Shown here: piece after piece, positions 1 through 64,000 of the stretch
Numbering within the stretch: the stretch's first letter is position 1
How the letters are laid out: each line of letters starts with the position of its first letter
DNA from: an uncultured Bacteroidota bacterium
GTDB taxonomy: Bacteria > Bacteroidota > Bacteroidia > Chitinophagales > Saprospiraceae
Direction: 5' to 3'
NCBI GenBank assembly: GCA_937872515.1
Contig: CALMSX010000048.1
Span: forward strand, 1 to 64,000
DNA: 64,000 nt
Program-made: the position numbers and the translations under genes
The notes under the pieces: generated by a model
Told to the model about the DNA's origin: nothing
The model's database searches: none
Seen by the model: only the letters and a program-made list of their open reading frames with translations

Positions 1-160
1 ATTTCGCTCGATAGCTGTTGTTATGGCTTACACAAACCCAACATGAACATAGGCTCTAAGCAGGAAATATTATGTTGGGGTCACGTGGCCGCCCGCCAGC
101 TTCAGAAAACCTTGTGTTTGTTTTGATTCCCCCTATTTGCTAAATGATCTCTTCAAATAA
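1..160. other. Non-coding left edge with inverted motifs
   Basis: No gene is seen here. Positions 10-20 (gatagctgttg) are the reverse complement of the tail motif caacagctatc found in each downstream repeat. Positions 37-44 and 72-79 form an inverted repeat (cccaacat/atgttggg) with a 27-nt loop. This may be the decayed or inverted end of the repeat cluster that follows. Confidence 0.4.
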
Positions 161-500
161 AAAACATCGCTGAAGGCGATGAACGTGTGTAACTCCCGGC
201 AACGCCGGGGGTGGGTAAAGCAGTAGCAACTGTTTTGGCGACATTTTTGACAGATGTGCAACAGCTATCAAAATGGTGACAAAAAAACATCACTGAAAGC
301 GGTGAACATGCGTAACCCCCCGACAACGCCGGGGTACCTTAACAAAACGACGCAAGGCATTGCGTCGCAACAGCTATCGAAAATAGTGACAAAAATACAG
401 CGCTGAAAGCGGTGAATTTTGGTAACCCCCGGCACCTCTGGGATACCCTAACAAAACAACGCAAGGCATTGCGTCGCAACAGCTATCCAAAAAGGCAACA
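161..500. repeat. Three tandem ~110-bp hairpin-bearing repeats
   Basis: Units lie at about 161-280, 281-390 and 391-500. Each starts A-rich followed by ctgaa(a/g)gcg(a/g)tgaa (170, 293, 403), has a GC-rich hairpin in the middle (best copy cccggc-aac-gccggg at 195-209) and ends with caacagctatc at 259, 368 and 477, exactly 109 bp apart. Units 2 and 3 carry a second hairpin; at 348-367 it is cgacgcaa-ggca-ttgcgtcg, a perfect 8-bp stem. Unit 1 lacks that hairpin and is about 10 bp longer. No coding frame runs through the block. It lies directly 3' of the regulator gene ending at 512, so it may help end or stabilise that transcript. REP-like intergenic repeats are the nearest known analogy. Confidence 0.8.
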
Positions 501-511
501 AAACCTCCACC

Positions 512-1153
512 TCACTCCACCACGATCAACTTATTCTTCAGCGCAAACATCACCAGCCCTACCCTGCTTTTGACATCGAGTTTTTCGAAGAGGGATTCGC
601 GGTAGCCATCGATGGTTTTTGGACTCAGATTCATGATGGTGGCAATTTCTTTGTAGGTGAGCTCTGAGCAAGACAGGCGGATGAACTCAAGTTCTTTTTC
701 TTTCAGTTGGTTTTTGATTTGTTCACTTCTGAGGTTTTTCATGAGGGCCTTCGATACTTTTTCGCTTTGGTAAAAACCAAAGGTGAGGGTATCGTCGAGG
801 GCTTTTTTGAGGATTTCGGGTTTTACGTCTTTGAGCAGGTAGCCCTTGACTCCCTTGCGCAACATCTGGATGACGGTGAGGTCTTCATCTTCCATTGACA
901 GGGCTATGACGGGGATGTCGGGGTGTTTTTGCATGAGCCAGTCCATGGTTTCAATGCCATCCATCACCGGCATTTTTACATCCAGCAGGATGATGTCGGG
1001 CATGGCAAAGGCGGGGTCTTGCAGTCGGTGGATCAATTCCCGACCATTGCGACCAATGTAGTCCACTTCGTAATTTTCAAAACGGTTGATCAAAACCTCC
1101 AATGCCTGACAGAAGAGGCTGTGGTCGTCTATGATAAATACTTTATACATCAT
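512..1153 (-). CDS. LuxR/NarL-family response regulator
   Basis: A 213-residue two-domain response regulator acting in the cytoplasm. The receiver domain (about 1-125) has the acidic pocket D9/D10 and phospho-acceptor D58 in ILLDVKMP. The C-terminal LuxR-type helix-turn-helix (about 150-213) has LTYKEIATIMNLSPKTIDGY, the usual NarL/FixJ recognition region. The start overlaps the end of the sensor kinase gene by 11 nt, so the pair is almost certainly co-translated and cognate. The gene is last in a four-gene operon (3039 to 512), followed by hairpin repeats. Target genes cannot be read from the sequence. Confidence 0.93.
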   Translation of the reverse strand: MMYKVFIIDDHSLFCQALEVLINRFENYEVDYIGRNGRELIHRLQDPAFAMPDIILLDVKMPVMDGIETMDWLMQKHPDIPVIALSMEDEDLTVIQMLRKGVKGYLLKDVKPEILKKALDDTLTFGFYQSEKVSKALMKNLRSEQIKNQLKEKELEFIRLSCSELTYKEIATIMNLSPKTIDGYRESLFEKLDVKSRVGLVMFALKNKLIVVE

Positions 1154-1943
1154 TTATAATTGCATCGTTGTTGCGTAAGGGGCAGTCGATGATCACTTTT
1201 ACTCCGTGAGGAAAGGCATTGTGGTAGGACACCTGGGCATTGAGCATTGTGGCCCTTGACAGAACGTTGTTCAAGCCAATGCCTTTTTCGTTTTGGACCA
1301 GTTCCATGCCCATGCCATTGTCTTCAATCTCAATGATCAAATTACAGGGCTCAAAGCGCAAGGTGATATTTAAGATGGTGGCTTTGGCGTGTTTAATTAC
1401 ATTGGACATCGATTCCTGGACCATTCGAAACAATAGGATTTCATTCTCTTGTTCCATGTGAATAACATCACCCTCAATTTGAAAGAAGGCTTGTAAAAAT
1501 CGGAGTCGGTTCAAACGTTCTACTTCCATTTCAATGGATTTTACCAGTCCATTAAAGACGATGTATTCATGGTTGAGCGATCGGGAGAGCATCCGTATCT
1601 GAGCCAGCACATCGGAGATCATTTCCGTTGATTCTGCTAAGATCCTGGCATCCTCTTCCAACTCCGGCGGTTTGATCATGGTGAGCTGCAACTTGGCAAC
1701 TGACAGCAATTGACCAATGTTGTCGTGCAATTCCCAGGAAATATTTTTAAGGTCCTGTTCCTGAATTTCAATCCTGGTTCTGGCAATTTCAGCCTCAAAG
1801 GCCAGCTGAGTTCTTTGCTTTTCCAGCAGGAAGCCAATCTTTTTTTGGTGGGCTTTGACCACAATGCCAAAGAGTAAGCCTACCAAAATTAAAAAAATGA
1901 GGGTAAAGCAGATGATGATGATGTTTATATCCGGTTGCCCCAT
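1143..1943 (-). CDS. HisKA_3-type sensor histidine kinase
   Basis: A 266-residue kinase with one N-terminal membrane helix (about 8-30), a short coiled coil (about 32-65), a dimerisation/phospho-acceptor helix with ISWELHDNIGQLL (H73) typical of the NarX/DesK class, and an HATPase domain with N box (about 165-185), G1 (IEDNGMGM) and G2 (GIGLNNV). It has no periplasmic or PAS sensory domain. It overlaps the upstream 7-TM gene by 19 nt and the downstream regulator by 11 nt. The family phosphorylates NarL-type regulators. Because its own sensor part is only a membrane anchor, I infer that the 7-TM protein or the lipoprotein encoded upstream may supply the signal. Confidence 0.92.
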   Translation of the reverse strand: MGQPDINIIIICFTLIFLILVGLLFGIVVKAHQKKIGFLLEKQRTQLAFEAEIARTRIEIQEQDLKNISWELHDNIGQLLSVAKLQLTMIKPPELEEDARILAESTEMISDVLAQIRMLSRSLNHEYIVFNGLVKSIEMEVERLNRLRFLQAFFQIEGDVIHMEQENEILLFRMVQESMSNVIKHAKATILNITLRFEPCNLIIEIEDNGMGMELVQNEKGIGLNNVLSRATMLNAQVSYHNAFPHGVKVIIDCPLRNNDAIINDV

Positions 1944-2542
1944 CTAAGACCAATTATGAAAGAAGTATGTTGCAAAATCACCAACAAAAAAACAATGGCC
2001 CGGTAGATTTCAACTTGAATCAGGGAATATTTAACACCCATCATTACCGGTAGAAAGGGAATGTAAAAAACAAGGATGCCAATGCTGATCCAGAAATACC
2101 TTGATTTTTCAATTTTTACCACATCGGCTGAATTCATTGTAAACACAATATACTCATATACATTCACAAGCAAAATTAAGGTACCTGCCACATAGGTGTA
2201 AAAAAAATAAACCTGATTGAGCCCTTCTTCCATCCCTACTTCCAGCAACCAGATGCTCATTATGATCAAAGAAGTCAGAACAAACACCTTTATGTTTTGC
2301 TGTCGGAGCTTATAGAATAAGAAGTTTTGAGCTATAAAAATGATAGGCATGTACAAATTATAGATGAAAAAATTGGGTAGCAGCCATGAAGTCAACAACC
2401 AGCCCATTGTTTCAGTTACTATGGTAATGCTTAAATTAAAGAACAGCACCCTGTCCAATATTTTTGATACCCCGGGAGTGAATAAGGCCACTCCCAGGGT
2501 AATGCATGGGATTATAATATTTGCAGCACTATACAGATCCAT
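1925..2542 (-). CDS. Putative 7-TM membrane protein of the two-component operon
   Basis: A 205-residue, strongly hydrophobic protein with about seven predicted membrane segments (roughly 8-25, 34-54, 60-77, 85-103, 112-132, 148-168, 178-198) and a short charged stretch near 138-147. I recognise no catalytic motif. Its ATG shares one base with the stop of the upstream lipoprotein gene (TAATG arrangement) and its end overlaps the kinase by 19 nt, so it is translationally tied to both. The arrangement resembles 7-TM sensor or adaptor subunits encoded beside kinases that lack an input domain; this is inference. Confidence 0.8.
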   Translation of the reverse strand: MDLYSAANIIIPCITLGVALFTPGVSKILDRVLFFNLSITIVTETMGWLLTSWLLPNFFIYNLYMPIIFIAQNFLFYKLRQQNIKVFVLTSLIIMSIWLLEVGMEEGLNQVYFFYTYVAGTLILLVNVYEYIVFTMNSADVVKIEKSRYFWISIGILVFYIPFLPVMMGVKYSLIQVEIYRAIVFLLVILQHTSFIIGLRWGNRI

Positions 2543-3039
2543 TATTCAGGGTCACCAAATTTTAGTTTAGGAGGATAGCCCATATTTCCAAAGTTAAGCA
2601 TATACTTGAAATTGGAGGGGTCAAAAGGAATATTTAAGTGCTTTATCTCATCACCCTTTCTCGATTCATAGGTGGGTGAAAAGAAGACGGTGACACCTTT
2701 GCCTGCCTTTTCGCCATACGAATCCTCTTTTGGATAAACGCCAAAATACACCCGCATGCCACTGGCTTCAAGGTTCAAGGAATCCCCCACATGTTCGGCA
2801 AACAGCAAGTATTGCCTTAATTCTTCTGTGGAGAACCACGCATACGTGCTCAAATTTTGATCCACACCCTGGTATTTATTGACAAATTCTGTGGATAATA
2901 ATCGAGCCTGTTCGGTCGAAATTAACTTATTAGCAATGACAGCCCTGTTGGGCGTTTCGCATCCGGTGGCCGCGAAGAATAGAGGCAGGAGCAAAAATAG
3001 TACGAGAGCCCCTTCGTTTTTAAAATTGATTTTTCTCAT
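2542..3039 (-). CDS. Small lipoprotein, first gene of the two-component operon
   Basis: A 165-residue protein with an N-terminal signal and lipobox-like FAATGC (Cys27), so probably anchored in the outer or inner membrane facing the periplasm. The mature part is charged and has no motif I recognise. It heads the minus-strand operon and its stop overlaps the next ATG. Proteins of this sort, encoded next to sensor kinases in Bacteroidota, are often annotated only as hypothetical. A role as ligand-binding partner of the 7-TM protein or kinase is possible but unproven. The promoter should lie in the 3040-3348 intergenic region. Confidence 0.75.
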   Translation of the reverse strand: MRKINFKNEGALVLFLLLPLFFAATGCETPNRAVIANKLISTEQARLLSTEFVNKYQGVDQNLSTYAWFSTEELRQYLLFAEHVGDSLNLEASGMRVYFGVYPKEDSYGEKAGKGVTVFFSPTYESRKGDEIKHLNIPFDPSNFKYMLNFGNMGYPPKLKFGDPE

Positions 3040-3104
3040 TAGGTATTGATTGTTAGATAAAATAAAACCAAAAGTAAGCCTGGTTCTTCACACCTATCGG
3101 GTGC

Positions 3105-3137
3105 AATTTCCCCTTATCTAGGGGGAAATTTCCCCCT
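3105..3137. promoter_or_regulatory. Palindromic G/C-tract site, candidate operator
   Basis: Positions 3120-3137 read agggggaaatttcccccT, a perfect 18-bp palindrome. A further half-site aatttcccc at 3105-3113 pairs with ggggaaatt at 3122-3130, giving three alternating half-sites. It lies about 70-100 bp upstream of the lipoprotein ATG (3039). Both flanking genes are transcribed away from it, so a terminator role is unlikely. The cognate regulator is unknown; the LuxR-type regulator of the same operon is one candidate. Confidence 0.45.
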
Positions 3138-3282
3138 CAACGCAATCTGGTTATCAGGTCATTAGCTGGGGGCTCTCGCAAATGATAAAATGAATGGAAC
3201 TATTTATGCCCTACAAGCCGGGGTGAAAAGGATAAAATTAACAGGATAAAATCTGGGTTGGGAATGGGGCTAAAGCCTGCTG

Positions 3283-3310
3283 TTTGACCTCTGTCTTTGC
3301 CATAATCTTG
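3283..3310 (+). promoter_or_regulatory. Candidate Bacteroidota promoter for the 3349 gene
   Basis: TTTG at 3283-3286 and TAATCTTG at 3303-3310 (seven of eight matches to TAnnTTTG) with a 16-bp spacer, slightly shorter than the usual spacing. The start codon at 3349 follows about 38 bp later and is preceded by an A-rich tract. Confidence 0.4.
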
Positions 3311-3348
3311 CATTGTAATTATTATTTAACCAATCAAACACATGTAAA

Positions 3349-3750
3349 ATGGCAACCATTCAAAACGTTGTATTAAGTCTTAAAAGAGACAAAGACCGTA
3401 ACCTTGTAAACGTAAAAGTAACAGGCAAAATTTCGTTTACCAAGCTGGAGCAGTGCATTATGAAAACCTGCAAAGATTCTCCCCTGTTCAAACTCAAGTG
3501 TAAACTTTTCGGCGATGATGCCTGGCTGACCGGTGCTGACGACGATCTTTACACCTTCCCCAATGTCAAGGTCTATTCGGATGGCTCACCTGCTCCGGTT
3601 GAAAATTTTGAATTTGAAACCGTGGTTGGAGAAAGCCTGCTTGACGAAGATTTTGGAAAAGACGAGATCTATGCCAAAGTAAAACTTTACAATTTGTTGG
3701 CAGGTACAGTGGCTACCAAAAATTCAAATGTGGTGACCGGCTGGTTCTAA
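3349..3750 (+). CDS. Small soluble orphan protein, unknown function
   Basis: A 133-residue protein without signal peptide or membrane segment. The pattern of alternating hydrophobic and charged residues suggests a mostly beta fold. It has three cysteines (about residues 37, 42 and 52) and an acidic stretch GADDDLYTF near 61-69. I do not recognise the family. The ATG at 3349 follows an A-rich stretch, and the gene is monocistronic: a candidate promoter lies just upstream and a perfect intrinsic terminator begins 8 nt after the stop. Such tight transcriptional insulation suggests an abundantly or independently expressed protein. Confidence 0.8.
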   Translation: MATIQNVVLSLKRDKDRNLVNVKVTGKISFTKLEQCIMKTCKDSPLFKLKCKLFGDDAWLTGADDDLYTFPNVKVYSDGSPAPVENFEFETVVGESLLDEDFGKDEIYAKVKLYNLLAGTVATKNSNVVTGWF

Positions 3751-3757
3751 AATGCAA

Positions 3758-3790
3758 AGAGGGTCTTAAATTAAGACCCTCTTTTTTTTT
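3758..3790 (+). terminator. Strong intrinsic terminator after the 3349 gene
   Basis: agagggtcttaa (3758-3769) pairs perfectly with ttaagaccctct (3771-3782) and is followed by a run of T to 3790. It also faces the end of the minus-strand SOD gene at 3809 and may serve both directions. Confidence 0.9.
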
Positions 3791-3808
3791 AACATTGGTT
3801 TGATAACA

Positions 3809-4819
3809 TCAATGACTACAAAGTCCCTGGATGGTATGAAACACATCGTGGAGGGCGGTCAGTTGCTGATTCAGTTCCTTGTCTTTTTTGTTTTTCATCA
3901 CGGCCTTGTTCAACTTCTCTGCCCCTGCTACCAGGTCTGACAAAGCTTTGTTGATTTCAGGGGTGTTAAAAGTGGTAGGAATCTTCCCTTTTTGGATGGC
4001 CATGGCTTTGAGTGCCATTTCTCCTGATCGTTGTCTGATGGGCTTGAAGTCTCCTTCTTCAGCCGGGTGGAAGGTAGCGGCCATCACTTTATGAAATTCC
4101 TTTAATTCTGTCCACGAATCTTTTTCGATCACAACCAAAAAATCATTGGCCAAAGCGTTGATGTAATTTTCATTGACCTGGTTCCAGTTGATAACATTCC
4201 AGATTGCGGACAGGTAGTCTGCTCGTTTGTTTTGGTATTTTAAGTAGTAGGCATGTTCCCAAACATCGATGCCCAAGATGGGAATGCCCCTAAAGGGAGA
4301 TACATCCATGATGGGATTGTCTTGATTGGGTGAAGAACATACGGCCAGTTTTTTATCGGTAGTAAGGTACAGCCACGCCCAGCCGGAGCCAAAACGGGTA
4401 GCCGCTTCCTTGTTCAACATTTTTTGTAAGCTGTCGAGTCCACCGAGATCGTTGATCACAGCCATGCCCACCTTTGATTCGGGGTTGAAGGCTGCTCTCT
4501 TGCCCAGGATGCTCCAAAAAAGAGAGTGGTTGTAATGACCACCTGCATTGTTTCTGATGGCTCCACCAGCCTTTTCGGCTCGGAGCATGATGTCCATCAA
4601 AGGCAGGGTTTCATACTTGGTGCCCGCTAAGGCCTTATTGAGATTGGTAACATACGCCTGGTGGTGTTTACCGTGGTGGATTTCCATGGTTTGGGCGTCA
4701 ATAAAGGGTTCCAGGGCATCTAATTGGTAAGGCAGAAGCGGTAAAATAAAGGGTCCCGCCGGTTGAGCCCATACCTGGATCGATAAGGCCACTAGAACTA
4801 GGGTGAAAAATGATCGCAT
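3809..4819 (-). CDS. Exported Fe/Mn superoxide dismutase with C-terminal His-rich helical domain
   Basis: A 336-residue protein. Residues 1-19 are a signal peptide. About 24-220 form a complete Fe/Mn-SOD, with ligands H48 (in MEIHHGKHH), H98 (in GGHYNHSLFW), D185 and H189 (in DVWEHAYY). Q166 in NQD is the second-shell glutamine of the Mn type. Typical SODs are about 200 residues, so roughly 110 residues are extra. This tail (about 225-336) is predicted helical and carries H243, M246, H251, H324, H328, C334 and H336, which looks metal-binding. It ends the operon behind the MbnP/MbnH pair (47 nt from mbnH). The SOD call is firm; the tail's role is inference. Confidence 0.93.
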   Translation of the reverse strand: MRSFFTLVLVALSIQVWAQPAGPFILPLLPYQLDALEPFIDAQTMEIHHGKHHQAYVTNLNKALAGTKYETLPLMDIMLRAEKAGGAIRNNAGGHYNHSLFWSILGKRAAFNPESKVGMAVINDLGGLDSLQKMLNKEAATRFGSGWAWLYLTTDKKLAVCSSPNQDNPIMDVSPFRGIPILGIDVWEHAYYLKYQNKRADYLSAIWNVINWNQVNENYINALANDFLVVIEKDSWTELKEFHKVMAATFHPAEEGDFKPIRQRSGEMALKAMAIQKGKIPTTFNTPEINKALSDLVAGAEKLNKAVMKNKKDKELNQQLTALHDVFHTIQGLCSH

Positions 4820-4866
4820 AATTATATTTGTTTAATAATAGTAACAGTTATATCGAGGTAGATGGT

Positions 4867-5877
4867 TCAAAAACGAGGGTCACTTATCAGCTCATAATCG
4901 GTCAAAGTGGATAAAAAGGCAATCAAATCGGCTTTTTCGGAAACCGAAAGGGCAATTCCCGGCTTAGCACCCGACTGAAGCTGAGCTGCCAGGGTAGCTG
5001 AGTATTTAACGCCATTGTTGTAATGCTCCAAAACGGCGTTTAAGTCTTTGAATCTGCCATCGTGCATATAAGGCGCCGTGATGACCACATTTCGCAAAGA
5101 AGGAACCTTAAACTTGCCCAGATCCAGGGCCGATTCTGTAATTCTGGCCCTACCTTCGTCAGCAAACTGGGTATCCAGGCCATTGTTAAAGAATTGCTGA
5201 TTGGTAAAAAGGGGCTCGGTGTGACAACTTGCACATTTTTGTTTATATATATCATATCCCCTGGCTTCAGTTGTGGTAAACTCACTTTTTCCTTGTCTTA
5301 CCTTATCATATTTGCTGGCCTGTGAAACCAGCATCAATTGAAATTGGGCAAGGGCTTTCAAAAGCAGGGGTGAGGTAATGGTATCCATGGTTGGAAATAC
5401 CTTTTTGAAGCGACCCGGATAAGAAGAATGGCGATTGAGTTTAGCCACTACATGGGCCATTTTTTCGTCCATTTCCAGCGGATTTTCAATGGCGTTGGGT
5501 GGTACAAAATCAAGGTGGACCACTCCCCCATCCCACATAAACTCCTTCATAAAGGCCATGTTGACAATGGGTGGTGCATTTCTGATGCCCGACCTTTCAT
5601 CCACACCCAAACTCAGAGCGTGTTGTGGATCGGTAAAGGCCACAGCTTTTACGTGGCAATTGCTGCACGCTACCGAGTTGTCGCTCGACAATAAAGGATC
5701 ATTAAAAAGGTCTTTGCCCAAAACAAATCCATCCTGGGAAATCGGATTTTCATTGAGCGGATAAACAGGCGAAGGAAAATAATCGGGTAGTTGGGGAAAC
5801 AGGGAAGCTTCATCCTTATCGTCTTTTCTGCAAGAGGTAAATAGAAGCAGGCTTATGGCAAATAAGTATAATCTCAT
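4867..5877 (-). CDS. MbnH-like di-heme cytochrome c peroxidase (MauG family)
   Basis: A 336-residue lipoprotein (lipobox FTSC, Cys16) with two c-type heme sites, CSNCH at 71-75 and CASCH at 215-219, and the family motif PYMHDGRF near 269-276 in the C-terminal domain. Bacterial di-heme peroxidases reduce peroxide; the MauG/MbnH branch instead oxidises residues of a partner protein. It follows an MbnP-like gene by 63 nt, the arrangement known for MbnP/MbnH, in which MbnH converts a tryptophan of MbnP to kynurenine. I therefore infer partner oxidation in the periplasm, with plain peroxidase activity as the alternative. A stable hairpin lies between the two genes. Confidence 0.88.
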   Translation of the reverse strand: MRLYLFAISLLLFTSCRKDDKDEASLFPQLPDYFPSPVYPLNENPISQDGFVLGKDLFNDPLLSSDNSVACSNCHVKAVAFTDPQHALSLGVDERSGIRNAPPIVNMAFMKEFMWDGGVVHLDFVPPNAIENPLEMDEKMAHVVAKLNRHSSYPGRFKKVFPTMDTITSPLLLKALAQFQLMLVSQASKYDKVRQGKSEFTTTEARGYDIYKQKCASCHTEPLFTNQQFFNNGLDTQFADEGRARITESALDLGKFKVPSLRNVVITAPYMHDGRFKDLNAVLEHYNNGVKYSATLAAQLQSGAKPGIALSVSEKADLIAFLSTLTDYELISDPRF

Positions 5878-5890
5878 GGTATAAAATTTA

Positions 5891-5920
5891 ACAAGCAGGC
5901 AGACTGTCCTGCCTGCTTGT
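5891..5920 (-). promoter_or_regulatory. Intergenic 12-bp hairpin between mbnP-like and mbnH-like genes
   Basis: acaagcaggcag (5891-5902) pairs perfectly with ctgcctgcttgt (5909-5920) around a 6-nt loop. On the minus strand it is followed by an A/T-rich stretch rather than a clean U run. It could act as a partial terminator or as a 3' stabiliser giving more upstream message. Confidence 0.7.
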
Positions 5921-5940
5921 CGATTTCCAATAAAAAACTA

Positions 5941-6789
5941 TTACTGATGAATATGGTCAAAACTAAATGACTCTTCCATGTTGTGTGCGATGTCTACCCC
6001 ATCAGATGGTTTGTGCACATTGTGGTTGCCTGTAAAATCTACTTTGTGGTGGCCGTTGAATAAGCCCAACACATCAAAAGTCATGTGTACATGAGGGCTG
6101 GATTTGGCATCAACGATGGCATCTGTATCAAAGTCAAAGCTGATTCTTTTGTTGTTGTACACAAAAGCGGTACCAGGGATGTTTTTCCAACCTCCAATGT
6201 GGTAAGCCATGCCCTTTGCATTGTCTGCCTTAATGGTTTCTGCACCGGAAACACCCCCATTGGAGGCATCAGACTGGCCTTCAAATTTTAAGGCAATGTA
6301 GCCTGAATTCCAATTCCAAAACATCTTGCTGGTAGCAGGATCCAGGGCACCACCGGTTGCACCATTCAATACACCTGTGCTATCTACTCCTACGGTAAAA
6401 GTAATTTTGTTGTATTTGCCGGAAGGAAGGTTCGCTAATTCAATTACCTGAGAAGCGGGCTTGCTTTCATCAATTAAATAGTATCCTTTGGTACCTGATG
6501 CTGTAGCTTCGAGCACATCTTTATATACGGTTCCGTCGGTGGCTTCCAATTCAATGGCAGAGATGTAGTATCTCAGCAAATTGATGTTAAATTTCTGACC
6601 CAAAGAATTAGTATAGCTGTAGGTTGTGCTGCCCGGAGTGGCCATTGTGAGTTGCTGCTGGATGCCATTCACAATGGCAATGTTGTCAAATTCCACTTCC
6701 ATTGAACCCGTTGTTGCCGGTTCGTCTTTATCACAAGAAAAAAAGATAACGAGGGTCAAAAGGGTAAATAATTTTATAATTGATTTCAT
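5941..6789 (-). CDS. MbnP-like copper-binding lipoprotein
   Basis: A 282-residue lipoprotein (FFSC, Cys19). Its sequence pattern fits the MbnP-like family: an early strand EVEFDNIAIVNG, N-L-L-R-Y-Y-I-S near 70-77, VGVDSTGVLNG, FWNWNSGYIALKFEG, AYHIGGW and a His-rich C-terminus (H-V-H-M, GHHKVDF, FDHIHQ). In methanotrophs MbnP binds copper through His residues and a kynurenine formed from tryptophan by MbnH. Candidate target tryptophans here are those in FWNWN and HIGGW. It lies directly upstream of the MbnH-like gene and 23 nt behind an outer-membrane protein. No methanobactin precursor or MbnB/MbnC gene is present, so a general copper-binding role is more likely. Confidence 0.82.
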   Translation of the reverse strand: MKSIIKLFTLLTLVIFFSCDKDEPATTGSMEVEFDNIAIVNGIQQQLTMATPGSTTYSYTNSLGQKFNINLLRYYISAIELEATDGTVYKDVLEATASGTKGYYLIDESKPASQVIELANLPSGKYNKITFTVGVDSTGVLNGATGGALDPATSKMFWNWNSGYIALKFEGQSDASNGGVSGAETIKADNAKGMAYHIGGWKNIPGTAFVYNNKRISFDFDTDAIVDAKSSPHVHMTFDVLGLFNGHHKVDFTGNHNVHKPSDGVDIAHNMEESFSFDHIHQ

Positions 6790-6812
6790 TGTTTTTTCTT
6801 TTATTAAATATT

Positions 6813-7706
6813 TTAGAATAAATAAGTTAGTTGGGCACTAAATCTGTGGCCTGCTGTTACCTCTTCATTGGCATATTGTGAATGAAAAGGTTGGGCAAGT
6901 GAAAGATCCGCCACATAGTTGTTAAATTTCACATTGAATCCGGTAAGCATGTAATTTCCGGTTGCCCCTGTACCATGTTCATATTTGCCTTCACTGTTGA
7001 TATCTCTGGCAATGTTTTCATAGTGCCATCCTGCATAGGGTGTCACCGAAAACGATCCGGAGATTTTGAGCGAATAAAACAACATGGTCTGGACAGAAAG
7101 TTGGCGACCGAATTGGTAATGTTCTGCATTTTCGAAACTCCACTGGGCACTTGGGGATAATAAAATCCCTAACCCTTTGAAGGTAAGGAAGGCATTGATA
7201 CGTGCCACAGGAGACCAGGCCTGATTTCCGGTATTAAAATTCACCGGCAGCTTGCCTTCTGCCAAATCCAGATTAAAATTACCCGTAGGTAGTTTTAAGC
7301 CTGCCCCTGCATCCATATAAAAGGAGGTGGAAGAAAACTTGGAATTGACCAATACCCTGTTGAGTGTAGCCTGCAAATCACCAATGCCATTGACATTGTA
7401 ATTTCCATTTAAGCTGGTACGTGTATTCCATTTATAAGGTACAGAAGCAAGTACATACCAATTATTGGCAGGTGTGATCCTCAGTGACGCCGTTAAGCTA
7501 TAATGTTTGTCATGCGTAGATAAGGTCTGTGAAAGAGCACCATCAAAGCCATAGCCAAAATAGCTTAAGCTGAGGTGATTTTTCTTAAACAAGGTAGTTA
7601 AACCACTTGAACCCGCTCCAACACTGCACCCACAAACATCACAGGCTTTTACATACGACAAACTGAAGATCATACCCACCAAAATCAAAGTGATTTTGTG
7701 AAACAT
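6813..7706 (-). CDS. CDVCGC-type outer membrane beta-barrel protein
   Basis: A 297-residue protein with a signal peptide (about 1-21) followed at once by a CDVCGC cluster (C22, C25, C27) and a Gly/Ser stretch. The remainder has alternating hydrophobic strands ending in FSAQLTYLF, the terminal aromatic signature of outer-membrane barrels. Homologous annotations are usually transporter or hypothetical. The N-terminal Cys cluster could be a metal (copper) docking site or a lipid/disulfide anchor. It sits 23 nt before the MbnP-like gene and 59 nt after a Cys-rich membrane protein, so transport or sensing of the same metal is plausible but not shown. Confidence 0.75.
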   Translation of the reverse strand: MFHKITLILVGMIFSLSYVKACDVCGCSVGAGSSGLTTLFKKNHLSLSYFGYGFDGALSQTLSTHDKHYSLTASLRITPANNWYVLASVPYKWNTRTSLNGNYNVNGIGDLQATLNRVLVNSKFSSTSFYMDAGAGLKLPTGNFNLDLAEGKLPVNFNTGNQAWSPVARINAFLTFKGLGILLSPSAQWSFENAEHYQFGRQLSVQTMLFYSLKISGSFSVTPYAGWHYENIARDINSEGKYEHGTGATGNYMLTGFNVKFNNYVADLSLAQPFHSQYANEEVTAGHRFSAQLTYLF

Positions 7707-7765
7707 GATTCAAAATTTGAAAGACTGTTAATTGGGGATCAGGTCAAGCCTGAAATAATAGAGGA

Positions 7766-8146
7766 TCAGGCCGAGTGTTCTGGTGGCGGGGAAAATAACA
7801 GTAAAAAGGTGGTGGGCTGTTTTGAAACAGCATATTGAATTTCTTTCTTTGAAAACTCTTTTTTATCGATAAGCGGCAGTAAAACAAGCTCTACCATCGT
7901 GTAATACACTTGTTTTAATTCTTCCTTGGTAGGAGGATATTTAGAAGCATCCTGAGTTTGTTTGAGCTTCTTCATCAAAAAACACTTACCATTACATTTT
8001 AAGGCAGGATTGTTTCTGTTGACACACATATACCTGGCCACAAAACTGCGATTGGCTTTGAACTGCACAACGGTAACCCAGTCCTTTATACAGAGTACAG
8101 TGAGGAGGGCGATTAAAAACAGAGATATGTATTGTTTGAAATACAT
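7766..8146 (-). CDS. Small Cys-motif membrane-anchored protein
   Basis: 126 residues from the ATG at 8146; a longer frame begins with TTG at 8155 and is less likely. One N-terminal hydrophobic segment (about 5-22) is followed by a conserved-looking block CVNRNNPALKCNGKCFLMKK (three cysteines) and a Pro-rich C-terminus (LFSPPPEHSA). I do not know its biochemical function. Proteins with this CNGKC block recur in Bacteroidota. Here it is the first gene of the metal/redox operon, so a role in metal handling or envelope disulfide chemistry is inferred from context only. Confidence 0.7.
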   Translation of the reverse strand: MYFKQYISLFLIALLTVLCIKDWVTVVQFKANRSFVARYMCVNRNNPALKCNGKCFLMKKLKQTQDASKYPPTKEELKQVYYTMVELVLLPLIDKKEFSKKEIQYAVSKQPTTFLLLFSPPPEHSA

Positions 8147-8209
8147 TGGCGGCAAAGTTAAGCAGCCTTAAGCTAATTATTTATGACATGGGTCAGAAAA
8201 AGTGATGAC

Positions 8210-8240
8210 AAAAAAAAAGGGAGGCGCTGCCTCCCTTTTT
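8210..8240 (-). terminator. Intrinsic terminator downstream of the DUF1573 gene
   Basis: gggaggc (8219-8225) pairs with gcctccc (8229-8235) around a 3-nt loop. On the minus strand it is followed by a run of at least eight U (A tract to 8218). It separates the DUF1573 gene from the metal/redox operon, whose promoter must lie in 8147-8210. Confidence 0.85.
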
Positions 8241-8257
8241 AACTCTTGGTTTCTTGA

Positions 8258-8680
8258 CTATTTATACAATTCAAATGTATAGTTTAGGATTTTCAGGATC
8301 TGAGAATTGGTCTTGGGATCCTTGTTTTTTAAGTAAATATCTACATCGACCATGGTTTCTGTGATTTCTTTTTCCTTGCTGTCAAAAATCACGTTGACCT
8401 TGCCTTTTTCTCCCGGTTTGATGGGCTTTCTGGTCCAATCGAGGGTGGTACAGTCACATCCGGATACGATTTCGATCTCTATCACTTCTGTACCTGTATT
8501 GGTAAAAACGTAGTCAAAGGTTTTTTTGTCTCCCTTTTTCATCCTACCCAGCTTGATGGATTCCTGATCAAAGGTCATGTGTACACCTTGCTTTTTGGGT
8601 TGAACTGCCGGCTTTTGAGCATGTAGCTGAATACCGGTGGTAAGAAAAAGAGCAAAGAATAAAAATATAAGTGATCGCAT
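8258..8680 (-). CDS. DUF1573 domain protein
   Basis: 140 residues from ATG 8680; the longer frame starts with a non-ATG codon at 8704. It has a signal peptide (about 1-22) and a single Ig-like DUF1573 domain, with the core F-T-N-T-G near 75-80 and the hallmark GCDCTT followed by W (about 88-93). DUF1573 proteins are common exported proteins of Bacteroidota whose exact function is unknown; the fold resembles ASH/immunoglobulin modules. The gene is monocistronic with its own terminator. The GCDC cysteines could form a disulfide or bind metal. Confidence 0.88.
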   Translation of the reverse strand: MRSLIFLFFALFLTTGIQLHAQKPAVQPKKQGVHMTFDQESIKLGRMKKGDKKTFDYVFTNTGTEVIEIEIVSGCDCTTLDWTRKPIKPGEKGKVNVIFDSKEKEITETMVDVDIYLKNKDPKTNSQILKILNYTFELYK

Positions 8681-8933
8681 TTTTACTAAAGTTTGTTTTA
8701 ACAAGACAAATTTCGTGCGAAAATGTTACAACAAGGGTCGAAATTAAGATTAAAGAAGTGTTAAAATTGTAATTAATTGTTTATCTTATATTTACACATT
8801 GTAATAATATCTATGTTACAACTTTAGGAGGTCAAAATCTTAGTTTGATCCGGTACAGTGATCCAATGGCAATATTTTATTAATTTCGCCCAGATTCGAG
8901 AGTGCTTGAAAATATTTTTTACAAATACAAATT

Positions 8934-11528
8934 ATGAAAAGAATATTCCTGTTTCTGGCAGTACTCTGCAATTTAGCCGTTTATGGTCAAGCCAATGACG
9001 GTTCTTTGAAAAAGAAGCTCAGCTACTATTTACCCGATATTAGCTATAATGCCAAAATCACTTCACCCGAGGACTTTTTTGGACACCAGGTAGGAGAATG
9101 GCACATCAGCCACGATCGTTTGGTAGAATACATGAAATTGTTGGCAGACCAATCAGACCGGGTCGATTTTGTGGTATATGGCAGGACCCATGAAAACAGG
9201 CCCCTTGTCAACCTACACATCAGCAGTCCGCAAAACCTAAGCAAAAAAAATCTCATCCAACAACAAAGTGTGGAATTGACCCTGGCGGAGAAGGCCGGTC
9301 AGCTTGACATCTCAAAAATGCCCCTGATCTTGTACCAGGGTTACAGCATCCATGGCAATGAGCCCAGTGGGGTCAATGCCTCGGTTTTGGTAGCTTATTA
9401 TCTGGCAGCCGGCGAAAGTGAAGAAGTAGCCTCCACGCTGCAAAATTGTTTTATCCTGATGGATCCCTGTTATAACCCGGATGGTGTCCAACGGTTTTCC
9501 ACCTGGGCCAACAGCCACAAAGGAATGAATTTGATTACCGACCCCGCTACCAGGGAGTACAACGAAATGTGGCCCGGGGGCAGGACCAACCATTACTGGT
9601 TTGACCTCAATCGCGACTGGTTGTTGCTCATTCATCCGGAATCACAAGCCAGGGTTGCCAATTTCCACCAGTGGAAGCCCAATGTGCTTACCGATCACCA
9701 CGAGATGGGTTCGCAGTCTACCTTCTTTTTCCAGCCCGGAGTACCTTCTCGTACCAATCCGCTTACACCCGCAGAAAACCAGGTGTTGACAGAAAAAATC
9801 GGCAATTTCCATGCCCATGCCTTAGACAGCATCGGTTCGCTTTATTACAGCAAAGAGAGTTTTGACGATTTTTACTACGGCAAGGGCTCCACCTATCCTG
9901 ACATCCATGGTGCGGTGGGCATTTTGTTTGAGCAGGCTTCCTCAAGGGGGCACCTCCAGGAAAGTGTAAATGGCCTGCTGTCATTCCCCTTTACCATCAG
10001 AAACCAGGTGGTGACCTCCCTCTCCACCCATCGGGCCTGTGTTGCCTTAAAAAATGAACTACTGGCATTCAAACAAAAATTTTATGCCGAACGAATCAAG
10101 GAGATCAATAAGGAAGCTGTTCAGGGCTATGTATTTTTTGACAACGATCTGAGTAAATCCGCTGAGTTTATCAAAAATCTTACTGCCCATAAAATTGATG
10201 TTTATCAATTGCAGGCAGATTATAAACACAATTCTTTTGTGTACCCCGCCAAAAAAAGTTTTGTGGTTCCCTGCCAGCAAACCCAGGGCCGATTGGTAAA
10301 AACCATTTTTGAAAAGGTACGTAGCTTCAAAGACAGTATTTTTTATGATGTATCCACCTGGACCCTGCCCCTGGCCTTTGATCTGAAGTATGATGAAGTC
10401 AACAAAGACCAAAGTTCCGGCCTCATGGCATCAACCACCCAATGGTTGCCCGGAAACCTGGCAGCGGCCCCCTGTGATTGTCGAGCCGACTCTTATGCTT
10501 TGGGTGTAGAATGGCAACAAGCCCATGCTCCTGCCTTTTTATACGCCTTACTTGCAAAGGGAATCAAAGTGCGTACCAGCACCCAGGCCATTACCATCAA
10601 TAGTGGGAGAGGTCCAAATAAATTAGGTGCGGGCTCATTGATCATTCCACTTAGTGGTCAGACCCTGTCGGCCAGGGAGGTCACCGATTTTGTACAATCG
10701 CAAAATAAAAAATGGAACGTGGCAGTAGAGAGCCTCATGGGTGGAGCTGCTGCCGATGGTTTATCAGCAGGGCATCCGGATTTAAACCCGGTGAATCTCC
10801 CCAAGGCCTTTACCCTTATTGGCCAGGGTGTATCCCCTTATGAGGCAGGAGAGTTGTGGCATTACATGGACCAGCGCCTTGGTCTGCCTCTAACCCTTTT
10901 GGATAAAAAGGACCTTGGTCGGGCCAATTTGGAAAGATACAATACCCTGATCTTGGTGGATGGCAGTTACAATGACGTGGGTGAAAATAATTTTAAAAAG
11001 ATCGAGGAGTTTATCAAAAGAGGTGGCACCCTGATTTGTATGGGCAAGTCCCTTGAATTTGCCAAGTCGAGGTCATGGGTTAAGCTCAACCCCATTGAAG
11101 CCGAAAAGCCCAAAACAGATCCCCTGCCCTATGGCATGGCAGATGATTTATTGGGTTCACGGGTGGTAGGAGGAGCCATATTTGACACCAAGGCAGATCT
11201 TTCCCATCCCCTTTGTTTTGGCTTACCGGACGAGCGCCTGGCCTTGTTTAAACAAGGCACTGAAGTATATAAATTAGCAGAAAACGCCTTTGCCACCCCG
11301 CTGAGGTACACCAGCGATCATCCAGCCTTATCGGGATATACACCAAGGGGTTTTGAAGAAAAATTGAAGGGCAGTGCGGCTGCTTTGACCTATGGCCTGG
11401 GCAATGGCACCGTGTTGTGTTTTCCCGACAACCTGTTGTTTAGAGGATACTGGTGGGGAGGCTTCAGGGTCTTTGCCAACGCCTTGTTTTTTGGCCCCCT
11501 GATAGACCGATCAAGTCTGGACAAATAG
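8934..11528 (+). CDS. Exported M14-family zinc carboxypeptidase-like protein
   Basis: An 864-residue protein with a signal peptide (1-18). The M14 peptidase domain (about 50-380) has the zinc ligands H140 and E143 in SIHGNEPSG, a His in TDHHEMG (about 255) as likely third ligand, substrate-binding motifs NPDGVQRF and DLNRDW, and the catalytic Glu in GILFEQASSRG (E333). The long C-terminal half contains a class I glutamine amidotransferase-like fold region (about 640-860: a YNTLILVDGSY strand and IEEFIKRGGTLI). It likely trims peptides in the periplasm or at the surface. The gene has its own 250-bp upstream region and ends 7 bp before the convergent beta-helix gene. Confidence 0.9.
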   Translation: MKRIFLFLAVLCNLAVYGQANDGSLKKKLSYYLPDISYNAKITSPEDFFGHQVGEWHISHDRLVEYMKLLADQSDRVDFVVYGRTHENRPLVNLHISSPQNLSKKNLIQQQSVELTLAEKAGQLDISKMPLILYQGYSIHGNEPSGVNASVLVAYYLAAGESEEVASTLQNCFILMDPCYNPDGVQRFSTWANSHKGMNLITDPATREYNEMWPGGRTNHYWFDLNRDWLLLIHPESQARVANFHQWKPNVLTDHHEMGSQSTFFFQPGVPSRTNPLTPAENQVLTEKIGNFHAHALDSIGSLYYSKESFDDFYYGKGSTYPDIHGAVGILFEQASSRGHLQESVNGLLSFPFTIRNQVVTSLSTHRACVALKNELLAFKQKFYAERIKEINKEAVQGYVFFDNDLSKSAEFIKNLTAHKIDVYQLQADYKHNSFVYPAKKSFVVPCQQTQGRLVKTIFEKVRSFKDSIFYDVSTWTLPLAFDLKYDEVNKDQSSGLMASTTQWLPGNLAAAPCDCRADSYALGVEWQQAHAPAFLYALLAKGIKVRTSTQAITINSGRGPNKLGAGSLIIPLSGQTLSAREVTDFVQSQNKKWNVAVESLMGGAAADGLSAGHPDLNPVNLPKAFTLIGQGVSPYEAGELWHYMDQRLGLPLTLLDKKDLGRANLERYNTLILVDGSYNDVGENNFKKIEEFIKRGGTLICMGKSLEFAKSRSWVKLNPIEAEKPKTDPLPYGMADDLLGSRVVGGAIFDTKADLSHPLCFGLPDERLALFKQGTEVYKLAENAFATPLRYTSDHPALSGYTPRGFEEKLKGSAAALTYGLGNGTVLCFPDNLLFRGYWWGGFRVFANALFFGPLIDRSSLDK

Positions 11529-11535
11529 TCCCGGC

Positions 11536-13185
11536 TCAATTGCATCCACTGCCTGAAACAAGCACAACGTCCGTAATGGGGATGATACCTGAAAAAGAGA
11601 CGGAAGGGGCAAAGATGGCGGTACCCGGTAAAAACGGCTGATTGCCTGAAAATAAAAGTTGTGAGGAGGCCGTAAAGAGTCCGCCCCAAATATGGGAAGC
11701 GTCAATGGTTAAACTACCAGGGCAGCCCCCATTCTGATTTTCAAGGGCTCCTGCATCTACTTTACCGTTGACCAGCCTGTAAATCCCTAGTGCATCTAAA
11801 ACCGAAGGAATGCCGTAGTTGATCTGCCCCATATTGATGGCCGGAGAGCCGGCATTGAGTGAAAAATTGCGCACCGGCGCAAACGGAGAAGCCAAAAGGG
11901 GGTTGGCCATAAGGGTATTGGTGGTCGTAAATTGAACCGGACTGCCGGTATAGATGAGTTCATTTTGATTGCCTGAATACCGATAAGCCAGGTTGTTGTC
12001 AAAGACCATATTGGTAGTGGTATATCCAAAAATAGATGCAGCATAGTGCAGGTCTGAGATGGGAATCAAAATATTTTGAAAGATTTGACAACTATCCGTT
12101 TTCTGAATGGAAATTTCACTGGTCCAGTTTTGGATGGTACCATTTTGAAAGAAGGTATTGTTTCTCAACAAACTTTTTTTCACAAGACCCGCATTGGCGC
12201 CAAAAACAATGCCATGGTTGTCATTATCAAAGACCACGTTGTTGTAGAAGCTGACATCAGCAGCCGTGGATGAGCCCCCATTTTCGCAGCCCAGACTGAG
12301 TCCGTTTCCATTTTGATAACTCCAATTATTAAACACCTGAATCTTGCTGCCTCCATCCACATAAATACCTGCCGGGGCATCCACATTGGAGAACCTGCGA
12401 TTGTTAAAAACAAGGCAGTGACTGATGGTGCCATTTCGGCTTTGATTGAGGTTGGCAGGCACCCCCGGATCTACCGCCCAACTATAATGCCCTGCAGCTA
12501 CGATGCCAATATTTTTGGTGTTGGTAATGGTATCCCTATCGATCAAAAATGAATCTACATTTCCCACCAGGGTAAGGGCTTCGCTGTTGCCGGTAATCAA
12601 ATTACTAAGGTGACAATTGGTTATACTTATATTTCTGATGCCCTGCGCCGATCTGCCGTTGACGATGATGCCGTGTGATTGCCCACTGGGATTAACACTG
12701 TAGGGATCTGCGTTTGCATTGTTGGACCAACCTATATTTTTCACTTTGCATCGGTCAATGACTAGATGGCTGGCAGTACCCACAATGTGAATACCCTCTG
12801 CATCCTGGCCATAGTTTTGCTGAAAACAAAGCTTTTGAATTTTGATATAGGATTTAGAATTAATGTACAGCATGGCCAGCGCTGTCTGATTGGTTCCGTC
12901 TACTATTACCTGTTCATTTTGATAGGCCGACAATAAGGCCGTCTTCAGGGGGCTGCCTCCCGTTTTCCAAACCAGTTTTTCATTGTACAATCCTGATCTC
13001 ACCCAAACCGTATCGCCTATGGCCATGATGTCGAGGGCGTATTGGATGGTGGCCAGGGGCTGAGTAAAACTACCGCTATTGGTATTGGATCCATTGGTGG
13101 CTACAAAAAGCTGAGCACCCTTTGTTTCCAGGCAAAGTAAAACCAATAAAGACCCAAAAAAATATTTACAAAAAGCGCCCTTCAT
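11536..13185 (-). CDS. Exported right-handed parallel beta-helix protein
   Basis: A 549-residue protein with a signal peptide (about 1-23). It opens with the FVATNGSNTNSGSFTQPLAT type of entry strand known from DUF1565/pectate-lyase-like proteins. The body (about 90-440) has repeated N-rich coils of the kind I-x-N-N and F-x-N-N typical of parallel beta helices. No catalytic residues for polysaccharide lyases are obvious, and the C-terminus (SGSGCN) does not look like a T9SS sorting domain. A carbohydrate-binding or polysaccharide-active surface role is the family default. It is monocistronic, converging with the M14 gene. Confidence 0.8.
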   Translation of the reverse strand: MKGAFCKYFFGSLLVLLCLETKGAQLFVATNGSNTNSGSFTQPLATIQYALDIMAIGDTVWVRSGLYNEKLVWKTGGSPLKTALLSAYQNEQVIVDGTNQTALAMLYINSKSYIKIQKLCFQQNYGQDAEGIHIVGTASHLVIDRCKVKNIGWSNNANADPYSVNPSGQSHGIIVNGRSAQGIRNISITNCHLSNLITGNSEALTLVGNVDSFLIDRDTITNTKNIGIVAAGHYSWAVDPGVPANLNQSRNGTISHCLVFNNRRFSNVDAPAGIYVDGGSKIQVFNNWSYQNGNGLSLGCENGGSSTAADVSFYNNVVFDNDNHGIVFGANAGLVKKSLLRNNTFFQNGTIQNWTSEISIQKTDSCQIFQNILIPISDLHYAASIFGYTTTNMVFDNNLAYRYSGNQNELIYTGSPVQFTTTNTLMANPLLASPFAPVRNFSLNAGSPAINMGQINYGIPSVLDALGIYRLVNGKVDAGALENQNGGCPGSLTIDASHIWGGLFTASSQLLFSGNQPFLPGTAIFAPSVSFSGIIPITDVVLVSGSGCN

Positions 13186-13534
13186 TTACAATCAGCAGTT
13201 AAAACATACAACAGCAAAAACAATTCTTCCATTTCAATGCATAAAGATCGGCAAATAGCAGTTGACAAGGTAGATAAATACACAGAATCAACTGTTACAA
13301 ATGAATATTGGTTTAGAACAAGACCAGAAAAGAAACGAAAAAAATGACTTGGGCCCTAAAGGAATATCACGATATTTTCAGGCTCTTGTACTGTTAAAAA
13401 ACAAATCATTTTCTGATATTCTACTTTAAAGCCAAATGAGGAAACAAATAAACCGTTTCAGTTGATGAAGGGTACCAAATCACAAAAAAATGGCGTTGAA
13501 TTTGTAATTTTAACCCTTTAAATTACCATATCAT
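13186..13534. other. Divergent intergenic region
   Basis: A 349-bp A/T-rich gap holding the promoters of the beta-helix gene (minus) and the cytochrome-like gene (plus). The only structure noticed is a short inverted repeat aatatc-ac-gatatt at 13363-13376. No coding frame or convincing RNA is seen. Confidence 0.5.
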
Positions 13535-13900
13535 ATGTTAAAAAATATTGTTGCCTTATTTTCAATAGGCTTATTGATTGTTTCTTGTGGAAAAGACACC
13601 AGCAGTTACACCGATAAAGTGGATTGTACGGGAATTGATGCAGATCAAAACACATACACCAAAAATATTAAAGCCATTGTCGATGGTTCATGTGCCTATT
13701 CAGGCTGCCATGACAGCAAGACAGCGGCCGAAGGAATCAACCTTAGCACCTACGCCAATACAAAGAGTGAATTTGTAAGTGGAGATGCCTTGTGCACCAT
13801 TTACCACGACTGTACCCCCATGCCCCAGGGAACCGACCAATTGGACCAGGAGACCCTTGATCAGCTGACCTGCTGGGTAAAAAACGGAGCCCCTCAATAG
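13535..13900 (+). CDS. Small c-type cytochrome-like lipoprotein with CX4CH motif
   Basis: A 121-residue lipoprotein (lipobox LIVSC, Cys18). It contains CAYSGCH, a heme-attachment-like CX4CH site, and further on PMPQG followed by L-x-x-x-x-L-x-x-L-x-x-W and NGAP, the layout of small class I cytochrome c domains in which the Met of PMP is the sixth heme ligand. A second Cys pair (about residues 89-95) flanks the PMP motif. Four residues between the heme cysteines is unusual; canonical sites have two. An electron-carrier or heme-binding role outside the cytoplasm is likely. It appears to be transcribed alone. Confidence 0.78.
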   Translation: MLKNIVALFSIGLLIVSCGKDTSSYTDKVDCTGIDADQNTYTKNIKAIVDGSCAYSGCHDSKTAAEGINLSTYANTKSEFVSGDALCTIYHDCTPMPQGTDQLDQETLDQLTCWVKNGAPQ

Positions 13901-13988
13901 GCTAAAAGCAAATAAAATTGGGAAAAAGCCCTTGTTTAGGATTTATTTAACAATAATATCCTGATTTTCAAGGCAACGTATTCAAAAA

Positions 13989-14020
13989 TTTGGCGTTTTC
14001 GGGTATTATACTTACTTTTG
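13989..14020 (+). promoter_or_regulatory. Promoter of the bamD operon
   Basis: TTTG at 13989-13992 and a perfect TAnnTTTG element (TACTTTTG, 14013-14020) spaced by 20 bp, matching the Bacteroidota primary sigma-factor pattern. The element contains the TTG of a longer open frame, which rules that codon out as the start. Confidence 0.7.
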
Positions 14021-14044
14021 CACACTTATTTTAACCATTATTAC

Positions 14045-14857
14045 GTGAAATATCCGGGATTCAGCTTCATAGCCCTTTTGGTTTGGGTAATGTTTACCTT
14101 GTCTTCCTGCTCGACAGAATTTGAGCGGGTGAGGACAAGCAATGATCCCAAGTTGATCCTGAACAAGGCCAATGATTACTTTAAGGACGAAGATTGGGTA
14201 TCAGCCCAAACCCTTTATGAGTTAGCGGTTCAGTTTTATCGCGGTAAGACCGAGGCAGAAGATATTTTCTTCAACATCGCTTACACCTACTACCACACGG
14301 GTGAGTACATCACAGCTTCTCATTATTTCAGCAACTTTGTTTCCACTTTTTATACCAGTAAAAAGAAAGAGGAAGCAGACTTTATGGCAGCTTATGCGCA
14401 TTACAAGCTTTCACCCAATTTTAAACTTGACCAAAGTTACTCTCAGAAATCCATAGACGCGCTTCAGACGTTTGTCAACAAATATCCGGACAGTAAGCGG
14501 ATATCGGAGTGCAATAAGTTGATGGATGAAATGCGTAAAAAGATGGAGAAAAAAGCCCATCAGCAAGGATTATTGTACTACAAGTTGGGCCAGTATCAAT
14601 CGGCTGTAAAGTCATTTGAGATCCTGTTAAAAGATTACCCCGGTTCCGCATTTGAAAATGAGGCAAAGTATTTGCTGGTAAAGGCTAGCTACGAATTGGC
14701 AGCCAATAGTGTAGAAGAGAAAAAAGAAGAACGATTCAATGAAACCGTGGCTTATTGTAAAAAATACATGGACAAGTTTAAGGATCGAAAACTGAATAAA
14801 GAGATCAAAGAAATTTACGAAAAAAGTCTTCAGAATATTAAAAAAATCAAAGCATGA
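14045..14857 (+). CDS. bamD: BamD outer membrane protein assembly lipoprotein
   Basis: 270 residues when started at GTG 14045. This start gives a correct lipoprotein signal ending in TLSSC. A longer frame from TTG 14018 would begin inside the -7 promoter element. The mature protein is a chain of TPR helices (about 30-260; e.g. ANDYFKDEDWVSAQTLYELA, YKLGQYQSAVKSFEILLKDY), as in BamD, the essential lipoprotein that with BamA folds beta-barrel proteins. It is first in a five-gene operon and overlaps rpoZ by 4 nt (ATGA). Confidence 0.92.
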   Translation: MKYPGFSFIALLVWVMFTLSSCSTEFERVRTSNDPKLILNKANDYFKDEDWVSAQTLYELAVQFYRGKTEAEDIFFNIAYTYYHTGEYITASHYFSNFVSTFYTSKKKEEADFMAAYAHYKLSPNFKLDQSYSQKSIDALQTFVNKYPDSKRISECNKLMDEMRKKMEKKAHQQGLLYYKLGQYQSAVKSFEILLKDYPGSAFENEAKYLLVKASYELAANSVEEKKEERFNETVAYCKKYMDKFKDRKLNKEIKEIYEKSLQNIKKIKA

Positions 14858-15189
14858 CAGATATAAAAAACAAAGTGCAGAACCTTGATCCCAATGTAAA
14901 GGCCAGAAACATCAAAGAGATGGTGAGACCTACGGGCAATATGTTTGAAGCTTTGGTTGCCATTTCAAAAAGGGCCAATCAAATCAGCAACCAGTTGAAA
15001 AGAGAGTTGCACACCAAACTGGAAGAGTTTTCTGTCACTTCAGATACCATTGAAGAAATCCACGAAAACAAAGAGCAGATTGAGATTTCAAAATTTTATG
15101 AAAGACTGCCCAATCCAGCCATCATTGCTACCGAGGAATACCTTCACGGTGAATTGGCTATAAAATACAGGGACGAAGAAAAAGGATAG
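14854..15189 (+). CDS. rpoZ: RNA polymerase omega/Rpb6-type subunit
   Basis: A 111-residue protein. The segment TGNMFEALVAISKRANQISN (about 27-46) matches the core of the omega/RPB6 fold, and the rest has the extended form seen in Bacteroidota. Omega binds the beta-prime subunit and helps assemble RNA polymerase. The start overlaps the bamD stop (ATGA) and coaBC starts 7 nt after its end, an order well known in this phylum. I am confident of the family; the symbol follows common usage. Confidence 0.88.
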   Translation: MTDIKNKVQNLDPNVKARNIKEMVRPTGNMFEALVAISKRANQISNQLKRELHTKLEEFSVTSDTIEEIHENKEQIEISKFYERLPNPAIIATEEYLHGELAIKYRDEEKG

Positions 15190-15196
15190 TCCTTCC

Positions 15197-16387
15197 ATGG
15201 AAGCTCAGCATCCACCCCGGGTCCTTCTTGGCATTACAGGAAGCATAGCAGCCTACAAGTCAGCTGAACTGACGCGGTTGCTGGTAAAGTCGGGCTTTGA
15301 AGTAAAATGTTTGATGACCGATGCTGCTACTCAATTTATCAGCCCCTTAACGCTTAGCACACTTAGCAAAAATCCGGTTGTTCAGGGTCTTTCATCTGAA
15401 GGGGTTTGGAACAACCATGTGGAACTGGGGCTCTGGGCTGACGTGATGGTCATTGCCCCGCTCACCGCTAATACCTTGGGTAAGATGGTAAATGGCTTAG
15501 CCGACAATCTGTTAGTTGCTACCTATCTTTCCGCGAAATGCCCTGTTATGCTGGCACCCGCTATGGACCTCGACATGTGGCATCATTTTTCCACTCAGGA
15601 TAATTTACAAAGAACCCTCAAAGCGGGCAACCACCTCATACCGGTAGGTCATGGTGAACTGGCCAGTGGCCTCATTGGAGAAGGCAGGATGGCCGAGCCC
15701 GAAGAGATATTTCAACACATTTCCCGCTTGTTGGCCTACCAATCGGACCTTGCCGGTAAAAAAGTATTGATTACTGCCGGCCCCACCTATGAACACATTG
15801 ATCCGGTGAGGTTTATTGGCAACCACAGCAGTGGAAAGATGGGCATAGCCCTGGCCAATGAGGCCCTGGCTCGCGGAGCAGAGGTTACCCTGGTCTTGGG
15901 TCCGGTAAAAATAAGGGCAAAACAAGGCGTAAACACCATTTCCGTAACCACGGCCCAACAGATGTTTGATGCCTGCTCCGATCATTTTGATCAAAGCGAC
16001 ATTGTGATCTGGGCCGCCGCAGTAGCCGACTATGCACCCAAGACAGTGGCTACTCAAAAAATAAAAAAAGAAGGAGGAGAAATGCAGCTTGACCTCGTGA
16101 AAACGGTTGACATTGCCTCCCATTTCGGACAGAAAAAAAAGCCGAACCAGGTGTTGGTGGGCTTTGCGTTGGAGACCCAGGATGAAATAGAAAACGCGAG
16201 AAAAAAAGTGATTAAAAAAAACCTTGACTTTATCGTCCTGAATTCTTTGAATGAAGAAGGTGCGGGCTTTGGCCACGATACCAACAAGGTCAGCTTTTTA
16301 TACCCTGATGGACAAAAAGCCATTCATTCCATAAAAACAAAAGATTTAGTGGCAAAAGATATTATTGATGCCATAAATACGTTATAA
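15197..16387 (+). CDS. coaBC: Bifunctional phosphopantothenoylcysteine decarboxylase / phosphopantothenate-cysteine ligase
   Basis: A 396-residue bifunctional enzyme of coenzyme A synthesis. The N-terminal FMN-dependent CoaC domain (about 7-180) has LGITGSIAAYKS, catalytic H74 in HVELGLWAD, and PAMDLDMW where enterobacterial enzymes read PAMN. The flap that carries the reductive Cys in E. coli reads LASGLIGEGRM, with Ser at that place. The CoaB domain (about 188-396) has ITAGPTYEHIDPVRFI, NHSSGKMG and AAAVADYAPK. It joins cysteine to phosphopantothenate and decarboxylates the product. It lies between rpoZ and the DUF4835 gene with gaps of 7 and 4 nt. Confidence 0.95.
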   Translation: MEAQHPPRVLLGITGSIAAYKSAELTRLLVKSGFEVKCLMTDAATQFISPLTLSTLSKNPVVQGLSSEGVWNNHVELGLWADVMVIAPLTANTLGKMVNGLADNLLVATYLSAKCPVMLAPAMDLDMWHHFSTQDNLQRTLKAGNHLIPVGHGELASGLIGEGRMAEPEEIFQHISRLLAYQSDLAGKKVLITAGPTYEHIDPVRFIGNHSSGKMGIALANEALARGAEVTLVLGPVKIRAKQGVNTISVTTAQQMFDACSDHFDQSDIVIWAAAVADYAPKTVATQKIKKEGGEMQLDLVKTVDIASHFGQKKKPNQVLVGFALETQDEIENARKKVIKKNLDFIVLNSLNEEGAGFGHDTNKVSFLYPDGQKAIHSIKTKDLVAKDIIDAINTL

Positions 16388-16391
16388 CACC

Positions 16392-17297
16392 ATGGTAAAA
16401 TTTTTACAAACACTGGTAGTTGGTATTTTACTGACAAACACCCTCTCATCACAGGAATTGAAGTTTCAGGTAAAGGTGGTGTCTCCCATCAATATCAAAA
16501 CAGATCCGGCCGTATATCGACAGCTGGAGAGTGACATCAAAGATTTTTTCAACAAGACAAAGTTTACAGAGCACGACTACCTCGAACTGGAAAAGATAGA
16601 AGGCAGTGTTCAGATCACCATCACAGAAGAATTGTCCAGTTCTGCTTTTTTGGCTGACATCAGTTTAAAAACAAGCAGGCCCGTTTACAATGCGGATTAC
16701 AAGACACCCATGATCAACATTCAGGACAAAAGTGTCAATTTTACTTATTTACCGGGCCAGCCCATCCAAAGAAGCGATCGATCTTATTTTGATGTGCTGA
16801 GCAGTACCCTGAGTTTTTATGCCTTCATTACCCTGGGTTACGACTATGATAGTTTTTCTCTTTACGGCGGTGAAGATTATTTTCAGGCGGCATTTGAAGT
16901 TTTTCAAAATCTTCCCAACGGCAGTAAAAGAGACGATCCCAGCTGGTCTAATGTGGGTGTCAACGGCCGATCCAAATACTTTTTGATAGAAAATATACGC
17001 AGCCCCAGGCTGAGGCCTTTCAGACAGGTAATCTATGAGTACCACCGAATGGCCTTAGACAATATGTGGCAGGATCCTGAAAAAAGCAGGGCCGTTTTGT
17101 TGAGCAGTCTCGGTCTGATCGAAGACCTCAACCAGGCCTATCCATTTTCCTTTTTCCTTCAAACCTTTGGGGACGCCAAACACAATGAGTTGGTCGAAAT
17201 ATTTAAAGCCGGAGATCAGGGTCAAAAAGCAAAGCTGCGAAGTCTGATGGTATTGACTTCACCTTCTCTTGCATCCCGCTACGATGCTTTAAAATGA
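16392..17297 (+). CDS. DUF4835 family exported protein
   Basis: A 301-residue protein with a signal peptide (about 1-20) and no other membrane segment. The overall pattern fits the Bacteroidota-specific DUF4835 family: an early strand LKFQVKVVSPINIKTDP, then T-I-T-E-E-L-S-S, DRSYFDVLSSTLSFYAFITL, YDYDSFSLYGG, a middle W-S-N-V-G segment and PRLRPFRQVIYEYHRM. The molecular function is unknown; a periplasmic or outer-membrane-associated role is likely. It starts 4 nt after coaBC and overlaps purN by 4 nt (ATGA), so it is translated with the housekeeping operon. Confidence 0.87.
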   Translation: MVKFLQTLVVGILLTNTLSSQELKFQVKVVSPINIKTDPAVYRQLESDIKDFFNKTKFTEHDYLELEKIEGSVQITITEELSSSAFLADISLKTSRPVYNADYKTPMINIQDKSVNFTYLPGQPIQRSDRSYFDVLSSTLSFYAFITLGYDYDSFSLYGGEDYFQAAFEVFQNLPNGSKRDDPSWSNVGVNGRSKYFLIENIRSPRLRPFRQVIYEYHRMALDNMWQDPEKSRAVLLSSLGLIEDLNQAYPFSFFLQTFGDAKHNELVEIFKAGDQGQKAKLRSLMVLTSPSLASRYDALK

Positions 17298-17875
17298 GGT
17301 TAAAACTTGCCATTTTTGCTTCAGGAGGCGGCTCTAATGCGCTCCAATTGATGCGCAAATTCAAAGACCACCCAACAATAGAAGTAAGTTGGCTTGTGTG
17401 CAATGTGCCTGGTGCCGGGGCTTTAAGCCATGCTGCTGAGTTTCAAATTCCCACCTATGTTTTGGGACAGGGAGAAGCCCGACAGGAAACTTTTATAAAA
17501 CAATTGAAAGATCGGGGCATTGATGCCCTGATTTTAGCCGGCTATCTCTGGAAGATCCCTACTGCGCTGGTAGCTGCTTATCCCGATAAAATCATCAACA
17601 TCCACCCTGCCCTGCTGCCTGCTTACGGAGGAAAAGGCATGTTTGGCATGGAAGTGCACAAAGCCGTCGTTGAAAATAAGGAAAAACAAACCGGACTAAC
17701 CATTCACCTGGTCAATGAAAAATACGACGAGGGTCGCCCTCTTTTTCAGGCCATCTGCCCTGTTTACCCGGAAGATACGGCCGAAGCCGTGGCCTCCAGG
17801 GTTCTGGCCCTCGAACACCAATATTTTGGCCAAATCATTGAAGAATATCTTTTAACGTTGTTTCAACAGTCTTAG
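17294..17875 (+). CDS. purN: Phosphoribosylglycinamide formyltransferase
   Basis: A 193-residue GART enzyme that uses 10-formyltetrahydrofolate to formylate GAR in purine synthesis. Visible signatures are the nucleotide loop FASGGGSNA (8-16), the catalytic N102 and H104 in INIHPALLPAYGGKGM, and D145 in the YDEG turn. Length is normal for the family. It is the last gene of the bamD operon, overlapping the DUF4835 gene. In related genomes recN is often the gene found after DUF4835, so purN here may reflect lineage-specific rearrangement. Confidence 0.95.
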   Translation: MRLKLAIFASGGGSNALQLMRKFKDHPTIEVSWLVCNVPGAGALSHAAEFQIPTYVLGQGEARQETFIKQLKDRGIDALILAGYLWKIPTALVAAYPDKIINIHPALLPAYGGKGMFGMEVHKAVVENKEKQTGLTIHLVNEKYDEGRPLFQAICPVYPEDTAEAVASRVLALEHQYFGQIIEEYLLTLFQQS

Positions 17876-17892
17876 CCCAATAAAAAGTTGGG

Positions 17893-17908
17893 AATTGTTA
17901 AAACAATT
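17893..17908. promoter_or_regulatory. Inverted repeat upstream of the PIG-L gene
   Basis: aattgtt-aa-aacaatt, a perfect 7-2-7 inverted repeat in the 75-bp gap after purN. TATCATTG about 20 bp downstream is a seven-of-eight match to the -7 box TAnnTTTG. The repeat is a candidate operator for the deacetylase-symporter operon. Confidence 0.4.
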
Positions 17909-17950
17909 GTGTGGGGGATTTATTATCATTGCATACCATACAACTATAAT

Positions 17951-20494
17951 ATGTCTGATACGAAGATGCGCCATCACCTGGCTATTTACCGCTTTTTTTT
18001 GTTTTTTATCCTATTTGGCACAGTCGGGCTATCAATTCAAGCCCAGCAGCCCGCCAAACCTACATCCGGAGAAATTTATAAGGCAATAGAAAGGCTGAAT
18101 TTTTTGGGTAATGCACTCTACGTGGCAGCTCACCCTGATGATGAAAATACCCGCCTCATTTCGCATTTGGTAAACGGGGTCAATGCCCATACGACCTACC
18201 TCTCTTTGACCAGAGGAGATGGAGGCCAAAACCTGATCGGCCCCGAGATCGAAGAATTGTTGGGCGTGATCCGAACCCAGGAATTGCTGCAGGCCAGAAA
18301 AATTGACGGTGGCAACCAAATGTTTTCAAGGGCCAATGACTTTGGTTATTCCAAAAACGCGGAGGAGACCATTTCTATCTGGGACAATGAGCTGGTCAAA
18401 CAAGATGTAGTGTGGGCCATCCGCAAAACAAGACCGGATGTGATCATCAATAGATTTGACCACAGAACCAGTGGTTCCACACACGGCCACCATACAGCTT
18501 CTGCCATGCTGGCCCATGAGCTCTTCGAAAAAGCAGCCGACCCTAATACCTATCCTGAACAACTGGGCAATGTATCACCCTGGAAAGCATCGCGATTGTT
18601 TTTTAATGTATCCTGGTTTTTCTTTGGCAGTCAGGAAGCCTTTCAGAAGGCCGATAAGAGTCATTTGATCAGTTTTGAGATTGGTGAATACTATCCTTTG
18701 TTGGGTAAGTCCAATACCGAAATTTCTGCACTTTCCAGGAGTAAGCACAAATGTCAGGGCTTTGGCAACACAGGTACGAGGGGCAATCAATCAGAATACC
18801 TGGAATTGTTGAAGGGTGATAAACCCGTAGATCGTGAAAATTTATTTGAGGGCATCAATACTACCTGGACCCGGGTAAAGGGTGGAGCCGCTATTCAAAA
18901 AATCATGGCAGAAGTACAGGCCCAATTTGACTTTCTTCATCCTGAAAAATCGGTGCCCGGCTTGCTCGAAGCCAAAAAATTAATTGAAAAACTGGAAGAT
19001 GGTTTCTGGAAGGAGCGCAAATCCAGGGAAGTCAACGACATCATTGTTTCGTGTCTGGGTTTATACGCCGAAGGCATTGCTTCCTCGCACACCGCCGTTC
19101 AGGGTGAGGTGGTAAAAGTGGACATTGAGGTGGTCAAAAGATTGCCGGGCAATGTGAGCCTGAATGCCATTCGTTTGTTGCCTGCCGGTAAGGATACTTC
19201 AGTAATGAAGACCTTGAATGACAATGAAACGTATTTACAATCTTACGCTTTTACCGTGCCCACCAATGTTTGGCACACCAATGCCTACTGGTTGAACGAA
19301 AAAGGAAGTTTGGGCATGTACAAAGTAGACCAGGCCGAATGGATCGGGCTTCCTGAAACACCCCGGCAGATCAATGTTGAGTTTGACTTTACCATCGAGG
19401 GGCAGCCCTTGAGACTCAGCAGACAGGTTGCCTATAAATTCAACAGTCCTGAGGATGGGGAGGTTTATCGTCCTTTTGAGATAACCCCTGAAGTGGCGGT
19501 CAAGTTTGGAGAAAAAGTCATCGTATTTGGAGATGAGGTCCCCAAAAAAGTACGCGTAGATATCAAGGCGCTGGCCGCCAAACAAAAGGGAACAGTTCGA
19601 TTGCCGGTTGATAAAGGCTGGACCGTTTCACCTGCCTTTCATAGCTTTGACATAGCAGAAAAGAATGCCGAACAAAGTTTTGATTTTGAGATCAGTGCTC
19701 CCAAAGGCAGTTCTGAGTGGGTATTGAATGCAGATGTAGAGAGCAATGGGAAAAAGTACAACAAACAGCTGATCACCATTGAATACGACCACATCCCAAC
19801 CCAGCTGGTCTTTATGCCGGCTGAGGCCAAACTGGTCAAGGTTGACCTTAAAAAGGCGGGTAACAGACTGGCCTATATTCCGGGGGCGGGAGATGAGATT
19901 CCTCAGAGCCTGCGTCAAATTGGTTACCGGGTTGATGAAATCCAGGCCAAAGACATCAGACCTGAAGTATTGGCGGGCTATGATGCTGTAATCTTAGGTG
20001 TGAGGGCCTACAACACCAACGAAGATTTAAAATTCAAACAAAAAGATTTACTGGACTATGTTCAGAAAGGGGGCAATGTAGTGGTACAATACAATACCAA
20101 CTCCCGATTGGTGGTGGGCAGCAATTTGGGCCCCTACCCTATTAAAATTGGAAGAGAAAGGGTAACGGTAGAAGGTGCACCTGTTAGGTTTTTACAAGCA
20201 GAGCATGAAGTATTAAATGCCCCCAATAAAATTACCTCTGCCGATTTTGACGGCTGGATTCAGGAGCGAGGTCTTTATTTTGCGAGTGAATGGGATCCTG
20301 CCTATCAAGCCATTCTATCGTGCAATGACCCCGGCGAAGACCCAAGAGACGGAGGCTTATTGATTGCTAAACACGGCGACGGTAATTTTATCTATACCGG
20401 ATATAGCTGGTTTAGACAGCTCCCCGCGGGTGTACCCGGAGCCTACAGGATCTTTGCCAACCTTGTTTCACTAGGCAAAGAAAACAGACCATGA
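17951..20494 (+). CDS. Exported PIG-L/LmbE-family deacetylase, large form
   Basis: 847 residues from ATG 17951; ATG 17966 is an equally good start, while the longer frame begins with TTG. A signal peptide (about 6-32) is followed by a PIG-L N-acetylglucosaminyl deacetylase-like domain (about 45-300) with the zinc/catalytic motif AAHPDDENT and the second His pair HGHHTAS. The C-terminal half (about 400-840) holds beta-rich modules and a glutamine amidotransferase-like region (YDAVILGVRAYNTNEDL). The family removes acetyl groups from GlcNAc-containing glycans or related amides. The stop overlaps the next small gene (ATGA), and a sodium symporter follows. Confidence 0.88.
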   Translation: MSDTKMRHHLAIYRFFLFFILFGTVGLSIQAQQPAKPTSGEIYKAIERLNFLGNALYVAAHPDDENTRLISHLVNGVNAHTTYLSLTRGDGGQNLIGPEIEELLGVIRTQELLQARKIDGGNQMFSRANDFGYSKNAEETISIWDNELVKQDVVWAIRKTRPDVIINRFDHRTSGSTHGHHTASAMLAHELFEKAADPNTYPEQLGNVSPWKASRLFFNVSWFFFGSQEAFQKADKSHLISFEIGEYYPLLGKSNTEISALSRSKHKCQGFGNTGTRGNQSEYLELLKGDKPVDRENLFEGINTTWTRVKGGAAIQKIMAEVQAQFDFLHPEKSVPGLLEAKKLIEKLEDGFWKERKSREVNDIIVSCLGLYAEGIASSHTAVQGEVVKVDIEVVKRLPGNVSLNAIRLLPAGKDTSVMKTLNDNETYLQSYAFTVPTNVWHTNAYWLNEKGSLGMYKVDQAEWIGLPETPRQINVEFDFTIEGQPLRLSRQVAYKFNSPEDGEVYRPFEITPEVAVKFGEKVIVFGDEVPKKVRVDIKALAAKQKGTVRLPVDKGWTVSPAFHSFDIAEKNAEQSFDFEISAPKGSSEWVLNADVESNGKKYNKQLITIEYDHIPTQLVFMPAEAKLVKVDLKKAGNRLAYIPGAGDEIPQSLRQIGYRVDEIQAKDIRPEVLAGYDAVILGVRAYNTNEDLKFKQKDLLDYVQKGGNVVVQYNTNSRLVVGSNLGPYPIKIGRERVTVEGAPVRFLQAEHEVLNAPNKITSADFDGWIQERGLYFASEWDPAYQAILSCNDPGEDPRDGGLLIAKHGDGNFIYTGYSWFRQLPAGVPGAYRIFANLVSLGKENRP

Positions 20495-20589
20495 AAGCCA
20501 ACAACTGGAAAGTGATTTACATTGCCCTGCTGGCGATGAACCTGCTTTACATTGCCATTTTTATCTGGATCATGAACTCCTTTTCCTAA
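20491..20589 (+). CDS. 32-residue single-pass membrane peptide, symporter-coupled
   Basis: An open frame of 33 codons starting at ATG 20491, inside the last codons of the deacetylase gene (ATGA overlap), and ending TAA at 20587-20589, where TAATG overlaps the symporter start. The peptide has a polar N-terminus (MKANNWK) and one hydrophobic helix of about 20 residues (VIYIALLAMNLLYIAIFIWI). The double overlap strongly suggests real translation and coupling. Small partner subunits are known for some sodium:solute symporters (e.g. YhdT beside PanF, DUF4212 proteins), but this one is much shorter and I do not recognise it. It could be a symporter subunit, a regulator, or only a coupling leader. 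Confidence 0.72.
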   Translation: MKANNWKVIYIALLAMNLLYIAIFIWIMNSFS

Positions 20590-22253
20590 TGACCATCGCG
20601 TGGCAAGACTGGCTGGTACTTTCCGGCTCACTGGCATTCATCATCCTGTATGGCATTTACATATCAGGCAGAAATATCACCAGTGCAGAAGACTTTATCA
20701 AAAACAAGGGAGAGGTAAAATGGTGGACCATCGGCTTATCGGTAATGGCTACCCAGGCGAGTGCCATTACCTTTATGAGTACGCCTGGCCAGGCATTTCA
20801 CGATGGCATGGGCTTTGTTCAATTTTATTTTGGACTCCCGATAGCCATGGTCATCATTTGCGCCACCTTTATTCCCATCTTTCACAATCAAAAGATTTTA
20901 ACCGCCTATGAATACCTGGAAAACCGATTTGACAAAAACACCCGGGTATTCACCTCCTTACTCTTTCTTATTCAACGCGGCTTGGGTGCAGGCATTACCA
21001 TTTATGCTCCGTCAATTATTTTGTCTACCATCCTGGGTTGGAACCTCACCGCATTAAATATCATTACCGGTAGTCTCGTAGTAGCGTATACGGTAAGTGG
21101 TGGCACCAAGGCTGTAGCGGTGACCCAGAAACAGCAAATGGCTGTGATCTTTGTAGGAATGGCAGCCGCCTTCATCGTTGCTCTCAATATGCTGCCCACC
21201 GGAGTGGGCTTCACAGACGCCTTGTCCATTGCAGGGATGGATGGCAAGATGAAATTGGTTGACTTTTCGCTGGATGTGGAGAGTAGATATACCTTTTGGT
21301 CTGGCATCACAGGGGGTATGTTTTTGGCCCTTGCCTACTTTGGCACCGATCAAAGCCAGGTGCAACGGTACATCTCCGGCAATAGCATCAAAGAGAGTAG
21401 ATTGGGCCTCATTTTTAATGGTATTTTTAAGGTGCCCATGCAGTTTTTTATTTTGTTGTGTGGCATCATGGTGTACGTCTTTTTTCAGTTCCAGCAGGCA
21501 CCCGTGTTTTTTAATCAACCTGCCCTTGAAAAAGCGAGATCCGGAAGTTACGGCACAGAAATCATCCAGATTGAAAATCAATACGACTCCTTATTCCGGA
21601 TCAGGAAAGAACTGCTTGTAAATGAGCAAAAAAGAGATGTCAACAGAGCAGAGATTTTAAGCCTCAATCATCAGGAAAAAGAACTGCGTAATGAAGCTAA
21701 AAAGGTAATTAAAAAAAGTGATCCGGCGCAGGAGGAGAATGATAAAGACTACGTTTTTATTTACTTCATTTTGAAGTACCTGCCAAAGGGCTTGGTCGGC
21801 CTTCTTTTAGCGGTCATTTTCTGCGCTGCCATGTCTTCGAGTTCATCAGAATTAAGCGCGCTGGCTACCTGTACGACCATCGACATATATAAGCGCAATT
21901 ACAATAAAGACGCTGAAGATACACACTACCTGAAATTCAGCAGATGGATGATCGTTTTGTGGGGGGCCATTGCCATTGGCTTTGCCAACATCAGCAGCTT
22001 GTTTGAGAATCTCATTCAATTTGTCAACATCGTAGGATCCTTGTTTTACGGCACCATCTTAGGCATCTTTCTGGCAGGATTTTATTGGTCTAAAATCAAG
22101 GCACGTCACATATTGCCGGCCGCCATTGTAACAGAAGCATTTGTAATATTTATCTACTTCCAGGATGCCGTTGGTTATTTGTGGCTCAATGCCATTGGCT
22201 GTGCCGGAGTGCTTGCTCTGGCGTGGTTGCTGACTTTACTTAGAAAAGCATAA
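20589..22253 (+). CDS. Sodium:solute symporter (SSS family)
   Basis: A 554-residue integral membrane protein with about 13-14 predicted helices. It carries SSS-family segments such as NKGEVKWWTIGLSVMATQAS near 38-57, SGGTKAVAVTQKQQ (about 172-185) and GTDQSQVQRYISG (about 253-265). A soluble loop around 325-385 is charged and probably cytoplasmic. The family couples inward sodium flow to uptake of sugars, amino acids or related solutes. Linkage to a PIG-L deacetylase suggests an amino-sugar or glycan-derived substrate; that is inference. Its ATG overlaps the stop of the 32-residue peptide. It ends 2 bp before the convergent T9SS cargo gene. Confidence 0.92.
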   Translation: MTIAWQDWLVLSGSLAFIILYGIYISGRNITSAEDFIKNKGEVKWWTIGLSVMATQASAITFMSTPGQAFHDGMGFVQFYFGLPIAMVIICATFIPIFHNQKILTAYEYLENRFDKNTRVFTSLLFLIQRGLGAGITIYAPSIILSTILGWNLTALNIITGSLVVAYTVSGGTKAVAVTQKQQMAVIFVGMAAAFIVALNMLPTGVGFTDALSIAGMDGKMKLVDFSLDVESRYTFWSGITGGMFLALAYFGTDQSQVQRYISGNSIKESRLGLIFNGIFKVPMQFFILLCGIMVYVFFQFQQAPVFFNQPALEKARSGSYGTEIIQIENQYDSLFRIRKELLVNEQKRDVNRAEILSLNHQEKELRNEAKKVIKKSDPAQEENDKDYVFIYFILKYLPKGLVGLLLAVIFCAAMSSSSSELSALATCTTIDIYKRNYNKDAEDTHYLKFSRWMIVLWGAIAIGFANISSLFENLIQFVNIVGSLFYGTILGIFLAGFYWSKIKARHILPAAIVTEAFVIFIYFQDAVGYLWLNAIGCAGVLALAWLLTLLRKA

Positions 22254-22255
22254 AA

Positions 22256-24208
22256 TTACCTCACAACCGTGATGTCACCGGTCTTTTGTTGATAGCCGTT
22301 GGCATCATTGTATTCGGCTATGTAGGTATAAACGCCCGGTACCAATCGGGTCGGTATCCAGCTTTGTTGGGGTTGTAGGGCATGAAACATCAAATTGCCC
22401 CATCGGTCATAAATGCGCAAATTAAATTGTTCTACCGGACAGTTGGATGTCCAGGTAAATCCTGCATTGACACCCTGGGTTGAGGCAGAAATGATGTTGG
22501 GCAAAATAGGGTCGCATTTGTATTTGAGTCTTGCCTCTAATGGATACCTGCAATTTTTATCATCCGTATAAATAGCCGCTAAAAGAGGGGCATAGTCAAC
22601 CGGACTATAGATGGGGTCTTCACAATTGAGACAGCTCAAACCAGGATGATCTTCCCACAAGATAGCGCCATTCTGAGGAAAAGTATTATCAAACCGGTGG
22701 TTGGAATATTCATTGATGACCACCTCATTTTCAAAGGTGTAAAGTGGCGCTTCATGGCTTGTAAGTTCAAAAATCACAAACGAGTCACAGGGATTTTTTG
22801 ACTTGTATTGGTAGACATAATCTTTATCGGGAAAAAGGTAATTACCCAGATACTCAAGAGAGTCGTGATAACATAGAGATTGCCGGATCAAAGTGGTATC
22901 CGGATGGATATAGTTGATGTCAACCGTTATGGTAGAATCACAGCCGTTGACATTGGTAATTTTGGTTATTCCGGATGGCTTTTGAACCGAATACACATCC
23001 GTACCGGCAAAATAGACAAAGCCCGATTGGGCACAAAAAGTATCCTTATAGGTAGATGCTGTGTGCGCATAGTATTTGAGATCTACAGACACGATGGAGT
23101 CGCACCCATGAGAATCTGTAAGCAGCGCCACACCCGAAGGGTTGCTTTCATCAAAGACATAATTGCCAACGACCAGCCTGCTGCTGTCACCCTGGCACTG
23201 TGATCGTTTGATGACTACATTGGGCTGTTCGTAGTCCAGTATTTTTGTGTAATGAAAAGAGTCGCAACCTTTGGATGTTAAAAAGGTATCTACAAAAATA
23301 GCTTCAACATCCACGATGGTGCCATCGGGCAGGGTAACCGATTCCTCTCTGCATTTGTAAATGGTTTCTTCGGTAAACTTTTTACCCAGACCAATCTGAC
23401 ATCCCAGCGCAAATAAATTGCCCGCCAAAACATCATTTTCGTTGTTGGTTCTGATTTGGCTTCCATTGGATAAAAATCCTGCCGGATTGCACAAAATGCC
23501 GATGTCGCCCAGGATCAAATCGCGGGTAGCAACATCAAATGCTACGGTTGGCCGGTCATAGGCGTCTTTGGCCAGGATTTCCACACCCGTTGAGGGTTGG
23601 TTGGTGATTACGCCCTGGTAAGATCCTCCTTGTTGAAACTCCGTAAGGCTGCCAAAAATGCCATTAAATATTGAAAACTTGGAGGGATCCGATATGGCCG
23701 TATTCGGATTTTCATTTTGGTTGCGAATGGTATATCCCCAGGGCTTGGATTCAGCTTGCGAAACGATGACCAAATTGCGGTCACATGCCATAGACCAAGA
23801 CCTAATGGCGTTTAGTGTCGGGGTAGGAACCGAAGTTTTATCAGAATTGAGCCTGAAGCTGAGGGTATCTACCGCAAAACTACCGGTGAAAAAAATATCA
23901 CAGCCTGCATCGGCAATTTGCTGAGCACTGGTAATCTTTGGCATCCTTTTCAGTTCCAGTGCGCATTCTGAAATGCCATCGGGTCCAAAATTTTGCAAAT
24001 TCCGTAATTTAAGCGCCAATGAATTGCGCATGAAGTCGCCATCCAGAGAATGCTCACAGCCATCAATGTTCAGACAGTAGTCAGTCACAGAAAGATAACA
24101 CACCGTGGTTACACTTTTTTGAATGCACCTACAGGTATCCTGCTGGCTCCAAAGGTTTGAAGACAACAACAAGAACGACACAACCAATAGCCGGATTTGA
24201 AAGGGCAT
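22256..24208 (-). CDS. Secreted surface protein with T9SS type B (gliding-motility C-terminal) domain
   Basis: A 650-residue protein with a signal peptide (about 1-22). The middle holds repeated short modules containing G-C-D-S followed by hydrophobic strands (about 300-480: SKGCDSFHY, HGCDSIVSV, NGCDSTITV, NPCDSFVIF), usual in Bacteroidota cell-surface proteins. The last ~85 residues form a gliding-motility-associated C-terminal domain (FNLRIYDRWGNLMF, GVYTYIAEY, ending KTGDITVVR), which directs type IX secretion. It is therefore exported to the surface or medium. The ligand or activity is unknown. Monocistronic. Confidence 0.9.
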   Translation of the reverse strand: MPFQIRLLVVSFLLLSSNLWSQQDTCRCIQKSVTTVCYLSVTDYCLNIDGCEHSLDGDFMRNSLALKLRNLQNFGPDGISECALELKRMPKITSAQQIADAGCDIFFTGSFAVDTLSFRLNSDKTSVPTPTLNAIRSWSMACDRNLVIVSQAESKPWGYTIRNQNENPNTAISDPSKFSIFNGIFGSLTEFQQGGSYQGVITNQPSTGVEILAKDAYDRPTVAFDVATRDLILGDIGILCNPAGFLSNGSQIRTNNENDVLAGNLFALGCQIGLGKKFTEETIYKCREESVTLPDGTIVDVEAIFVDTFLTSKGCDSFHYTKILDYEQPNVVIKRSQCQGDSSRLVVGNYVFDESNPSGVALLTDSHGCDSIVSVDLKYYAHTASTYKDTFCAQSGFVYFAGTDVYSVQKPSGITKITNVNGCDSTITVDINYIHPDTTLIRQSLCYHDSLEYLGNYLFPDKDYVYQYKSKNPCDSFVIFELTSHEAPLYTFENEVVINEYSNHRFDNTFPQNGAILWEDHPGLSCLNCEDPIYSPVDYAPLLAAIYTDDKNCRYPLEARLKYKCDPILPNIISASTQGVNAGFTWTSNCPVEQFNLRIYDRWGNLMFHALQPQQSWIPTRLVPGVYTYIAEYNDANGYQQKTGDITVVR

Positions 24209-24297
24209 AAACGGGGATTAACCACCAAATATATTAAATGAAAGCAATTAAGCGAAAAAATTAACTAAATCGTGTATAAAATGTGTCTATTGACTGA

Positions 24298-25317
24298 TCA
24301 TTCCCAAGACAAAATGACCTTGCCGGTAGATTGCCTGGATTCTACAAAAATATGGGCTTCTGCCAGCTGGCTGGCGGGAAATACCTTTGAAATCAATGGT
24401 TTAATTGTACCCTTTTCAGCCATTTCAGCTACCGATTTGAGATAGCTTTGGAACAATTGTGGTTTATTATCTGCCAAAACCAACATGTTGACCATTAAAA
24501 TGGACTTTGACTGCATCAGCAGGGGGATGGGTGAAAAGAGACCAAATCCCAGGGCCAGGGGCAGCAGGTACAGCTTATTTTTGGAAGCCTTAATTTGTTC
24601 CGTGGCCCCATAACAAACCATCTTGCCACAGGGTCCGAGGGTAGCCATGCCTTGTTTAAAACCCTTTCCTCCCAGATTGTCAAAAACAACATCCACGTGT
24701 TTGTGGGGGCCCGATAAGATTACCTCTTTAAAATTCTCCCGGGTATAATCGATGGGGCGGTCTACACCCAGCTCGGTCAAAAAAGATTGTTTGGCCGTAG
24801 AGGCTGTGCCATATACAAAACAGCCCCTTTGTTTGGCCATTTGTACAATCATGCTGCCTACCCCACCCGCTGCTGCCTGGACCAGCACCACATCTCCGGC
24901 ATGCAGTTGAACCAACTCTCTGCTGCAATGCCATGCGGTACACGCCTGGGTGGCCAAAGCAGGTGCGTGTTCCTGGGAAATATTGGCCGGTATGGCGGTA
25001 ACCGAACTTCGAGGTACTACGACATGACTGGCATATCCCCCAAAACGGGTTAAGGCCAGCACCCTGGAGCCTACTACCAGGTCTGTTACCCCATCTCCCA
25101 AAGCTGCCACTTCACCGGAAACATCATAACCTATGACACATGGCGGTTGGGGAGCTTCGTCATACAGGCCGTTTCTGGCAACGATGTCTGCAAAATTGAT
25201 ACCTGAATGAGATACTTTGATCAATACCTCACCGGGTCCCGGGACAGGGTCATCGGAGTCTACCATTTTAAAACTATCTCTGGCAGAGCCAAACTTTGTC
25301 AAAACCCATTTTTTCAT
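24298..25317 (-). CDS. Zinc-less MDR oxidoreductase (quinone reductase/VAT-1-like)
   Basis: A 339-residue medium-chain dehydrogenase/reductase. The N-terminal GroES-like domain has PGPGEVLIKVSHSGINFADI, and the Rossmann domain has VLVQAAAGGVGSMIVQMAKQ (about 145-165). The catalytic and structural zinc cysteines of true alcohol dehydrogenases are absent, which places it with NAD(P)H:quinone reductase/VAT-1-like members that reduce quinones or enones with NADPH. The start is ATG 25317. The neighbouring saccharopine dehydrogenase-like gene lies 66 bp upstream on the same strand, so the two may form an operon. The substrate is not predictable. Confidence 0.9.
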   Translation of the reverse strand: MKKWVLTKFGSARDSFKMVDSDDPVPGPGEVLIKVSHSGINFADIVARNGLYDEAPQPPCVIGYDVSGEVAALGDGVTDLVVGSRVLALTRFGGYASHVVVPRSSVTAIPANISQEHAPALATQACTAWHCSRELVQLHAGDVVLVQAAAGGVGSMIVQMAKQRGCFVYGTASTAKQSFLTELGVDRPIDYTRENFKEVILSGPHKHVDVVFDNLGGKGFKQGMATLGPCGKMVCYGATEQIKASKNKLYLLPLALGFGLFSPIPLLMQSKSILMVNMLVLADNKPQLFQSYLKSVAEMAEKGTIKPLISKVFPASQLAEAHIFVESRQSTGKVILSWE

Positions 25318-25383
25318 ATTACTGATTTTACGCCTCTTCTAAACGCCGGGGCTTTTGTAAAGATAAGTAATAGGAAGAGACAA

Positions 25384-26529
25384 TCAATGTTCTTCGAAAC
25401 TTCCGTAGATACGGGATACAAACGGGCCGTTTAAAAATTCAGAAGTAGGAACGTCGCTTTGTTGCATCAGACCCTTCCATTTTTTGCTGAGCATCATATA
25501 GGCCATTTCGCACATCGGAGCCGCTGTAGTGGTCTGGATGGCCCTTAAAGGCCTTTTACCGACCAAAGTTGGTAAAATCTTGTAGGCTTTTTCTATTTTT
25601 CGCCTTCTTCCATGGTTGTCAAAACCCTCGACTGAAGCATAAATTACCACCATGTCATTTTCAACAGACGGTATGTTTTCCAACATCATTTTTTCAAGGG
25701 TAGAAATTTTATTCAAGCCCTCCGGAATGGTTTCCAACTGGCGTTTTACCCATTGGTAGTGACCTGGTTGACGGAGGGTTTTGTAGTGCAATTTTCTAAT
25801 CTTTCCGGAAAAAGCTTCCGGCAGGTTGGCAGCACCTCCTGATGTATAGTTGTCTTCAAAACGATCCCCATTGATGATCAGTGATTCTGTATCACTCAGG
25901 GCAGCGACTTCTGTTTGTTTGTAATTATCTACGATTACCGCATTTTTAAGATATTCGGTGGCTACACCGATGGGACTCCAGGTAAAGGCATAAAAATGTG
26001 GGTGACAGGCATTTTGGGGTAAGGCACCCACCTTCATCGTCATTTCCTCCAACATGTCATTGCCATACTTCTCCTTAAATTGTTCGTAGAGCTTGCAGGC
26101 CAGGATATTGATAAAACCCGGTGCAAGTCCGGTTTGAAGCACAAATGAGGTTTCGGCACCCTCAGCAATGGCCTTGATCTGATTGGTTTCAGATACATAT
26201 TCGGTTAGGTTGGCATAGTGACAGCCGCAAGTCCTTGCCATCTCCGCCATCTTTGGAGCCAGACTTCCAGGCAGGCAGTCAAGTAAAACGTCGCAGTCGT
26301 TTAAAACAGGAACTAGGTTTTCGTAATTTCCTCCCTTGTCCATTAAAATTCCTTCCAGTTTTACCTGGTGCGACGATCCTTCTTTGACAAAATAAAGGGC
26401 ATCATCTAACGCTTGTTGCGACACATCACCAAAGGCAATGTCGGCTTGAAAAATGTTGAATTCAGAAATAATGAGGGCTACTGCCTGGCCAATTCCGCCA
26501 GCGCCTGCAATAAATAACTTTGCTTTCAT
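25384..26529 (-). CDS. Saccharopine dehydrogenase family protein
   Basis: 381 residues from ATG 26529. A longer frame starts at TTG 26556, which lies inside the likely -7 promoter box, so it is rejected. The N-terminal Rossmann fold starts KLFIAGAGGIGQAVALIISE, with a negatively charged second strand region FGDVS. The central segment CHYANLTEY is typical of saccharopine dehydrogenase/reductase-like enzymes. Members oxidise saccharopine to lysine plus 2-oxoglutarate or act in related amino-acid and polyamine routes. The C-terminal domain diverges, so the substrate is left open. Confidence 0.85.
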   Translation of the reverse strand: MKAKLFIAGAGGIGQAVALIISEFNIFQADIAFGDVSQQALDDALYFVKEGSSHQVKLEGILMDKGGNYENLVPVLNDCDVLLDCLPGSLAPKMAEMARTCGCHYANLTEYVSETNQIKAIAEGAETSFVLQTGLAPGFINILACKLYEQFKEKYGNDMLEEMTMKVGALPQNACHPHFYAFTWSPIGVATEYLKNAVIVDNYKQTEVAALSDTESLIINGDRFEDNYTSGGAANLPEAFSGKIRKLHYKTLRQPGHYQWVKRQLETIPEGLNKISTLEKMMLENIPSVENDMVVIYASVEGFDNHGRRRKIEKAYKILPTLVGKRPLRAIQTTTAAPMCEMAYMMLSKKWKGLMQQSDVPTSEFLNGPFVSRIYGSFEEH

Positions 26530-26553
26530 TTGATGGTTTTCGATTAAGGTGTG

Positions 26554-26561
26554 CAAAAGTA
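26554..26561 (-). promoter_or_regulatory. -7 promoter element for the saccharopine dehydrogenase-like gene
   Basis: On the minus strand this reads TACTTTTG, a perfect TAnnTTTG element, 24 bp upstream of ATG 26529. No clear TTTG is seen at the -33 distance. Confidence 0.45.
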
Positions 26562-26721
26562 ATCAAATAGCCCCACTTTTTGGAACGTAGCTCCGTGATT
26601 ATTAACAAAGTAGGGGCTGTTTTGCATCATTCGCGGGAAAAGAAACACAATATTGGATAATCCAACCAGAATGTGCCAAAGAAAGTACACTGTTTATTAT
26701 CTTTCGGAAAAATTAACGGAG

Positions 26722-28272
26722 ATGCGTTCTTACATCATATTATTTATTTATACAATATGTATAATATTAAATATCAACGGACAAGTCACGGATGCACCCA
26801 ATAGATCGGAGGGCAAAGGGCCGTTTAAACGATTGATAATTAGGGGTGTAACCTTAATCAACAGCACCGGAGCCCCACCCTATGGTCCGGTGGATATTGT
26901 TGTGGAGGGCAATAAGATAGCAGAAATTAAAAGTGTTGGTTATCCGGGTGTAGCCATTGCTGAAAAATCGCGTCCGGTGGTCAACCCGGGTGATGAAGTT
27001 CTGGAATGTGAGGGCATGTACGCCTTGCCGGGTTTTATTGACATGCACGGACACATAGGTGGCAAGTCGCAGGGTACTCCTTCTGAATACGTATTTAAAC
27101 TGTGGCTGGGACATGGCATCACCACGGTAAGAGATCCGGGCAGCGGCAACGGTTTGGACTGGAACCTGGCCCACAAAACAAAGAGTGCAAAAAACGAAAT
27201 TACAGCCCCCAGAATATTTTGTTACACCACCTTTGGCCAGGGTTGGGATAAGCCCATTTCAACAGCAGAAGAGGGCATAGCCTGGGTCAGGGAAAACGCA
27301 GCGAAGGGAGCAGATGGAATCAAATTTTTTGGAGCTCCTCCTACCATCTTTGCCCCTGCATTGGCAGAGAACAAAAAACTGGGACTCAGATCAGCCTGCC
27401 ACCATGCCCAGCTCGAGGTGGCCCGCATGAACGTGGTTGCTTCTGCTAAAGCGGGACTCACAAGTATGGAGCACTGGTATGGCCTGCCCGAAGCATTGTT
27501 TGAAGACAAAACCATCCAGGACTATCCACCCGATTACAACTACAACAACGAACAGCACCGATTTGAAGAGGCAGGTAAGTTATGGAAACAGGCATGTCAG
27601 CCCGGCTCGGTTAAATGGAACCAGGTCATGGATCAGCTGTTGGCCCTTGACTTTACATTGGACCCAACCTTTAATATTTACGAAGCCAACAGGGATCTGA
27701 TGAGGGCCCGAAATGCCGAATGGCACAAGGATTTCACCCTCCCGTCTCTTTGGAAGTTTTATGCGCCAAGCAGGGTCTCACACGGTTCCTATTGGTTTGA
27801 ATGGGGCACCGAGCAGGAGGTAGCCTGGAGGCAAAACTACCAGCTATGGATGCGTTTTGTCAATGAATACAAAAATCGCGGTGGCAGGGTTACCGCCGGT
27901 TCAGATTCAGGCTTTATTTACCAACTTTATGGCTTCGGATATGTACGAGAATTGGAGTTGCTGAGAGAAGCCGGTTTTCATCCGCTCGAAGTGATCAGGG
28001 CGGCCACAATCAAAGGGGCAGAAGCCCTGGGAGCCGACAAAGAAATAGGCAGTTTAGAGGTAAATAAAAAAGCGGACATCATCATCATGAAAAAAAATCC
28101 GTTGTCCAATTTAAAATACCTCTATGGTACCGGCACCCTGGTGTTGAATGATAAAAATGAAGAAGAAATGGCCGGCGGGGTTGATTTTACCATCAAAGAC
28201 GGCATCGTTTATGATGCTAAAAAATTGCTGGAGGATGTCAAAAACATCGTTAAAAAAGCTAGGGAAGAATAA
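26722..28272 (+). CDS. Exported metal-dependent amidohydrolase
   Basis: 516 residues from ATG 26722, which begins a good signal peptide (about 1-21); the 69-nt longer frame starts with TTG and lacks one. The amidohydrolase fold shows the metal site FIDMHGHIGG (HxH), a conserved H in ACHHAQ, and the C-terminal Asp in TAGSDSGF. VIRAATIKGAEALG and IGSLEVNKKADIII are typical of imidazolonepropionase/prolidase-like members. It would hydrolyse C-N bonds (cyclic amide or dipeptide) in the periplasm. It stands alone, divergent from the saccharopine dehydrogenase-like gene, and is followed by a bidirectional terminator. Confidence 0.88.
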   Translation: MRSYIILFIYTICIILNINGQVTDAPNRSEGKGPFKRLIIRGVTLINSTGAPPYGPVDIVVEGNKIAEIKSVGYPGVAIAEKSRPVVNPGDEVLECEGMYALPGFIDMHGHIGGKSQGTPSEYVFKLWLGHGITTVRDPGSGNGLDWNLAHKTKSAKNEITAPRIFCYTTFGQGWDKPISTAEEGIAWVRENAAKGADGIKFFGAPPTIFAPALAENKKLGLRSACHHAQLEVARMNVVASAKAGLTSMEHWYGLPEALFEDKTIQDYPPDYNYNNEQHRFEEAGKLWKQACQPGSVKWNQVMDQLLALDFTLDPTFNIYEANRDLMRARNAEWHKDFTLPSLWKFYAPSRVSHGSYWFEWGTEQEVAWRQNYQLWMRFVNEYKNRGGRVTAGSDSGFIYQLYGFGYVRELELLREAGFHPLEVIRAATIKGAEALGADKEIGSLEVNKKADIIIMKKNPLSNLKYLYGTGTLVLNDKNEEEMAGGVDFTIKDGIVYDAKKLLEDVKNIVKKAREE

Positions 28273-28277
28273 TAAAT

Positions 28278-28318
28278 ATTGGGAAGGCACAATGTCCTTC
28301 CCAATCTCTTTTATTATT
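28278..28318. terminator. Bidirectional terminator
   Basis: attgggaagg (28278-28287) pairs with ccttcccaat (28296-28305) around an 8-nt loop. It is followed by a T-rich stretch and lies between the convergent amidohydrolase and DUF1761 genes. Confidence 0.8.
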
Positions 28319-28823
28319 ATTTAAGCTGGGTAAACTGACAAATGAGTCCTCCCATAATCAAAAGGCTCACCGCCCAAAAGCCCCAATGGAGCATGATGTA
28401 TTTCCAGCTTCTCCTTTCAAATAAGGCATTGATGGCAACAACAGGCAATACAAAAAATACAGAAGCAATAATGCCATGAATAGCACCGTGGCCGAAGGAT
28501 CTGAAATTATTTCCATACTTATCCATAAAACTTTTTACGTCCATCATCACCTGTGAACTTGCATCACCAAAACCTGGTTCATTCATTACTATTGAATTGA
28601 TGTGAAACTGATGAATGACCATAGACTGAAGAAAAAAACAAAGCATCAATGAGTAGAAATAAGTAAGACCAAAAATCATGGCCATGTTGCCTGATTTTAG
28701 TCGTTCCTCATCAACACCAGATTCTTTCATCCAAATATTGGCAAAAGTTTTAGGATTGTAATAAATCGAACCTACCAAAAGGGGAACCAAAGCTGTTAAA
28801 AAAACGAGAACAATTGAATTCAT
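28317..28823 (-). CDS. DUF1761-type membrane protein
   Basis: A 168-residue membrane protein with four to five predicted helices (about 1-20, 50-70, 118-138, 145-165). The opening segment, with GSIYYNPKTFANIWMKESG, is the recognisable DUF1761 feature. The function of the family is unknown. It is transcribed alone on the minus strand. A short polar loop (about 85-110) would face one side of the membrane. There is no evidence for a specific partner in the neighbourhood. Confidence 0.82.
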   Translation of the reverse strand: MNSIVLVFLTALVPLLVGSIYYNPKTFANIWMKESGVDEERLKSGNMAMIFGLTYFYSLMLCFFLQSMVIHQFHINSIVMNEPGFGDASSQVMMDVKSFMDKYGNNFRSFGHGAIHGIIASVFFVLPVVAINALFERRSWKYIMLHWGFWAVSLLIMGGLICQFTQLK

Positions 28824-28910
28824 GTGTAAAAGGTTTTGATTGTTGAAAAATCAAATATAACAAATTATCACATGTATGCTAACCGGCGGCTAACTTCCCA
28901 ACGGACTTTC

Positions 28911-30332
28911 TTACTTTCCGCGCCCCTGAATCAGGACCAAAACGGTATAAATCATGATTTTGAAATCGAGCGAAAGGCTCATATTTTCGATGTATAGGAT
29001 GTCGAATTTAAGGCGCTGGATCATCTGGGGCAGGTTAGAGGCATAGCCATATTTAACCTGGCCCCAGGAGGTAATGCCGGGTCTCACCTTCAACAAATGT
29101 TTGTAGTGGGGCGCTTCTTGCATGATCAGATCAATGTAGTATTGCCTTTCGGGCCTTGGGCCTACCAGCGACATTTCGCCCCTAAGCACATTGATAAACT
29201 GGGGAATTTCATCCAACCTGTACTTACGCATAATTTTACCCCAGTGCGTAACTCGGTTGTCGTTTTCATGGGAGAGTTGGGGACCTGTCTTTTCAGCATC
29301 TACAAACATAGACCTAAACTTCAGTATGTTGAACTTTTTGCCCTGGAGGCCTACCCTTTCCTGGCGATAGAAGATGGGCCCGGGTGATGAAGCTTTTATT
29401 TTAAGGATGATATACAAAATAAAAGGCGACAAGATCAATAAAGCTATGCTGCTGATCACAATATCCATTGCCCTCTTGACTACCCTCTCCCACTGAGGCA
29501 TCAGGTCCTGTTCGATTTCAATCAAAACGGCACCGTAAACATGGTTCATTTTAACCGATCCCAGCATGATGTCGTACATATCCGGAATCACTTTAATTAA
29601 AAGCCGGTCGCTATAGTCAAATAAGGTATCAAAAAGTTGTTTGATTTTGTTGTGCTCTGAAGTTTCAACCGCTACAATCACTTCTTCTACCCCTTCCTTT
29701 TCAATGACCTCTGAGAGATTGGCCATTTTTCCCTGTTTGGGCAAATATTTTTCCAGGTGGTTTTTTGAGTTGCCGTTAGAATCAATAAAACCTACAAAAT
29801 TATGGCCGAGAGAATAGGGCTTGCTGGTAATTTCCTCATAAAGATCTACCGCATTTTTATCACCGCCAATGATCAGGGTATTGTAGCTCACCTTGCCCGA
29901 TTTGAGTCGCTTGCTGGCCCAGGTAAGGATCAACATTCTGAAAACAGCGGTGAAAGAAAAGTGGATCACTACCAGTTTGATAAAGGAAGAAAAATAACCA
30001 TTCTGTGAGGTAGTGATGTCATCTGACAGCACCGCAAAAAACAGGACCAAGGAGCCGATGACGGAGGTAACAAAGGTTCTTTTTAAAACATTGATACGGC
30101 TGTAGCGATAAATATCCCTGTACTTATCCATTAAGTTGTAAAGCAAAAACCAAAATCCGGGAATCAGCAATAAGCCCAAAATCAGCTTATCGTCGGAAAA
30201 AATTTTAGATAAGGTAATGCCTGGCCACTCGGCTTGTTTCCTTAGAATAAAAAAAAGGGCCCAAGCCAGCAGGGCTGACAGGATGTCGAAAAATTTGTAA
30301 CTGATGAGTCCAGCAGCGGTGTTCTTTGCCAT
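28911..30332 (-). CDS. Polyprenyl-phosphate sugar phosphotransferase (exopolysaccharide initiation)
   Basis: A 473-residue enzyme of the WcaJ/WbaP/EpsL type. Four N-terminal membrane helices (to about 130) and a CoA-binding-like central domain (about 150-260) precede the C-terminal bacterial sugar transferase domain (about 285-470). This has KRAMDIVISS, SPGPIFYRQERVG, KFRSM, RKYRLDEIPQFINVL and MSLVGPRPE. It transfers a sugar-1-phosphate to undecaprenyl phosphate, the first step of exopolysaccharide or capsule repeat synthesis, at the inner membrane. The upstream lipoprotein gene ends 1 nt before its start, so they are co-transcribed. No other glycosyltransferases of such a locus lie in the window. 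Confidence 0.93.
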   Translation of the reverse strand: MAKNTAAGLISYKFFDILSALLAWALFFILRKQAEWPGITLSKIFSDDKLILGLLLIPGFWFLLYNLMDKYRDIYRYSRINVLKRTFVTSVIGSLVLFFAVLSDDITTSQNGYFSSFIKLVVIHFSFTAVFRMLILTWASKRLKSGKVSYNTLIIGGDKNAVDLYEEITSKPYSLGHNFVGFIDSNGNSKNHLEKYLPKQGKMANLSEVIEKEGVEEVIVAVETSEHNKIKQLFDTLFDYSDRLLIKVIPDMYDIMLGSVKMNHVYGAVLIEIEQDLMPQWERVVKRAMDIVISSIALLILSPFILYIILKIKASSPGPIFYRQERVGLQGKKFNILKFRSMFVDAEKTGPQLSHENDNRVTHWGKIMRKYRLDEIPQFINVLRGEMSLVGPRPERQYYIDLIMQEAPHYKHLLKVRPGITSWGQVKYGYASNLPQMIQRLKFDILYIENMSLSLDFKIMIYTVLVLIQGRGK

Positions 30333-30333
30333 A

Positions 30334-31191
30334 TCAGAAATGTACCATTTTTACATTATCAAGATATGCCCTTGCGGACTCTTTTTGTTTCTTTTCATAC
30401 AGCACCCTAAACACAGGTCTGTAAGAAACCACACCCGGCCTCGAAATTTCATCCGTCAGGTTGATGTATGCCCTCTTCCAAACATCGGTTGGAGAGAGTA
30501 CAACTTTGTACTGCAATATTTCTGCACCAAAAGTATTGGTCTGGGTACCAACATAGATGGCTTCCTCCGACTTATAGTCAAATTCGAGATACACGTTGCC
30601 GCCTTTGTTATTGCTATTGTTGAAATAACTTTCATTGGTAAATTCTACATCATCGTTTTCTTTATCGACAATCACTACCCCTGATTTATTGCCAAAAGAA
30701 TGGTCATCACCGGTTATCGATAGTTTGGATTCTGTATTGCCGTCTAAATCAAAAGTGAGGAGGTGGAGTGAACTTTCAAAACCTTCTGTAAAATCAAAAT
30801 AGGTTTCGTCTTTAAATTGATAATCGAGATCAATGGTATAATTTTTACCCTCTTCCAGGAATAATGTTGTTTTCAGAGGCAGATAAAAAGGATACTCCGC
30901 TGAAATGTTGCGATCCGCATTTTCTTTGATACCGGCATTTATTTGGATCGACATTTCCTTACCGGTCGGTATCACAGGAACCTTGGCAGGAAGCGGAAAA
31001 ACACCCAATAATTGGCCATCCACAATGACCCAAGCGTCCTGGATGCTACTAACAGGAGCCCCTTCGTCAGGTCTTACTGTAATGGCAGGATCTGAAAGCA
31101 GGAGATAGGCCGGTGTGTAACTATCATTGTCCGAAAAAGTACAGGCGGAAAAAAATAAAATGAAAGCAACTCCGAACCTGAGGATTGGCAT
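30334..31191 (-). CDS. Lipoprotein of unknown function, operon with the sugar phosphotransferase
   Basis: A 285-residue lipoprotein (FFSAC, Cys17). The mature part appears all-beta: an N-terminal Ig-like portion (about 35-130, with VIVDGQLLGVFPLPAKVPV) and a jelly-roll-like C-terminal portion (about 135-285, with YLEFDYKSEE and ARAYLDNVKMVHF), resembling carbohydrate-binding modules. It ends 1 nt before the initiating sugar transferase. A role in surface polysaccharide handling or display is inferred from this linkage; no catalytic motif is visible. Confidence 0.78.
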   Translation of the reverse strand: MPILRFGVAFILFFSACTFSDNDSYTPAYLLLSDPAITVRPDEGAPVSSIQDAWVIVDGQLLGVFPLPAKVPVIPTGKEMSIQINAGIKENADRNISAEYPFYLPLKTTLFLEEGKNYTIDLDYQFKDETYFDFTEGFESSLHLLTFDLDGNTESKLSITGDDHSFGNKSGVVIVDKENDDVEFTNESYFNNSNNKGGNVYLEFDYKSEEAIYVGTQTNTFGAEILQYKVVLSPTDVWKRAYINLTDEISRPGVVSYRPVFRVLYEKKQKESARAYLDNVKMVHF

Positions 31192-31403
31192 ATTTGGTTT
31201 TGGTTTGTTTAAAATTGGAACGCAAAATACGCATACATAGTGTATGGAATATTTGAATTTTTTGTATTTATTATTTTAGAATATGTATCCAACCGACAGT
31301 TTTAATGCATTTTTCTGACTATCAAACAATTACAATACCGGCAAAAAGCTAATTTTTTGAAAACCTCCGAAACTTCTTACATTGTTGTCACAAATGTTGA
31401 GGA

Positions 31404-33635
31404 ATGAGATATTTTAGTCTGATCGTACTTTTTAGTTGCGTACTCTCAAATACAGCAATTTCGCAGGAAAAAGGCAGCCAACCGGGCATCATCCCCTTGC
31501 CCCAGCAATTGCATTGGTTGGGTTATTCAATCCCTATGAAGGATATTGGCCTAGCTGATCAAACTGCCTGGCCTGAATTAAAAGAAATGGTAGCCAATTT
31601 ATTACCTCTTGCTAAAAACCATTCCGTTAAAGCTAAATACACCCTGGAAATATCGGAAGATACTTCCCTTGGTGAGGAGGCATACAGCATAAACTTCATT
31701 AACCGGTCAATTTTGCTGAAGGCCGGAGATTACAATGGCGCTGTATATGGCATACAAACCCTGAATCAGATGTCGACCTCAGAGGCCAATGAAAGGGTGC
31801 TACATGCGGCTTCGGTTAGCGATGAGCCAAGATTCCCTTACAGAGGAATGCACCTGGATGTCAGCAGGCATTTTTTTTCGGTTCCGTTCATCAAAGAATA
31901 CCTCCGCATGATGTCGAGGTACAAAATGAACACCTTTCATTGGCACCTGACCGATGACCAGGGTTGGAGAATAGAGATCAAAAAATATCCTAAACTACAT
32001 GAGATCGCCGCTTGGAGAAACCAAACGCTGAAAGGCCATGCCGGACAAAGTAAGAAAGAATTTGACAATAAAAGATATGGAGGGTACTATACCCAGGAAG
32101 AAATAAAAGAAGTGGTTGCTTTTGCCGGAAAGCTGGGCATAGAGGTAGTGCCGGAAATAGAAATGCCCGGACATGCCAGTGCCGCTGTTGCCGCTTACCC
32201 TGAATTGGGTTGCACTGGTAAACAAATAGAAGTTGTAGGAGAATGGGGTGTTTTTGACGATGTCTTTTGTCCTTCTGAGACCACCTTTCGGTTCCTTCAG
32301 GACGTCATGGATGAGATCATTCCTTTGTTTCCATCTCTCTACATTCACATAGGCGGAGATGAGTGTCCCAAAACCCAGTGGAAAAACAACCAACTGTGTC
32401 AGGACCTTATAAATAAACACCATTTGGGCGATGAACACGGCCTGCAAAGTTATTTTATCAAACGAATTGAAATTTACCTCAACCAAAAAGGTAAAAAGAT
32501 AATAGGTTGGGATGAAATACTGGAAGGAGGTCTGGCACCCAATGCTACAGTCATGTCGTGGAGGGGAATAGAAGGAGGTCTGGCTGCCGCCAAACAAGGG
32601 CATGATGTAATTATGACCCCAACAGATTTTTGTTACCTCGATTACTACCAATCCAGAAATCCCAAAGAGCCACTGTCTATTGGTGGCTACCTGCCATTGG
32701 AAAAAGTGTATGGTTACAATCCAGTGCCCACAGAATTAGAAGAGCGCTTGCATCACCACATCTTAGGCACCCAGGGAAATGTTTGGACCGAATACCTCAG
32801 CTCGCCCGAACGGGTATGGTATCAGGTACTGCCCAGGATGACGGCCTTGGCAGAAGTGGGATGGTCATCTGCAGATAAAAAAGACAAAGAAGAATATTTT
32901 CAACGCCTGCAATACCAATATGTTTTTTGGAAAGAAAAAGGAATCAATGCAGCGGATAAAAGGAAAGAACTTTCCTACCAAATAGCATCGGGTATGGGCG
33001 AAGGGATTACCTTAAAAATAATTCCGACCGGTGGCAGTCAGCCCATTTTAATATCGAGAAACGGAGGGAGGGCCGCCATTGAGAAGATGCCTATCACCAT
33101 CGACAATAGTGTTGTATTGGATGCTTCCGTAGAGGGAGCAGAAGCAGCCGACCACAAAACATTTGAGTTTGAGTACCACAAAGCCGCCGGACAAAACATC
33201 ACCTTAAAATTTCCGCCCAATGACAGGTACAAGGCATTTGGGCCAGGTACCCTGGTTGATGGACTCAGTGGCAATATCCAAAGTCACCATGAAGACTGGC
33301 TGGGTTTTGCGATAGGTGAAATTGAGATAGGACTTTCGCTCCAAAAAACCGAAACCGTAGACACTGTTGCCCTCTCTTTTTACCACAGTCCGGATCAATG
33401 GATCTACGCACCGGCTCCTGAAAAAATTGAATTTAGCAATGGCCTGGTTCGGATACATCCAACCTTGGTTGAACGGTTACAAAAAGGAAACCAACGCACC
33501 TATCTATACACCATTGATGCAAGGCAGATCAAACAAATGACCCTAACAATCGATAACAAAACAACCATCCCAAAAGGCCATGCTGGTGAGGGAAATCTAC
33601 CCTGGGTTTTTATGGATGAAATTCGCCTGAGATAG
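31404..33635 (+). CDS. Exported GH20 beta-N-acetylhexosaminidase
   Basis: A 743-residue glycoside hydrolase with a signal peptide (about 1-20), a GH20b-type N-terminal domain (about 28-140) and a (beta/alpha)8 catalytic domain (about 143-490). Signatures are TFHWHLTDDQGWRIEIKKYP (178-197), EIEMPGHASAAVAAYPEL and the catalytic pair D319-E320 in HIGGDECPK. Beyond 500 there are beta-rich C-terminal domains, possibly carbohydrate-binding. It releases terminal GlcNAc or GalNAc from glycans or chitin fragments by substrate-assisted catalysis. A sodium symporter gene starts 63 bp downstream, suggesting uptake of the product. Confidence 0.95.
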   Translation: MRYFSLIVLFSCVLSNTAISQEKGSQPGIIPLPQQLHWLGYSIPMKDIGLADQTAWPELKEMVANLLPLAKNHSVKAKYTLEISEDTSLGEEAYSINFINRSILLKAGDYNGAVYGIQTLNQMSTSEANERVLHAASVSDEPRFPYRGMHLDVSRHFFSVPFIKEYLRMMSRYKMNTFHWHLTDDQGWRIEIKKYPKLHEIAAWRNQTLKGHAGQSKKEFDNKRYGGYYTQEEIKEVVAFAGKLGIEVVPEIEMPGHASAAVAAYPELGCTGKQIEVVGEWGVFDDVFCPSETTFRFLQDVMDEIIPLFPSLYIHIGGDECPKTQWKNNQLCQDLINKHHLGDEHGLQSYFIKRIEIYLNQKGKKIIGWDEILEGGLAPNATVMSWRGIEGGLAAAKQGHDVIMTPTDFCYLDYYQSRNPKEPLSIGGYLPLEKVYGYNPVPTELEERLHHHILGTQGNVWTEYLSSPERVWYQVLPRMTALAEVGWSSADKKDKEEYFQRLQYQYVFWKEKGINAADKRKELSYQIASGMGEGITLKIIPTGGSQPILISRNGGRAAIEKMPITIDNSVVLDASVEGAEAADHKTFEFEYHKAAGQNITLKFPPNDRYKAFGPGTLVDGLSGNIQSHHEDWLGFAIGEIEIGLSLQKTETVDTVALSFYHSPDQWIYAPAPEKIEFSNGLVRIHPTLVERLQKGNQRTYLYTIDARQIKQMTLTIDNKTTIPKGHAGEGNLPWVFMDEIRLR

Positions 33636-33698
33636 CAAAAAAATAAAATATACCATTAAAACAGATCAAATAACTATTTTTACCCAAACATCAAAACC

Positions 33699-35474
33699 AT
33701 GCACTTAACCAACAGCGACTGGCTCATCATTGTCCTATTTTTTATCATTACCCTGATCATTGGACTTTCGGTGGTAAAAAAATCGGGAGAGAACAGCGAA
33801 GAATTTTTTCTTTCCGGACGAAAAATGCCATGGTGGCTATTGGGTATTTCAATGGTGGCAACCACCTTTTCTGCCGATACACCTAACCTAGTCACCGACA
33901 TCGTTCGTGTCAACGGGGTGGCGGGCAACTGGGCCTGGTGGGCTTTTTTATTGACGGGCATGCTCACCGTTTTTGTATATGCTCGCTTATGGCGACGGTC
34001 AGAAATCACCACCGACCTGGAGTTTTATGAAATGAGGTACAGTGGCTCTGAAGCCAGAATTTTGAGAGCTTTCAGGGCCTTTTACCTGGGTGTGGTATTT
34101 AATGTGCTCATCATGGGAACCGTAATGTTGGCAGGTATCAAAATAGCAGGCATCTTATTGGGCTTGGGTGCTGTAGAGACTGTTCTCATCGTGTCTGTCA
34201 TCACAGTGATTTATTCGTCATTTGGTGGCTTGAGAGGGGTTCTTTACACCGATTTTTTTCAATTTATCATAGCCATGATCGGCATGGTGTGGGCCTGTAT
34301 CTACATTGTCAACATGCCGGAGATCGGAGGATTGACCAAGCTGCTTTCGCATGAGGTAGTAAAAAGTAAAATGGACCTAATTCCCTCCTTCGACAACAAA
34401 GACATGTTGATAAGTTTGTTTATTATTCCCATTGCTGTGCAGTGGTGGAGCACCTGGTACCCCGGGGCAGAGCCAGGAGGTGGAGGTTATGTGGCCCAAC
34501 GGATGCTGTCTGCCAAAGATGAGACCAATGCGGTGACTGCTACCCTGCTTTTTAACATAGCCCATTATGCACTAAGGCCGTGGCCATGGATTTTAATTGC
34601 ATTGGCATCCTTAGTTGTATTTCCCAATGTAAGCGACATTGCAGCCAAATTCCCCGGCCTCAATCCACAATTTATAAAAGACGATCTGGCTTTTCCAGCT
34701 ATGTTATCCTTTTTGCCATCAGGTCTTTTGGGCATGGTCATAGCTGCATTGATAGCAGCATTGATGAGTACCCTGAGTACCCACTTAAATTGGGGCAGCT
34801 CCTATATAGTGAACGATTTGTATCACCGGTTTTATAAGCCCAATGCGGAGCAGAAAACGCTGGTTAGAGTGGGTCAGGTTTCAACCGTTGTGCTGATGTT
34901 TTTAGGGGCGGGGGCCGCACTACTGATGGAAAATGCCAAACAAAGCTTTGACATCATCTTACAAATCGGAGCGGGAACCGGCTTGCTCTTTATCCTTAGA
35001 TGGTTTTGGTGGAGGGTCAATGCCGTAAGTGAAATTACAGCTATGGTGGTTTCTTTTTTAGTAGCCCTGGTCTTACAACTGGACTTTGCCTCAGATCTGG
35101 TTTTTTATGAAAAACTATTGATCAGTGTGGTAGTAACCAACGTATGCTGGATGCTGGTTGCCTTGTATTCAAAACCAACCCAGGAATCGGTTCTGATCTC
35201 TTTTGTGGCTAAGATCAGGCCAATGGGTCAGGGCTGGGCACCCATCATAGAAAAAGCAATACAAACAGGGGCATTGACCAGCCAACAGATGGGAACCGGA
35301 AAACTGGCCCATCAAATATTGGCCATGATCGTAGGTTGTTTTATGATTTATGGACTGCTCTTTGGTCTTGGATATTTGTTGTACGGTCAGATGATGGCTG
35401 CACTGATCTGCCTTGGCGTATTTTTTATCTCCGCCTTTGTGATCTGGAAACTATGGAATACCATTAAAAACTAA
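33699..35474 (+). CDS. Sodium:solute symporter, GH20-linked
   Basis: A 591-residue SSS-family transporter with about 14-15 helices. Recognisable regions are SGRKMPWWLLGISMVATTFS (about 39-58), YSSFGGLRGVLYTDFFQF (about 171-188) and the helix with LIAALMSTLSTHLNWGSSY (about 353-371). It differs clearly from the other symporter in the window (longer, without the charged central loop). It follows the hexosaminidase by 63 bp in the same direction, so amino sugar import is the most reasonable guess, unproven. A strong bidirectional terminator follows. Confidence 0.9.
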   Translation: MHLTNSDWLIIVLFFIITLIIGLSVVKKSGENSEEFFLSGRKMPWWLLGISMVATTFSADTPNLVTDIVRVNGVAGNWAWWAFLLTGMLTVFVYARLWRRSEITTDLEFYEMRYSGSEARILRAFRAFYLGVVFNVLIMGTVMLAGIKIAGILLGLGAVETVLIVSVITVIYSSFGGLRGVLYTDFFQFIIAMIGMVWACIYIVNMPEIGGLTKLLSHEVVKSKMDLIPSFDNKDMLISLFIIPIAVQWWSTWYPGAEPGGGGYVAQRMLSAKDETNAVTATLLFNIAHYALRPWPWILIALASLVVFPNVSDIAAKFPGLNPQFIKDDLAFPAMLSFLPSGLLGMVIAALIAALMSTLSTHLNWGSSYIVNDLYHRFYKPNAEQKTLVRVGQVSTVVLMFLGAGAALLMENAKQSFDIILQIGAGTGLLFILRWFWWRVNAVSEITAMVVSFLVALVLQLDFASDLVFYEKLLISVVVTNVCWMLVALYSKPTQESVLISFVAKIRPMGQGWAPIIEKAIQTGALTSQQMGTGKLAHQILAMIVGCFMIYGLLFGLGYLLYGQMMAALICLGVFFISAFVIWKLWNTIKN

Positions 35475-35486
35475 AGCAGAACCAAT

Positions 35487-35517
35487 AAAAAAGGGGAAGT
35501 TTTACTTCCCCTTTTTT
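35487..35517. terminator. Bidirectional intrinsic terminator
   Basis: aaaaaaggggaagt (35487-35500) pairs perfectly with acttcccctttttt (35504-35517) around a 3-nt loop. It lies between the convergent symporter gene and the W/R/H-rich protein gene and serves both. Confidence 0.92.
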
Positions 35518-35520
35518 ATT

Positions 35521-36408
35521 TTAGTTTTTACCTTTTCTTACCGTGGTAGAACGCCCCTGCATTTTACCATTCTTTTTAACGGTGGTTGTTTTTCGGGTAG
35601 TGGTATTGCCTCTTGGCCCGGTGTGAGTGGTTTTGGTTCTGGTCACTCTATAGTTGCCAACCTTTGCAGAATGTCTGGTTTTAACCGTAACCGAAGTAGT
35701 GCGATGAGGTCTGTAGACCGCACGGGCATGGATGGTTCTGTGGGTGTGTACTACTGCATAATGCCTGTGAAAGCCAACATGGAAAGGATGAAATACCCTC
35801 CATCCAAGGGGTCTCCAAGGCCTCCAACCAGCGGGGTAAACCCTCCAGCGGAAGGGACTCACCCAAGGGCGATAAACCGGAGCATACACAAATCTGACAG
35901 ATGGCCAGACCCAAACATTGACAAAGACTGCAAGGTGGTCATCTACCTCTACAGAGGGTCCGCGGCCACTTGTCTTCTCTTCAGGCTGTTCTGTGGGCTC
36001 AACAATGACCTCTTCACCATAAATATCTTCGTCGCCAATAATCTGAAGCATGGCTTCTTCTTTACCGGTCTTTTCAATTTCGATGGTTGCAATGTCCTGA
36101 ACGTCTTTATCACCCAAGGTGGCCTGGAGGATAAAAACATGGACATCTCCTTCCATCTTATCTTCTACCCTGATGTAGTCAATGTCACCATCTTCGTTGA
36201 GATCGAGATTGTTGACATGGTTGTTTTCATTGTTGAGGGCTGTTTCAAATGCTTCGGGTGAAGCGGCTTCTTTAAAAAGCTGCAAAGCGCCCTGAAGGCT
36301 GAACTGATCGCCCGGCAAGCCGGTGGAATCGATGCCCGGGCTTCCTTGAGCCAGTAATCCCGTAGAAAGGAACGCCAGCGCTGTGAATGTTAAAATAGAT
36401 GTCTTCAT
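35521..36408 (-). CDS. Exported W/R/H-rich low-complexity protein
   Basis: 295 residues from ATG 36408, which begins a signal peptide (about 1-20); a 15-codon longer frame lacks one. The N-terminal part (about 30-155) is acidic and moderately ordered (NEDGDIDYIRVEDKMEGDVH). The middle (about 155-235) is extremely rich in Trp, Arg, Pro, His and Tyr (e.g. VYRPWVSPFRWRVYPAGWRP), and the C-terminus is Thr/Lys/Arg-rich with TTRKTTTVKK. Similar composition is common in uncharacterised Bacteroidota envelope proteins. The opposite charge of the two halves suggests binding of polyanions or self-association. A 7-bp-arm inverted repeat lies 26-42 nt upstream of the start. Confidence 0.8.
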   Translation of the reverse strand: MKTSILTFTALAFLSTGLLAQGSPGIDSTGLPGDQFSLQGALQLFKEAASPEAFETALNNENNHVNNLDLNEDGDIDYIRVEDKMEGDVHVFILQATLGDKDVQDIATIEIEKTGKEEAMLQIIGDEDIYGEEVIVEPTEQPEEKTSGRGPSVEVDDHLAVFVNVWVWPSVRFVYAPVYRPWVSPFRWRVYPAGWRPWRPLGWRVFHPFHVGFHRHYAVVHTHRTIHARAVYRPHRTTSVTVKTRHSAKVGNYRVTRTKTTHTGPRGNTTTRKTTTVKKNGKMQGRSTTVRKGKN

Positions 36409-36433
36409 ATTGCAAATTTGATTTTTAAAATAA

Positions 36434-36450
36434 TGCTGGTTTGACCAGCA
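36434..36450. promoter_or_regulatory. Inverted repeat in the leader of the W/R/H-rich protein gene
   Basis: tgctggt-ttg-accagca, a perfect 7-3-7 inverted repeat ending 26 nt before ATG 36408 on the minus strand. It could be an operator or, in RNA, a leader hairpin. Confidence 0.45.
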
Positions 36451-36498
36451 CATGGAAAAATCGTTTAACGGTCAAAATTTAAAGAAAAGTTAAAACCG

Positions 36499-37140
36499 TT
36501 ATTGGCCGTCGTCCAATGCCTCAATCACATCCAGGATATTGGCATAAACCGGATGGCAATCTTTTCTGAAAGTTTCAATGGTCAGCCAAACAGCCTGTTC
36601 AATGTCTTCAGAAGTTTGTGGGATGAGGTCTTGTTTTTTGGAGACCATCAAATACCAATGCGACTTTTTAATGATTCGTTTGCCCAACCTGTTGCGAAAA
36701 GTATGTTTTGTCACCGCCAGTTTTTCTACTATTTCTACCTCGGTCAATCCTGTTTCTTCAATGACTTCTCTGATAGCGGCTTCTTTTTTAGTTTCTCCTT
36801 CCTCGATCTTGCCCTTTGGCAGGTCCCAGAATCCTCTTCTGAAAATAAAAAGATATTCGCCCAGCTCGTTGCGTATCAAGCCACCACCTGCTTCATTGAC
36901 TTCAAAAATCGACAAAAAGTCCTTTTTTAGTTCCCTGAAATTTTCATAGTGGATAATAAGAGTGGCGATTTTTTGCGATTTTTCACACAGATCAATGTAG
37001 TTAAAAAGGTGTTTCACCTTGCCCAGATATAAGGCCACCATGGTATCATCGTGGGCCGGATAGTGATGAAGATCGGCACTGTCTATGAGCAATACTTTGA
37101 CCTCATTGATGTAAATTTTGTAACTTTGTAGATGACTCAT
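36499..37140 (-). CDS. Nudix hydrolase with N-terminal extension
   Basis: A 213-residue protein. Residues 1-75 are an extra domain of unknown type. The Nudix domain (about 80-205) has a complete Nudix box GKIEEGETKKEAAIREVIEE followed by TGL, giving GX5EX7REUXEEXGU. The family hydrolyses nucleoside diphosphate-linked compounds. The start is divergent from pyrE with only 13 bp between the two ATG codons, so the two promoters must overlap the opposite genes or each other. Substrate unknown; a nucleotide-pool role is consistent with the pyrE neighbour. Confidence 0.92.
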   Translation of the reverse strand: MSHLQSYKIYINEVKVLLIDSADLHHYPAHDDTMVALYLGKVKHLFNYIDLCEKSQKIATLIIHYENFRELKKDFLSIFEVNEAGGGLIRNELGEYLFIFRRGFWDLPKGKIEEGETKKEAAIREVIEETGLTEVEIVEKLAVTKHTFRNRLGKRIIKKSHWYLMVSKKQDLIPQTSEDIEQAVWLTIETFRKDCHPVYANILDVIEALDDGQ

Positions 37141-37153
37141 TGAAACTAAAACT

Positions 37154-37777
37154 ATGGATACTAGTCAATTATTATGTGAAAAATTATTACAAATTAACGC
37201 AATTAAACTCAGCCCCCAAAGTCCGTTTACCTGGGCCAGTGGTATCAAGTCTCCCATTTATTGTGACAACAGGATAAGTCTATCCTATCCTGAGGTGCGC
37301 AATCTCGTTAAAAAGGGCCTGGCAGAGTTGAGTGAGAAATTCACTGCTTTTGATGCCATAGCAGGAGTTGCCACTGCCGGAATTGCCCATGGAGCGCTTT
37401 TGGCAGACGTGTTGGGTCTGCCCTTTGCCTATGTAAGGGCAGAGGCTAAATCTCACGGCAGGAAAAATAAAATTGAAGGCGATCTCAGTGGATTTAACAA
37501 CATCCTGGTTGTTGAAGACCTGATCTCTACCGGCGGCAGTTCCATTCAGGTAGTTGATGTTCTCAAAGAAGAAGGCAAAAATGTTGTAGGTGTCTTGGCC
37601 ATTTTTGACTATGGCTTTGATCTGGCCCGCCAAAATTTTGCCAACCATGGCATCGATTATAAGACCATCACCAGCTATGATGCCTTAATCCAGGTGGCGA
37701 AAGACAAAAAGTACATTCAGGAAGCGGATGTGAGAATGCTCATTGAATGGCGGGTAGATCCACAGAACTGGGGCTAA
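37154..37777 (+). CDS. pyrE: Orotate phosphoribosyltransferase
   Basis: A 207-residue enzyme converting orotate and PRPP to OMP in pyrimidine synthesis. Signatures are SPFTWASGIKSPIYCDNR near 23-40, AGVATAGIAHGALLAD (about 70-85), the Lys-rich loop KSHGRKNKIEG, and the PRPP-binding motif NILVVEDLISTGGSS (about 116-130). Length is typical. It is divergent from the Nudix gene. No other pyrimidine gene is in the window. Confidence 0.95.
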   Translation: MDTSQLLCEKLLQINAIKLSPQSPFTWASGIKSPIYCDNRISLSYPEVRNLVKKGLAELSEKFTAFDAIAGVATAGIAHGALLADVLGLPFAYVRAEAKSHGRKNKIEGDLSGFNNILVVEDLISTGGSSIQVVDVLKEEGKNVVGVLAIFDYGFDLARQNFANHGIDYKTITSYDALIQVAKDKKYIQEADVRMLIEWRVDPQNWG

Positions 37778-37878
37778 GGTAGGCAACTTTTATCCCAATA
37801 AAAAAATTAAAAATCGATATTTTCCAAATTAAATTTGGCATAATAAACCGCTGATTTTGTTCATATTGCAAAATATTA

Positions 37879-37909
37879 TTGGTCAAACGACCAAAAAAAC
37901 CGATATTTG
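37879..37909 (+). promoter_or_regulatory. Promoter with overlapping inverted repeat for the M42 peptidase gene
   Basis: A -7-like box GATATTTG (37902-37909, seven of eight to TAnnTTTG) lies 20 bp after a TTG at 37879-37881. The -33 region is part of a perfect inverted repeat ttggtc-aaac-gaccaa (37879-37894), well placed for a repressor or activator. ATG 37928 follows after 18 bp. Confidence 0.5.
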
Positions 37910-37927
37910 CGCAAATTTTCCAAAAGC

Positions 37928-39016
37928 ATGACTTTTTTCAACAAAAAATCTGAAACCTTTCTATACGAGTATCTCAACAATACTTCTCCAACCGGCTTTG
38001 AATGGGAGGGACAAAAAATATGGCTGCGCTACCTAAAACCCTATATCGATGAGTGGCATTTGGACAACTACGGTACCGCTTATGCAGTGATCAATCCCGG
38101 CAAAAAATACAAAGTGGTGATCGAAGGTCATGCCGATGAAATTTCATGGTTTGTCAATTACGTTTCAGACAAAGGGTTTATCTCGGTTATCAGAAATGGC
38201 GGTAGTGATCATTTGATTGCTCCATCCATGAGGGTTACCATTCACACCGACAAGGGTCCGGTAAAAGGAGTTTTTGGATGGCCCGCCATTCATACCAGAA
38301 ATGGAAAAGAGGCAGATATTACCCCCAACATGGACAACATCTTTATCGATGTCGGTGCTGCAGATAAAAAAGAAGTGGAAGCCATGGGCATCCATCCAGG
38401 CTGTGTCATCACCTTTGACGACGGGCTTACCATGATCAACAATACCTATTATACCGGTAGGGCACTTGACAACAGGATGGGAGGTTTTTGTATTGCAGAG
38501 GTTGCCAGATTGTTGAAAGAAAACAAGAAAAAACTGCCTTACACCCTATACATAGTCAATTCGGTACAGGAAGAAATTGGTCTTAGAGGGGCTGAAATGA
38601 TAGCCAATACCATCCAGCCGGATGTTGCCATTGTCACCGATGTTTGTCACGACACCAACACCCCACTAGTTACCACCCGCAAAGAAGGTGATCTGGCTTG
38701 TGGCAAGGGTCCGGTTTTGACCTTTGCTCCCGCGGTTCACAATAAGCTGTTGCGTCAGGTAAGAGAGGTAGCCGATGCTAAAAAGATTCCGGTTCAATTA
38801 TCGGCATCCAGCAGGAGTACAGGTACCGATACCGATGCCTTTGCCTACACAGGCGGTGGAATACCCTCCGTTTTGATCTCACTGCCATTGCGGTACATGC
38901 ACACCACGGTAGAAATGGCGCACAAAGAAGACATTACCAACGTCATCAAGTTGATTTATGAATCTTTGCTCAGCATCAAAGCAGGACAAAGTTTTAAATA
39001 CTTCGACAAGATATAA
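37928..39016 (+). CDS. M42-family metallo-aminopeptidase
   Basis: 362 residues from ATG 37928; a longer frame from TTG 37907 overlaps the promoter. It is a co-catalytic metal aminopeptidase (glutamyl aminopeptidase/FrvX-like). Motifs are VIEGHADEISW (first metal His/Asp), GRALDNRMGG (bridging Asp), VQEEIGLRGA (catalytic Glu pair) and a late H in RYMHTTVEMAHKED. There is no signal peptide, so it acts on peptides in the cytoplasm. It is monocistronic, 69 bp before valS. Confidence 0.93.
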   Translation: MTFFNKKSETFLYEYLNNTSPTGFEWEGQKIWLRYLKPYIDEWHLDNYGTAYAVINPGKKYKVVIEGHADEISWFVNYVSDKGFISVIRNGGSDHLIAPSMRVTIHTDKGPVKGVFGWPAIHTRNGKEADITPNMDNIFIDVGAADKKEVEAMGIHPGCVITFDDGLTMINNTYYTGRALDNRMGGFCIAEVARLLKENKKKLPYTLYIVNSVQEEIGLRGAEMIANTIQPDVAIVTDVCHDTNTPLVTTRKEGDLACGKGPVLTFAPAVHNKLLRQVREVADAKKIPVQLSASSRSTGTDTDAFAYTGGGIPSVLISLPLRYMHTTVEMAHKEDITNVIKLIYESLLSIKAGQSFKYFDKI

Positions 39017-39085
39017 AGATCAAGAGCTTATTGAGTTGAGCTTCATGTATTATAGATCGACTCAAGCATACAAAACCAAAGATAA

Positions 39086-41725
39086 ATGACAGAAATATCA
39101 GCCAGGTACAGTCCATCAGAGATAGAAGCCAAATGGTATCAACACTGGATGGACCAAAAATATTTTGCCAGCAAACCCGATCACAGGGAAGCTTTTAGCA
39201 TTGTGATTCCACCACCCAATGTCACCGGTGTTTTGCACATGGGGCACATGCTCAACAACACCATCCAGGATGTATTGATCAGAAAGGCAAGGATGCAGGG
39301 AAAAAATGCCTGTTGGGTACCGGGTACTGACCATGCCTCCATCGCCACAGAAGCCAAGGTGGTAAAAATGTTGAGAGAAAGAGGAATTAAAAAATCTGAT
39401 CTCACCCGCGATGAATTTCTAGCTTATGCCTGGGAATGGAAAGAGGAGTATGGAGGTATCATCCTTCAGCAACTGCAAAAATTGGGAGCATCCTGCGACT
39501 GGGACCGAACCGCCTTCACCATGGATGAGGTAAGGTCTGATGCGGTGTATAAAATATTTGTTGACCTGTATCAAAAGGGCAAACTGTACCGCAGGAAACG
39601 AATGGTGAATTGGGATCCGGAAGCCAAAACCGTGCTCTCCAATGAGGAAGTAATCTATGGCGTGGAAAACTCCCGCTTGTTTCATGTCAAATACCAAATA
39701 GAGGGCAGTAATGACTACCTTGTAATTGCCACTACCAGGCCCGAGACCATACCCGGAGACACCGGAGTAGCGGTTCACCCCGAAGACGAGCGTTACCAAC
39801 ATTTAAAAGGTAAAAATGTTATTGTTCCCCTGATCGGTCGGGTAGTACCTGTTATTTTTGATGATTATGTGGCCATGGACTTTGGTACCGGAGCACTAAA
39901 GGTAACACCTGCGCACGATGTCAATGACTTTGATCTGGGAGCCAAACATGGACTGGAGACCGTGGACGTGTTTAATGATGATGGTACCATGAGCACTGAG
40001 GCCGGCGTTTATATGGGCGTAGACAGATTTGTGGTGCGCAAAAAATTTGCTGCTGATTTGGAGGCGGCCGGCTTTATAGATAAAATTGAAGACTACAAAA
40101 ATAATGTAGGTAGATCAGAGCGTACCAATGCTGTTGTAGAACCGCGATTGTCATTGCAGTGGTATGTTGATATGAAAGCATTGGCGGGTCCGGCTTTGCA
40201 GGCAGTGGAAAGCGATGAAATTGAGTTTTTCCCCAAAAATCAAAAAAACCTTTACCGACACTGGATGGAAAACATCCGTGACTGGTGTATTTCAAGGCAG
40301 CTATGGTGGGGACACAGAGTGCCTGCCTGGTATTACAATGATGAAACCTTTGTGGCAGAAACAGAGGCCGAAGCGCTGGAACAGGCAAGAGTTAAGACCG
40401 GCAATGCAGCCTTACAGGCAGCTGACTTAAGGCAAGATGAAGATGTGCTGGACACATGGTTTTCGAGTTGGCTATGGCCCATTTCTGTTTTTAATGGCTT
40501 TCATGACAAAGATGAGCTCAACTACTACTACCCTACCAATGTGTTGGTTACAGGTTGGGACATCATCTTTTTGTGGGTTGCCCGTATGGCAATGGCCGGC
40601 TATGAGTGGACCGGCAAAAAACCATTTGACCATGTTTACTTTACTGGAATGGTAAGGGATAAACAGAGGCGCAAGATGAGCAAACAATTGGGTAACTCTC
40701 CTGATGCCCTGAAGTTGATTGAAGACTTTGGTGCGGATGGCGTCAGATTTGGCATGTTGAGTTGCTCACCAGCCGGTGGAGACTTGTTGTTTGATGAAAA
40801 ATTGGTAGAACAAGGCAGAAACTTTTGCAACAAGCTGTGGAACGCCATGCGACTTATCAAAGGCTGGGAGGCTGATGAAGACCTGGCCATGAGTGATATG
40901 GAAACCTTGGCCACCTTATGGTTGGAAGCCAAGTTCAACAGTGTGGTAATAGAAGTGGAAGAAAACTTTACTGCTTACCGCCTATCTGAAGCCCTGATGA
41001 CCATCTATTCGTTTATCTGGGACGACTTCTGTTCGTGGTATCTTGAAATGATCAAACCGGCACAGGACGAAAAAATAGCAGCCGGCACCCTTTCCAAAAC
41101 CGTAGAGTTGTTTTCTTCTATCTGTAGTTTGCTCCATCCTTACATGCCTTTTATTACGGAAGAAATCTGGCATCAACTGAATGATGGTCAAAAAGGAGAT
41201 TGTATACTTAGTGATTTTCCTGCCAAAAATGACATCAATACAGAAGTATTGGAAGCTGTTGAACATGGTAAAAAATTAATAACCCAGGTTAGAGAACTGA
41301 GGAGCAAAAATGGAATAAAATCCAAAGACAGCTTACCGCTTACGGGTAAAAAAACAGCAAAAACCACCACCTATTTCGCACAAGCAGGCTATGTGGCTAT
41401 TTGTAGCAAGATGGCTAATTTGTCTGCTTTTGAATTATCTGAAGATGAAAATATTTCAGGTATCAGCTTTATCACAGATGCAGAAAATTATACTGCGGGT
41501 GTCGATATAGCCATCGATGTGGACAAAGAAATTGATGAAAAACAAAAAGAGCTTAAACATCAACAAGGTTTTGTTATATCTATCGAAAAAAAGCTGGAAA
41601 ACAAAAAATTTGTGAGTGGCGCTCCTGCGGAAGTTATCGACAGAGAAAGGAAAAAACTGAATGACGGCAAAGACAGGATCCAGCTATTGATCAATGAAAT
41701 AGCCAAGTTGGAAGCAATGAAATAG
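39086..41725 (+). CDS. valS: Valyl-tRNA synthetase
   Basis: An 879-residue class Ia synthetase. The HIGH-type motif is HMGHM at 51-55 within PPPNVTGVLHMGHMLNN; the KMSKS-type loop reads KMSKQLGNSPD. The editing (CP1) domain has TTRPETIPGDTGVAVHPEDE. The last ~65 residues form the coiled-coil arm typical of ValRS (rich in K/E, e.g. EKQKELKHQQGFVISIEKKL). It charges tRNA-Val. The start ATG 39086 follows an A-rich stretch. A terminator follows. Confidence 0.97.
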   Translation: MTEISARYSPSEIEAKWYQHWMDQKYFASKPDHREAFSIVIPPPNVTGVLHMGHMLNNTIQDVLIRKARMQGKNACWVPGTDHASIATEAKVVKMLRERGIKKSDLTRDEFLAYAWEWKEEYGGIILQQLQKLGASCDWDRTAFTMDEVRSDAVYKIFVDLYQKGKLYRRKRMVNWDPEAKTVLSNEEVIYGVENSRLFHVKYQIEGSNDYLVIATTRPETIPGDTGVAVHPEDERYQHLKGKNVIVPLIGRVVPVIFDDYVAMDFGTGALKVTPAHDVNDFDLGAKHGLETVDVFNDDGTMSTEAGVYMGVDRFVVRKKFAADLEAAGFIDKIEDYKNNVGRSERTNAVVEPRLSLQWYVDMKALAGPALQAVESDEIEFFPKNQKNLYRHWMENIRDWCISRQLWWGHRVPAWYYNDETFVAETEAEALEQARVKTGNAALQAADLRQDEDVLDTWFSSWLWPISVFNGFHDKDELNYYYPTNVLVTGWDIIFLWVARMAMAGYEWTGKKPFDHVYFTGMVRDKQRRKMSKQLGNSPDALKLIEDFGADGVRFGMLSCSPAGGDLLFDEKLVEQGRNFCNKLWNAMRLIKGWEADEDLAMSDMETLATLWLEAKFNSVVIEVEENFTAYRLSEALMTIYSFIWDDFCSWYLEMIKPAQDEKIAAGTLSKTVELFSSICSLLHPYMPFITEEIWHQLNDGQKGDCILSDFPAKNDINTEVLEAVEHGKKLITQVRELRSKNGIKSKDSLPLTGKKTAKTTTYFAQAGYVAICSKMANLSAFELSEDENISGISFITDAENYTAGVDIAIDVDKEIDEKQKELKHQQGFVISIEKKLENKKFVSGAPAEVIDRERKKLNDGKDRIQLLINEIAKLEAMK

Positions 41726-41741
41726 ATGTTCCTAAACAAAT

Positions 41742-41779
41742 AAAAAAGCCCCAATTTTATATTGCGGGGCTTTTTTTTG
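41742..41779 (+). terminator. valS intrinsic terminator
   Basis: gccccaat (41748-41755) pairs with attg-c-ggggc (41762-41770, one bulge) and is followed by eight T. Confidence 0.85.
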
Positions 41780-41894
41780 CCTATGATTGACCTCTGACCA
41801 ATTCATGACAGATATCACCCTATTTTACTATTTGTATTTGGTCTAATTAATAGTAAATTAGCATTTCAATCAATTTACCTCATATTCAATCAGG

Positions 41895-42500
41895 ATGGGT
41901 CAAAAAGGATTATCGTCTGAAATTTTGCAAGACTATGGTGCACAAATCAAATTTTATTCGAAGGGGGATATTGTTTTCAAAGAAGACACCATTCCGAGAT
42001 ATTTTCATCAAATAGATACTGGATGCGTAAAAATGATTAGTCATGGCGAGGATGGCAGAACATTTACCCAGGGGATATTTACAGATGGTCAATGTTTTGG
42101 AGAACCTCCGCTTGTGATCAATGCGCTCTACCCTGCTACTGCACAAGTCATAACAGATAGTCAAATCATTAGGTTGACGAAAGATTCATTTGAAAAAATG
42201 CTGCTTGAAAATAGCTCTATGTGTCATCAGTTGAATTTACTCCTTGCAACCCGAGCTTATGAGAAAACCAAAACAAACATGATGCTCACTGGCCAGGCAC
42301 CTGAAATTAGAATAGGATTTATTCTAGATAAATTCAAAACCAATATGGAATGTTTAGACAATCAAAAAAACCAAATATGCCTGACCCGTCAAGAAATAGC
42401 AGATTTTACAGGTCTAAGAGTCGAAACTGTCATTAGGACTCTTAAGAGGATGGAAACAGAGAATAAAATTGAAATTCGGAACCGCAAACTTTATTACTAA
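41895..42500 (+). CDS. Crp/Fnr-family regulator of the nos locus
   Basis: A 201-residue regulator with a cyclic-nucleotide-binding-like beta roll (about 12-120) and a C-terminal winged helix with LTRQEIADFTGLRVETVIRT (about 160-180). The N-terminal cysteine cluster of oxygen-sensing FNR is absent, so it is closer to the DNR/NnrR-like group, which responds to nitrogen oxides through heme or to other signals. It starts the plus-strand arm of the nitrous oxide reductase locus and precedes a 12-TM protein gene by 4 nt. Regulation of the nos genes is inferred from position. TGACC half-sites lie upstream of it (41788-41799). Confidence 0.88.
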   Translation: MGQKGLSSEILQDYGAQIKFYSKGDIVFKEDTIPRYFHQIDTGCVKMISHGEDGRTFTQGIFTDGQCFGEPPLVINALYPATAQVITDSQIIRLTKDSFEKMLLENSSMCHQLNLLLATRAYEKTKTNMMLTGQAPEIRIGFILDKFKTNMECLDNQKNQICLTRQEIADFTGLRVETVIRTLKRMETENKIEIRNRKLYY

Positions 42501-42504
42501 ATTC

Positions 42505-43740
42505 ATGAAACCTGAAATTATATCAACCTTTTACCAAAAATATAGCAAGATAGCATTGATCAATCTAACCCTTGTGGCCTTAATTGGAGTGATCATGCGT
42601 TACAAAATTGGGTTTGATTTTCCCTTTTTTGACCAAAAGCACCTACAACACGCACATTCTCATTTTGCCTTTGGCGGATGGGTAACTTTAGGGCTCTATC
42701 TTTTCATCAGTCATTATTTAGAAGAGAGTGGCATCCATTCAAAAGCTTTAAAAAAATTGATTCACATCCAGCTTTTGCTTAGCTGTGGTATGCTGATTTC
42801 TTTCGCAACCGGTGGATATTCCTTGCTTTCTATTGTACTCTCTACAGCTAGTGTCCTTGTTTCTTATGCTTATTTGTATTTATTTACAGGATACCGAAAA
42901 ATAATACACCCAGAGGTACCAGGTTATAAGTGGTATCTCATGGCACTAATATTTCAGGCGATCTCGTCCGTTGGTACTTTTGTGTTGGCATATATGATGG
43001 CTACTCATTCTTTCCATCAACACACCTATCTGGCCTCGGTTTACTTTTTTTTACACTTTCAATACAATGGCTGGTTCCTGTTTGGTATTATAGGATCAAC
43101 TCTCTATTTCTTTTACTCACAATTTAAGGTAACGGTCTCTGACAATCTTGCATATATACTCCTGAGTATTAGTGTGTTTCCAGCATTTGGTTTATCCATT
43201 TTGTGGATGGATTTACCAGCCTACTTATATCTCATTGTAATTGCATTTGTTATTTTGCAAAGCATTGGAATTATTCTATTACTACTTTCATTCTGGAATC
43301 TAAAGCCTATCATTTTACCAAAGTTACCACCTATCGTAAAATGGGGAAGTATTTTTGGTGGTAGCGCTTATGGTATCAAATTCGCTATGCAATTGGCTTC
43401 TGTTATACCAGCTCTGAGTCACTTGGCATTTGGATTCAGGCCAGTAGTTATAGCCTACCTCCACCTTGTCTTATTGGCTGCCACATCAGTTATACTTCTT
43501 ACCCTGCTTTTAGGACAAAATTGGTTAAAAAACAATCAATGGACAATCAGCGGATTTGCCGTTTTACTCCTGGGCATCTTTCTAAACGAGGCAGGCTTAG
43601 GTGCTCAGGGCATAGCATCATTTGATTACATCGTTATTCCAGGCATTAATCTTTATCTATTTGCTGTTTCTTGCCTCATATTGCTATCATTGATTATCAT
43701 TAATCTGGCCCAGTATATCAAAACACAATCTAAATCATAG
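42505..43740 (+). CDS. 12-TM His-rich membrane protein of the nos locus
   Basis: 411 residues from ATG 42505; a longer frame overlaps the regulator gene. About 12 membrane helices are predicted. Near helix 2 there is a His cluster QHAHSHFAFGGW (H49, H51, H53), and in the middle HSFHQHTY and FFLHFQYNGWFLFG, all within or at the edge of the membrane. The pattern recalls heme-copper oxidase/NorB subunit I folds, which use paired His for heme and metal, but the canonical ligand motifs are not all visible, so this is a weak analogy. Co-transcribed with the regulator, it may pass electrons or sense gases for N2O reduction. Unknown function. Confidence 0.8.
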   Translation: MKPEIISTFYQKYSKIALINLTLVALIGVIMRYKIGFDFPFFDQKHLQHAHSHFAFGGWVTLGLYLFISHYLEESGIHSKALKKLIHIQLLLSCGMLISFATGGYSLLSIVLSTASVLVSYAYLYLFTGYRKIIHPEVPGYKWYLMALIFQAISSVGTFVLAYMMATHSFHQHTYLASVYFFLHFQYNGWFLFGIIGSTLYFFYSQFKVTVSDNLAYILLSISVFPAFGLSILWMDLPAYLYLIVIAFVILQSIGIILLLLSFWNLKPIILPKLPPIVKWGSIFGGSAYGIKFAMQLASVIPALSHLAFGFRPVVIAYLHLVLLAATSVILLTLLLGQNWLKNNQWTISGFAVLLLGIFLNEAGLGAQGIASFDYIVIPGINLYLFAVSCLILLSLIIINLAQYIKTQSKS

Positions 43741-43863
43741 CTAATATTGACCCTACTCATTTTATGACTCTACGCATATTTCAGGTTTTTAACATTGTGT
43801 TAATTTGAATTGAAAATAGCAGCAGAATGCTGTTACCATTTTTCCAATTTAAAACCTACTACA

Positions 43864-44412
43864 ATGAAGTATTTCTTTTTTTCTTTTGTGTTACTATTTT
43901 TCATTTCCTGTGGAAATAACAATGCTAGTGCCCCCGCAGAACCGAGTGCAGAAGCTCAACCTATGACTGGACAATCTGGGGTAAAAGATGAAGTTTCAAA
44001 TCCCAACATTGTACAAGTTGCTGTTAAAAGCAAAGATCACAGTACCTTGGTTACTGCAGTCCAAGCAGCTGGCTTGGTAGATGCATTGAGTAATGCAGGT
44101 CCCTTTACCGTATTTGCACCAACAAATGCTGCTTTTGAAAAATTGCCAGCAGGAACAGTTGAAGGTTTATTAAAACCAGATAAAAAAGATGCATTGACAG
44201 ATATTTTGGGCTATCATACCTATGTGGGTGTACTCAAAGCCGAATACCTCAGCGATGGTCAAAAATTTGAACAAGTTGCAGGTGGTCATGTAACCATTGG
44301 TAAAAAGGATGGAAAAATAACTGTAAATGGTTCAGAAATTGTGGCATCAATTCCTACATCAAATGGGATAATTCACGTCATAAATGATGTGCTTTTGCCT
44401 CCTTCTAAATAA
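43864..44412 (+). CDS. Fasciclin-domain lipoprotein
   Basis: 182 residues from ATG 43864; a longer frame starts with TTG. The N-terminus is a lipoprotein signal (FFISC, Cys16), then a low-complexity Ala/Pro/Glu linker (about 20-45), then one FAS1 domain (about 48-180) with LVTAVQAAGLVDAL, FTVFAPTNAAFEKLP and INDVLLPP. FAS1 domains mediate adhesion or protein-protein contact. It sits between the membrane protein and the convergent nosY gene. I infer a periplasmic accessory role in the N2O-reducing apparatus, though it may be an unrelated envelope protein. Confidence 0.9.
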   Translation: MKYFFFSFVLLFFISCGNNNASAPAEPSAEAQPMTGQSGVKDEVSNPNIVQVAVKSKDHSTLVTAVQAAGLVDALSNAGPFTVFAPTNAAFEKLPAGTVEGLLKPDKKDALTDILGYHTYVGVLKAEYLSDGQKFEQVAGGHVTIGKKDGKITVNGSEIVASIPTSNGIIHVINDVLLPPSK

Positions 44413-44422
44413 TATGTGTATT

Positions 44423-44456
44423 AAAAGCCCCGTTCACTCAAATGGGGCTTTTTTAT
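44423..44456. terminator. Bidirectional terminator between fasciclin gene and nosY
   Basis: aaaagcccc (44423-44431) pairs with ggggctttt (44444-44452) around a 12-nt loop and is followed by more T. It closes both convergent operons. Confidence 0.88.
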
Positions 44457-45223
44457 TATAAATCTTTTTTCCTGAACCGGAGACCGGAAATCAAGAGTGG
44501 AGTAGCAGCCCATAAAACCAAGAGGGCCATCGAGATCATTTCTCCGCTTCTAGACCCAAAAAAATCCCTAAATAATGCACCAGTAAAACCCATTAATGCG
44601 GAAACATCCAATCTCAAGAGAATCATAATTCGAGCCAAATCAATAGGACTGAGAGAAGTAAGGCCAATCATCGTCTTCTCAATCGGATAGTCCGAAAACT
44701 GAAACATTAAAAGCAACATTAATCCATCAAATAAGACTGCAAAAAACAACCATACCAAAATGGCCAATCCAATACCTCTGGCCTTATCTCGAGTCATTAC
44801 AGTCACCAACATAGCCAGCGAAACAAAAACAAAAGTTATAAGTAATCCAGTTGTTATCAGGATCAAACTCATTCCTAAATCAGCGAAAAAAAGCAAAGGC
44901 AGACCAGCTCCAATCATAAAAGCAGCAGCAAGAGCCAGTGACAAACCTGTATAAAACCCCAGCCATATGTCTCTTCGTTTGAGTGGTTGGCTCACCAAAA
45001 GCTCAATAAATTCAGCAGAATTATATAAATAGATAGTTGAAAAAATTACAGAAAAGAGTGGAACCAATAATAAAACTACATTGGTAAGGGATAAAACACC
45101 CTTTGCACTGTTATCTTCAAGACTAAACAGACTCCATGACAAAACAGCCAATATTATCGCGTAAGCCAATACCAATCTGTTTTTAATAATATCTAAGATT
45201 ACATATTTTAATATTCTAATCAT
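44456..45223 (-). CDS. nosY: NosY, ABC permease for NosZ maturation
   Basis: A 255-residue membrane protein with six predicted helices (about 7-27, 40-62, 88-112, 120-145, 155-180, 228-248). It is the permease partner of NosF and overlaps its stop by 4 nt (ATGA). The NosFY(D) complex supplies sulfur or copper-site assembly functions for the CuZ centre of nitrous oxide reductase. It is last in the minus-strand nos operon, next to a bidirectional terminator. Identity rests on fold plus gene order. Confidence 0.9.
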   Translation of the reverse strand: MIRILKYVILDIIKNRLVLAYAIILAVLSWSLFSLEDNSAKGVLSLTNVVLLLVPLFSVIFSTIYLYNSAEFIELLVSQPLKRRDIWLGFYTGLSLALAAAFMIGAGLPLLFFADLGMSLILITTGLLITFVFVSLAMLVTVMTRDKARGIGLAILVWLFFAVLFDGLMLLLMFQFSDYPIEKTMIGLTSLSPIDLARIMILLRLDVSALMGFTGALFRDFFGSRSGEMISMALLVLWAATPLLISGLRFRKKDL

Positions 45224-45933
45224 GAGTTCACGGTTTTAGCCAATAAGGTAACAATCGCCTTTGAAATCTTTGACTCCTTGGTTTCCTCTAACAAGGCTTC
45301 TACCGACTTGTGAAACAAAATTCTGCCCTCCTGCATAAAAATAATTTGAGAAACAAGATCATCTAACTCACTTAAGATATGACTGGTAATTAAAACCAAT
45401 TTGCCATTAATTACTTCCTGTGATATTTTTAGCTTCAAAGTTTCTGAAGACAATGGGTCTAGGCCGGCGGTTGGTTCATCCAGTACTAAAACAGGTGGGT
45501 TAAAAAGAAAGGCTAAAGCTGCACTCACTTTTTGAATCGTGCCTCCTGACAAAGTAGCCATTTTTTTGGATTGCAGTGTTCTTAATCCAAAACTATCTAT
45601 CAAGTATTCATCATAAATAGGTTGATCAGGTCTAAGGTGTCTTACCATGTCGATGAGTTGACCTATAGTAAGATTGCCCGGATATTTACCTATTTGAGGC
45701 ATATAGCCTAATCCAGCGCGGTGTAGGTGTTGATGGATGATTTCAGCCCCATTGACGTGAATACTTCCCTCATCAGGAATGACCATGCCCAACAGGCTTT
45801 TTATCAAGGTCGTTTTGCCGCATCCATTGGGGCCGATTAGTGCTATACAATGGCCAGAAGCCATGTCAAGATTGACATTTTTTAAGACCTCCAGGCTTCC
45901 AAATCGTTTAGAAACATTCTCAAATTGAATCAT
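45220..45933 (-). CDS. nosF: NosF, ABC ATPase for NosZ maturation
   Basis: A 237-residue ABC-type ATPase: Walker A GPNGCGKTT (about 34-42), Q-loop region YMPQIGKYPG, signature LSGGTIQK (about 132-139), Walker B VLVLDEPTAGLD and the H-switch ITSHILSEL. It powers the NosFYD complex on the cytoplasmic side of the membrane. Four-nt overlaps join it to both nosD and nosY, showing tight coupling. Confidence 0.93.
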   Translation of the reverse strand: MIQFENVSKRFGSLEVLKNVNLDMASGHCIALIGPNGCGKTTLIKSLLGMVIPDEGSIHVNGAEIIHQHLHRAGLGYMPQIGKYPGNLTIGQLIDMVRHLRPDQPIYDEYLIDSFGLRTLQSKKMATLSGGTIQKVSAALAFLFNPPVLVLDEPTAGLDPLSSETLKLKISQEVINGKLVLITSHILSELDDLVSQIIFMQEGRILFHKSVEALLEETKESKISKAIVTLLAKTVNS

Positions 45934-47162
45934 AAATAAACTGGTTTCATCCTGGGTTTTTCATCAATAAAATTATCAGGTGTGATGCTGGGCATGACTT
46001 TTTCTGTTCTATCCATAAGCATTACAATAAAACTCCTGTACAACATCATAGCAGATGGATTGTTTTCTGCTATTTTAGAATACAAACTTAAAGGATGGAA
46101 GGGTATATCTCCAAAACCGTCTTTATTTAAATCATATCCTTCATATTTTTGCCAATAATTATTTTCAAATGTGTTGAGTACTAAATCTCCATTGGTGCTA
46201 ACATCAAAGGTATTACCTTTAAAGTCATTCTGTAAAATCCTATTATCCATACAACTCGCCTGGATTTTCATGCCCCATCCATTGTCATCAAAAGTATTTT
46301 CAACAATATCTGCCCTGCTAACTCCTTCCAGGTAAATACCCGCAGTATTTTTGTTGAAATAGTTGTTAAGAATATTACAATCTGAAATCTCTTTTAATAG
46401 CAAGCCATAAGAAGCATCACCCCAATTTTCAACAAAATGATTATTGATCATTAATACCCTTTTAGTAAACATAACCGCAACGCCTGATCCGTTTTCCCTG
46501 AACACATTTGAAATGTAGGCATCGTCATTCGAAAACATGAAGTGAAGCCCATATCTTATGTTGTTGTGTGACCTATTTCGCCAGATAACAGAATGAGTTA
46601 CAAACTCAAAGTAGATACCATCTCTGTGTCCACATATTTCATTTCCAATAATTTGCAAACTATCGCTCTTCCAGCAATGAATACCATTGCCAATCATCTG
46701 TTCATCTTTGCCGTACGCTCTTATCTTGTTGCCTCTTATTACACATTTTTTACTGTATTGGAGGTAGATGCCGAAAAAATTATCCTCTAACTTATTTCCA
46801 ATTATATTCACATGAGAAGCGTCATATACTTTAATAGCAGCTGGATCTTCGAGGGATGCATAATTAGAACCTTTTACGACCAGTCCGCTGATCAAAACAT
46901 TACTTGCCTTAACAGATAAAATCTCAACTTTTTTTTCGCCATCCAGTACAGGCCACCCAATACCAATTAGAGATATCGGCTTATCGATGATTAAATTCCC
47001 TTCACTGTATTGGCCAGAATGAATCAAAATTGTGTCTCCTGCACTTGCAGCTTTAAAGGCAAGCGATAATTTTTGAAAGGTAAAATTTTTACCAACATTT
47101 AAAGTCCTGGCACTAAGAAAATATGAGAAACTTATGCAAAAAATTATTGAATATAACCGCAT
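45930..47162 (-). CDS. nosD: NosD, periplasmic beta-helix NosZ maturation protein
   Basis: 410 residues from ATG 47162, directly after the nosL stop (1-nt gap). An earlier in-frame ATG at 47264 would overlap nosL by 101 nt and lacks the signal peptide at its N-terminus. The signal (about 1-18) is followed by a right-handed parallel beta-helix (about 60-340) with repeated N-x-I/F-x-x-N coils such as GNGIHCWKSDSLQIIGNEI. NosD works with NosF and NosY in building the copper-sulfur centre of NosZ. It overlaps nosF by 4 nt. Confidence 0.93.
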   Translation of the reverse strand: MRLYSIIFCISFSYFLSARTLNVGKNFTFQKLSLAFKAASAGDTILIHSGQYSEGNLIIDKPISLIGIGWPVLDGEKKVEILSVKASNVLISGLVVKGSNYASLEDPAAIKVYDASHVNIIGNKLEDNFFGIYLQYSKKCVIRGNKIRAYGKDEQMIGNGIHCWKSDSLQIIGNEICGHRDGIYFEFVTHSVIWRNRSHNNIRYGLHFMFSNDDAYISNVFRENGSGVAVMFTKRVLMINNHFVENWGDASYGLLLKEISDCNILNNYFNKNTAGIYLEGVSRADIVENTFDDNGWGMKIQASCMDNRILQNDFKGNTFDVSTNGDLVLNTFENNYWQKYEGYDLNKDGFGDIPFHPLSLYSKIAENNPSAMMLYRSFIVMLMDRTEKVMPSITPDNFIDEKPRMKPVYL

Positions 47163-47163
47163 A

Positions 47164-48177
47164 CTATTGAGCAAAAATAATACCCCTGTCAATTTGTATG
47201 CCCTTCCATACTTCATTGTATTCTTGTAGTTGTTTTTCATCTCTGAATGCTGCAATATTTCCACGCATTGGGCTTTGTATGGCGTCTCCTTGCACGAAAA
47301 CCAATGAATCCAGAGGAGTCAGGTGCCCAGGATCCGCATAATCACAAATATATACTTCTGCTTTTGGATCTGCAACTAAATCTGACACATAGGCTTGGAG
47401 ACACAAAACATCATCAAATTTGTATACCCTACCTTTGCCCGTAATCAATTCTGCCGCAAAACGAGTATCAGCAATGTTCATTTTACAATGGTGACAAAGA
47501 TCCTTATGAACTTCGATGGGTTCAGGCCCAGATGGACCGCAAGCGCCCAATAAAAGAGAAATCACCATAAAAAATGTTACTTTAGCCACTGTACCAGAAG
47601 GAAATTTATTTTTCTTAAATTCTAGGTAAGAAGCAACCACCATTAACAAGCCCGCCAAAATAAACAACCAGCCACCAATATCGGGAATCGAATATGCACC
47701 AAAATTCAATAACTGTTTAAATCCGATAAGCGGAGGCTGATAAGCCATTCCAGGTACAACAATGGCTGCATTGGGATCTAAGTTATGCCCATATTCATAC
47801 TCCCATCTCCAGAAATCGTACATCGCCAACATACCAAAAGAAACAAACAGAGCGAGGACAATGTATATCCATTTTTTATTGCCAAAAAAGGCAGACAGGA
47901 TGGCAATCAAAGCAAAAAAACCGATAATGTAGGGCAATACAGTGAACTCAACAAATTCTTCGGCATGCAAAGTTTTCATTCCAATGTAGTGATTTAGTCC
48001 GTTGACAATTTCAACATCGCCCCCCAATTTATTGGCATAGATGAGCAACCTCAATCCTTCAGGATATTGAGGAGCATCAAGATCTATTCTCCAGATGGGA
48101 ACAAAAATGGATATTGCCAATGACAATCCTGCCAAAATCATGGCAATAAAAGCAAAAGCTGATAATCGTGCATTCAT
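47164..48177 (-). CDS. nosL: NosL copper chaperone fused to an N-terminal membrane domain
   Basis: 337 residues from ATG 48177; TTG 48183 is an upstream alternative. Residues 1-190 form a membrane domain with about four helices (8-28, 80-98, 104-122, 165-185). A fifth hydrophobic stretch (198-212) ends in a lipobox-like LLGAC (Cys213), followed by the NosL domain (about 220-337) with the copper-binding C228-H-H-C231-K-M233 and a C-terminal FDDVLCLQAYV region. Normal NosL is a lipoprotein of about 170-200 residues, so this is a fusion or read-together of two genes. NosL delivers copper to NosZ. The N-terminal domain may couple copper handling to the membrane. Confidence 0.9.
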   Translation of the reverse strand: MNARLSAFAFIAMILAGLSLAISIFVPIWRIDLDAPQYPEGLRLLIYANKLGGDVEIVNGLNHYIGMKTLHAEEFVEFTVLPYIIGFFALIAILSAFFGNKKWIYIVLALFVSFGMLAMYDFWRWEYEYGHNLDPNAAIVVPGMAYQPPLIGFKQLLNFGAYSIPDIGGWLFILAGLLMVVASYLEFKKNKFPSGTVAKVTFFMVISLLLGACGPSGPEPIEVHKDLCHHCKMNIADTRFAAELITGKGRVYKFDDVLCLQAYVSDLVADPKAEVYICDYADPGHLTPLDSLVFVQGDAIQSPMRGNIAAFRDEKQLQEYNEVWKGIQIDRGIIFAQ

Positions 48178-48189
48178 GATCAAAAATTT

Positions 48190-48218
48190 AGAAAAAAGGG
48201 GAAGCTAACGCTTTCCCC
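48190..48218 (-). terminator. Hairpin with U-tract between nosZ and nosL
   Basis: On the minus strand gggga-type arms (48198-48203 with 48212-48217) form a hairpin followed by a U run from the A tract at 48192-48197. It stands 13 bp before the nosL start and about 110 bp after nosZ, so it may terminate most nosCZ transcripts. Confidence 0.7.
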
Positions 48219-48329
48219 TCTGTAATATTAAATATAGGCTACCAGTTCGCAATTGAATCTAAACTCTATATTAATTGACATTCTCTATGGATTGATTGTA
48301 TGTAAACTTAAATTTACTTTTATTCTGAA

Positions 48330-50309
48330 TTACTTAGCTGGCTGTGTACTATTGCCACCCAGGGTAAAGCTGAGGGGCACCTTACTGGTTGCCGGGGACA
48401 CCCTAACATAACCTTGCATTTCCTGGTGTAAGGCGCTACAAAAGTCAGTACAGTACATTGGAAAAATACCCACTCTGTCGGGCTGCCATTTGAGGGTGGT
48501 TGTTTCACCTGGCATGATTAGCAATTCTGCATTATTGGCTCCCTTAATGCCAAACCCATGAGGAACATCCCAATCCTGTTCAAGGTTTGTAACGTGAAAA
48601 TAAACTTCATCCCCCATTCGAACACCTTCAATATTATCTGGAGAAAAGTGAGATCTGATGGCAGTCATATATACATGAACTTTATTGCCTTCCCTTACGA
48701 CCTTACTTTCGCCTTCTCCCTTAGCGGCTCTTGGATGCTTATTCTCATCGATTTTAAATAATTTAACCTGACCGTTGTTCCTGATCAGATCAGCCGGTGC
48801 AGCCTGCGCGTAATGGGGTTCACCAATGGTTGGAAAATCAAGGATGAGTTGCATCTTATCACCGCTGATATCGTACAGCTGAGCACTTTGTGACAATTCC
48901 GGCCCCGTTGGAAGATATCTGTCTTTGGTGATCTTATTATACGCAATCAAATACTTTCCAAATGGTTTTTTGGAATCACCTCCGGGAACACACAGGTGGC
49001 CTACTGAATAATAAGTTGGCACCCTGTCCAAAACTTTTAGGTCCTTGATGTTCCACTTTACCACTTCAGAAGAAACAAAGAAGGAGGTATAGGCATTGCC
49101 TTTGCCATCAAATTCGGTGTGCAAAGGTCCTAAGCCTGGCTTTTTAACCTCTCCATAAAGGGCAGCTTCATACTTTATTACATTTATGCCATCATATTCT
49201 CCTTCAAAACTTTTGTCAGCAATGGCTTTCTGCAATTTATCAAATGAAAAAACTGGAATAAGGGCAGCTAACTTACCACTGCCTACGATGTACTCGCCAC
49301 TTGGATCTACATCACAACCGTGGGGGGACTTAGGGCAAGGGATCATGTAACACAAATCCTTTAGTTCTTTGGCATTCAATACGGTCACCTCATTTTTAAT
49401 GGTGTGAGTAGCTGAATGGGTTTCATCGCTGTAAACATTGTGTGCATATCTAACAGGCACTTTTTTGCCCTTTCCTGCTTTCAGATATTCTTCTGCCTTC
49501 TTCCAGTTAACCGCCATGATAAAGTCTTTGTCTTTTTGAGATGCATTGACCTCCAGCAAGGTGTTTGCCTGTTCTGTGTTGTAACAAGAGAAAAAGAACC
49601 AACCGTGCGATTTCCCTTTGCCGGCATGGCTGAGGTCAAAATTAACTCCGGGACATTGAATCTGGAAAGCAAGGTCCATGGAGCCTGAAGTTTTGTCAAC
49701 AGAGATAAAGCTTAAATGACCTTTAAAATTTTCTTTATAAGTAGAAATGGCAACATCTCCATTAACGTTGTCAGCAGGCACAGAAAATCGCGTTCCGGCT
49801 ACTACGTATTCTGTATTTTCTGTAATAAATGGGGATGAGTGGTTACCCCCGCTATTGGGCAATTCAATGATTTCAGCAGTTCTAAAAGTTTTTAAGTCGA
49901 TCCTTGCCACCCTCGGTGTGTTATTGGCATTGCCAAACACCCATCTGCCATCCACTTCACCATTCGTTTGTGACAACTCGGGGTGGTGGAGATCATCCCA
50001 TGGAACAAAGCCGTGTGAGGTCATCAGCATTGGCTTGGTTTCTTCACTATACCCCCATCCCTTTTCAGGATCAACAGAAAAAACTGGAATGACACGCAAT
50101 AATCTGCCACTTGGTAGTCCGTAAGCGCTCATTTGACCGCTAAATCCGCCGCTTACAAAATTGTAAAACTCATCGTATTTTCCCGGTGGTACATAGGCTT
50201 TCGCCGCGGCATCCCCACTTACTGCAGTACTAGCATTTTTTGGTTTGCACGAATAAATACTTAGGATAAGGGCAAAGCAAGCCCCTCCAATCCATAGATT
50301 GAATTTCAT
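48330..50309 (-). CDS. nosZ: Nitrous oxide reductase, clade II type
   Basis: A 659-residue copper enzyme that reduces N2O to N2 in the periplasm. The N-terminus has a Sec/lipoprotein-like signal ending SIYSC (Cys21) and no twin-arginine motif, as in clade II NosZ. The seven-bladed propeller carries His of the CuZ site, seen in DLHHPELS, KSHGWFFFSC, ATHTIKNE, PKSPHGCDVDPSG, GPLHTEFD and SVGHLCVPGGD. The C-terminal cupredoxin has the CuA ligands C620, C624, H628 and M631 in YCTDFCSALHQEM and an earlier H in VPHGFGI. It is preceded by a cytochrome c gene (40 bp) and followed by the maturation genes. Confidence 0.97.
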   Translation of the reverse strand: MKFNLWIGGACFALILSIYSCKPKNASTAVSGDAAAKAYVPPGKYDEFYNFVSGGFSGQMSAYGLPSGRLLRVIPVFSVDPEKGWGYSEETKPMLMTSHGFVPWDDLHHPELSQTNGEVDGRWVFGNANNTPRVARIDLKTFRTAEIIELPNSGGNHSSPFITENTEYVVAGTRFSVPADNVNGDVAISTYKENFKGHLSFISVDKTSGSMDLAFQIQCPGVNFDLSHAGKGKSHGWFFFSCYNTEQANTLLEVNASQKDKDFIMAVNWKKAEEYLKAGKGKKVPVRYAHNVYSDETHSATHTIKNEVTVLNAKELKDLCYMIPCPKSPHGCDVDPSGEYIVGSGKLAALIPVFSFDKLQKAIADKSFEGEYDGINVIKYEAALYGEVKKPGLGPLHTEFDGKGNAYTSFFVSSEVVKWNIKDLKVLDRVPTYYSVGHLCVPGGDSKKPFGKYLIAYNKITKDRYLPTGPELSQSAQLYDISGDKMQLILDFPTIGEPHYAQAAPADLIRNNGQVKLFKIDENKHPRAAKGEGESKVVREGNKVHVYMTAIRSHFSPDNIEGVRMGDEVYFHVTNLEQDWDVPHGFGIKGANNAELLIMPGETTTLKWQPDRVGIFPMYCTDFCSALHQEMQGYVRVSPATSKVPLSFTLGGNSTQPAK

Positions 50310-50349
50310 GATTGTAGTTTTTATTGGAAATTAAAAAAGTATACTGGTA

Positions 50350-50835
50350 TTACTTTGCCCCGTCATTTTGGCGCATAAACTCAAGTACCTGGCGCGCTTC
50401 ATCATCGGTTAGATTTTGATTGGGCATTCTCACCAAACAAATTTCCAACTGTGCCTGTACTTCAGGATCCTTGTCAATCATTGGGTCTGGATTGGTTATG
50501 AAATTCATGATCCATTCGGCTTTTCTTCTTTCTGTTACGCCTTTCCACCCTGGTCCAACCAATTTTTCATTGGTCAGTTTGTGACAAGAAGCACATTTAA
50601 CGGATTGAATTTTTTGACCTCCTCCGGCCATGGTTACATCAATGGTTTCACCCATTTTCAACATTTCAGCAGTCCACTTACCCTCTCCCCTTGCAGGATC
50701 ATACGAAGCGGCATCTTTTACCATACTTTGTGCTTCAGCAGGAGCTGCAGTTGTTGTATCTGTACCAGATTTACTGCCACATGACGCCAAGACAGCACCT
50801 GCCAGTAATAAAACGATAGATTTAAACTTGTACAT
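50350..50835 (-). CDS. Cytochrome c lipoprotein of the nos operon
   Basis: A 161-residue lipoprotein (LASC, Cys19) with an Ala/Thr-rich linker and a class I cytochrome c domain: CASCH heme site (about 79-83), GPGWKGV, and a late Met in CLVRMPNQNL as sixth ligand, then DDEARQVLEFM. It is the first gene of the nosZ transcript. In clade II clusters such small cytochromes (often called NosC) are thought to bring electrons to the CuA site; this role is inferred from position. Confidence 0.92.
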   Translation of the reverse strand: MYKFKSIVLLLAGAVLASCGSKSGTDTTTAAPAEAQSMVKDAASYDPARGEGKWTAEMLKMGETIDVTMAGGGQKIQSVKCASCHKLTNEKLVGPGWKGVTERRKAEWIMNFITNPDPMIDKDPEVQAQLEICLVRMPNQNLTDDEARQVLEFMRQNDGAK

Positions 50836-50920
50836 ACGTATTAAATTTTAATATTACTGTACAAATATCGTCTTTAGGCTTCTTCTTTAAATATGACCGC
50901 AATCATAAAGAGCTTGAAAA

Positions 50921-50932
50921 TGACCAAGGTCA
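50921..50932. promoter_or_regulatory. Candidate Crp/Fnr-type operator upstream of nosC
   Basis: tgacc-aa-ggtca, a 5-2-5 inverted repeat about 86 bp before the cytochrome/nosZ start. TGACC half-sites also occur upstream of the Crp/Fnr gene (41788, 41795) and of the fasciclin gene (43748). Binding by the locus regulator is inferred. Confidence 0.45.
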
Positions 50933-51035
50933 GGTATTAGAATGATGGCGATTAGTAATGCCTTAAAAAATCAAAATCCCGACAAAATAATGGATTTTGC
51001 CGGGACCAACTTATTAGCCCATAAACACCTTAGGT

Positions 51036-51527
51036 CTATGTCTCAAGGGCTCTCTCACTTTTAATGAACTTAGAGTATAGGTAAACTTTTGTTTCCAAAA
51101 CATCCAGGTACTTGTAAATATGCGGACGAACATCTTCCCAGTCCAATCCACCAACACCCGTTGCTACACGGGGCAGTGCAAGGGAGCTAATGTTTTCACT
51201 TTCAAGTTTGGATGCCAATTGTTTCAAACATTTATCGAGGTTATGCAGGTTAGCTTTACCCGGTAATCCATGTGAATGAGTAGAAGGCGCTGCTTCCTGC
51301 ACCAATAAGCTGAAAATTTTAAAACCATCACTTCTTGTCCATTCATAAATATCCCCTGACTTCATGCGGCGAACATGACCTTCATGACGAAAGTCTTTGA
51401 CCATTTCCGGATATTTTTCACGCAGTCCGAGAGCCAAACCGGATTCAAAATGATCCAGTGGAGCTACGCTGTGTGCTATTGATTTTGCTTTTGTAAGGAG
51501 GATGTCCCCTGATACTTCTATTATCAT
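51036..51527 (-). CDS. TARG1/ALC1-like macrodomain protein
   Basis: A 163-residue single macrodomain. The opening strand VSGDILLTKAKSIAHSV, the loop ESGLALGLREKYP, and the late ALPRVATGVGGLDWEDV match the TARG1/ALC1 branch rather than the MacroD branch (which has NAAN). TARG1-type enzymes remove ADP-ribose from acidic residues or bind ADP-ribose and O-acetyl-ADP-ribose; the Asp in GGLDW corresponds to the catalytic Asp. No DarT-type toxin is next to it, so it is not an obvious antitoxin. Monocistronic on the minus strand, downstream of the VOC genes. Confidence 0.88.
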   Translation of the reverse strand: MIIEVSGDILLTKAKSIAHSVAPLDHFESGLALGLREKYPEMVKDFRHEGHVRRMKSGDIYEWTRSDGFKIFSLLVQEAAPSTHSHGLPGKANLHNLDKCLKQLASKLESENISSLALPRVATGVGGLDWEDVRPHIYKYLDVLETKVYLYSKFIKSERALET

Positions 51528-51677
51528 GAAATATTTTTACATAAAAATACTTCAACATTAATGTAAATGTATTAATTATTATCAGTTACTACAATGAGAA
51601 CAGATTTTTTATTATCTGTAGCTACCTTTAATGAAAATGTAGAAAAAATGAATGCCCCCTCCCCCGCTTGTTAAGCC

Positions 51678-52103
51678 TTAATCATCTGCCAAAAGTTGTG
51701 CAATGTCAAATTTTGTCATGTTCATAAACCTTTTCATCGTTTGGGGAGCTGTTTCCGGATTGGCCATCAATGAAGCCAGGATGGAAGGAACTACCTGCCA
51801 GGAAACGCCAAACTTATCTTTGAGCCAGCCGCATTGGCTGGTGGCACCCCCTGATGACAATTTGTGCCAGTAATAGTCAATTTCTCCCTGGTCATCGCAT
51901 TCAATCACAAAGGAAACCGCTTCGTTAAAAGCAAACATAGGGCCACCATTAAGGCCCATAAATCTCTGGCCTTTCAACTCAAAACGAACCACCAATTCGG
52001 TTGTTTCTAACATCCTACTTTCTTGGAAAATATGACAATAGTATTCTGCCGCTTCCTTGGCATTTCCATTAAACCAAAGACAGGGATAAATTGATTTTAC
52101 CAT
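51678..52103 (-). CDS. VOC-family protein (PhnB/3-demethylubiquinone methyltransferase-like)
   Basis: 141 residues from ATG 52103, 4 nt after the upstream gene's stop; ATGs at 52124 and 52151 would overlap that gene. It is a glyoxalase/bleomycin-resistance-type fold with IYPCLWFNGNAKEAAEYYCH at the N-terminus, FMGLNGGPMFAFNEAVSFVI in the middle and GWLKDKFGVSWQVVP near the end, as in the PhnB-like group. Members act as metal-dependent enzymes or binding proteins; the function is not known. It forms an operon with the next VOC gene upstream. Confidence 0.88.
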   Translation of the reverse strand: MVKSIYPCLWFNGNAKEAAEYYCHIFQESRMLETTELVVRFELKGQRFMGLNGGPMFAFNEAVSFVIECDDQGEIDYYWHKLSSGGATSQCGWLKDKFGVSWQVVPSILASLMANPETAPQTMKRFMNMTKFDIAQLLADD

Positions 52104-52107
52104 CGAC

Positions 52108-52548
52108 TTACTGCTTTTTTTCATCACAATTAAACATCCATTGAATGCCATACCTGTCTATGCATGAGCCGTAATAAACACCCCAGAACATGTCCTGTAG
52201 TTCCTGTTGAACCACACCCCCATCTGAAAGTGCTTTGAATAAGCGCTGGGTCTCAACCCTGGTATCCGGCTGAAGATTGAGGAAAACATTGTTGCCCGTA
52301 ACCAAATGAAAGCCCATTTCTTCGGGTGCATCGGTGCCCATCAATTTGTGCCCTGCGGTAATTGGCAAACATACGTGCATTACCTGATCAAGGATATTTT
52401 CCGGAATGGGCGGCATATCAGGAGAGGGAGGGATATCCCGAAATCTGGATACTGGTCCTTCATATTCACCACCAAAAACACTTTTATAGAATTCAAAAGC
52501 TTCTTCGGTCTTACCAGGAAAATTTAAATAGGTACTTACTGATGCCAT
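52108..52548 (-). CDS. VOC-family protein (PhnB-like)
   Basis: A 146-residue glyoxalase-fold protein: STYLNFPGKTEEAFEFYKSV at the N-terminus, then GHKLMGTDAPEEMGF and a C-terminal DRYGIQWMFNC. It is a homologue of the adjacent downstream VOC protein, probably a diverged duplicate, and they are separated by 4 nt. It starts 46 bp after the SRPBCC gene on the same strand. Pairs of PhnB-like and SRPBCC genes behind an AraC-type regulator are frequent in Bacteroidota; the shared function is unknown. Confidence 0.88.
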   Translation of the reverse strand: MASVSTYLNFPGKTEEAFEFYKSVFGGEYEGPVSRFRDIPPSPDMPPIPENILDQVMHVCLPITAGHKLMGTDAPEEMGFHLVTGNNVFLNLQPDTRVETQRLFKALSDGGVVQQELQDMFWGVYYGSCIDRYGIQWMFNCDEKKQ

Positions 52549-52594
52549 TTTTTTTGATTGTTTTAAGGTTAGGTAACATTTCTTCTAAGGTCAA

Positions 52595-53470
52595 TTAAAT
52601 ACAGATATCTCTCAACACCTCTAACGCTTTTGGCCATGTAGATTCAAAGTAACCTTTAAATTCTTCATTCGTATCCATTTGTACTCTCAGCAAGGTGGAT
52701 CCTCCTTTGTCGATAAAATAATAATTTTCCAAGGCCCCTGCCCAGCTTTCTACCATTGGACCTTCAGTTATTATTTCTTCCCCCTGTATCAGCCCAAGGT
52801 GCTCAATGCTAATGAATTGATTCATCATGTTTTCTTTGATCCTTGACACCATTCCCCCTGCATTTCCTTCGGCATCCTGGCCTATAAAATGAATGTCGCT
52901 TCCTTTATCCCATGAACCTTTGTAATTGGAAGTTTCATTAAAAACGGTTGTCCAGGTTTTGTAATGATTGGGATCTATCATGGTTGAATAAACTTTTGCT
53001 ACAGGGGCCGGTATTTCAATTTCAAAGCTCATAGGCGAGTCAGGGTTCTTTTCAGCATACGCCTTAAAATTATTTAAGATCGCCGTCCAGCCCATCTCCT
53101 GAAGTTCCAAAGAGTTTTGATTTTCAGCATCAAAACTTTCAGTAACCCAGGTACCACCGGCTGCCTCTTCAAATGAAACAGCTACTACCCTGCCGTCGCC
53201 CAATACATACCTGAGTTTTTTCATGGGTATTACTTCTTCATAAATGCCTTCAAAATCAAAGCCAAAGGAACCATCCTTGGCCTCCATCCTGGATTTGATT
53301 TTTCCGCCTGCTCTTAAGTCATTTTCGGCATAAGTAGTATGCCAATCCGCGTTTGCAGCATTCCATTTAATAATGTGATGAGGAGTATTCCAACACTCCC
53401 ACACTTTTTCCAGAGGAGAATGTACAATCGCATTGATGGTAATGGTGTTTTTTTTGGTTGAATTCTGCAT
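52595..53470 (-). CDS. Tandem SRPBCC (AHSA1-like) domain protein
   Basis: 291 residues from ATG 53470. A longer frame from 53536 would span the likely promoter and is rejected. It has two START/Bet v1-like domains in tandem: the first (about 6-135) with IVHSPLEKVWECWNTPHHII, typical of AHSA1, and the second (about 145-290) with IEIPAPVAKVYSTMIDPNHY. Most family members have one domain. These folds bind hydrophobic ligands or assist partner proteins. It heads the minus-strand SRPBCC-VOC-VOC group and is divergent from the GlxA-type regulator, which probably controls it. Confidence 0.9.
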   Translation of the reverse strand: MQNSTKKNTITINAIVHSPLEKVWECWNTPHHIIKWNAANADWHTTYAENDLRAGGKIKSRMEAKDGSFGFDFEGIYEEVIPMKKLRYVLGDGRVVAVSFEEAAGGTWVTESFDAENQNSLELQEMGWTAILNNFKAYAEKNPDSPMSFEIEIPAPVAKVYSTMIDPNHYKTWTTVFNETSNYKGSWDKGSDIHFIGQDAEGNAGGMVSRIKENMMNQFISIEHLGLIQGEEIITEGPMVESWAGALENYYFIDKGGSTLLRVQMDTNEEFKGYFESTWPKALEVLRDICI

Positions 53471-53490
53471 AATCTGTGGTTTTAATAAGG

Positions 53491-53518
53491 CAAAGTTAAT
53501 ACAAGGTCCTTTCACAAA
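53491..53518 (-). promoter_or_regulatory. Promoter of the SRPBCC gene
   Basis: On the minus strand a perfect TAnnTTTG box (TAACTTTG, 53491-53498) lies 16 bp after TTTG (53515-53518). The ATG at 53470 follows after 20 bp. Confidence 0.55.
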
Positions 53519-53592
53519 TGAAGTGTAATTCTGCATATTTAAGGGGGCGAAAACGACAATTTTTATATTTTTGAACTTTTAAATGATCTTGG

Positions 53593-54564
53593 ATGAAAAA
53601 CATAGCTATTTATGTGCCTGTGAATGGAGTTATTGAGGCCATAACCCCAGCCTATCGCTTATTCAAAACAGCCAATGATTTTCTTGCCATGCAGGGGCAG
53701 CCACCGGCATTCCAGGTTTTTTATGTGGGACTCCATACTCAAGTGGCGGCCAACGATGGAGAATACCAAATCAACATCCATTATACCCTGCAGCAGGCAC
53801 CAAAGATTGATTTACTCATCCTTCCTGCTATTTACGGCGATATAGATATCGCTTTGCAAAACAATCAAAAGGCATACCCATGGATCAACGATTTATTTCG
53901 CGGGGGGACAGAAATTGCCAGCCTTTGTATTGGAGCCTTCATCTTGGGTGAAAGTGGACTTGCCAATGGAAGGGCTTGTTCAACGCATTGGGCCTTTTAC
54001 GATACCTTCAGAGAACGGTATCCTGAAAGCGAAGTGGTAGAAGGTGATATAATTACTGAAAATGGGCGGATTTATTCCAGCGGTGGGGCCAACTCATTGT
54101 GGAATTTATTGCTTTATCTATTGGAAAAATATGAAGGAAGGGATTTGGCAATCCAGGCAGCTAAGTTTTTTGCTATCGATCTGGATCGCAAGAGTCAAAG
54201 CCCATTTACCATCTTCACCGGCCAGAAAAGACACAACGATGAAGACATCCTGATGATTCAACAATACATTGAAAACAATTATGCTTTAAAAACAACCATA
54301 GATGAGCTGGCAGGTATGACCAGCACCAGTCGCAGAAGCCTTGAGCGCAGATTCAAAAATGCCACCAACAATACCGTTGTCGCTTATTTGCAAAGGGTTC
54401 GGATTGAAGCGGCCAAACGTAGTTTAGAACTCAGCAGAAAAAATGTGAACGAGGTGATGTACGAAGTGGGATACAGTGATGTAAAAGCCTTTAGGGATGT
54501 ATTCAAAAAAGTAACAGGCCTCACCCCCATTGAGTACCGCAGTAAATATGCGAGTCGCAATTAG
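53593..54564 (+). CDS. GlxA-type AraC-family regulator
   Basis: A 323-residue regulator: an N-terminal DJ-1/PfpI-like domain (about 5-190) with ASLCIGAFILGESGLANGR carrying the conserved Cys at the nucleophile elbow, and a C-terminal AraC helix-turn-helix pair (about 215-320) with TIDELAGMTSTSRRSLERRF and YEVGYSDVKAFRDVFKKVTG. Such proteins sense small metabolites in the DJ-1 domain and control neighbouring genes. It is divergent from the SRPBCC/VOC genes; the start ATG is 53593. Confidence 0.92.
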   Translation: MKNIAIYVPVNGVIEAITPAYRLFKTANDFLAMQGQPPAFQVFYVGLHTQVAANDGEYQINIHYTLQQAPKIDLLILPAIYGDIDIALQNNQKAYPWINDLFRGGTEIASLCIGAFILGESGLANGRACSTHWAFYDTFRERYPESEVVEGDIITENGRIYSSGGANSLWNLLLYLLEKYEGRDLAIQAAKFFAIDLDRKSQSPFTIFTGQKRHNDEDILMIQQYIENNYALKTTIDELAGMTSTSRRSLERRFKNATNNTVVAYLQRVRIEAAKRSLELSRKNVNEVMYEVGYSDVKAFRDVFKKVTGLTPIEYRSKYASRN

Positions 54565-54864
54565 ATTTCTCCCTGCTTTATTCCATCTCACAAATAAAAA
54601 TGCCTTAGGGTGAGAGTTGGAAATATGCTGAATCAAAACATAGCCATCACTTCTTTTCGAAATTTCTGACAAATAGGCTTTCATAAGGGCCACCTTACCT
54701 AAACCCACCATCCTTCAATGATAAGTATTGGATGCAATGTACTTGGTCATTGTATTTTGTAACCTAGGTTACACAATAGACAGCCCTATATCACAAATAT
54801 CCATGATGCCCATCGTTTGAATTCCTGCTGCTTAGCCCCAACTTTGGTACAAATATCATTAAGG
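54565..54864. other. Intergenic region before the sulfur module
   Basis: A 300-bp gap with no gene. It holds a perfect 16-bp palindrome at 54758-54773 and, nearer the start codon, a TTTG-containing -7-like stretch (about 54811-54818). Nothing else is recognised. Confidence 0.5.
54758..54773. promoter_or_regulatory. 16-bp palindrome upstream of the sulfur operon
   Basis: tgtaacctaggttaca, a perfect palindrome about 92 bp upstream of the flavoprotein ATG 54865. The shape suits a dimeric repressor or activator. No regulator gene adjoins the operon. Confidence 0.6.
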
Positions 54865-56100
54865 ATGAAAAAAGTATTAATATTAGGAGCAGGTACCGCC
54901 GGCACCATGATGGCCAATCACCTGCATCACGAGTTGGATAAAAAGGAATGGCAAATTGACATCATAGATGAAAGGGAAGAACACCATTACCAGCCAGGCT
55001 ACCTTTTCCTTCCCTTTGACATTTATACACCCGAAGATATAATTAAAAAAATTGAAGATTTTATCCCCAAAGGAATAACGTTACATAAAGGAAAAATAGA
55101 CATCCTTCTGCCAAAAGAAAATGCTGTAAGAATGGCGGATGGCCGTGTTTACAATTACGACATTCTGATCATAGCGACCGGGGCTAAAATAGCGCCTGAA
55201 GAAATTGATGGTATGCAAGGTGAAGAATGGCAAAAGAGTGTTTTTGATTTTTACACTTTTGAAGGAGCCCTTGCTTTGCGCAACAAATTACGAGAATGGG
55301 AAGGAGGCAAATTGTTGGTGCACATCACTGAAATGCCGATCAAATGTCCTGTAGCCCCGCTTGAATTTGCCTTTCTGGCAGATTCTTTTTTTAAACATAA
55401 AAAAATGCGGGATAAGGTGGAAATCAGTTTTGTTACCCCATTGAGTGGTGCCTTTACCAAACCCAAAGCAACGGCAGCTCTTGACCACCTTTTGGATGAA
55501 AAAAATATTAAAATCGAAGCCGACTTTGCCATTGAGTCTGTAGACAATGAGAGAAAAGTGATCATAGACTACGGTGGAAGGGAAATTCCGTTTGATCTGC
55601 TGGTTACTGTGCCCACCAATAAAGGGGATGAAGTAATAGCCAGATCCGGTATGGGTGATGACCTCAATTTTATACCCACCAACAAAGCCACTTTACAATC
55701 GCTGGCCTTTGAAAACATCTTTGTGCTGGGAGACGCATCCAATATTCCCGCATCCAAAGCAGGATCTGTGGCCCACTTTGAAGCAGAAATACTAACCGAA
55801 AATATCAAACACTACATCAATGGAGAACCCCTATCTGAAGAGTTTGATGGTCATGCCAATTGTTTTATTGAAACAGGTGGCGGCAAAGCACTATTAATCG
55901 ACTTTAACTATACCCACGAACCGGTTGAAGGTACGTTTCCATTCCCCGGGGTTGGACCATTGCGCCTTATGAAAGAAAGCAGGATGAACCACATGGGGAA
56001 ACTTGCCTTTAGATGGATCTATTGGAACATGCTGCTGAAGGGAACCCACATCCCATTTGTATCCAGTCATATGGAAGAAGCAGGTAAAAACTTTAATTAA
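54865..56100 (+). CDS. Sulfide:quinone oxidoreductase-like flavoprotein
   Basis: 411 residues from ATG 54865; the longer frame starts with TTG. The N-terminal FAD-binding motif is VLILGAGTAGTMMANHL. It has IIATGAKIAP, a redox Cys161 in MPIKCPVAPLEF and a second Cys333 in HANCFIETGGG, which match the pair used by SQR to form the sulfur bridge; the third Cys of classical SQR is replaced (Phe near 127). C-terminal hydrophobic segments could bind the membrane. SQRs oxidise sulfide and pass electrons to quinone. The TusE/DsrC and DsrE2 genes downstream support a sulfur-transfer role. Confidence 0.87.
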   Translation: MKKVLILGAGTAGTMMANHLHHELDKKEWQIDIIDEREEHHYQPGYLFLPFDIYTPEDIIKKIEDFIPKGITLHKGKIDILLPKENAVRMADGRVYNYDILIIATGAKIAPEEIDGMQGEEWQKSVFDFYTFEGALALRNKLREWEGGKLLVHITEMPIKCPVAPLEFAFLADSFFKHKKMRDKVEISFVTPLSGAFTKPKATAALDHLLDEKNIKIEADFAIESVDNERKVIIDYGGREIPFDLLVTVPTNKGDEVIARSGMGDDLNFIPTNKATLQSLAFENIFVLGDASNIPASKAGSVAHFEAEILTENIKHYINGEPLSEEFDGHANCFIETGGGKALLIDFNYTHEPVEGTFPFPGVGPLRLMKESRMNHMGKLAFRWIYWNMLLKGTHIPFVSSHMEEAGKNFN

Positions 56101-56123
56101 ATCACCTTTTAACAAATAATAAA

Positions 56124-56432
56124 ATGGAAAAAGAAATAGCAGGCAAAATGATCAAGGTAAATGACGAAGGCTACCTTACCGACTTTAGCCAATGGACCCG
56201 TGAAGTAGGAGAAGCCATTGCAGCAGAAAACAACATCACCATGACACCAAGGCATTGGGAAGTGATAGCTTATCTGCAAAATGAACATAAAAACAATGTG
56301 GCTCTCAGCATTCGAAAAATAGGTAAAAGTGATGTATTGGACATCAAAGAATTTTACCAACTTTTCCCTCAAGGGCCATTAAAAACATCTACCAAGATAG
56401 CTGGCATACCAAAGCCTGCCAGTTGTATCTAA
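56124..56432 (+). CDS. TusE/DsrC-family sulfur carrier
   Basis: A 102-residue protein of the DsrC/TusE/RspA group: DEGYLTDFSQWTREVGEAIA, then TMTPRHWEVIAYLQ, and the C-terminal arm FPQGPLKTSTKIAGIPKPAS followed by C101-I. The conserved penultimate Cys (CysA) is present; the second Cys found ten residues upstream in true dissimilatory DsrC is replaced by a non-Cys residue. So it resembles TusE-type carriers that take sulfur as persulfide. It lies 23 nt after the flavoprotein and 39 nt before the DsrE2 gene, forming an operon. Confidence 0.92.
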   Translation: MEKEIAGKMIKVNDEGYLTDFSQWTREVGEAIAAENNITMTPRHWEVIAYLQNEHKNNVALSIRKIGKSDVLDIKEFYQLFPQGPLKTSTKIAGIPKPASCI

Positions 56433-56471
56433 TCAATTATCCTCATTTCAATAAGAATAAAAAAAAATACC

Positions 56472-56954
56472 ATGAGTGAATATAACGGTGAAATCAGAAA
56501 GATGATGATCATCCTTTCTAAAGCCACATTAGAGAATGTATATGCAGCATTTGTGCTGGCCAATGGAGCAAGAATGGAAGGCATTGAAGCAGAAATCTTT
56601 TTTACCTTCTTTGGTCTGGAGGCCATTCATAAGAAAAAACTGGAACACCTTCACATTGCTACAGTGGGCAATCCAGCCATGCACATGCCAACCATGTTGG
56701 GTGGCTTACCAGGCATGGAGAGTCTGGCCACAATGATGATGAAAAAAGAAATGGAAAAAATAGACATGCCTGATGTTCATGAATTTTTAGACATCATGGT
56801 AGCCTCCGGAGTAAAACTTTGGGCTTGCAAACTGGCCATGGATATGTTCCATTATGAGAAAGAAGATATGTATGACGACATTGGAGGCATCATCACCGTA
56901 GGTGACTTTTATAAACAGGGATCCGGAATAGGTACCCATATGTTGTTTATCTAG
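56472..56954 (+). CDS. DsrE2-like sulfurtransferase
   Basis: A 160-residue DsrE/DsrF-fold protein of the DsrE2 (DrsE/peroxiredoxin-like) type: MMIILSKATLENVYAAFVLA at the N-terminus, FFTFFGLEAI, and the conserved SGVKLWACKLAMDMF with Cys119 as likely persulfide site. It is Met-rich in the middle (about 70-95). DsrE-fold proteins relay sulfane sulfur to TusE/DsrC. It is last in the operon, followed by a hairpin. Together the three genes form a sulfide-oxidising and persulfide-transfer module; the final acceptor is not in the window. Confidence 0.92.
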   Translation: MSEYNGEIRKMMIILSKATLENVYAAFVLANGARMEGIEAEIFFTFFGLEAIHKKKLEHLHIATVGNPAMHMPTMLGGLPGMESLATMMMKKEMEKIDMPDVHEFLDIMVASGVKLWACKLAMDMFHYEKEDMYDDIGGIITVGDFYKQGSGIGTHMLFI

Positions 56955-56973
56955 AAGTAGAATAATCTCACTA

Positions 56974-57010
56974 TAAAGCGGGTTGTATTTTCACAATGCA
57001 GCCCGCTTTG
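56974..57010 (+). terminator. Likely terminator after the sulfur operon
   Basis: aaagcggg (56975-56982) pairs with cccgcttt (57002-57009) around a 19-nt loop. The following T tract is weak, so this may be only a 3' hairpin. Confidence 0.55.
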
Positions 57011-57061
57011 TATTGTAAACATTTTGAAACAACCCACTTTATGCTCTTCCTACAAAGACCT

Positions 57062-58510
57062 TTATTTAATTGTGGACCTATTTTTCCTTTGGTATAAAAT
57101 AAGGCATATTCCCTTGTCTTCGAGGGTATGTATGGGTTTATAGTCCCGTTCTATTAAAAGGAAATCTTCTGAACTGACATCATTGTAAAGATTGGAAAAC
57201 AGAAAATAGGAATTATGGTGTAAATCCTTGTTGGTATGCCTGAGAGAAGACGGTGATAAATCAAGGTATTTTCTTTCTGCAAGATTCGGAAAGGAACAGC
57301 CCACCTCATGAATGCTGATTTGACTTTGGTCCAGATATCGATTCATTTGTGACCTCAATTCAAAATACGGCCAATGTGCCAGGCTGGCATCCCAACCTTG
57401 GGCGACGCCCTTGGGATAAATCCAAAAATTACCGGTAAGCAGTGATAATCCAAGCAGAATCAAGGCCACATTTTGAAATCTCACTATTGGCAACCGATAC
57501 AACATTCTCACAGTGATCAACAGAAGCCCCATTATGATGGGCAACAAATAACGGTGACCAGATAAACCGGTATGTAAAACCATGGATGGCAACAAAAAGA
57601 GGGATAAAAACACAACCAGGTAAAAAAGTCTTTTAAGGGTTCCATCTTTTTTAATGTCAGGCCACCATTTTAGCAGACCAATTAACAATATCAATCCCAT
57701 CATCCACCTCCCAAAATCGGCCAACCTCCAAACGATTATGGCCCCGTTTTTTAAAAACTGCCATCCTGTAACAGAAGTGAAACTAGCTGCCCACGGAGAA
57801 TGATCATGGTATCCTATCCAACCTTTAGCCCAAAAATGATAAAACTGAAAAGCGACAAAGAGCAGGCTGGCAGGTATAAAAGGAAAAAGATCCGTCAAAA
57901 CCGTGCGAAGGTCCTTTTTGCCATCCATCCAATTCAAATAGATTTGCCAAACAAACAGGGCTGCAACAACCATTGCCCCCCTGTTAGAAGCCAATACACA
58001 CAACAGAGCTCCGCTAAAAACAGATGACTTTTGTTTGGCCCAAATACCATTTAGTGTCAGGAAAAAGCCCCCCATTAAAATAATATCAGGAGAGATCAAT
58101 GAGCCCTGGGCCATCAGGGTTGGGTCTAGTAAAATCAGACCCACTATTACGGGAATCCAGGTCTTACCTACGATTTTATCTGCAAACAAATGAACCTGAT
58201 AGATCAATAACACCAACCATGGTATCATAGCCAGGTGAGAAATCAACAGTGTCTTGCCAAATATTTTCCATACCCATGCCATCATCCAGCCCATAAAGGG
58301 GAGATGACCACTGTCTATGTCGTCAGGAAGTAAAAAATGAAACATGCTGCCCTCATAAAAATGATGGGCTTGTTTGGAGGCCAGCTGAACTGTATCCCAG
58401 AAAAATATATGATCCAGTGAACAACAGACCAAAGTTATATACACTATAATCCAAAAAAACAGAGATGCTTTTCTCCAAAAAGTTCCCAAATCGAGCTTAT
58501 TATTATGCAC
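57062..58510 (-). CDS. GT-C-like multi-pass membrane protein
   Basis: A 482-residue protein with about 11-12 predicted membrane helices, starting at GTG 58510. An early loop with FFWDTVQLAS and DIDSGHLPFMGW resembles the acidic loop of ArnT/PMT-type (GT39/PMT_2) lipid-linked glycosyltransferases, which use polyprenyl-phosphate sugars. Other catalytic signatures are not clear, so this stays a family-level guess. On the minus strand a perfect -7 box TATCTTTG (58515-58522) lies only 5 bp from the GTG, so the message may be leaderless or the real start further in. Confidence 0.7.
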   Translation of the reverse strand: MHNNKLDLGTFWRKASLFFWIIVYITLVCCSLDHIFFWDTVQLASKQAHHFYEGSMFHFLLPDDIDSGHLPFMGWMMAWVWKIFGKTLLISHLAMIPWLVLLIYQVHLFADKIVGKTWIPVIVGLILLDPTLMAQGSLISPDIILMGGFFLTLNGIWAKQKSSVFSGALLCVLASNRGAMVVAALFVWQIYLNWMDGKKDLRTVLTDLFPFIPASLLFVAFQFYHFWAKGWIGYHDHSPWAASFTSVTGWQFLKNGAIIVWRLADFGRWMMGLILLIGLLKWWPDIKKDGTLKRLFYLVVFLSLFLLPSMVLHTGLSGHRYLLPIIMGLLLITVRMLYRLPIVRFQNVALILLGLSLLTGNFWIYPKGVAQGWDASLAHWPYFELRSQMNRYLDQSQISIHEVGCSFPNLAERKYLDLSPSSLRHTNKDLHHNSYFLFSNLYNDVSSEDFLLIERDYKPIHTLEDKGICLILYQRKNRSTIK

Positions 58511-58599
58511 AAAACAAAGATACTGAATCCTCTACTGGATAATTTGAACCAAGTAGCCAATTTTTATGTTTAGTTCATTTGTTTCAACAAATATTAAGC

Positions 58600-59145
58600 A
58601 TGAAAATTTTTGCCTTTGCCGCAAGTAATAGTCGTAAATCGATCAACAAACAGCTGGTTACCTACACATTAACTTATTTTGATGGCTATGAAAAAAACCT
58701 GATCGACCTCAATGATTATGAAATGCCCATTTACGGCATTGACACAGAAAATGAAGATGGAATCCCGCTACCGGCATACAAGCTGGCTTCTCTCATAGAT
58801 GAGTCAGATTTGATCATTTGTTCATTTGCTGAGCACAACGGCGCTTATACGGCTGCCTTTAAAAACATCCTCGACTGGGTTTCACGCATCAAAGGCAGGA
58901 AAGTGTGGAATGACAAGCCGATTTTCGCCATGGCTACATCTACAGGTGCCAGGGGTGGTTCATCTGTTCTTGACATTGCCTCTAAAAGAATACCCTTTAA
59001 TGGAGGCAAAGTGATTGATACCTTCTCTCTCCCATCCTTTGGTGAAAATTTTGACCCGGAAAATGGTATAACCAATGAAAATTTGAAAACTGAACTGGAA
59101 GAAAAAATCAATAGGTTAAAGTCAACCCTCGTATTTACGGTTTAA
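58600..59145 (+). CDS. NADPH-dependent FMN reductase-like protein
   Basis: 181 residues from ATG 58600; the longer frame starts with TTG. It is a flavodoxin-like fold with FAASNSRKSINKQLV as phosphate-binding loop (about 5-19), SFAEHNGAYTAAFKNILDWV and the flavin-contacting TSTGARGGSS (about 112-121). The family transfers electrons from NAD(P)H to FMN, quinones or azo compounds. It is expressed alone and converges with the NTF2-like gene, their 3' ends overlapping by 11 bp. Confidence 0.92.
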   Translation: MKIFAFAASNSRKSINKQLVTYTLTYFDGYEKNLIDLNDYEMPIYGIDTENEDGIPLPAYKLASLIDESDLIICSFAEHNGAYTAAFKNILDWVSRIKGRKVWNDKPIFAMATSTGARGGSSVLDIASKRIPFNGGKVIDTFSLPSFGENFDPENGITNENLKTELEEKINRLKSTLVFTV

Positions 59146-59611
59146 GTCCGTTTTGTTCCATGTACTGCTGCAATTGGGTCCTTACTTTTTGATGTACCTT
59201 ATTTTTCAAAAAAGATGTCCATCCAAACAACTTCCCCATGGGACCCAAGGCCTGACGTGCCCAATCCGCAAATGAAAAGGCATCCCGGTGCTGTACTATT
59301 TTGCCATTTTCAACAACAAAACTAGCTCTGATTACATTTACAACCTGCCTTTTTGAAGGTCCAAATGTATATCGGGCTGTCCATTGGGTAGACACCACTG
59401 TTCCCAATAATTCAGGGGGCGACCAACTGATACTGATGTCCTTACTTCTTTTCAAAAGCATGGTCCACATTGCCCGGGCTTCGTTGGCGGTAAGTTGACC
59501 AAAAACGTCGTCTTCAAACACAGCTTCATCACTATACAATTCAGACATCATGCTGGTATCTTTTTGTGAAAATGCCGTGTAAAAACGATTGACTACTTCC
59601 CTGGGTGTCAT
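59135..59611 (-). CDS. SnoaL/NTF2-like protein
   Basis: 158 residues from ATG 59611; a longer frame would run into the divergent gene. It has a cone-shaped NTF2-like fold: REVVNRFYTAFSQKDTSMMS, then LYSDEAVFEDDVFG, W-S-P-P-E and VVNVIRASFVVENGKIVQHR. C-terminal residues after about 125 are basic and extra to the core. The superfamily holds polyketide cyclases, isomerases and binding proteins; no active site can be assigned. It is divergent from the molybdenum-related membrane gene. Confidence 0.87.
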   Translation of the reverse strand: MTPREVVNRFYTAFSQKDTSMMSELYSDEAVFEDDVFGQLTANEARAMWTMLLKRSKDISISWSPPELLGTVVSTQWTARYTFGPSKRQVVNVIRASFVVENGKIVQHRDAFSFADWARQALGPMGKLFGWTSFLKNKVHQKVRTQLQQYMEQNGLKP

Positions 59612-59655
59612 ATATCTTTTGAATTGAATAGTTATAACTACCGCAAGATACCCAT

Positions 59656-59663
59656 TATATTTG
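59656..59663 (+). promoter_or_regulatory. -7 promoter element for the molybdenum group
   Basis: TATATTTG, a perfect TAnnTTTG match, ends 5 bp before GTG 59669. If used, the first gene would be read from a leaderless message; no good -33 partner is seen. Confidence 0.4.
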
Positions 59664-59668
59664 TAGTA

Positions 59669-60655
59669 GTGAAAACACAAAAATACGACATCAGTGGATT
59701 AATCTGTCTTTGGGCCCTTGCCGAAAGCGGAATCGGAGGGGTTCTGCATGCTCTCAGACTCCCATTTACCGGCATTTTTGTGGGTGGATTTGCGGTGATC
59801 AGTATTGCCTTGATCGCCTGGTACTCAAGTGATAAAAATGAAATATTAAAAGCCCTTTCTATCGTTTTAGCGGTTAAACTCCTTGCGAGTCCCCATTCTC
59901 CTTGGCAGGCTTATGTGGCTGTAGCATTTCAAGGCTTGTTGAGCTATTTCCTGTTCAACCATCGGCAACAGTATGCCTTGCGTACCATCGCTTTCACTAC
60001 TATTTGTTTGTTGGAATCCGCCCTTCAAAAAATATTACTTGCTATCTTAATTTTTGGAACAGAATTTTTATCAGCTGTTGATAAAAGTGCCATAAATGTT
60101 GCTCAAAGTGTGGGAATAGAGCTTGATTCTTCTGTTGTGACCTGGTTGTTTGTGGTATACACTCTATTGCACCTGCTAACAGGCATCTTTTTAGGTTTGT
60201 GGATTCCTTCACTTCCGCAAGCCATTGCCAGAGCAGAAGATATTGCCAACAATGACATCGAACAACACAAGCCAGTGGAAACCCAAAATGCCTCATCATG
60301 GAAAGGCCTGCTTTTTGTTTTAACTGGTATTGCCCTATTGCTTTATTTCTATTTACCCGATAACGCTGCTTTCAATTTAGTCTCTTTATTGCTTCGGGTT
60401 ATCTTATTAACCCTGACATTGACCTTCGCCATAGGCCCCTTGATAAAAATGTTGATCCTGAAATATTTGGCAAAAAACAAGCAAAACAAGGCAGCTATCA
60501 ACCAGGTTTTAATACGTCTCCCCCACTTCAGGAACAAGTTGATCCAACATTATTATTTTGCCAGAAATAACTTCCGCGGCATTAAGGCCATTAAATTTTT
60601 TATTCTGGGCATGCTGGTTTTCTCTTTAAAGGGTGAAGATGCGGCAACTCCATAA
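59669..60655 (+). CDS. Multi-pass membrane protein, ECF S-component-like, molybdenum group
   Basis: 328 residues from GTG 59669; a longer frame from TTG 59624 is possible but lies before the -7 element. About 8-9 membrane helices are predicted. ESGIGGVLHALRLPFTGIFV near 17-36 resembles the early helix and loop of ECF-type substrate-binding (S) proteins, but the protein is longer than usual S components and no EcfA/EcfT genes adjoin. The stop overlaps the start of the THEP1-MobA gene by 17-23 nt. Linkage to cofactor genes suggests transport of molybdate or a cofactor precursor; this is inference. Confidence 0.72.
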   Translation: MKTQKYDISGLICLWALAESGIGGVLHALRLPFTGIFVGGFAVISIALIAWYSSDKNEILKALSIVLAVKLLASPHSPWQAYVAVAFQGLLSYFLFNHRQQYALRTIAFTTICLLESALQKILLAILIFGTEFLSAVDKSAINVAQSVGIELDSSVVTWLFVVYTLLHLLTGIFLGLWIPSLPQAIARAEDIANNDIEQHKPVETQNASSWKGLLFVLTGIALLLYFYLPDNAAFNLVSLLLRVILLTLTLTFAIGPLIKMLILKYLAKNKQNKAAINQVLIRLPHFRNKLIQHYYFARNNFRGIKAIKFFILGMLVFSLKGEDAATP

Positions 60656-61709
60656 CACCCTTGTACTGACAGGAGATACCAGGACTGGCAAATCAACGGC
60701 CATCCGGCAATTTTTATCTTCAAAAAATGATACCGGGGGCTTTCTAACCCTGGATGTTGACGACAAAAGAATGTTGTATTTCCCAAACAGCTCCACCTTC
60801 ACAGCTTTTGAGACCAATGAAGACGGGGAAGCCGAAACCATTGGTATAGGCAGGTTTCACTTTTTAAAATCGGCGTTCGATAAGGCAAAACAACATTTCA
60901 GCATTGCTCTGAAACAAATTCCTCATTGGTGGGTGGTGGATGAAATTGGTCCCCTGGAATTGAAAGGCTCAGGATTCGAGCCCGAATTTAGTCAGGCCCT
61001 TACAAAAATGGAAAAACAAAGTCAAGCCTGTTTTCTTGTAGTGGTCAGAGAAAAATTGATAGATGAATTCAAACAACAATATGGTATACCCTCTTGTGTT
61101 TTGACAACAGCTACCTTACGAACAATGGATGAAACCGTAGGTGTGGTTTTGTGCGGGGGAAATAGCGTCAGGATGGGTACGCCAAAAGCCTTGTTGTGTT
61201 ATCACAATGAAGAAACCCAATACAAATGGTTGGCAAGCCTCCTTCAAAAAATTGCCAGTAAAATAGTGATCGCCAAAGGAAACTTGGATCTTCCCACCAG
61301 CAGTGAATGGACCTATGTCTCAGACCTGGCCGAAGATCAGGGTCCTGCAGCAGGCGTTCTCGCTGCTTTCAGAGAAAATCCCAATCATCATATTTTGGTT
61401 TGCGGCTGTGATTATCCTTTGATCCGAATGGCTGACTTGGTGAGATTGGTAGCGGAGTGTGATCAGGAAATGGCAGTGTGTTATTCTGATAAAAGCAGCG
61501 CCAGTATTGACCCTTTGGTCTGTTTCTACCACCGCTCTTGCCTGCCTTTGATGGAGGAATGGTATCAAAAAGGAAATCGTTCTTTGCGCCATTTTTTACA
61601 AACCATACCCCATAAAGTATTGATGCCCCTTGATGTGCAACGCATGACAAGTGTTGACGACACCACCACATTTCACCAAACAAAGAGTCGATTGCATGGA
61701 GACCATTAA
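60639..61709 (+). CDS. THEP1-type NTPase fused to MobA guanylyltransferase
   Basis: 356 residues from ATG 60639 (GTG 60633 is an alternative). The N-terminal domain (about 1-158) is a P-loop NTPase of the THEP1 kind: Walker A GDTRTGKST, Walker B VVDEIGPLEL. The C-terminal domain (about 166-356) is MobA-like: GVVLCGGNSVRMGTPKALL (NTP binding), EDQGPAAGVLAAF and VCGCDYPLI (metal Asp). MobA attaches GMP to molybdopterin; the NTPase partner may prepare nucleotide or act as a switch like MobB. The fusion in one chain is unusual. The gene overlaps both neighbours (17 and 14 nt). Confidence 0.88.
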   Translation: MRQLHNTLVLTGDTRTGKSTAIRQFLSSKNDTGGFLTLDVDDKRMLYFPNSSTFTAFETNEDGEAETIGIGRFHFLKSAFDKAKQHFSIALKQIPHWWVVDEIGPLELKGSGFEPEFSQALTKMEKQSQACFLVVVREKLIDEFKQQYGIPSCVLTTATLRTMDETVGVVLCGGNSVRMGTPKALLCYHNEETQYKWLASLLQKIASKIVIAKGNLDLPTSSEWTYVSDLAEDQGPAAGVLAAFRENPNHHILVCGCDYPLIRMADLVRLVAECDQEMAVCYSDKSSASIDPLVCFYHRSCLPLMEEWYQKGNRSLRHFLQTIPHKVLMPLDVQRMTSVDDTTTFHQTKSRLHGDH

Positions 61710-62535
61710 AAGAATCAAAATCATTAAAGTAGCTGAAACGGAAAACAGACACATCGAAGACTGGGTGGCCGTAGAAGAACCTCTTGAAATCAGGCTTCAA
61801 TATGGCCCTTTGGATAATAGAATAAAAAAGTCAATTTCCATAACCATGAGAACCCCCGGTGATGATGTCCATCTGGCCCTTGGCTTTTTACTCAATGAAG
61901 GCATTGTCCGACACAGCAATGAAGTCTTAAAATGCAGCCTTCAAACCTTTCATAAGGGAGAACTGAACCCCAACATCATCACTGCATCATTGCACCCGGA
62001 AGTTTCACTCCATTCCTTCAATTTGGAAAGACATTTTTACACCAGCTCAAGCTGCGGCTTGTGTGGCAAGGCAAGCATTGAGGCAGTACAAAGTCTGGGA
62101 CTGCCCCAGCTCCCCAAACCAACACCTATGGTTTCAATTAAAACCATTTGCTCCCTTCCCGCCTTGTTAAGACAGCACCAGCAAGCATTTGATGCCACCG
62201 GGGGCATCCACGCCACTGCTTTGTTTGATTACAATGGACACCTCATTCATACTGCTGAAGACGTGGGTCGCCACAATGCGATGGACAAGTTAAGTGGCTG
62301 GTGTATGATGCATGAACACGATCTTACAAACAAAATTTTGCTGTTGAGCGGAAGAGCCAGCTTTGAATTGATCCAAAAGGCTGCTGTTACCGGTATACCT
62401 ATGGTTGCGGCTGTGGGTGCACCAAGTAGTTTAGCTGTACAAACTGCCAGTGCCTGTAATATCACACTATTGGGGTTCACCAAAGCATCGAGTGCCAATA
62501 TTTATTCCCATCCCGAACGGGTGACCGGTTTATAA
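61696..62535 (+). CDS. fdhD: FdhD, sulfur carrier for molybdenum enzymes
   Basis: 279 residues from ATG 61696, overlapping the THEP1-MobA gene by 14 nt; the longer frame starts with GTG. Family motifs are LALGFLLNEGIV, SSCGLCGKASIEA with the sulfur-carrying C-x-x-C, TGGIHATALF, AEDVGRHNAMDKL and LLSGRASFELIQKA. FdhD moves sulfur from IscS to the molybdenum cofactor of formate dehydrogenase. No formate dehydrogenase gene is in the window, so its client lies elsewhere or is another molybdoenzyme. Confidence 0.95.
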   Translation: METIKRIKIIKVAETENRHIEDWVAVEEPLEIRLQYGPLDNRIKKSISITMRTPGDDVHLALGFLLNEGIVRHSNEVLKCSLQTFHKGELNPNIITASLHPEVSLHSFNLERHFYTSSSCGLCGKASIEAVQSLGLPQLPKPTPMVSIKTICSLPALLRQHQQAFDATGGIHATALFDYNGHLIHTAEDVGRHNAMDKLSGWCMMHEHDLTNKILLLSGRASFELIQKAAVTGIPMVAAVGAPSSLAVQTASACNITLLGFTKASSANIYSHPERVTGL

Positions 62536-62611
62536 ATCCATCTGACTTTTAGGCCGGTCCGGATTTACTCCATTTTCAATTATATTTGCAACATTATCCA
62601 AAACCTAATTC

Positions 62612-62980
62612 ATGAAACTACGGATCAAAGGAAATTCCATAAGATTAAGATTGACAAAAAGCGAAGTGCATCAATTTTCCGAAACCGGTGTTTTTGAAGA
62701 AAAAACCAGCTTTGGGAATACAGCATTGGTTTACCGATTGCAGAGCGCAGAAGGGCCAGATAAATTGTCAGCTTCTTTTGAAAACAATGTTGTTACCGTT
62801 TTTATGGATAAACAATTGGCCTCGGCCTGGTTTGCGAGCGAGGATATAGGTTATAAACACATTTTCAAAACATCAGACGACAACGAAATCTTTCTGTTGG
62901 TTGAAAAAGATTTTGTATGCCTCGATGAAACTTTTGAGGATCAGAGTGACAACTACGCCAACCCCAATGCCAGCTGCTAA
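62612..62980 (+). CDS. DUF7009-like small protein
   Basis: A 122-residue protein with no signal or membrane part. The N-terminus MKLRIKGNSIRLRLTKSEV and later DKLSASFENNVVTVFM and LLVEKDFVCLDE resemble the small family I know as DUF7009. Function unknown. It lies 76 bp after fdhD in the same direction, so it may extend the molybdenum-cofactor group. A Cys is the last residue (NASC), a feature worth checking in homologues because terminal Cys can carry sulfur. Confidence 0.75.
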   Translation: MKLRIKGNSIRLRLTKSEVHQFSETGVFEEKTSFGNTALVYRLQSAEGPDKLSASFENNVVTVFMDKQLASAWFASEDIGYKHIFKTSDDNEIFLLVEKDFVCLDETFEDQSDNYANPNASC

Positions 62981-63000
62981 ATACCTGCTCTACCAGAAAT

Positions 63001-64000
63001 TTATTGCTTGATCAAAGAAATGGCAGTTCCCCCACCTTCTGCCAGATTGACCGTTAATACATCGCCCTTTTTAATCTTTCGTTTAGAGATTTTAACGGGA
63101 TACGGATTGTTTTGCCAATGCGCGATTTCACCATCTTCATAAAGGGAAGCTTCATAAACGGCCCCTTCATCCAGAAAATCGAGCTTAAACTCAAACTTTC
63201 TTGCTTTTTCATCGGTAATTGAGCCGATAAACCAGTTTTGCGAAAATTTATCTTTCCTGGCTATGCTGACATAGTCACCCACCTCGGCGTTAAGCACCCG
63301 GGTGTCCTGCCAATCAACTGGCACATCTTTGATAAATTGAAAAACATCCATTCTTTTTTCGTAAATCTCTGGCAAGTCAGCGGCCATTTGCAATGGACTG
63401 TAGAGGGTTACATACAAGGCAAGTTGTTTAGCCACAGTGGTGTGCACTATTTCTTTTTTGTTTTTGTCATGCACGTTCATTCTGGTCTCAAAAATGCCCG
63501 GTGTATAGTCAAAACCACCACCCATAATCCTGGTGAATGGCAAAATAGTTTCGTGTTCAGGAGGATTGCCAGCACTCCAGGCATTAAACTCCATGCCCCT
63601 TGAGGCTTCGCAGGAAAGCCAGTTGGGATAGGTGCGGTTCATACCGGCAGGTCGATGGGACTCGTGCATATTTACCATGATTTTATGGTCTGCTGTAGCT
63701 TTTGCTACCCTCAGGTAATGGTTTACCATCCACTGACCGTCATGCCACTCTCCTTTTGGAATAATCTTTCCAACGTAGCCGGTTTTTACGGTATTAATTC
63801 CGTACTTATTCATGAACTGATAAGCTGATTCCATTTGTTTCTCATAGTTGGTCACAGCAGAGGAGGTTTCGTGGTGCATAATAATTTTTACACCTTTGTC
63901 AGCCGCATACTTGCTCAACTCATTCATATCATAGTCAGGATAAGGTTGTGAAAAATTAAAAACTGAATCCTGCCATTTTCCAAACCAATCTTCCCAACCT
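63001..64000 (-). CDS. GH97 glycoside hydrolase, C-terminal part (cut by window edge)
   Basis: The frame is open to position 64000, so the gene begins beyond the window; about 332 residues are seen. The upstream part GWEDWFGKWQDSVFNFSQPY (63939-63998) and IIMHHETSSAVTNYE match GH97 enzymes such as SusB. VNMHESHRPAGMNRTYPNWL and CEASRGMEFNAWS contain conserved active-site/calcium Glu residues, and ILPFTRIMGGGFDYTPGIFE is typical. The C-terminal beta domain (last ~110 residues) ends SLIKQ. GH97 members are calcium-dependent alpha-glucosidases or alpha-galactosidases, usually periplasmic. Mechanism class cannot be fixed without the missing half. Confidence 0.93.
   Translation of the reverse strand, partial: GWEDWFGKWQDSVFNFSQPYPDYDMNELSKYAADKGVKIIMHHETSSAVTNYEKQMESAYQFMNKYGINTVKTGYVGKIIPKGEWHDGQWMVNHYLRVAKATADHKIMVNMHESHRPAGMNRTYPNWLSCEASRGMEFNAWSAGNPPEHETILPFTRIMGGGFDYTPGIFETRMNVHDKNKKEIVHTTVAKQLALYVTLYSPLQMAADLPEIYEKRMDVFQFIKDVPVDWQDTRVLNAEVGDYVSIARKDKFSQNWFIGSITDEKARKFEFKLDFLDEGAVYEASLYEDGEIAHWQNNPYPVKISKRKIKKGDVLTVNLAEGGGTAISLIKQ

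Follow-up and report, generated by a model that had tools for sequence, protein, structure and literature searches.

In the 2021 PNAS study of MbnP, the first tryptophan of a WxW motif reportedly becomes kynurenine. The MbnP/MbnH pair of Methylosinus trichosporium (7l6g and 6e1c; TIGR04052 and TIGR04039) is encoded by adjacent genes, and pairs of this kind occur far beyond the methanobactin producers (PMC3621798), including in copper operons headed by CruR (PMC9426467). A surface copper protein with a Trp-to-kynurenine conversion and a co-transcribed di-heme peroxidase-like protein likewise form the CorA/CorB and MopE/SACCP systems of methanotrophs, for which the available portions of the reports mention no leader, barrel, or SOD (PMC3912023, PMC3423442). 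CorA and MopE are not members of the MbnP family, and the sequences are not markedly similar (PMC3621798).

CruR of Bordetella pertussis (DUF2946) is the first ORF of its operon and contains an export signal, a Cys pair, and a Pro-Pro at a fixed spacing before the stop codon (PMC9426467, PMC12992588). CruR operons carry TonB receptor, PepSY_TM, SCO, and MbnPH genes, and a CruR deletion is not rescued when the gene is provided in trans (PMC9426467). According to the main text of the report on CutF-like proteins, these combine CxxxC with a C-terminal PP, lie upstream of copper genes with short gaps, and include many listed Bacteroidota members; this text describes neither a CxGxC...PP subfamily nor its MbnPH operons (PMC9973294).

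The five-gene unit and its MbnP/MbnH pair

The window (the whole stretch of DNA that was analyzed, 64,000 nucleotides) contains five minus-strand genes with intergenic gaps of 59, 23, 63, and 47 nt, as an ORF check of the preliminary description confirmed (Table 1). Terminator-like hairpins flank these genes, one directly upstream of the small gene and one after the SOD gene, and with a hairpin at each end the five genes look like a single transcription unit. The complete five-gene order is also present in two close relatives (contigs L035 and L036), and a block of the small-Cys, MbnP, MbnH, and barrel genes recurs in many Bacteroidota, with the barrel gene either preceding or trailing the MbnP-MbnH pair. 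The methanobactin biosynthesis genes had been described as missing, and MbnB (PF05114) indeed has no match in the whole genome. The initial interpretation, an envelope operon with a conserved order and an MbnP/MbnH copper module outside methanobactin loci, is supported in these respects; the role assigned to the small Cys protein and the relay from SOD to MbnH do not stand as stated.

Table 1. Features of the operon and their positions in the window
Feature	Position	Strand	Remarks
Intrinsic-terminator-like hairpin	3756..3784	+	near-symmetric stem; between the SOD gene and the convergent + strand gene 3349-3750
Exported Mn-type superoxide dismutase with C-terminal four-helix domain	3809..4819	-	SOD domains E=5e-36, 1e-30
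C-terminal domain (TAIL), SOD residues 232-336	3812..4126	-	four near-invariant His: H243, H251, H324, H328
MbnH-like di-heme (MauG/bCcP) lipoprotein	4867..5877	-	CCP_MauG E=4.9e-47
Strong 14-bp hairpin between the MbnP and MbnH genes	5890..5921	-	possible differential-expression element
MbnP-family lipoprotein	5941..6789	-	PF20243 E=1.5e-42, 146.1 bits (cut-off 27)
WNW codons, W158-N-W160	6310..6318	-	first Trp is the predicted kynurenine site
Outer-membrane beta-barrel, N-terminal CDVCGC, FapF/COG4313-like predicted fold	6813..7706	-	
CDVCGC codons	7626..7643	-	invariant C22, C25, and G26; C27 in 90% or more
Proposed arrest-peptide-like leader that would sense copper; exported/membrane protein of 126 aa	7766..8146	-	conserved motifs, operon contexts
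PPP codons close to the stop codon, candidate stalling motif	7781..7789	-	family consensus FHPP/FRPP
CNGKC codons, putative Cu-binding CxGxC	7982..7996	-	
Intrinsic-terminator-like hairpin	8214..8240	-	12-bp stem and T-run; 3' of the upstream DUF1573 gene, which it parts from the operon

The earlier assignments of MbnP and MbnH hold, as judged from PF20243 in the former, CCP_MauG with two CXXCH motifs (C71-C74-H75 and C215-C218-H219) in the latter, and the adjacency of the genes. A search of the PDB with the single MbnP sequence returns only a spurious nanobody match, and the family profile is needed to reach 7l6g (E=7e-6). In that alignment the first Trp of WxW (W158), the M-x-W-x-W motif, and the conserved His correspond to those of 7l6g. 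The best PDB match of MbnH is the di-heme enzyme 6e1c; the MauG-like protein of the operon shares with MbnH of M. trichosporium the PYMHDG motif and the C-terminal PRF ending. The pair differs from that of M. trichosporium in that methanobactin genes are absent, both proteins are lipoproteins, and both score below the NCBIfam cut-offs. MbnP reaches 31.8 bits against TIGR04052 (cut-off 140) and lacks its four-Cys motif, with only the lipobox Cys present, and MbnH reaches 202.6 bits, under the cut-off of 362.85, against TIGR04039, which is nevertheless its best-scoring NCBIfam model.

Among 47 distinct MbnPs from Bacteroidota, 46 carry WxW, and all 46 adjoin an MbnH, a count that takes in L057, where the genes abut and an over-called start left the automated tally at 45. 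The sole MbnP without WxW, encoded in the same genome (L043), has no MbnH neighbor. The lipoboxes in the operon run into C-D-K-D-E and C-R-K-D-D. The motif C-X-K-(D/E)2 is the surface-export signal of Capnocytophaga (PMC5080379), and its exact form occurs in only 3/36 MbnP and 4/46 MbnH lipoboxes.

The small Cys protein at the head of the operon

An N-terminal hydrophobic segment of the small Cys protein corresponds to an export segment, and an alignment of 26 homologs reveals that C41, C51-x-G53-x-C55, and P120-P121 are invariant. A Pro-Pro lies one to five residues ahead of the stop codon in 74 of 76 homologs, compared with 3 of 1176 other ORFs taken as background, and the last Cys and the Pro-Pro are separated by a spacing of 62-70, whereas the central part of the protein lacks conservation. 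The family is present in 118 of 296 genomes from the phylum Bacteroidota and is mostly encoded by the first ORF, ahead of co-directional copper genes; the operons that it heads contain copper TonB receptors, YHS, PepSY_TM, SCO, and MbnPH genes. Among untagged first genes downstream, 24/36 encode TonB receptors, nine of which match TIGR01778 (TonB-copper), and PepSY_TM (10/40) and SCO1 (5/40) are found among the subsequent genes; these are the partners that have been listed for CruR (PMC9426467). The gene in the window thus shows the leader features of the CruR/CutF type, namely a first ORF, an export segment, a Cys motif, a C-terminal PP, and copper genes downstream. The protein looks like a copper-sensing arrest peptide in its anatomy, and the role of a regulatory leader peptide is likelier for it than that of a component of the envelope. 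The gene described initially as a "Cys-rich small membrane protein" is confirmed, and the conserved Pro-Pro end points to a different likely function.

The leader and CruR differ in that CxGxC replaces CXXC, F[H/R]PP replaces RAPP, and the spacing is 62-70 rather than about 45. Profile similarity between them is undetectable (hhalign), and homology to DUF2946 (PF11162) was rejected on the basis of a Pfam scan of 26 members (E<=10) and an hhalign probability of 0.2%; the Pfam scan places the small protein in no other family. In another member of the Bacteroidota, a DUF2946 gene fills the same slot ahead of MbnP-MbnH. The leader may also not regulate in the same direction as CutF-like proteins.

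At the 3' end of the leader gene, C exceeds G, as at the rut site of CruR, a signal to which amino-acid composition contributes (at third codon positions, 0.054 vs 0.018). The gap between the leader and the next gene is short (59 nt), and the gaps after leaders show more structure (median z -2.3) than do control gaps (-0.7), which fits a stem-loop of the CutF type equally as well as Rho. Intrinsic attenuators are not enriched in the leader gaps (8/61 vs 24/130 control gaps).

The barrel and the SOD with its C-terminal domain

The barrel matches no family in a Pfam scan, and its profile matches FapF (E=9e-5). The structure model (pLDDT 82) resembles FapF in a Foldseek search (E=1.6e-12, TM 0.62). 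The predicted fold may be held in common with the FapF/COG4313 outer-membrane channels (5o67, 4rl8), from which the operon barrel differs in its N-terminal CDxCGC, the low identity (13-16%), and the copper gene context.

The exported SOD contains both PF00081 and PF02777, and its IHH, GGHYNH, and DVWEH motifs align with those of 6gsc, the best PDB match. A second, unfused SOD is encoded elsewhere in the genome. The protein was initially described as a Mn-type SOD with a His-rich tail; the exported Mn-type SOD is confirmed, and the tail is a folded four-helix domain in the prediction, not a mere His-rich extension. This domain belongs to no known family found by Pfam, PDB sequence search, or plasmid tblastn. 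Its predicted fold matches cytochrome b562 over the whole length (TM 0.68; Foldseek E=0.02; 15-17% identity). The two may have a four-helix bundle in common, whereas the tail domain has no sequence similarity to b562, carries four conserved His, and is fused to SOD or DJ-1. Sixteen genomes have both the domain and copper loci, and in six of them the two lie close together, far above the chance expectation of 0.06; of the 47 distinct MbnP loci, five have a copy of the domain.

A proposed copper-acquisition operon and its alternatives

In light of these features, we consider it rather probable that the operon serves copper acquisition at the Bacteroidota envelope and is controlled co-translationally by copper. 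In this model, the nascent chain of a CruR/CutF-type leader would sense copper through CxGxC and stall, or fail to stall, at the C-terminal Pro-Pro, thereby setting the expression of the downstream genes, with the operon probably on under copper scarcity. MbnH would oxidize W158 of MbnP to kynurenine, and the kynurenine-bearing lipoprotein, apparently a surface protein, may bind Cu(I). The CDVCGC barrel may serve as an outer-membrane partner or channel, and the exported SOD, whose b562-like His domain may bind metal or heme, would shield a redox-active copper/heme site from superoxide.

A different direction of control is assumed if the operon serves defense against copper and oxidative stress: excess copper would induce it, with stalling raising expression as in CutF, MbnP would sequester Cu(I), and SOD would remove superoxide. 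The structured leader gaps, as CutF needs, and the occurrence of the tail domain with SOD beside RND metal efflux genes (L123) and YHS/SCO genes (L124) are consistent with this reading. We consider it unlikely, however, in that the operons headed by the leader family are most often TonB receptor/PepSY_TM units, some of them with TIGR01778 copper receptors, a content typical of uptake, and the kynurenine copper proteins studied in most depth, CorA/MopE, are repressed by copper (PMC3912023). It is quite improbable that the small Cys protein acts in trans as an ordinary periplasmic copper chaperone or a metallothionein-like membrane protein rather than as a cis-acting leader. The conserved C-x9-CxGxC and the export signal would be appropriate for a protein that carries copper, but such a role does not fit the near-invariant PP at a fixed spacing after an unconserved middle, the mostly first position of the gene before co-directional copper genes, or the equivalent position held elsewhere by CruR-family genes.

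The preliminary description instead proposed a self-contained unit in which SOD turns envelope superoxide into H2O2 for the modification of MbnP by MbnH. Enzymes of the MauG type use H2O2. Gene neighborhood is what suggests this relay: SOD ends the unit in three related genomes, and in another lineage (L078, L201) exported SODs also lie within the MbnPH operons. However, SOD is found within 3.5 kb at only 5 of the 47 MbnP loci, three of them from one close clade, which indicates that the majority of MbnP/MbnH pairs function with no SOD gene nearby. Additionally, superoxide dismutates to H2O2 without an enzyme, and no sequence feature joins SOD and MbnH; we regard the relay as very unlikely. 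For the tail domain, the full-length fold match would also suit a b-type cytochrome that holds heme between its first and fourth helices and passes electrons to SOD or MbnH, in place of a His metal site. This assignment is possible though doubtful, since the Foldseek E value is modest, the fold is common to many four-helix bundles, and the conserved His of helices 1 and 4 number four, more than the Met/His pair of b562.

Copper uptake in Bacteroidota is little understood. If the acquisition model is right, a leader peptide whose Cys and Pro-Pro are invariant would constitute a testable, phylum-wide switch for copper acquisition operons, Trp-to-kynurenine copper proteins would be placed among common environmental bacteria, and a name would be given to an uncharacterized domain that is recurrently fused to envelope SODs in the vicinity of copper genes. 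A broader proposition, to which we give an even chance, is that the CxGxC...F[H/R]PP proteins are a Bacteroidota family of arrest peptides that sense copper, have no sequence relationship to CruR, and run copper TonB-receptor and MbnP/MbnH operons throughout the phylum, and that the SOD-fused four-His helical domain binds metal or heme and is new to copper homeostasis. If this is true, two independent leader families, CxGxC...F[H/R]PP and DUF2946, would have been recruited to one operon position.

Layout and conservation of the operon

The five minus-strand ORFs, separated by gaps of 59, 23, 63 and 47 nt, lie where the preliminary description had placed them, and a TAACTTTG box, seen on inspection of the sequence immediately 5' of the ATG of the small Cys gene, resembles the Bacteroidota -7 element. 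The hairpin between the MbnP and MbnH genes perhaps sets unequal expression of the two. A small lipoprotein with a heme-like motif, GSCAYSGCHD (13535-13900), shows no relation to the operon.

Coordinates of the operon genes and the hairpins around and within them
Feature	Position	Strand	Type or location
Small Cys protein	7766-8146	minus	ORF
Barrel	6813-7706	minus	ORF
MbnP	5941-6789	minus	ORF
MbnH	4867-5877	minus	ORF
SOD fusion	3809-4819	minus	ORF
Terminator-like hairpin	8240-8214		between upstream DUF1573 gene and small Cys gene
Terminator-like hairpin	3756-3784		beyond SOD gene
Strong hairpin	5921-5890		between MbnP and MbnH genes

Gene order is conserved: the nearest named relative, a Saprospiraceae MAG contig (L035; MbnP 96% identical), carries the five genes in unchanged order, all five are present in L036 (MbnP 83% identical), and two Membranihabitans loci (L038, L039) keep the first four, with the SOD missing. 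The MbnP and MbnH assignments likewise hold. MbnP matches PF20243 (E = 1.5e-42), and a search with its family profile leads to a single solved structure, 7l6g, a 'metallo-mystery pair system four-Cys motif protein', with which the GMxWxW and the conserved His align; the NCBIfam equivalog cut-off is not reached and the four-Cys motif is absent. MbnH contains two CXXCH sites, matches CCP_MauG and has 6e1c as its best PDB match. MbnB was not found anywhere in the query genome, in agreement with the reported absence of methanobactin genes, and the pair is already known well beyond methanobactin producers (PMC3621798).

MbnP relatives are present in 70 of the 296 genomes of the phylum sample, and the neighbourhoods examined around the best relatives from these 70 yield 47 distinct MbnP genes. 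The WxW is found in 46, and MbnH adjoins all 46 (the automated count gave 45, as the L057 pair overlapped through an over-called start). The sole MbnP without WxW, the fourth of the query genome (L043, contig C28), also lacks an MbnH neighbour, a co-occurrence expected if MbnH acts on the first Trp of WxW. On another contig of the query genome (L042, contig C24), one MbnP is followed by two tandem MbnH-like genes. The small CNGKC gene is near 26 of the 47 MbnP genes, a CDxCGC barrel near 24 and both near 22.

The lipobox Cys contexts of MbnP and MbnH (C-D-K-D-E and C-R-K-D-D) match the optimal surface-export signal of Capnocytophaga, C-X-K-(D/E)2-X (PMC5080379), which predicts surface export by a signal from another Bacteroidota family; only a minority of the MbnP and MbnH lipoboxes surveyed show C-X-K-(D/E)2 exactly. 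The barrel model (pLDDT 82) and profile would place this protein with the FapF and COG4313 outer-membrane channels, and model confidence is low for residues 14-33, the N-terminal segment that holds CDVCGC.

A proposed CruR-like leader family

The small Cys protein had been described as a Cys-rich membrane protein; its anatomy and gene company, both of CruR type, make a regulatory leader peptide the likelier role. In an alignment of 26 homologs, only C41, C51, G53, C55, P120 and P121 are invariant. The last Pro-Pro lies 1-5 residues ahead of the stop in 74 of 76 homologs (7 and 8 residues in the other two) and 62-70 residues past the last Cys, and the same ending occurs in just 3 of 1176 other ORFs (>=100 aa) of the same loci. 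The family is present in 118/296 genomes and 57/140 genera. Among the 36 first downstream genes other than MbnP, barrel, tail or SOD, 24 encode TonB receptors (9 matching TIGR01778 TonB-copper), 4 YHS and 4 YtkA-like proteins; the second gene is often PepSY_TM (10/40) or SCO1 (5/40).

CruR has a signal, a CXXC and a RAPP three residues from the end at a fixed 45-residue spacing, and its gene stands upstream of TBDT, PepSY_TM, SCO and MbnPH, CruR-headed operons with MbnPH-like genes being already published; its nascent chain senses copper, and relief of arrest leads to Rho termination (PMC9426467). The arrest has been demonstrated in vitro, and Cu-related RAPP/RGPP uORFs are reported to be lacking in Bacteroidota (PMC12992588). 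At its 3' end, the leader gene is richer in C than in G (bubble median 0.19 versus 0.10 in controls), as at the CruR rut site; the excess at third positions is 0.054 versus 0.018. Amino-acid composition accounts for part of this signal, and the sequences are related. Gaps after the leader carry more structure than other gaps do, so that either direction of control would fit; the uptake-type partner genes favour the CruR direction.

The leader profile has no similarity to nine Bacteroidota DUF2946-like proteins, and in another Bacteroidota (L230/L237; L237:2251-4836) the gene immediately before MbnP-MbnH belongs to DUF2946, the CruR family, which points to two unrelated leaders in the same position. 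The anatomy also fits the CxxxC plus C-terminal PP pattern of CutF-like proteins, and the leader family may be among the 5,334 such proteins listed, many of them from Bacteroidota (PMC9973294).

The SOD fusion and the proposed working of the operon

The catalytic part of the fusion is a normal exported Mn-type SOD; the query genome has a second, unfused SOD. The C-terminal tail domain, without relatives in Pfam, PDB or plasmid searches, is modelled as four helices (pLDDT 96), most like cytochrome b562 (TM 0.68, E 0.02), with two near-invariant His on helix 1 and two on helix 4. It occurs in 34/395 Bacteroidota-phylum genomes as a small exported protein, a SOD fusion or a DJ-1/PfpI fusion, the last immediately upstream of MbnP-MbnH (L061:8285-9433). 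Fusion to SOD is found in at least four separate lineages (the window clade, L123/L124, L130 and L140), and standalone copies are encoded immediately after MbnH in L047 and immediately after the leader in L141/L142. The domain lies <=3.5 kb from a copper locus of this kind in 6 of 16 genomes having both (expected 0.06), or in 4 genomes without the query genome and one congener; the P-values are indicative, the pairs being hand-compiled and the locus placed inexactly in two genomes. One genus has an exported SOD without the tail in a two-leader operon, leader-YHS-SCO-SOD-leader-MbnP-MbnH-barrel (complete in L078; parts visible in L197, L201 and L203).

The preliminary description proposed a self-contained relay in which peroxide made by the SOD feeds MbnH. 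Such a supply is possible; it is not required, because a linked SOD is missing from most MbnPH loci. The SOD and its His domain would probably guard the redox-active site from superoxide. In CorA/MopE, kynurenine is a copper ligand and a di-heme protein is co-transcribed (PMC3912023).

The operon parts are of known kinds, and the literature consulted holds no description of the five-gene combination, of an F[H/R]PP/CxGxC leader with MbnPH operons or of the SOD-fused domain. By analogy with CruR, the leader Pro-Pro would hold the ribosome when copper is scarce, so that the genes after the leader are expressed, and copper bound at CxGxC would release the ribosome and stop expression. By analogy with MbnP/MbnH and CorA, MbnH would turn W158 of MbnP into kynurenine by oxidation, and this lipoprotein, once modified, would capture Cu(I); the barrel, judged only from its position and conserved Cys, would be the outer-membrane element. 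Some 40 kb from the operon and still on its contig, translations read by eye show a nos cluster (45930-50309) with NosZ-like copper enzyme, NosL-like and NosD-like genes, the NosZ-like gene (48330-50309) having a CuA-type C terminus. This cluster is a possible client for the copper acquired by the operon.

Follow-up and report, generated by a model that had tools for sequence, protein, structure and literature searches.

What is the purpose of the additional region, rich in histidine, methionine and cysteine, at the C-terminus of an exported superoxide dismutase (SOD), and does it serve the enzyme or act in its own right? The question is raised by a 336-residue open reading frame in the 64,000-nucleotide stretch of Bacteroidota DNA analysed here (the window), whose features are as follows.

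3809..4819, minus strand: SOD fusion gene, 336 aa, Fe/Mn-family SOD plus C-terminal four-helix domain (ORF, Pfam, PDB sequence, AlphaFold2)
4766..4819, minus strand: predicted signal peptide, about aa 1-18, MRSFFTLVLVALSIQVWA followed by QPAG, with the cleavage site judged by eye
4151..4750, minus strand: SOD core, aa 24-223 (Pfam, best PDB chain 6gsc)
3812..4147, minus strand: extra domain, aa 225-336, predicted four-helix bundle (conservation, AlphaFold2, fold comparison)
4067..4093, minus strand: helix-1 ligand candidates H243 (codon 4091-4093), M246 (4082-4084) and H251 (4067-4069), in FHxxMxxTFHP (conservation)
3818..3850, minus strand: helix-4 ligand candidates H324 (codon 3848-3850), H328 (3836-3838) and C334 (3818-3820), in LHDxFHxIxGLC (conservation); the codon of H336 follows at 3812-3814
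3756..3784, no strand assigned: hairpin, 13 bp stem plus T run, at the downstream end of the SOD gene and usable in both directions

The SOD core and the limits of the extra domain

The SOD core is matched by Pfam families Sod_Fe_N (PF00081; aa 24-105, 9.9e-31) and Sod_Fe_C (PF02777; aa 114-218, 5.4e-36), and its best relative among PDB sequences is 6gsc, the MnSOD of Sphingobacterium sp. T2, which aligns to aa 26-223. Because Sod_Fe_C ends at residue 218 and 6gsc aligns only as far as residue 223, the SOD fold does not extend to aa 225-336, as a reading of the sequence alone had proposed, and the seven residues to which that reading drew attention (H243, M246, H251, H324, H328, C334 and H336) all sit at those positions in the 336-residue frame. 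The core has the same fold as 6gsc (Z 32.4, rmsd 1.4 A over 204 residues, 52% identity) and shares with it all four metal ligands (H48, H98, D185 and H189), the water-coordinating C-terminal Gln (Q166), and a glycine (G183) two residues before the Asp ligand D185; glycine at this position (XD-2) is the signature of the Mn-type SodFM1 enzymes. It is common to 57 of 60 SOD fusions, and the NQDNP motif is kept in all 60. The rule by which the XD-2 residue separates SodFM metal preferences (Sendra et al. 2023, PMC10172142, the source also of the SodFM ligand definition) predicts that the core is Mn-preferring and of SodFM1 type, and since the ligands, Q166 and the SodFM1 pattern are present, the fusion is expected to be a functional enzyme by itself. 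The window protein differs from SodFM1-type SODs in bearing an additional 112-residue C-terminal bundle. One other Fe/Mn SOD is encoded in the host genome, in a separate 211-aa frame.

No Pfam or NCBIfam profile matches aa 225-336 above its curated cut-off, a scan of 71 members of the family returning weak helical noise, and comparison with PDB sequences, both singly and as a profile, likewise gave helical noise only (syntaxin, lactoglobulin, vinculin). A single weak match elsewhere in the host genome (E 0.36) was not accepted as a paralogue, and a domain search of plasmids found none. In the open-access literature we found no paper on the domain, on its fusion to SOD, or on a link between SOD and MbnP. 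The domain appears to be undescribed and has no name in Pfam or NCBIfam; the SOD, the fold class and the MbnP/MbnH proteins discussed below are already known.

Distribution, conservation and predicted fold

The domain is present in 11 of 60 relatives (genome search); a profile search detected it in 37 of the 395 Bacteroidota genomes sampled, and it was found at 435 places in genome contigs, 80 of which were retrieved. Architectures were counted in 116 open reading frames, 61 being SOD fusions and 55 non-SOD forms. Most of the latter are small exported proteins of 125–165 aa with a signal peptide or lipobox, and standalone homologues, for which the sequence-only reading had suggested a search, thus do exist, exported and without SOD; one of the 55 (L025) is only part of a SOD fusion, being a fragment. 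In two others (L063:5155-6321 and L108:1501-2646, minus strand) the domain lies at the C-terminus of an exported DJ-1/PfpI protein. We note that L063 also encodes a second DJ-1/PfpI protein, this one with a heavy-metal-binding domain (HMBD), as well as a YHS protein. On a domain tree built from few columns the SOD label needs about seven changes, which suggests that the cassette has gained or lost SOD as its fusion partner on several occasions; a single fusion event is contradicted by at least three changes that well-supported branches of this tree force.

Conservation of the residue set was assessed over 115 distinct domain sequences, and is given here as the percentage in SOD fusions followed by that in all other forms. 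H251, H324 and H328 are invariant (100/100%), H243 (100/98%), M246 (100/92%) and C334 (100/83%) are nearly so, and W236 (100/96%) and E254 (100/89%) are comparable; P252, G256, P260, P281, F327 and G332 are also among the conserved positions. The set named from the sequence therefore holds for six of its seven members, H336 being the exception (28/10%), and the outcome that would have refuted that reading, scattered and unconserved histidines, is not seen as far as conservation goes. Chance clustering of histidines in aa 225-336 is ruled out by this conservation, and because the same residues are kept in proteins without SOD, they serve the domain itself and not the SOD. C334 is the only cysteine of aa 225-336 in the window protein, and is the sole cysteine of the domain in 41 of 53 standalone proteins, in which there is therefore no intradomain disulphide.

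More distant relatives include exported proteins of about 235–280 aa with two tandem copies (L123-L129), which match no Pfam family, and one single-domain protein (L130). All of these retain FHxx...WH/YH and LH, the tandem forms keeping H243, H251 and H324 without M246, H328 or C334. The domain protein at L072 (CP034120.1, 'Glaciecola amylolytica') is nearly that of Fluviicola, and the organism name of this record may be wrong.

AlphaFold2, run on a 71-sequence alignment of the domain, predicts a bundle of four helices (mean pLDDT 92.4, pTM 0.84), and a second model, of the full-length protein, scores similarly (pLDDT 93.0, pTM 0.87). The predicted helices span aa 237-254, 259-277, 287-308 and 313-334, helices 1 and 4 carrying the His/Met/Cys residues, in agreement with the separate four-helix bundle envisaged from the sequence. 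The closer comparison drawn at that stage, with cytochrome c' and cytochrome b562, survives as to overall fold and is otherwise generic: the VIA-align Z values (the ABLE bundle 12.2, cytochrome c' 11.6, b562 11.0, PsbQ 10.8) all lie below about 13, the level of noise for bundles of helices, and indicate a shared general fold with kinship unproven. The domain shares the up-down four-helix fold with cytochrome c', b562 and PsbQ throughout, at Z values (10.8–11.6) in the range of unrelated bundles. A Foldseek search of the PDB with the domain model returned nothing under E 0.001, and its top rows, GPCR fusions with b562-derived BRIL and Ctr1, were not accepted as relatives.

The geometry of the putative site was estimated, rather than measured, from a crude parametric bundle oriented by hydrophobic moments. 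In this bundle H243, H324 and H328 face each other from the flanks of helices 1 and 4 (C-beta distances 5–12 A), M246 is 7–10 A from H324, and H251 is one to two turns off; the histidines flank the core rather than fill it. The cluster arises for one handedness only (right-turning), and the cytochrome c' and b562 bundles are right-turning.

The gene cluster and neighbourhoods in other lineages

The SOD fusion is the last gene of a minus-strand series that runs from a three-cysteine protein through a barrel-like protein with a CDVCGC motif, an MbnP-family protein and an MbnH-type protein to the SOD gene and then to the strong hairpin at its end; the MbnP (PF20243) and MbnH-type di-heme genes are adjacent, on the same strand as the fusion.

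4867..5877, minus strand: di-heme protein of MbnH/MauG type, its gene upstream of that of the SOD and separated from it by 47 bp (TIGR04039 the best NCBIfam model, below curated cut-off)
5890..5921, minus strand: hairpin between MbnP and MbnH, 14-bp stem with weak T tract
5941..6789, minus strand: member of the MbnP family by Pfam (PF20243, above its cut-off), with TIGR04052 scoring below its own
6813..7706, minus strand: exported barrel-like protein, CDVCGC motif; other lineages also have homologues close to the domain
7766..8155, minus strand: three conserved Cys in CVN...PxxxCxGxC; a small protein, membrane-anchored, and found repeatedly upstream of the domain

Because of the hairpin at 5890-5921, full co-transcription of the cluster is not certain, and this element may set different levels for its two halves. 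The three-cysteine membrane protein matches no Pfam family; where its homologues are found (L049, L051, L055, L056, L074, L077, L081, L087, L090, L115 and L116) they are mostly upstream of the domain gene and on the same strand, and it is a possible thiol or copper partner of the domain. Four MbnP-family genes are encoded in the host genome (contigs C20, C24, C28 and C48), and just one of these neighbours the SOD fusion.

Linkage of the domain to MbnP/MbnH recurs in about five lineages and covers all three architectures, namely the SOD fusion of the window genus, the DJ-1 fusions (L063, L108) and standalone forms (L087, L103). Linkage to SCO1 is seen at L006, L055/L074/L077/L081, L056 and L090, Flavobacterium included, and linkage to YHS proteins at L059, L063, L077, L081, L085, L095 and L111; other neighbours are AraC regulators, DJ-1 with a heavy-metal-binding domain, c-type cytochromes and the Cys-rich barrel. 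At least one such partner is present at only 22 of the 116 loci, many of which have short flanks, and many other SOD fusions lie among unrelated genes. By strict domain calls, 18 of the 29 genomes that match the domain strongly have MbnP, as against 78 of the 366 others (Fisher p about 7e-6, with no correction for kinship). The linkage is also beyond chance: within 3 kb of the domain there are three MbnP genes, where about 0.07 would be expected.

Two further associations were seen. Standalone genes of family f48 (L100, L102, L104, L110 and L112-L114) lie directly after a CDP-alcohol phosphatidyltransferase gene, with no evident copper tie. A lipoprotein with an LDWMHQ/WDWMHG motif and no Pfam family is encoded beside SCO1 and the domain gene at L056:7953-8351, L090:6332-6745 and L006 (about 269-745).

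In published systems, the CorA/MopE proteins, which are related in function, bind Cu(I) at the surface, outside the cytoplasm, and their genes are co-transcribed with that of a di-heme peroxidase (PMC3912023, PMC3621798); the wider role of the MbnP/MbnH pair has been termed unclear (PMC3621798). Compared with MbnP/MbnH and CorA/CorB, the window has its SOD gene in one cluster with MbnP- and MbnH-family genes, and relative to the published MbnP/MbnH pair the four-helix domain is an added partner in several Bacteroidota lineages.

Possible functions of the domain

We consider it probable that the domain binds a metal; that this metal is copper, as the neighbouring genes suggest, has in our view about an even chance of being right. 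With the same even confidence, we propose that the domain is an undescribed extracytoplasmic four-helix metal-binding module, most likely for copper, and a partner of copper-handling proteins. The sequence-only reading had suggested that the domain could load or sense the metal of the SOD. It would then bind a metal other than copper, for example Mn, Fe, Zn or Ni, all of which His-rich sites are able to bind, and a complete Mn-type SOD is indeed fused in 61 of the 116 frames. As the core function of the domain this is improbable, because SOD is missing from about half of the family, whose standalone and DJ-1-fused members keep these conserved residues too, and because the neighbours (MbnP/MbnH, SCO1 and YHS) suggest copper and not Mn or Fe; moreover, methionine and cysteine in the set suit copper better, and to our knowledge Mn-SODs generally require no dedicated metal loader.

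It is equally unlikely that the bundle holds a b-type heme between helices 1 and 4, with His/Met or bis-His ligation, for electron transfer or for gas or peroxide sensing in the manner of b562, even though its closest natural folds are cytochrome c' and b562, a methionine on helix 1 and histidines on helix 4 are available, and di-heme and c-type cytochromes are encoded nearby. There is no CXXCH heme attachment motif in aa 225-336, so that the domain lacks the C-terminal CXXCH of cytochrome c', and it has no similarity in sequence to cytochrome c', b562 or PsbQ; a rough placement from the end points of the alignment range would put the ligands of b562 close to model residues 16 and 107, the non-conserved K240 and Q331; and the fold scores are below the bar for bundles. 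A third alternative is that the His/Met/Cys residues form a structural or docking face, by which the domain tethers an enzyme to the surface or to a partner without any metal. Many other residues are conserved, including W236, P252, P260, P281 and G332, and the domain has a modular C-terminal place on two unrelated enzymes, both of which fit such a role; we nevertheless think it rather doubtful, as an exported protein encoded next to copper genes and bearing, besides Met and Cys, four near-invariant histidines that flank the core on two adjacent helices would be unusual for a pure docking face. Mixed His/Met ligands are found in the helical periplasmic metal sensors of CnrX and ZraP type; the Pfam models of these two have no match among the families listed for the 71 members, and both are absent from the fold lists shown. 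There was no match to support either CnrX-type sensors or the Csp copper-storage bundles as kin of the domain.

If the domain is a copper module, helices 1 and 4 would supply a His-rich site made of H243, H324 and H328 with M246 near, and H251 with E254, plus C334 at the end of helix 4, could act as further or transfer ligands. The bundle would capture or buffer periplasmic or surface copper for passing on, and would be used either alone or tethered to a redox-protective enzyme, the Mn-SOD here and DJ-1/PfpI elsewhere. In the window cluster copper would also be bound by MbnP, which the di-heme enzyme MbnH is expected to modify. Captured copper would be kept from driving radical chemistry, and the tethered SOD may remove superoxide at the same spot where copper is handled. 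More tentatively, the domain could define a new Bacteroidota-wide family of copper-binding bundles, carried as a C-terminal cassette on Mn-SOD and DJ-1/PfpI and working with MbnP/MbnH or SCO1.

A domain that has no name but is common, with 37 of the 395 Bacteroidota genomes sampled containing it, thereby gains a testable role. Were it to bind copper, extracytoplasmic copper handling would be physically coupled to superoxide defence, and the MbnP/MbnH pair would have an extra partner. The standalone homologues, at about 135 aa, are small and easily expressed, and a direct answer is feasible with them.
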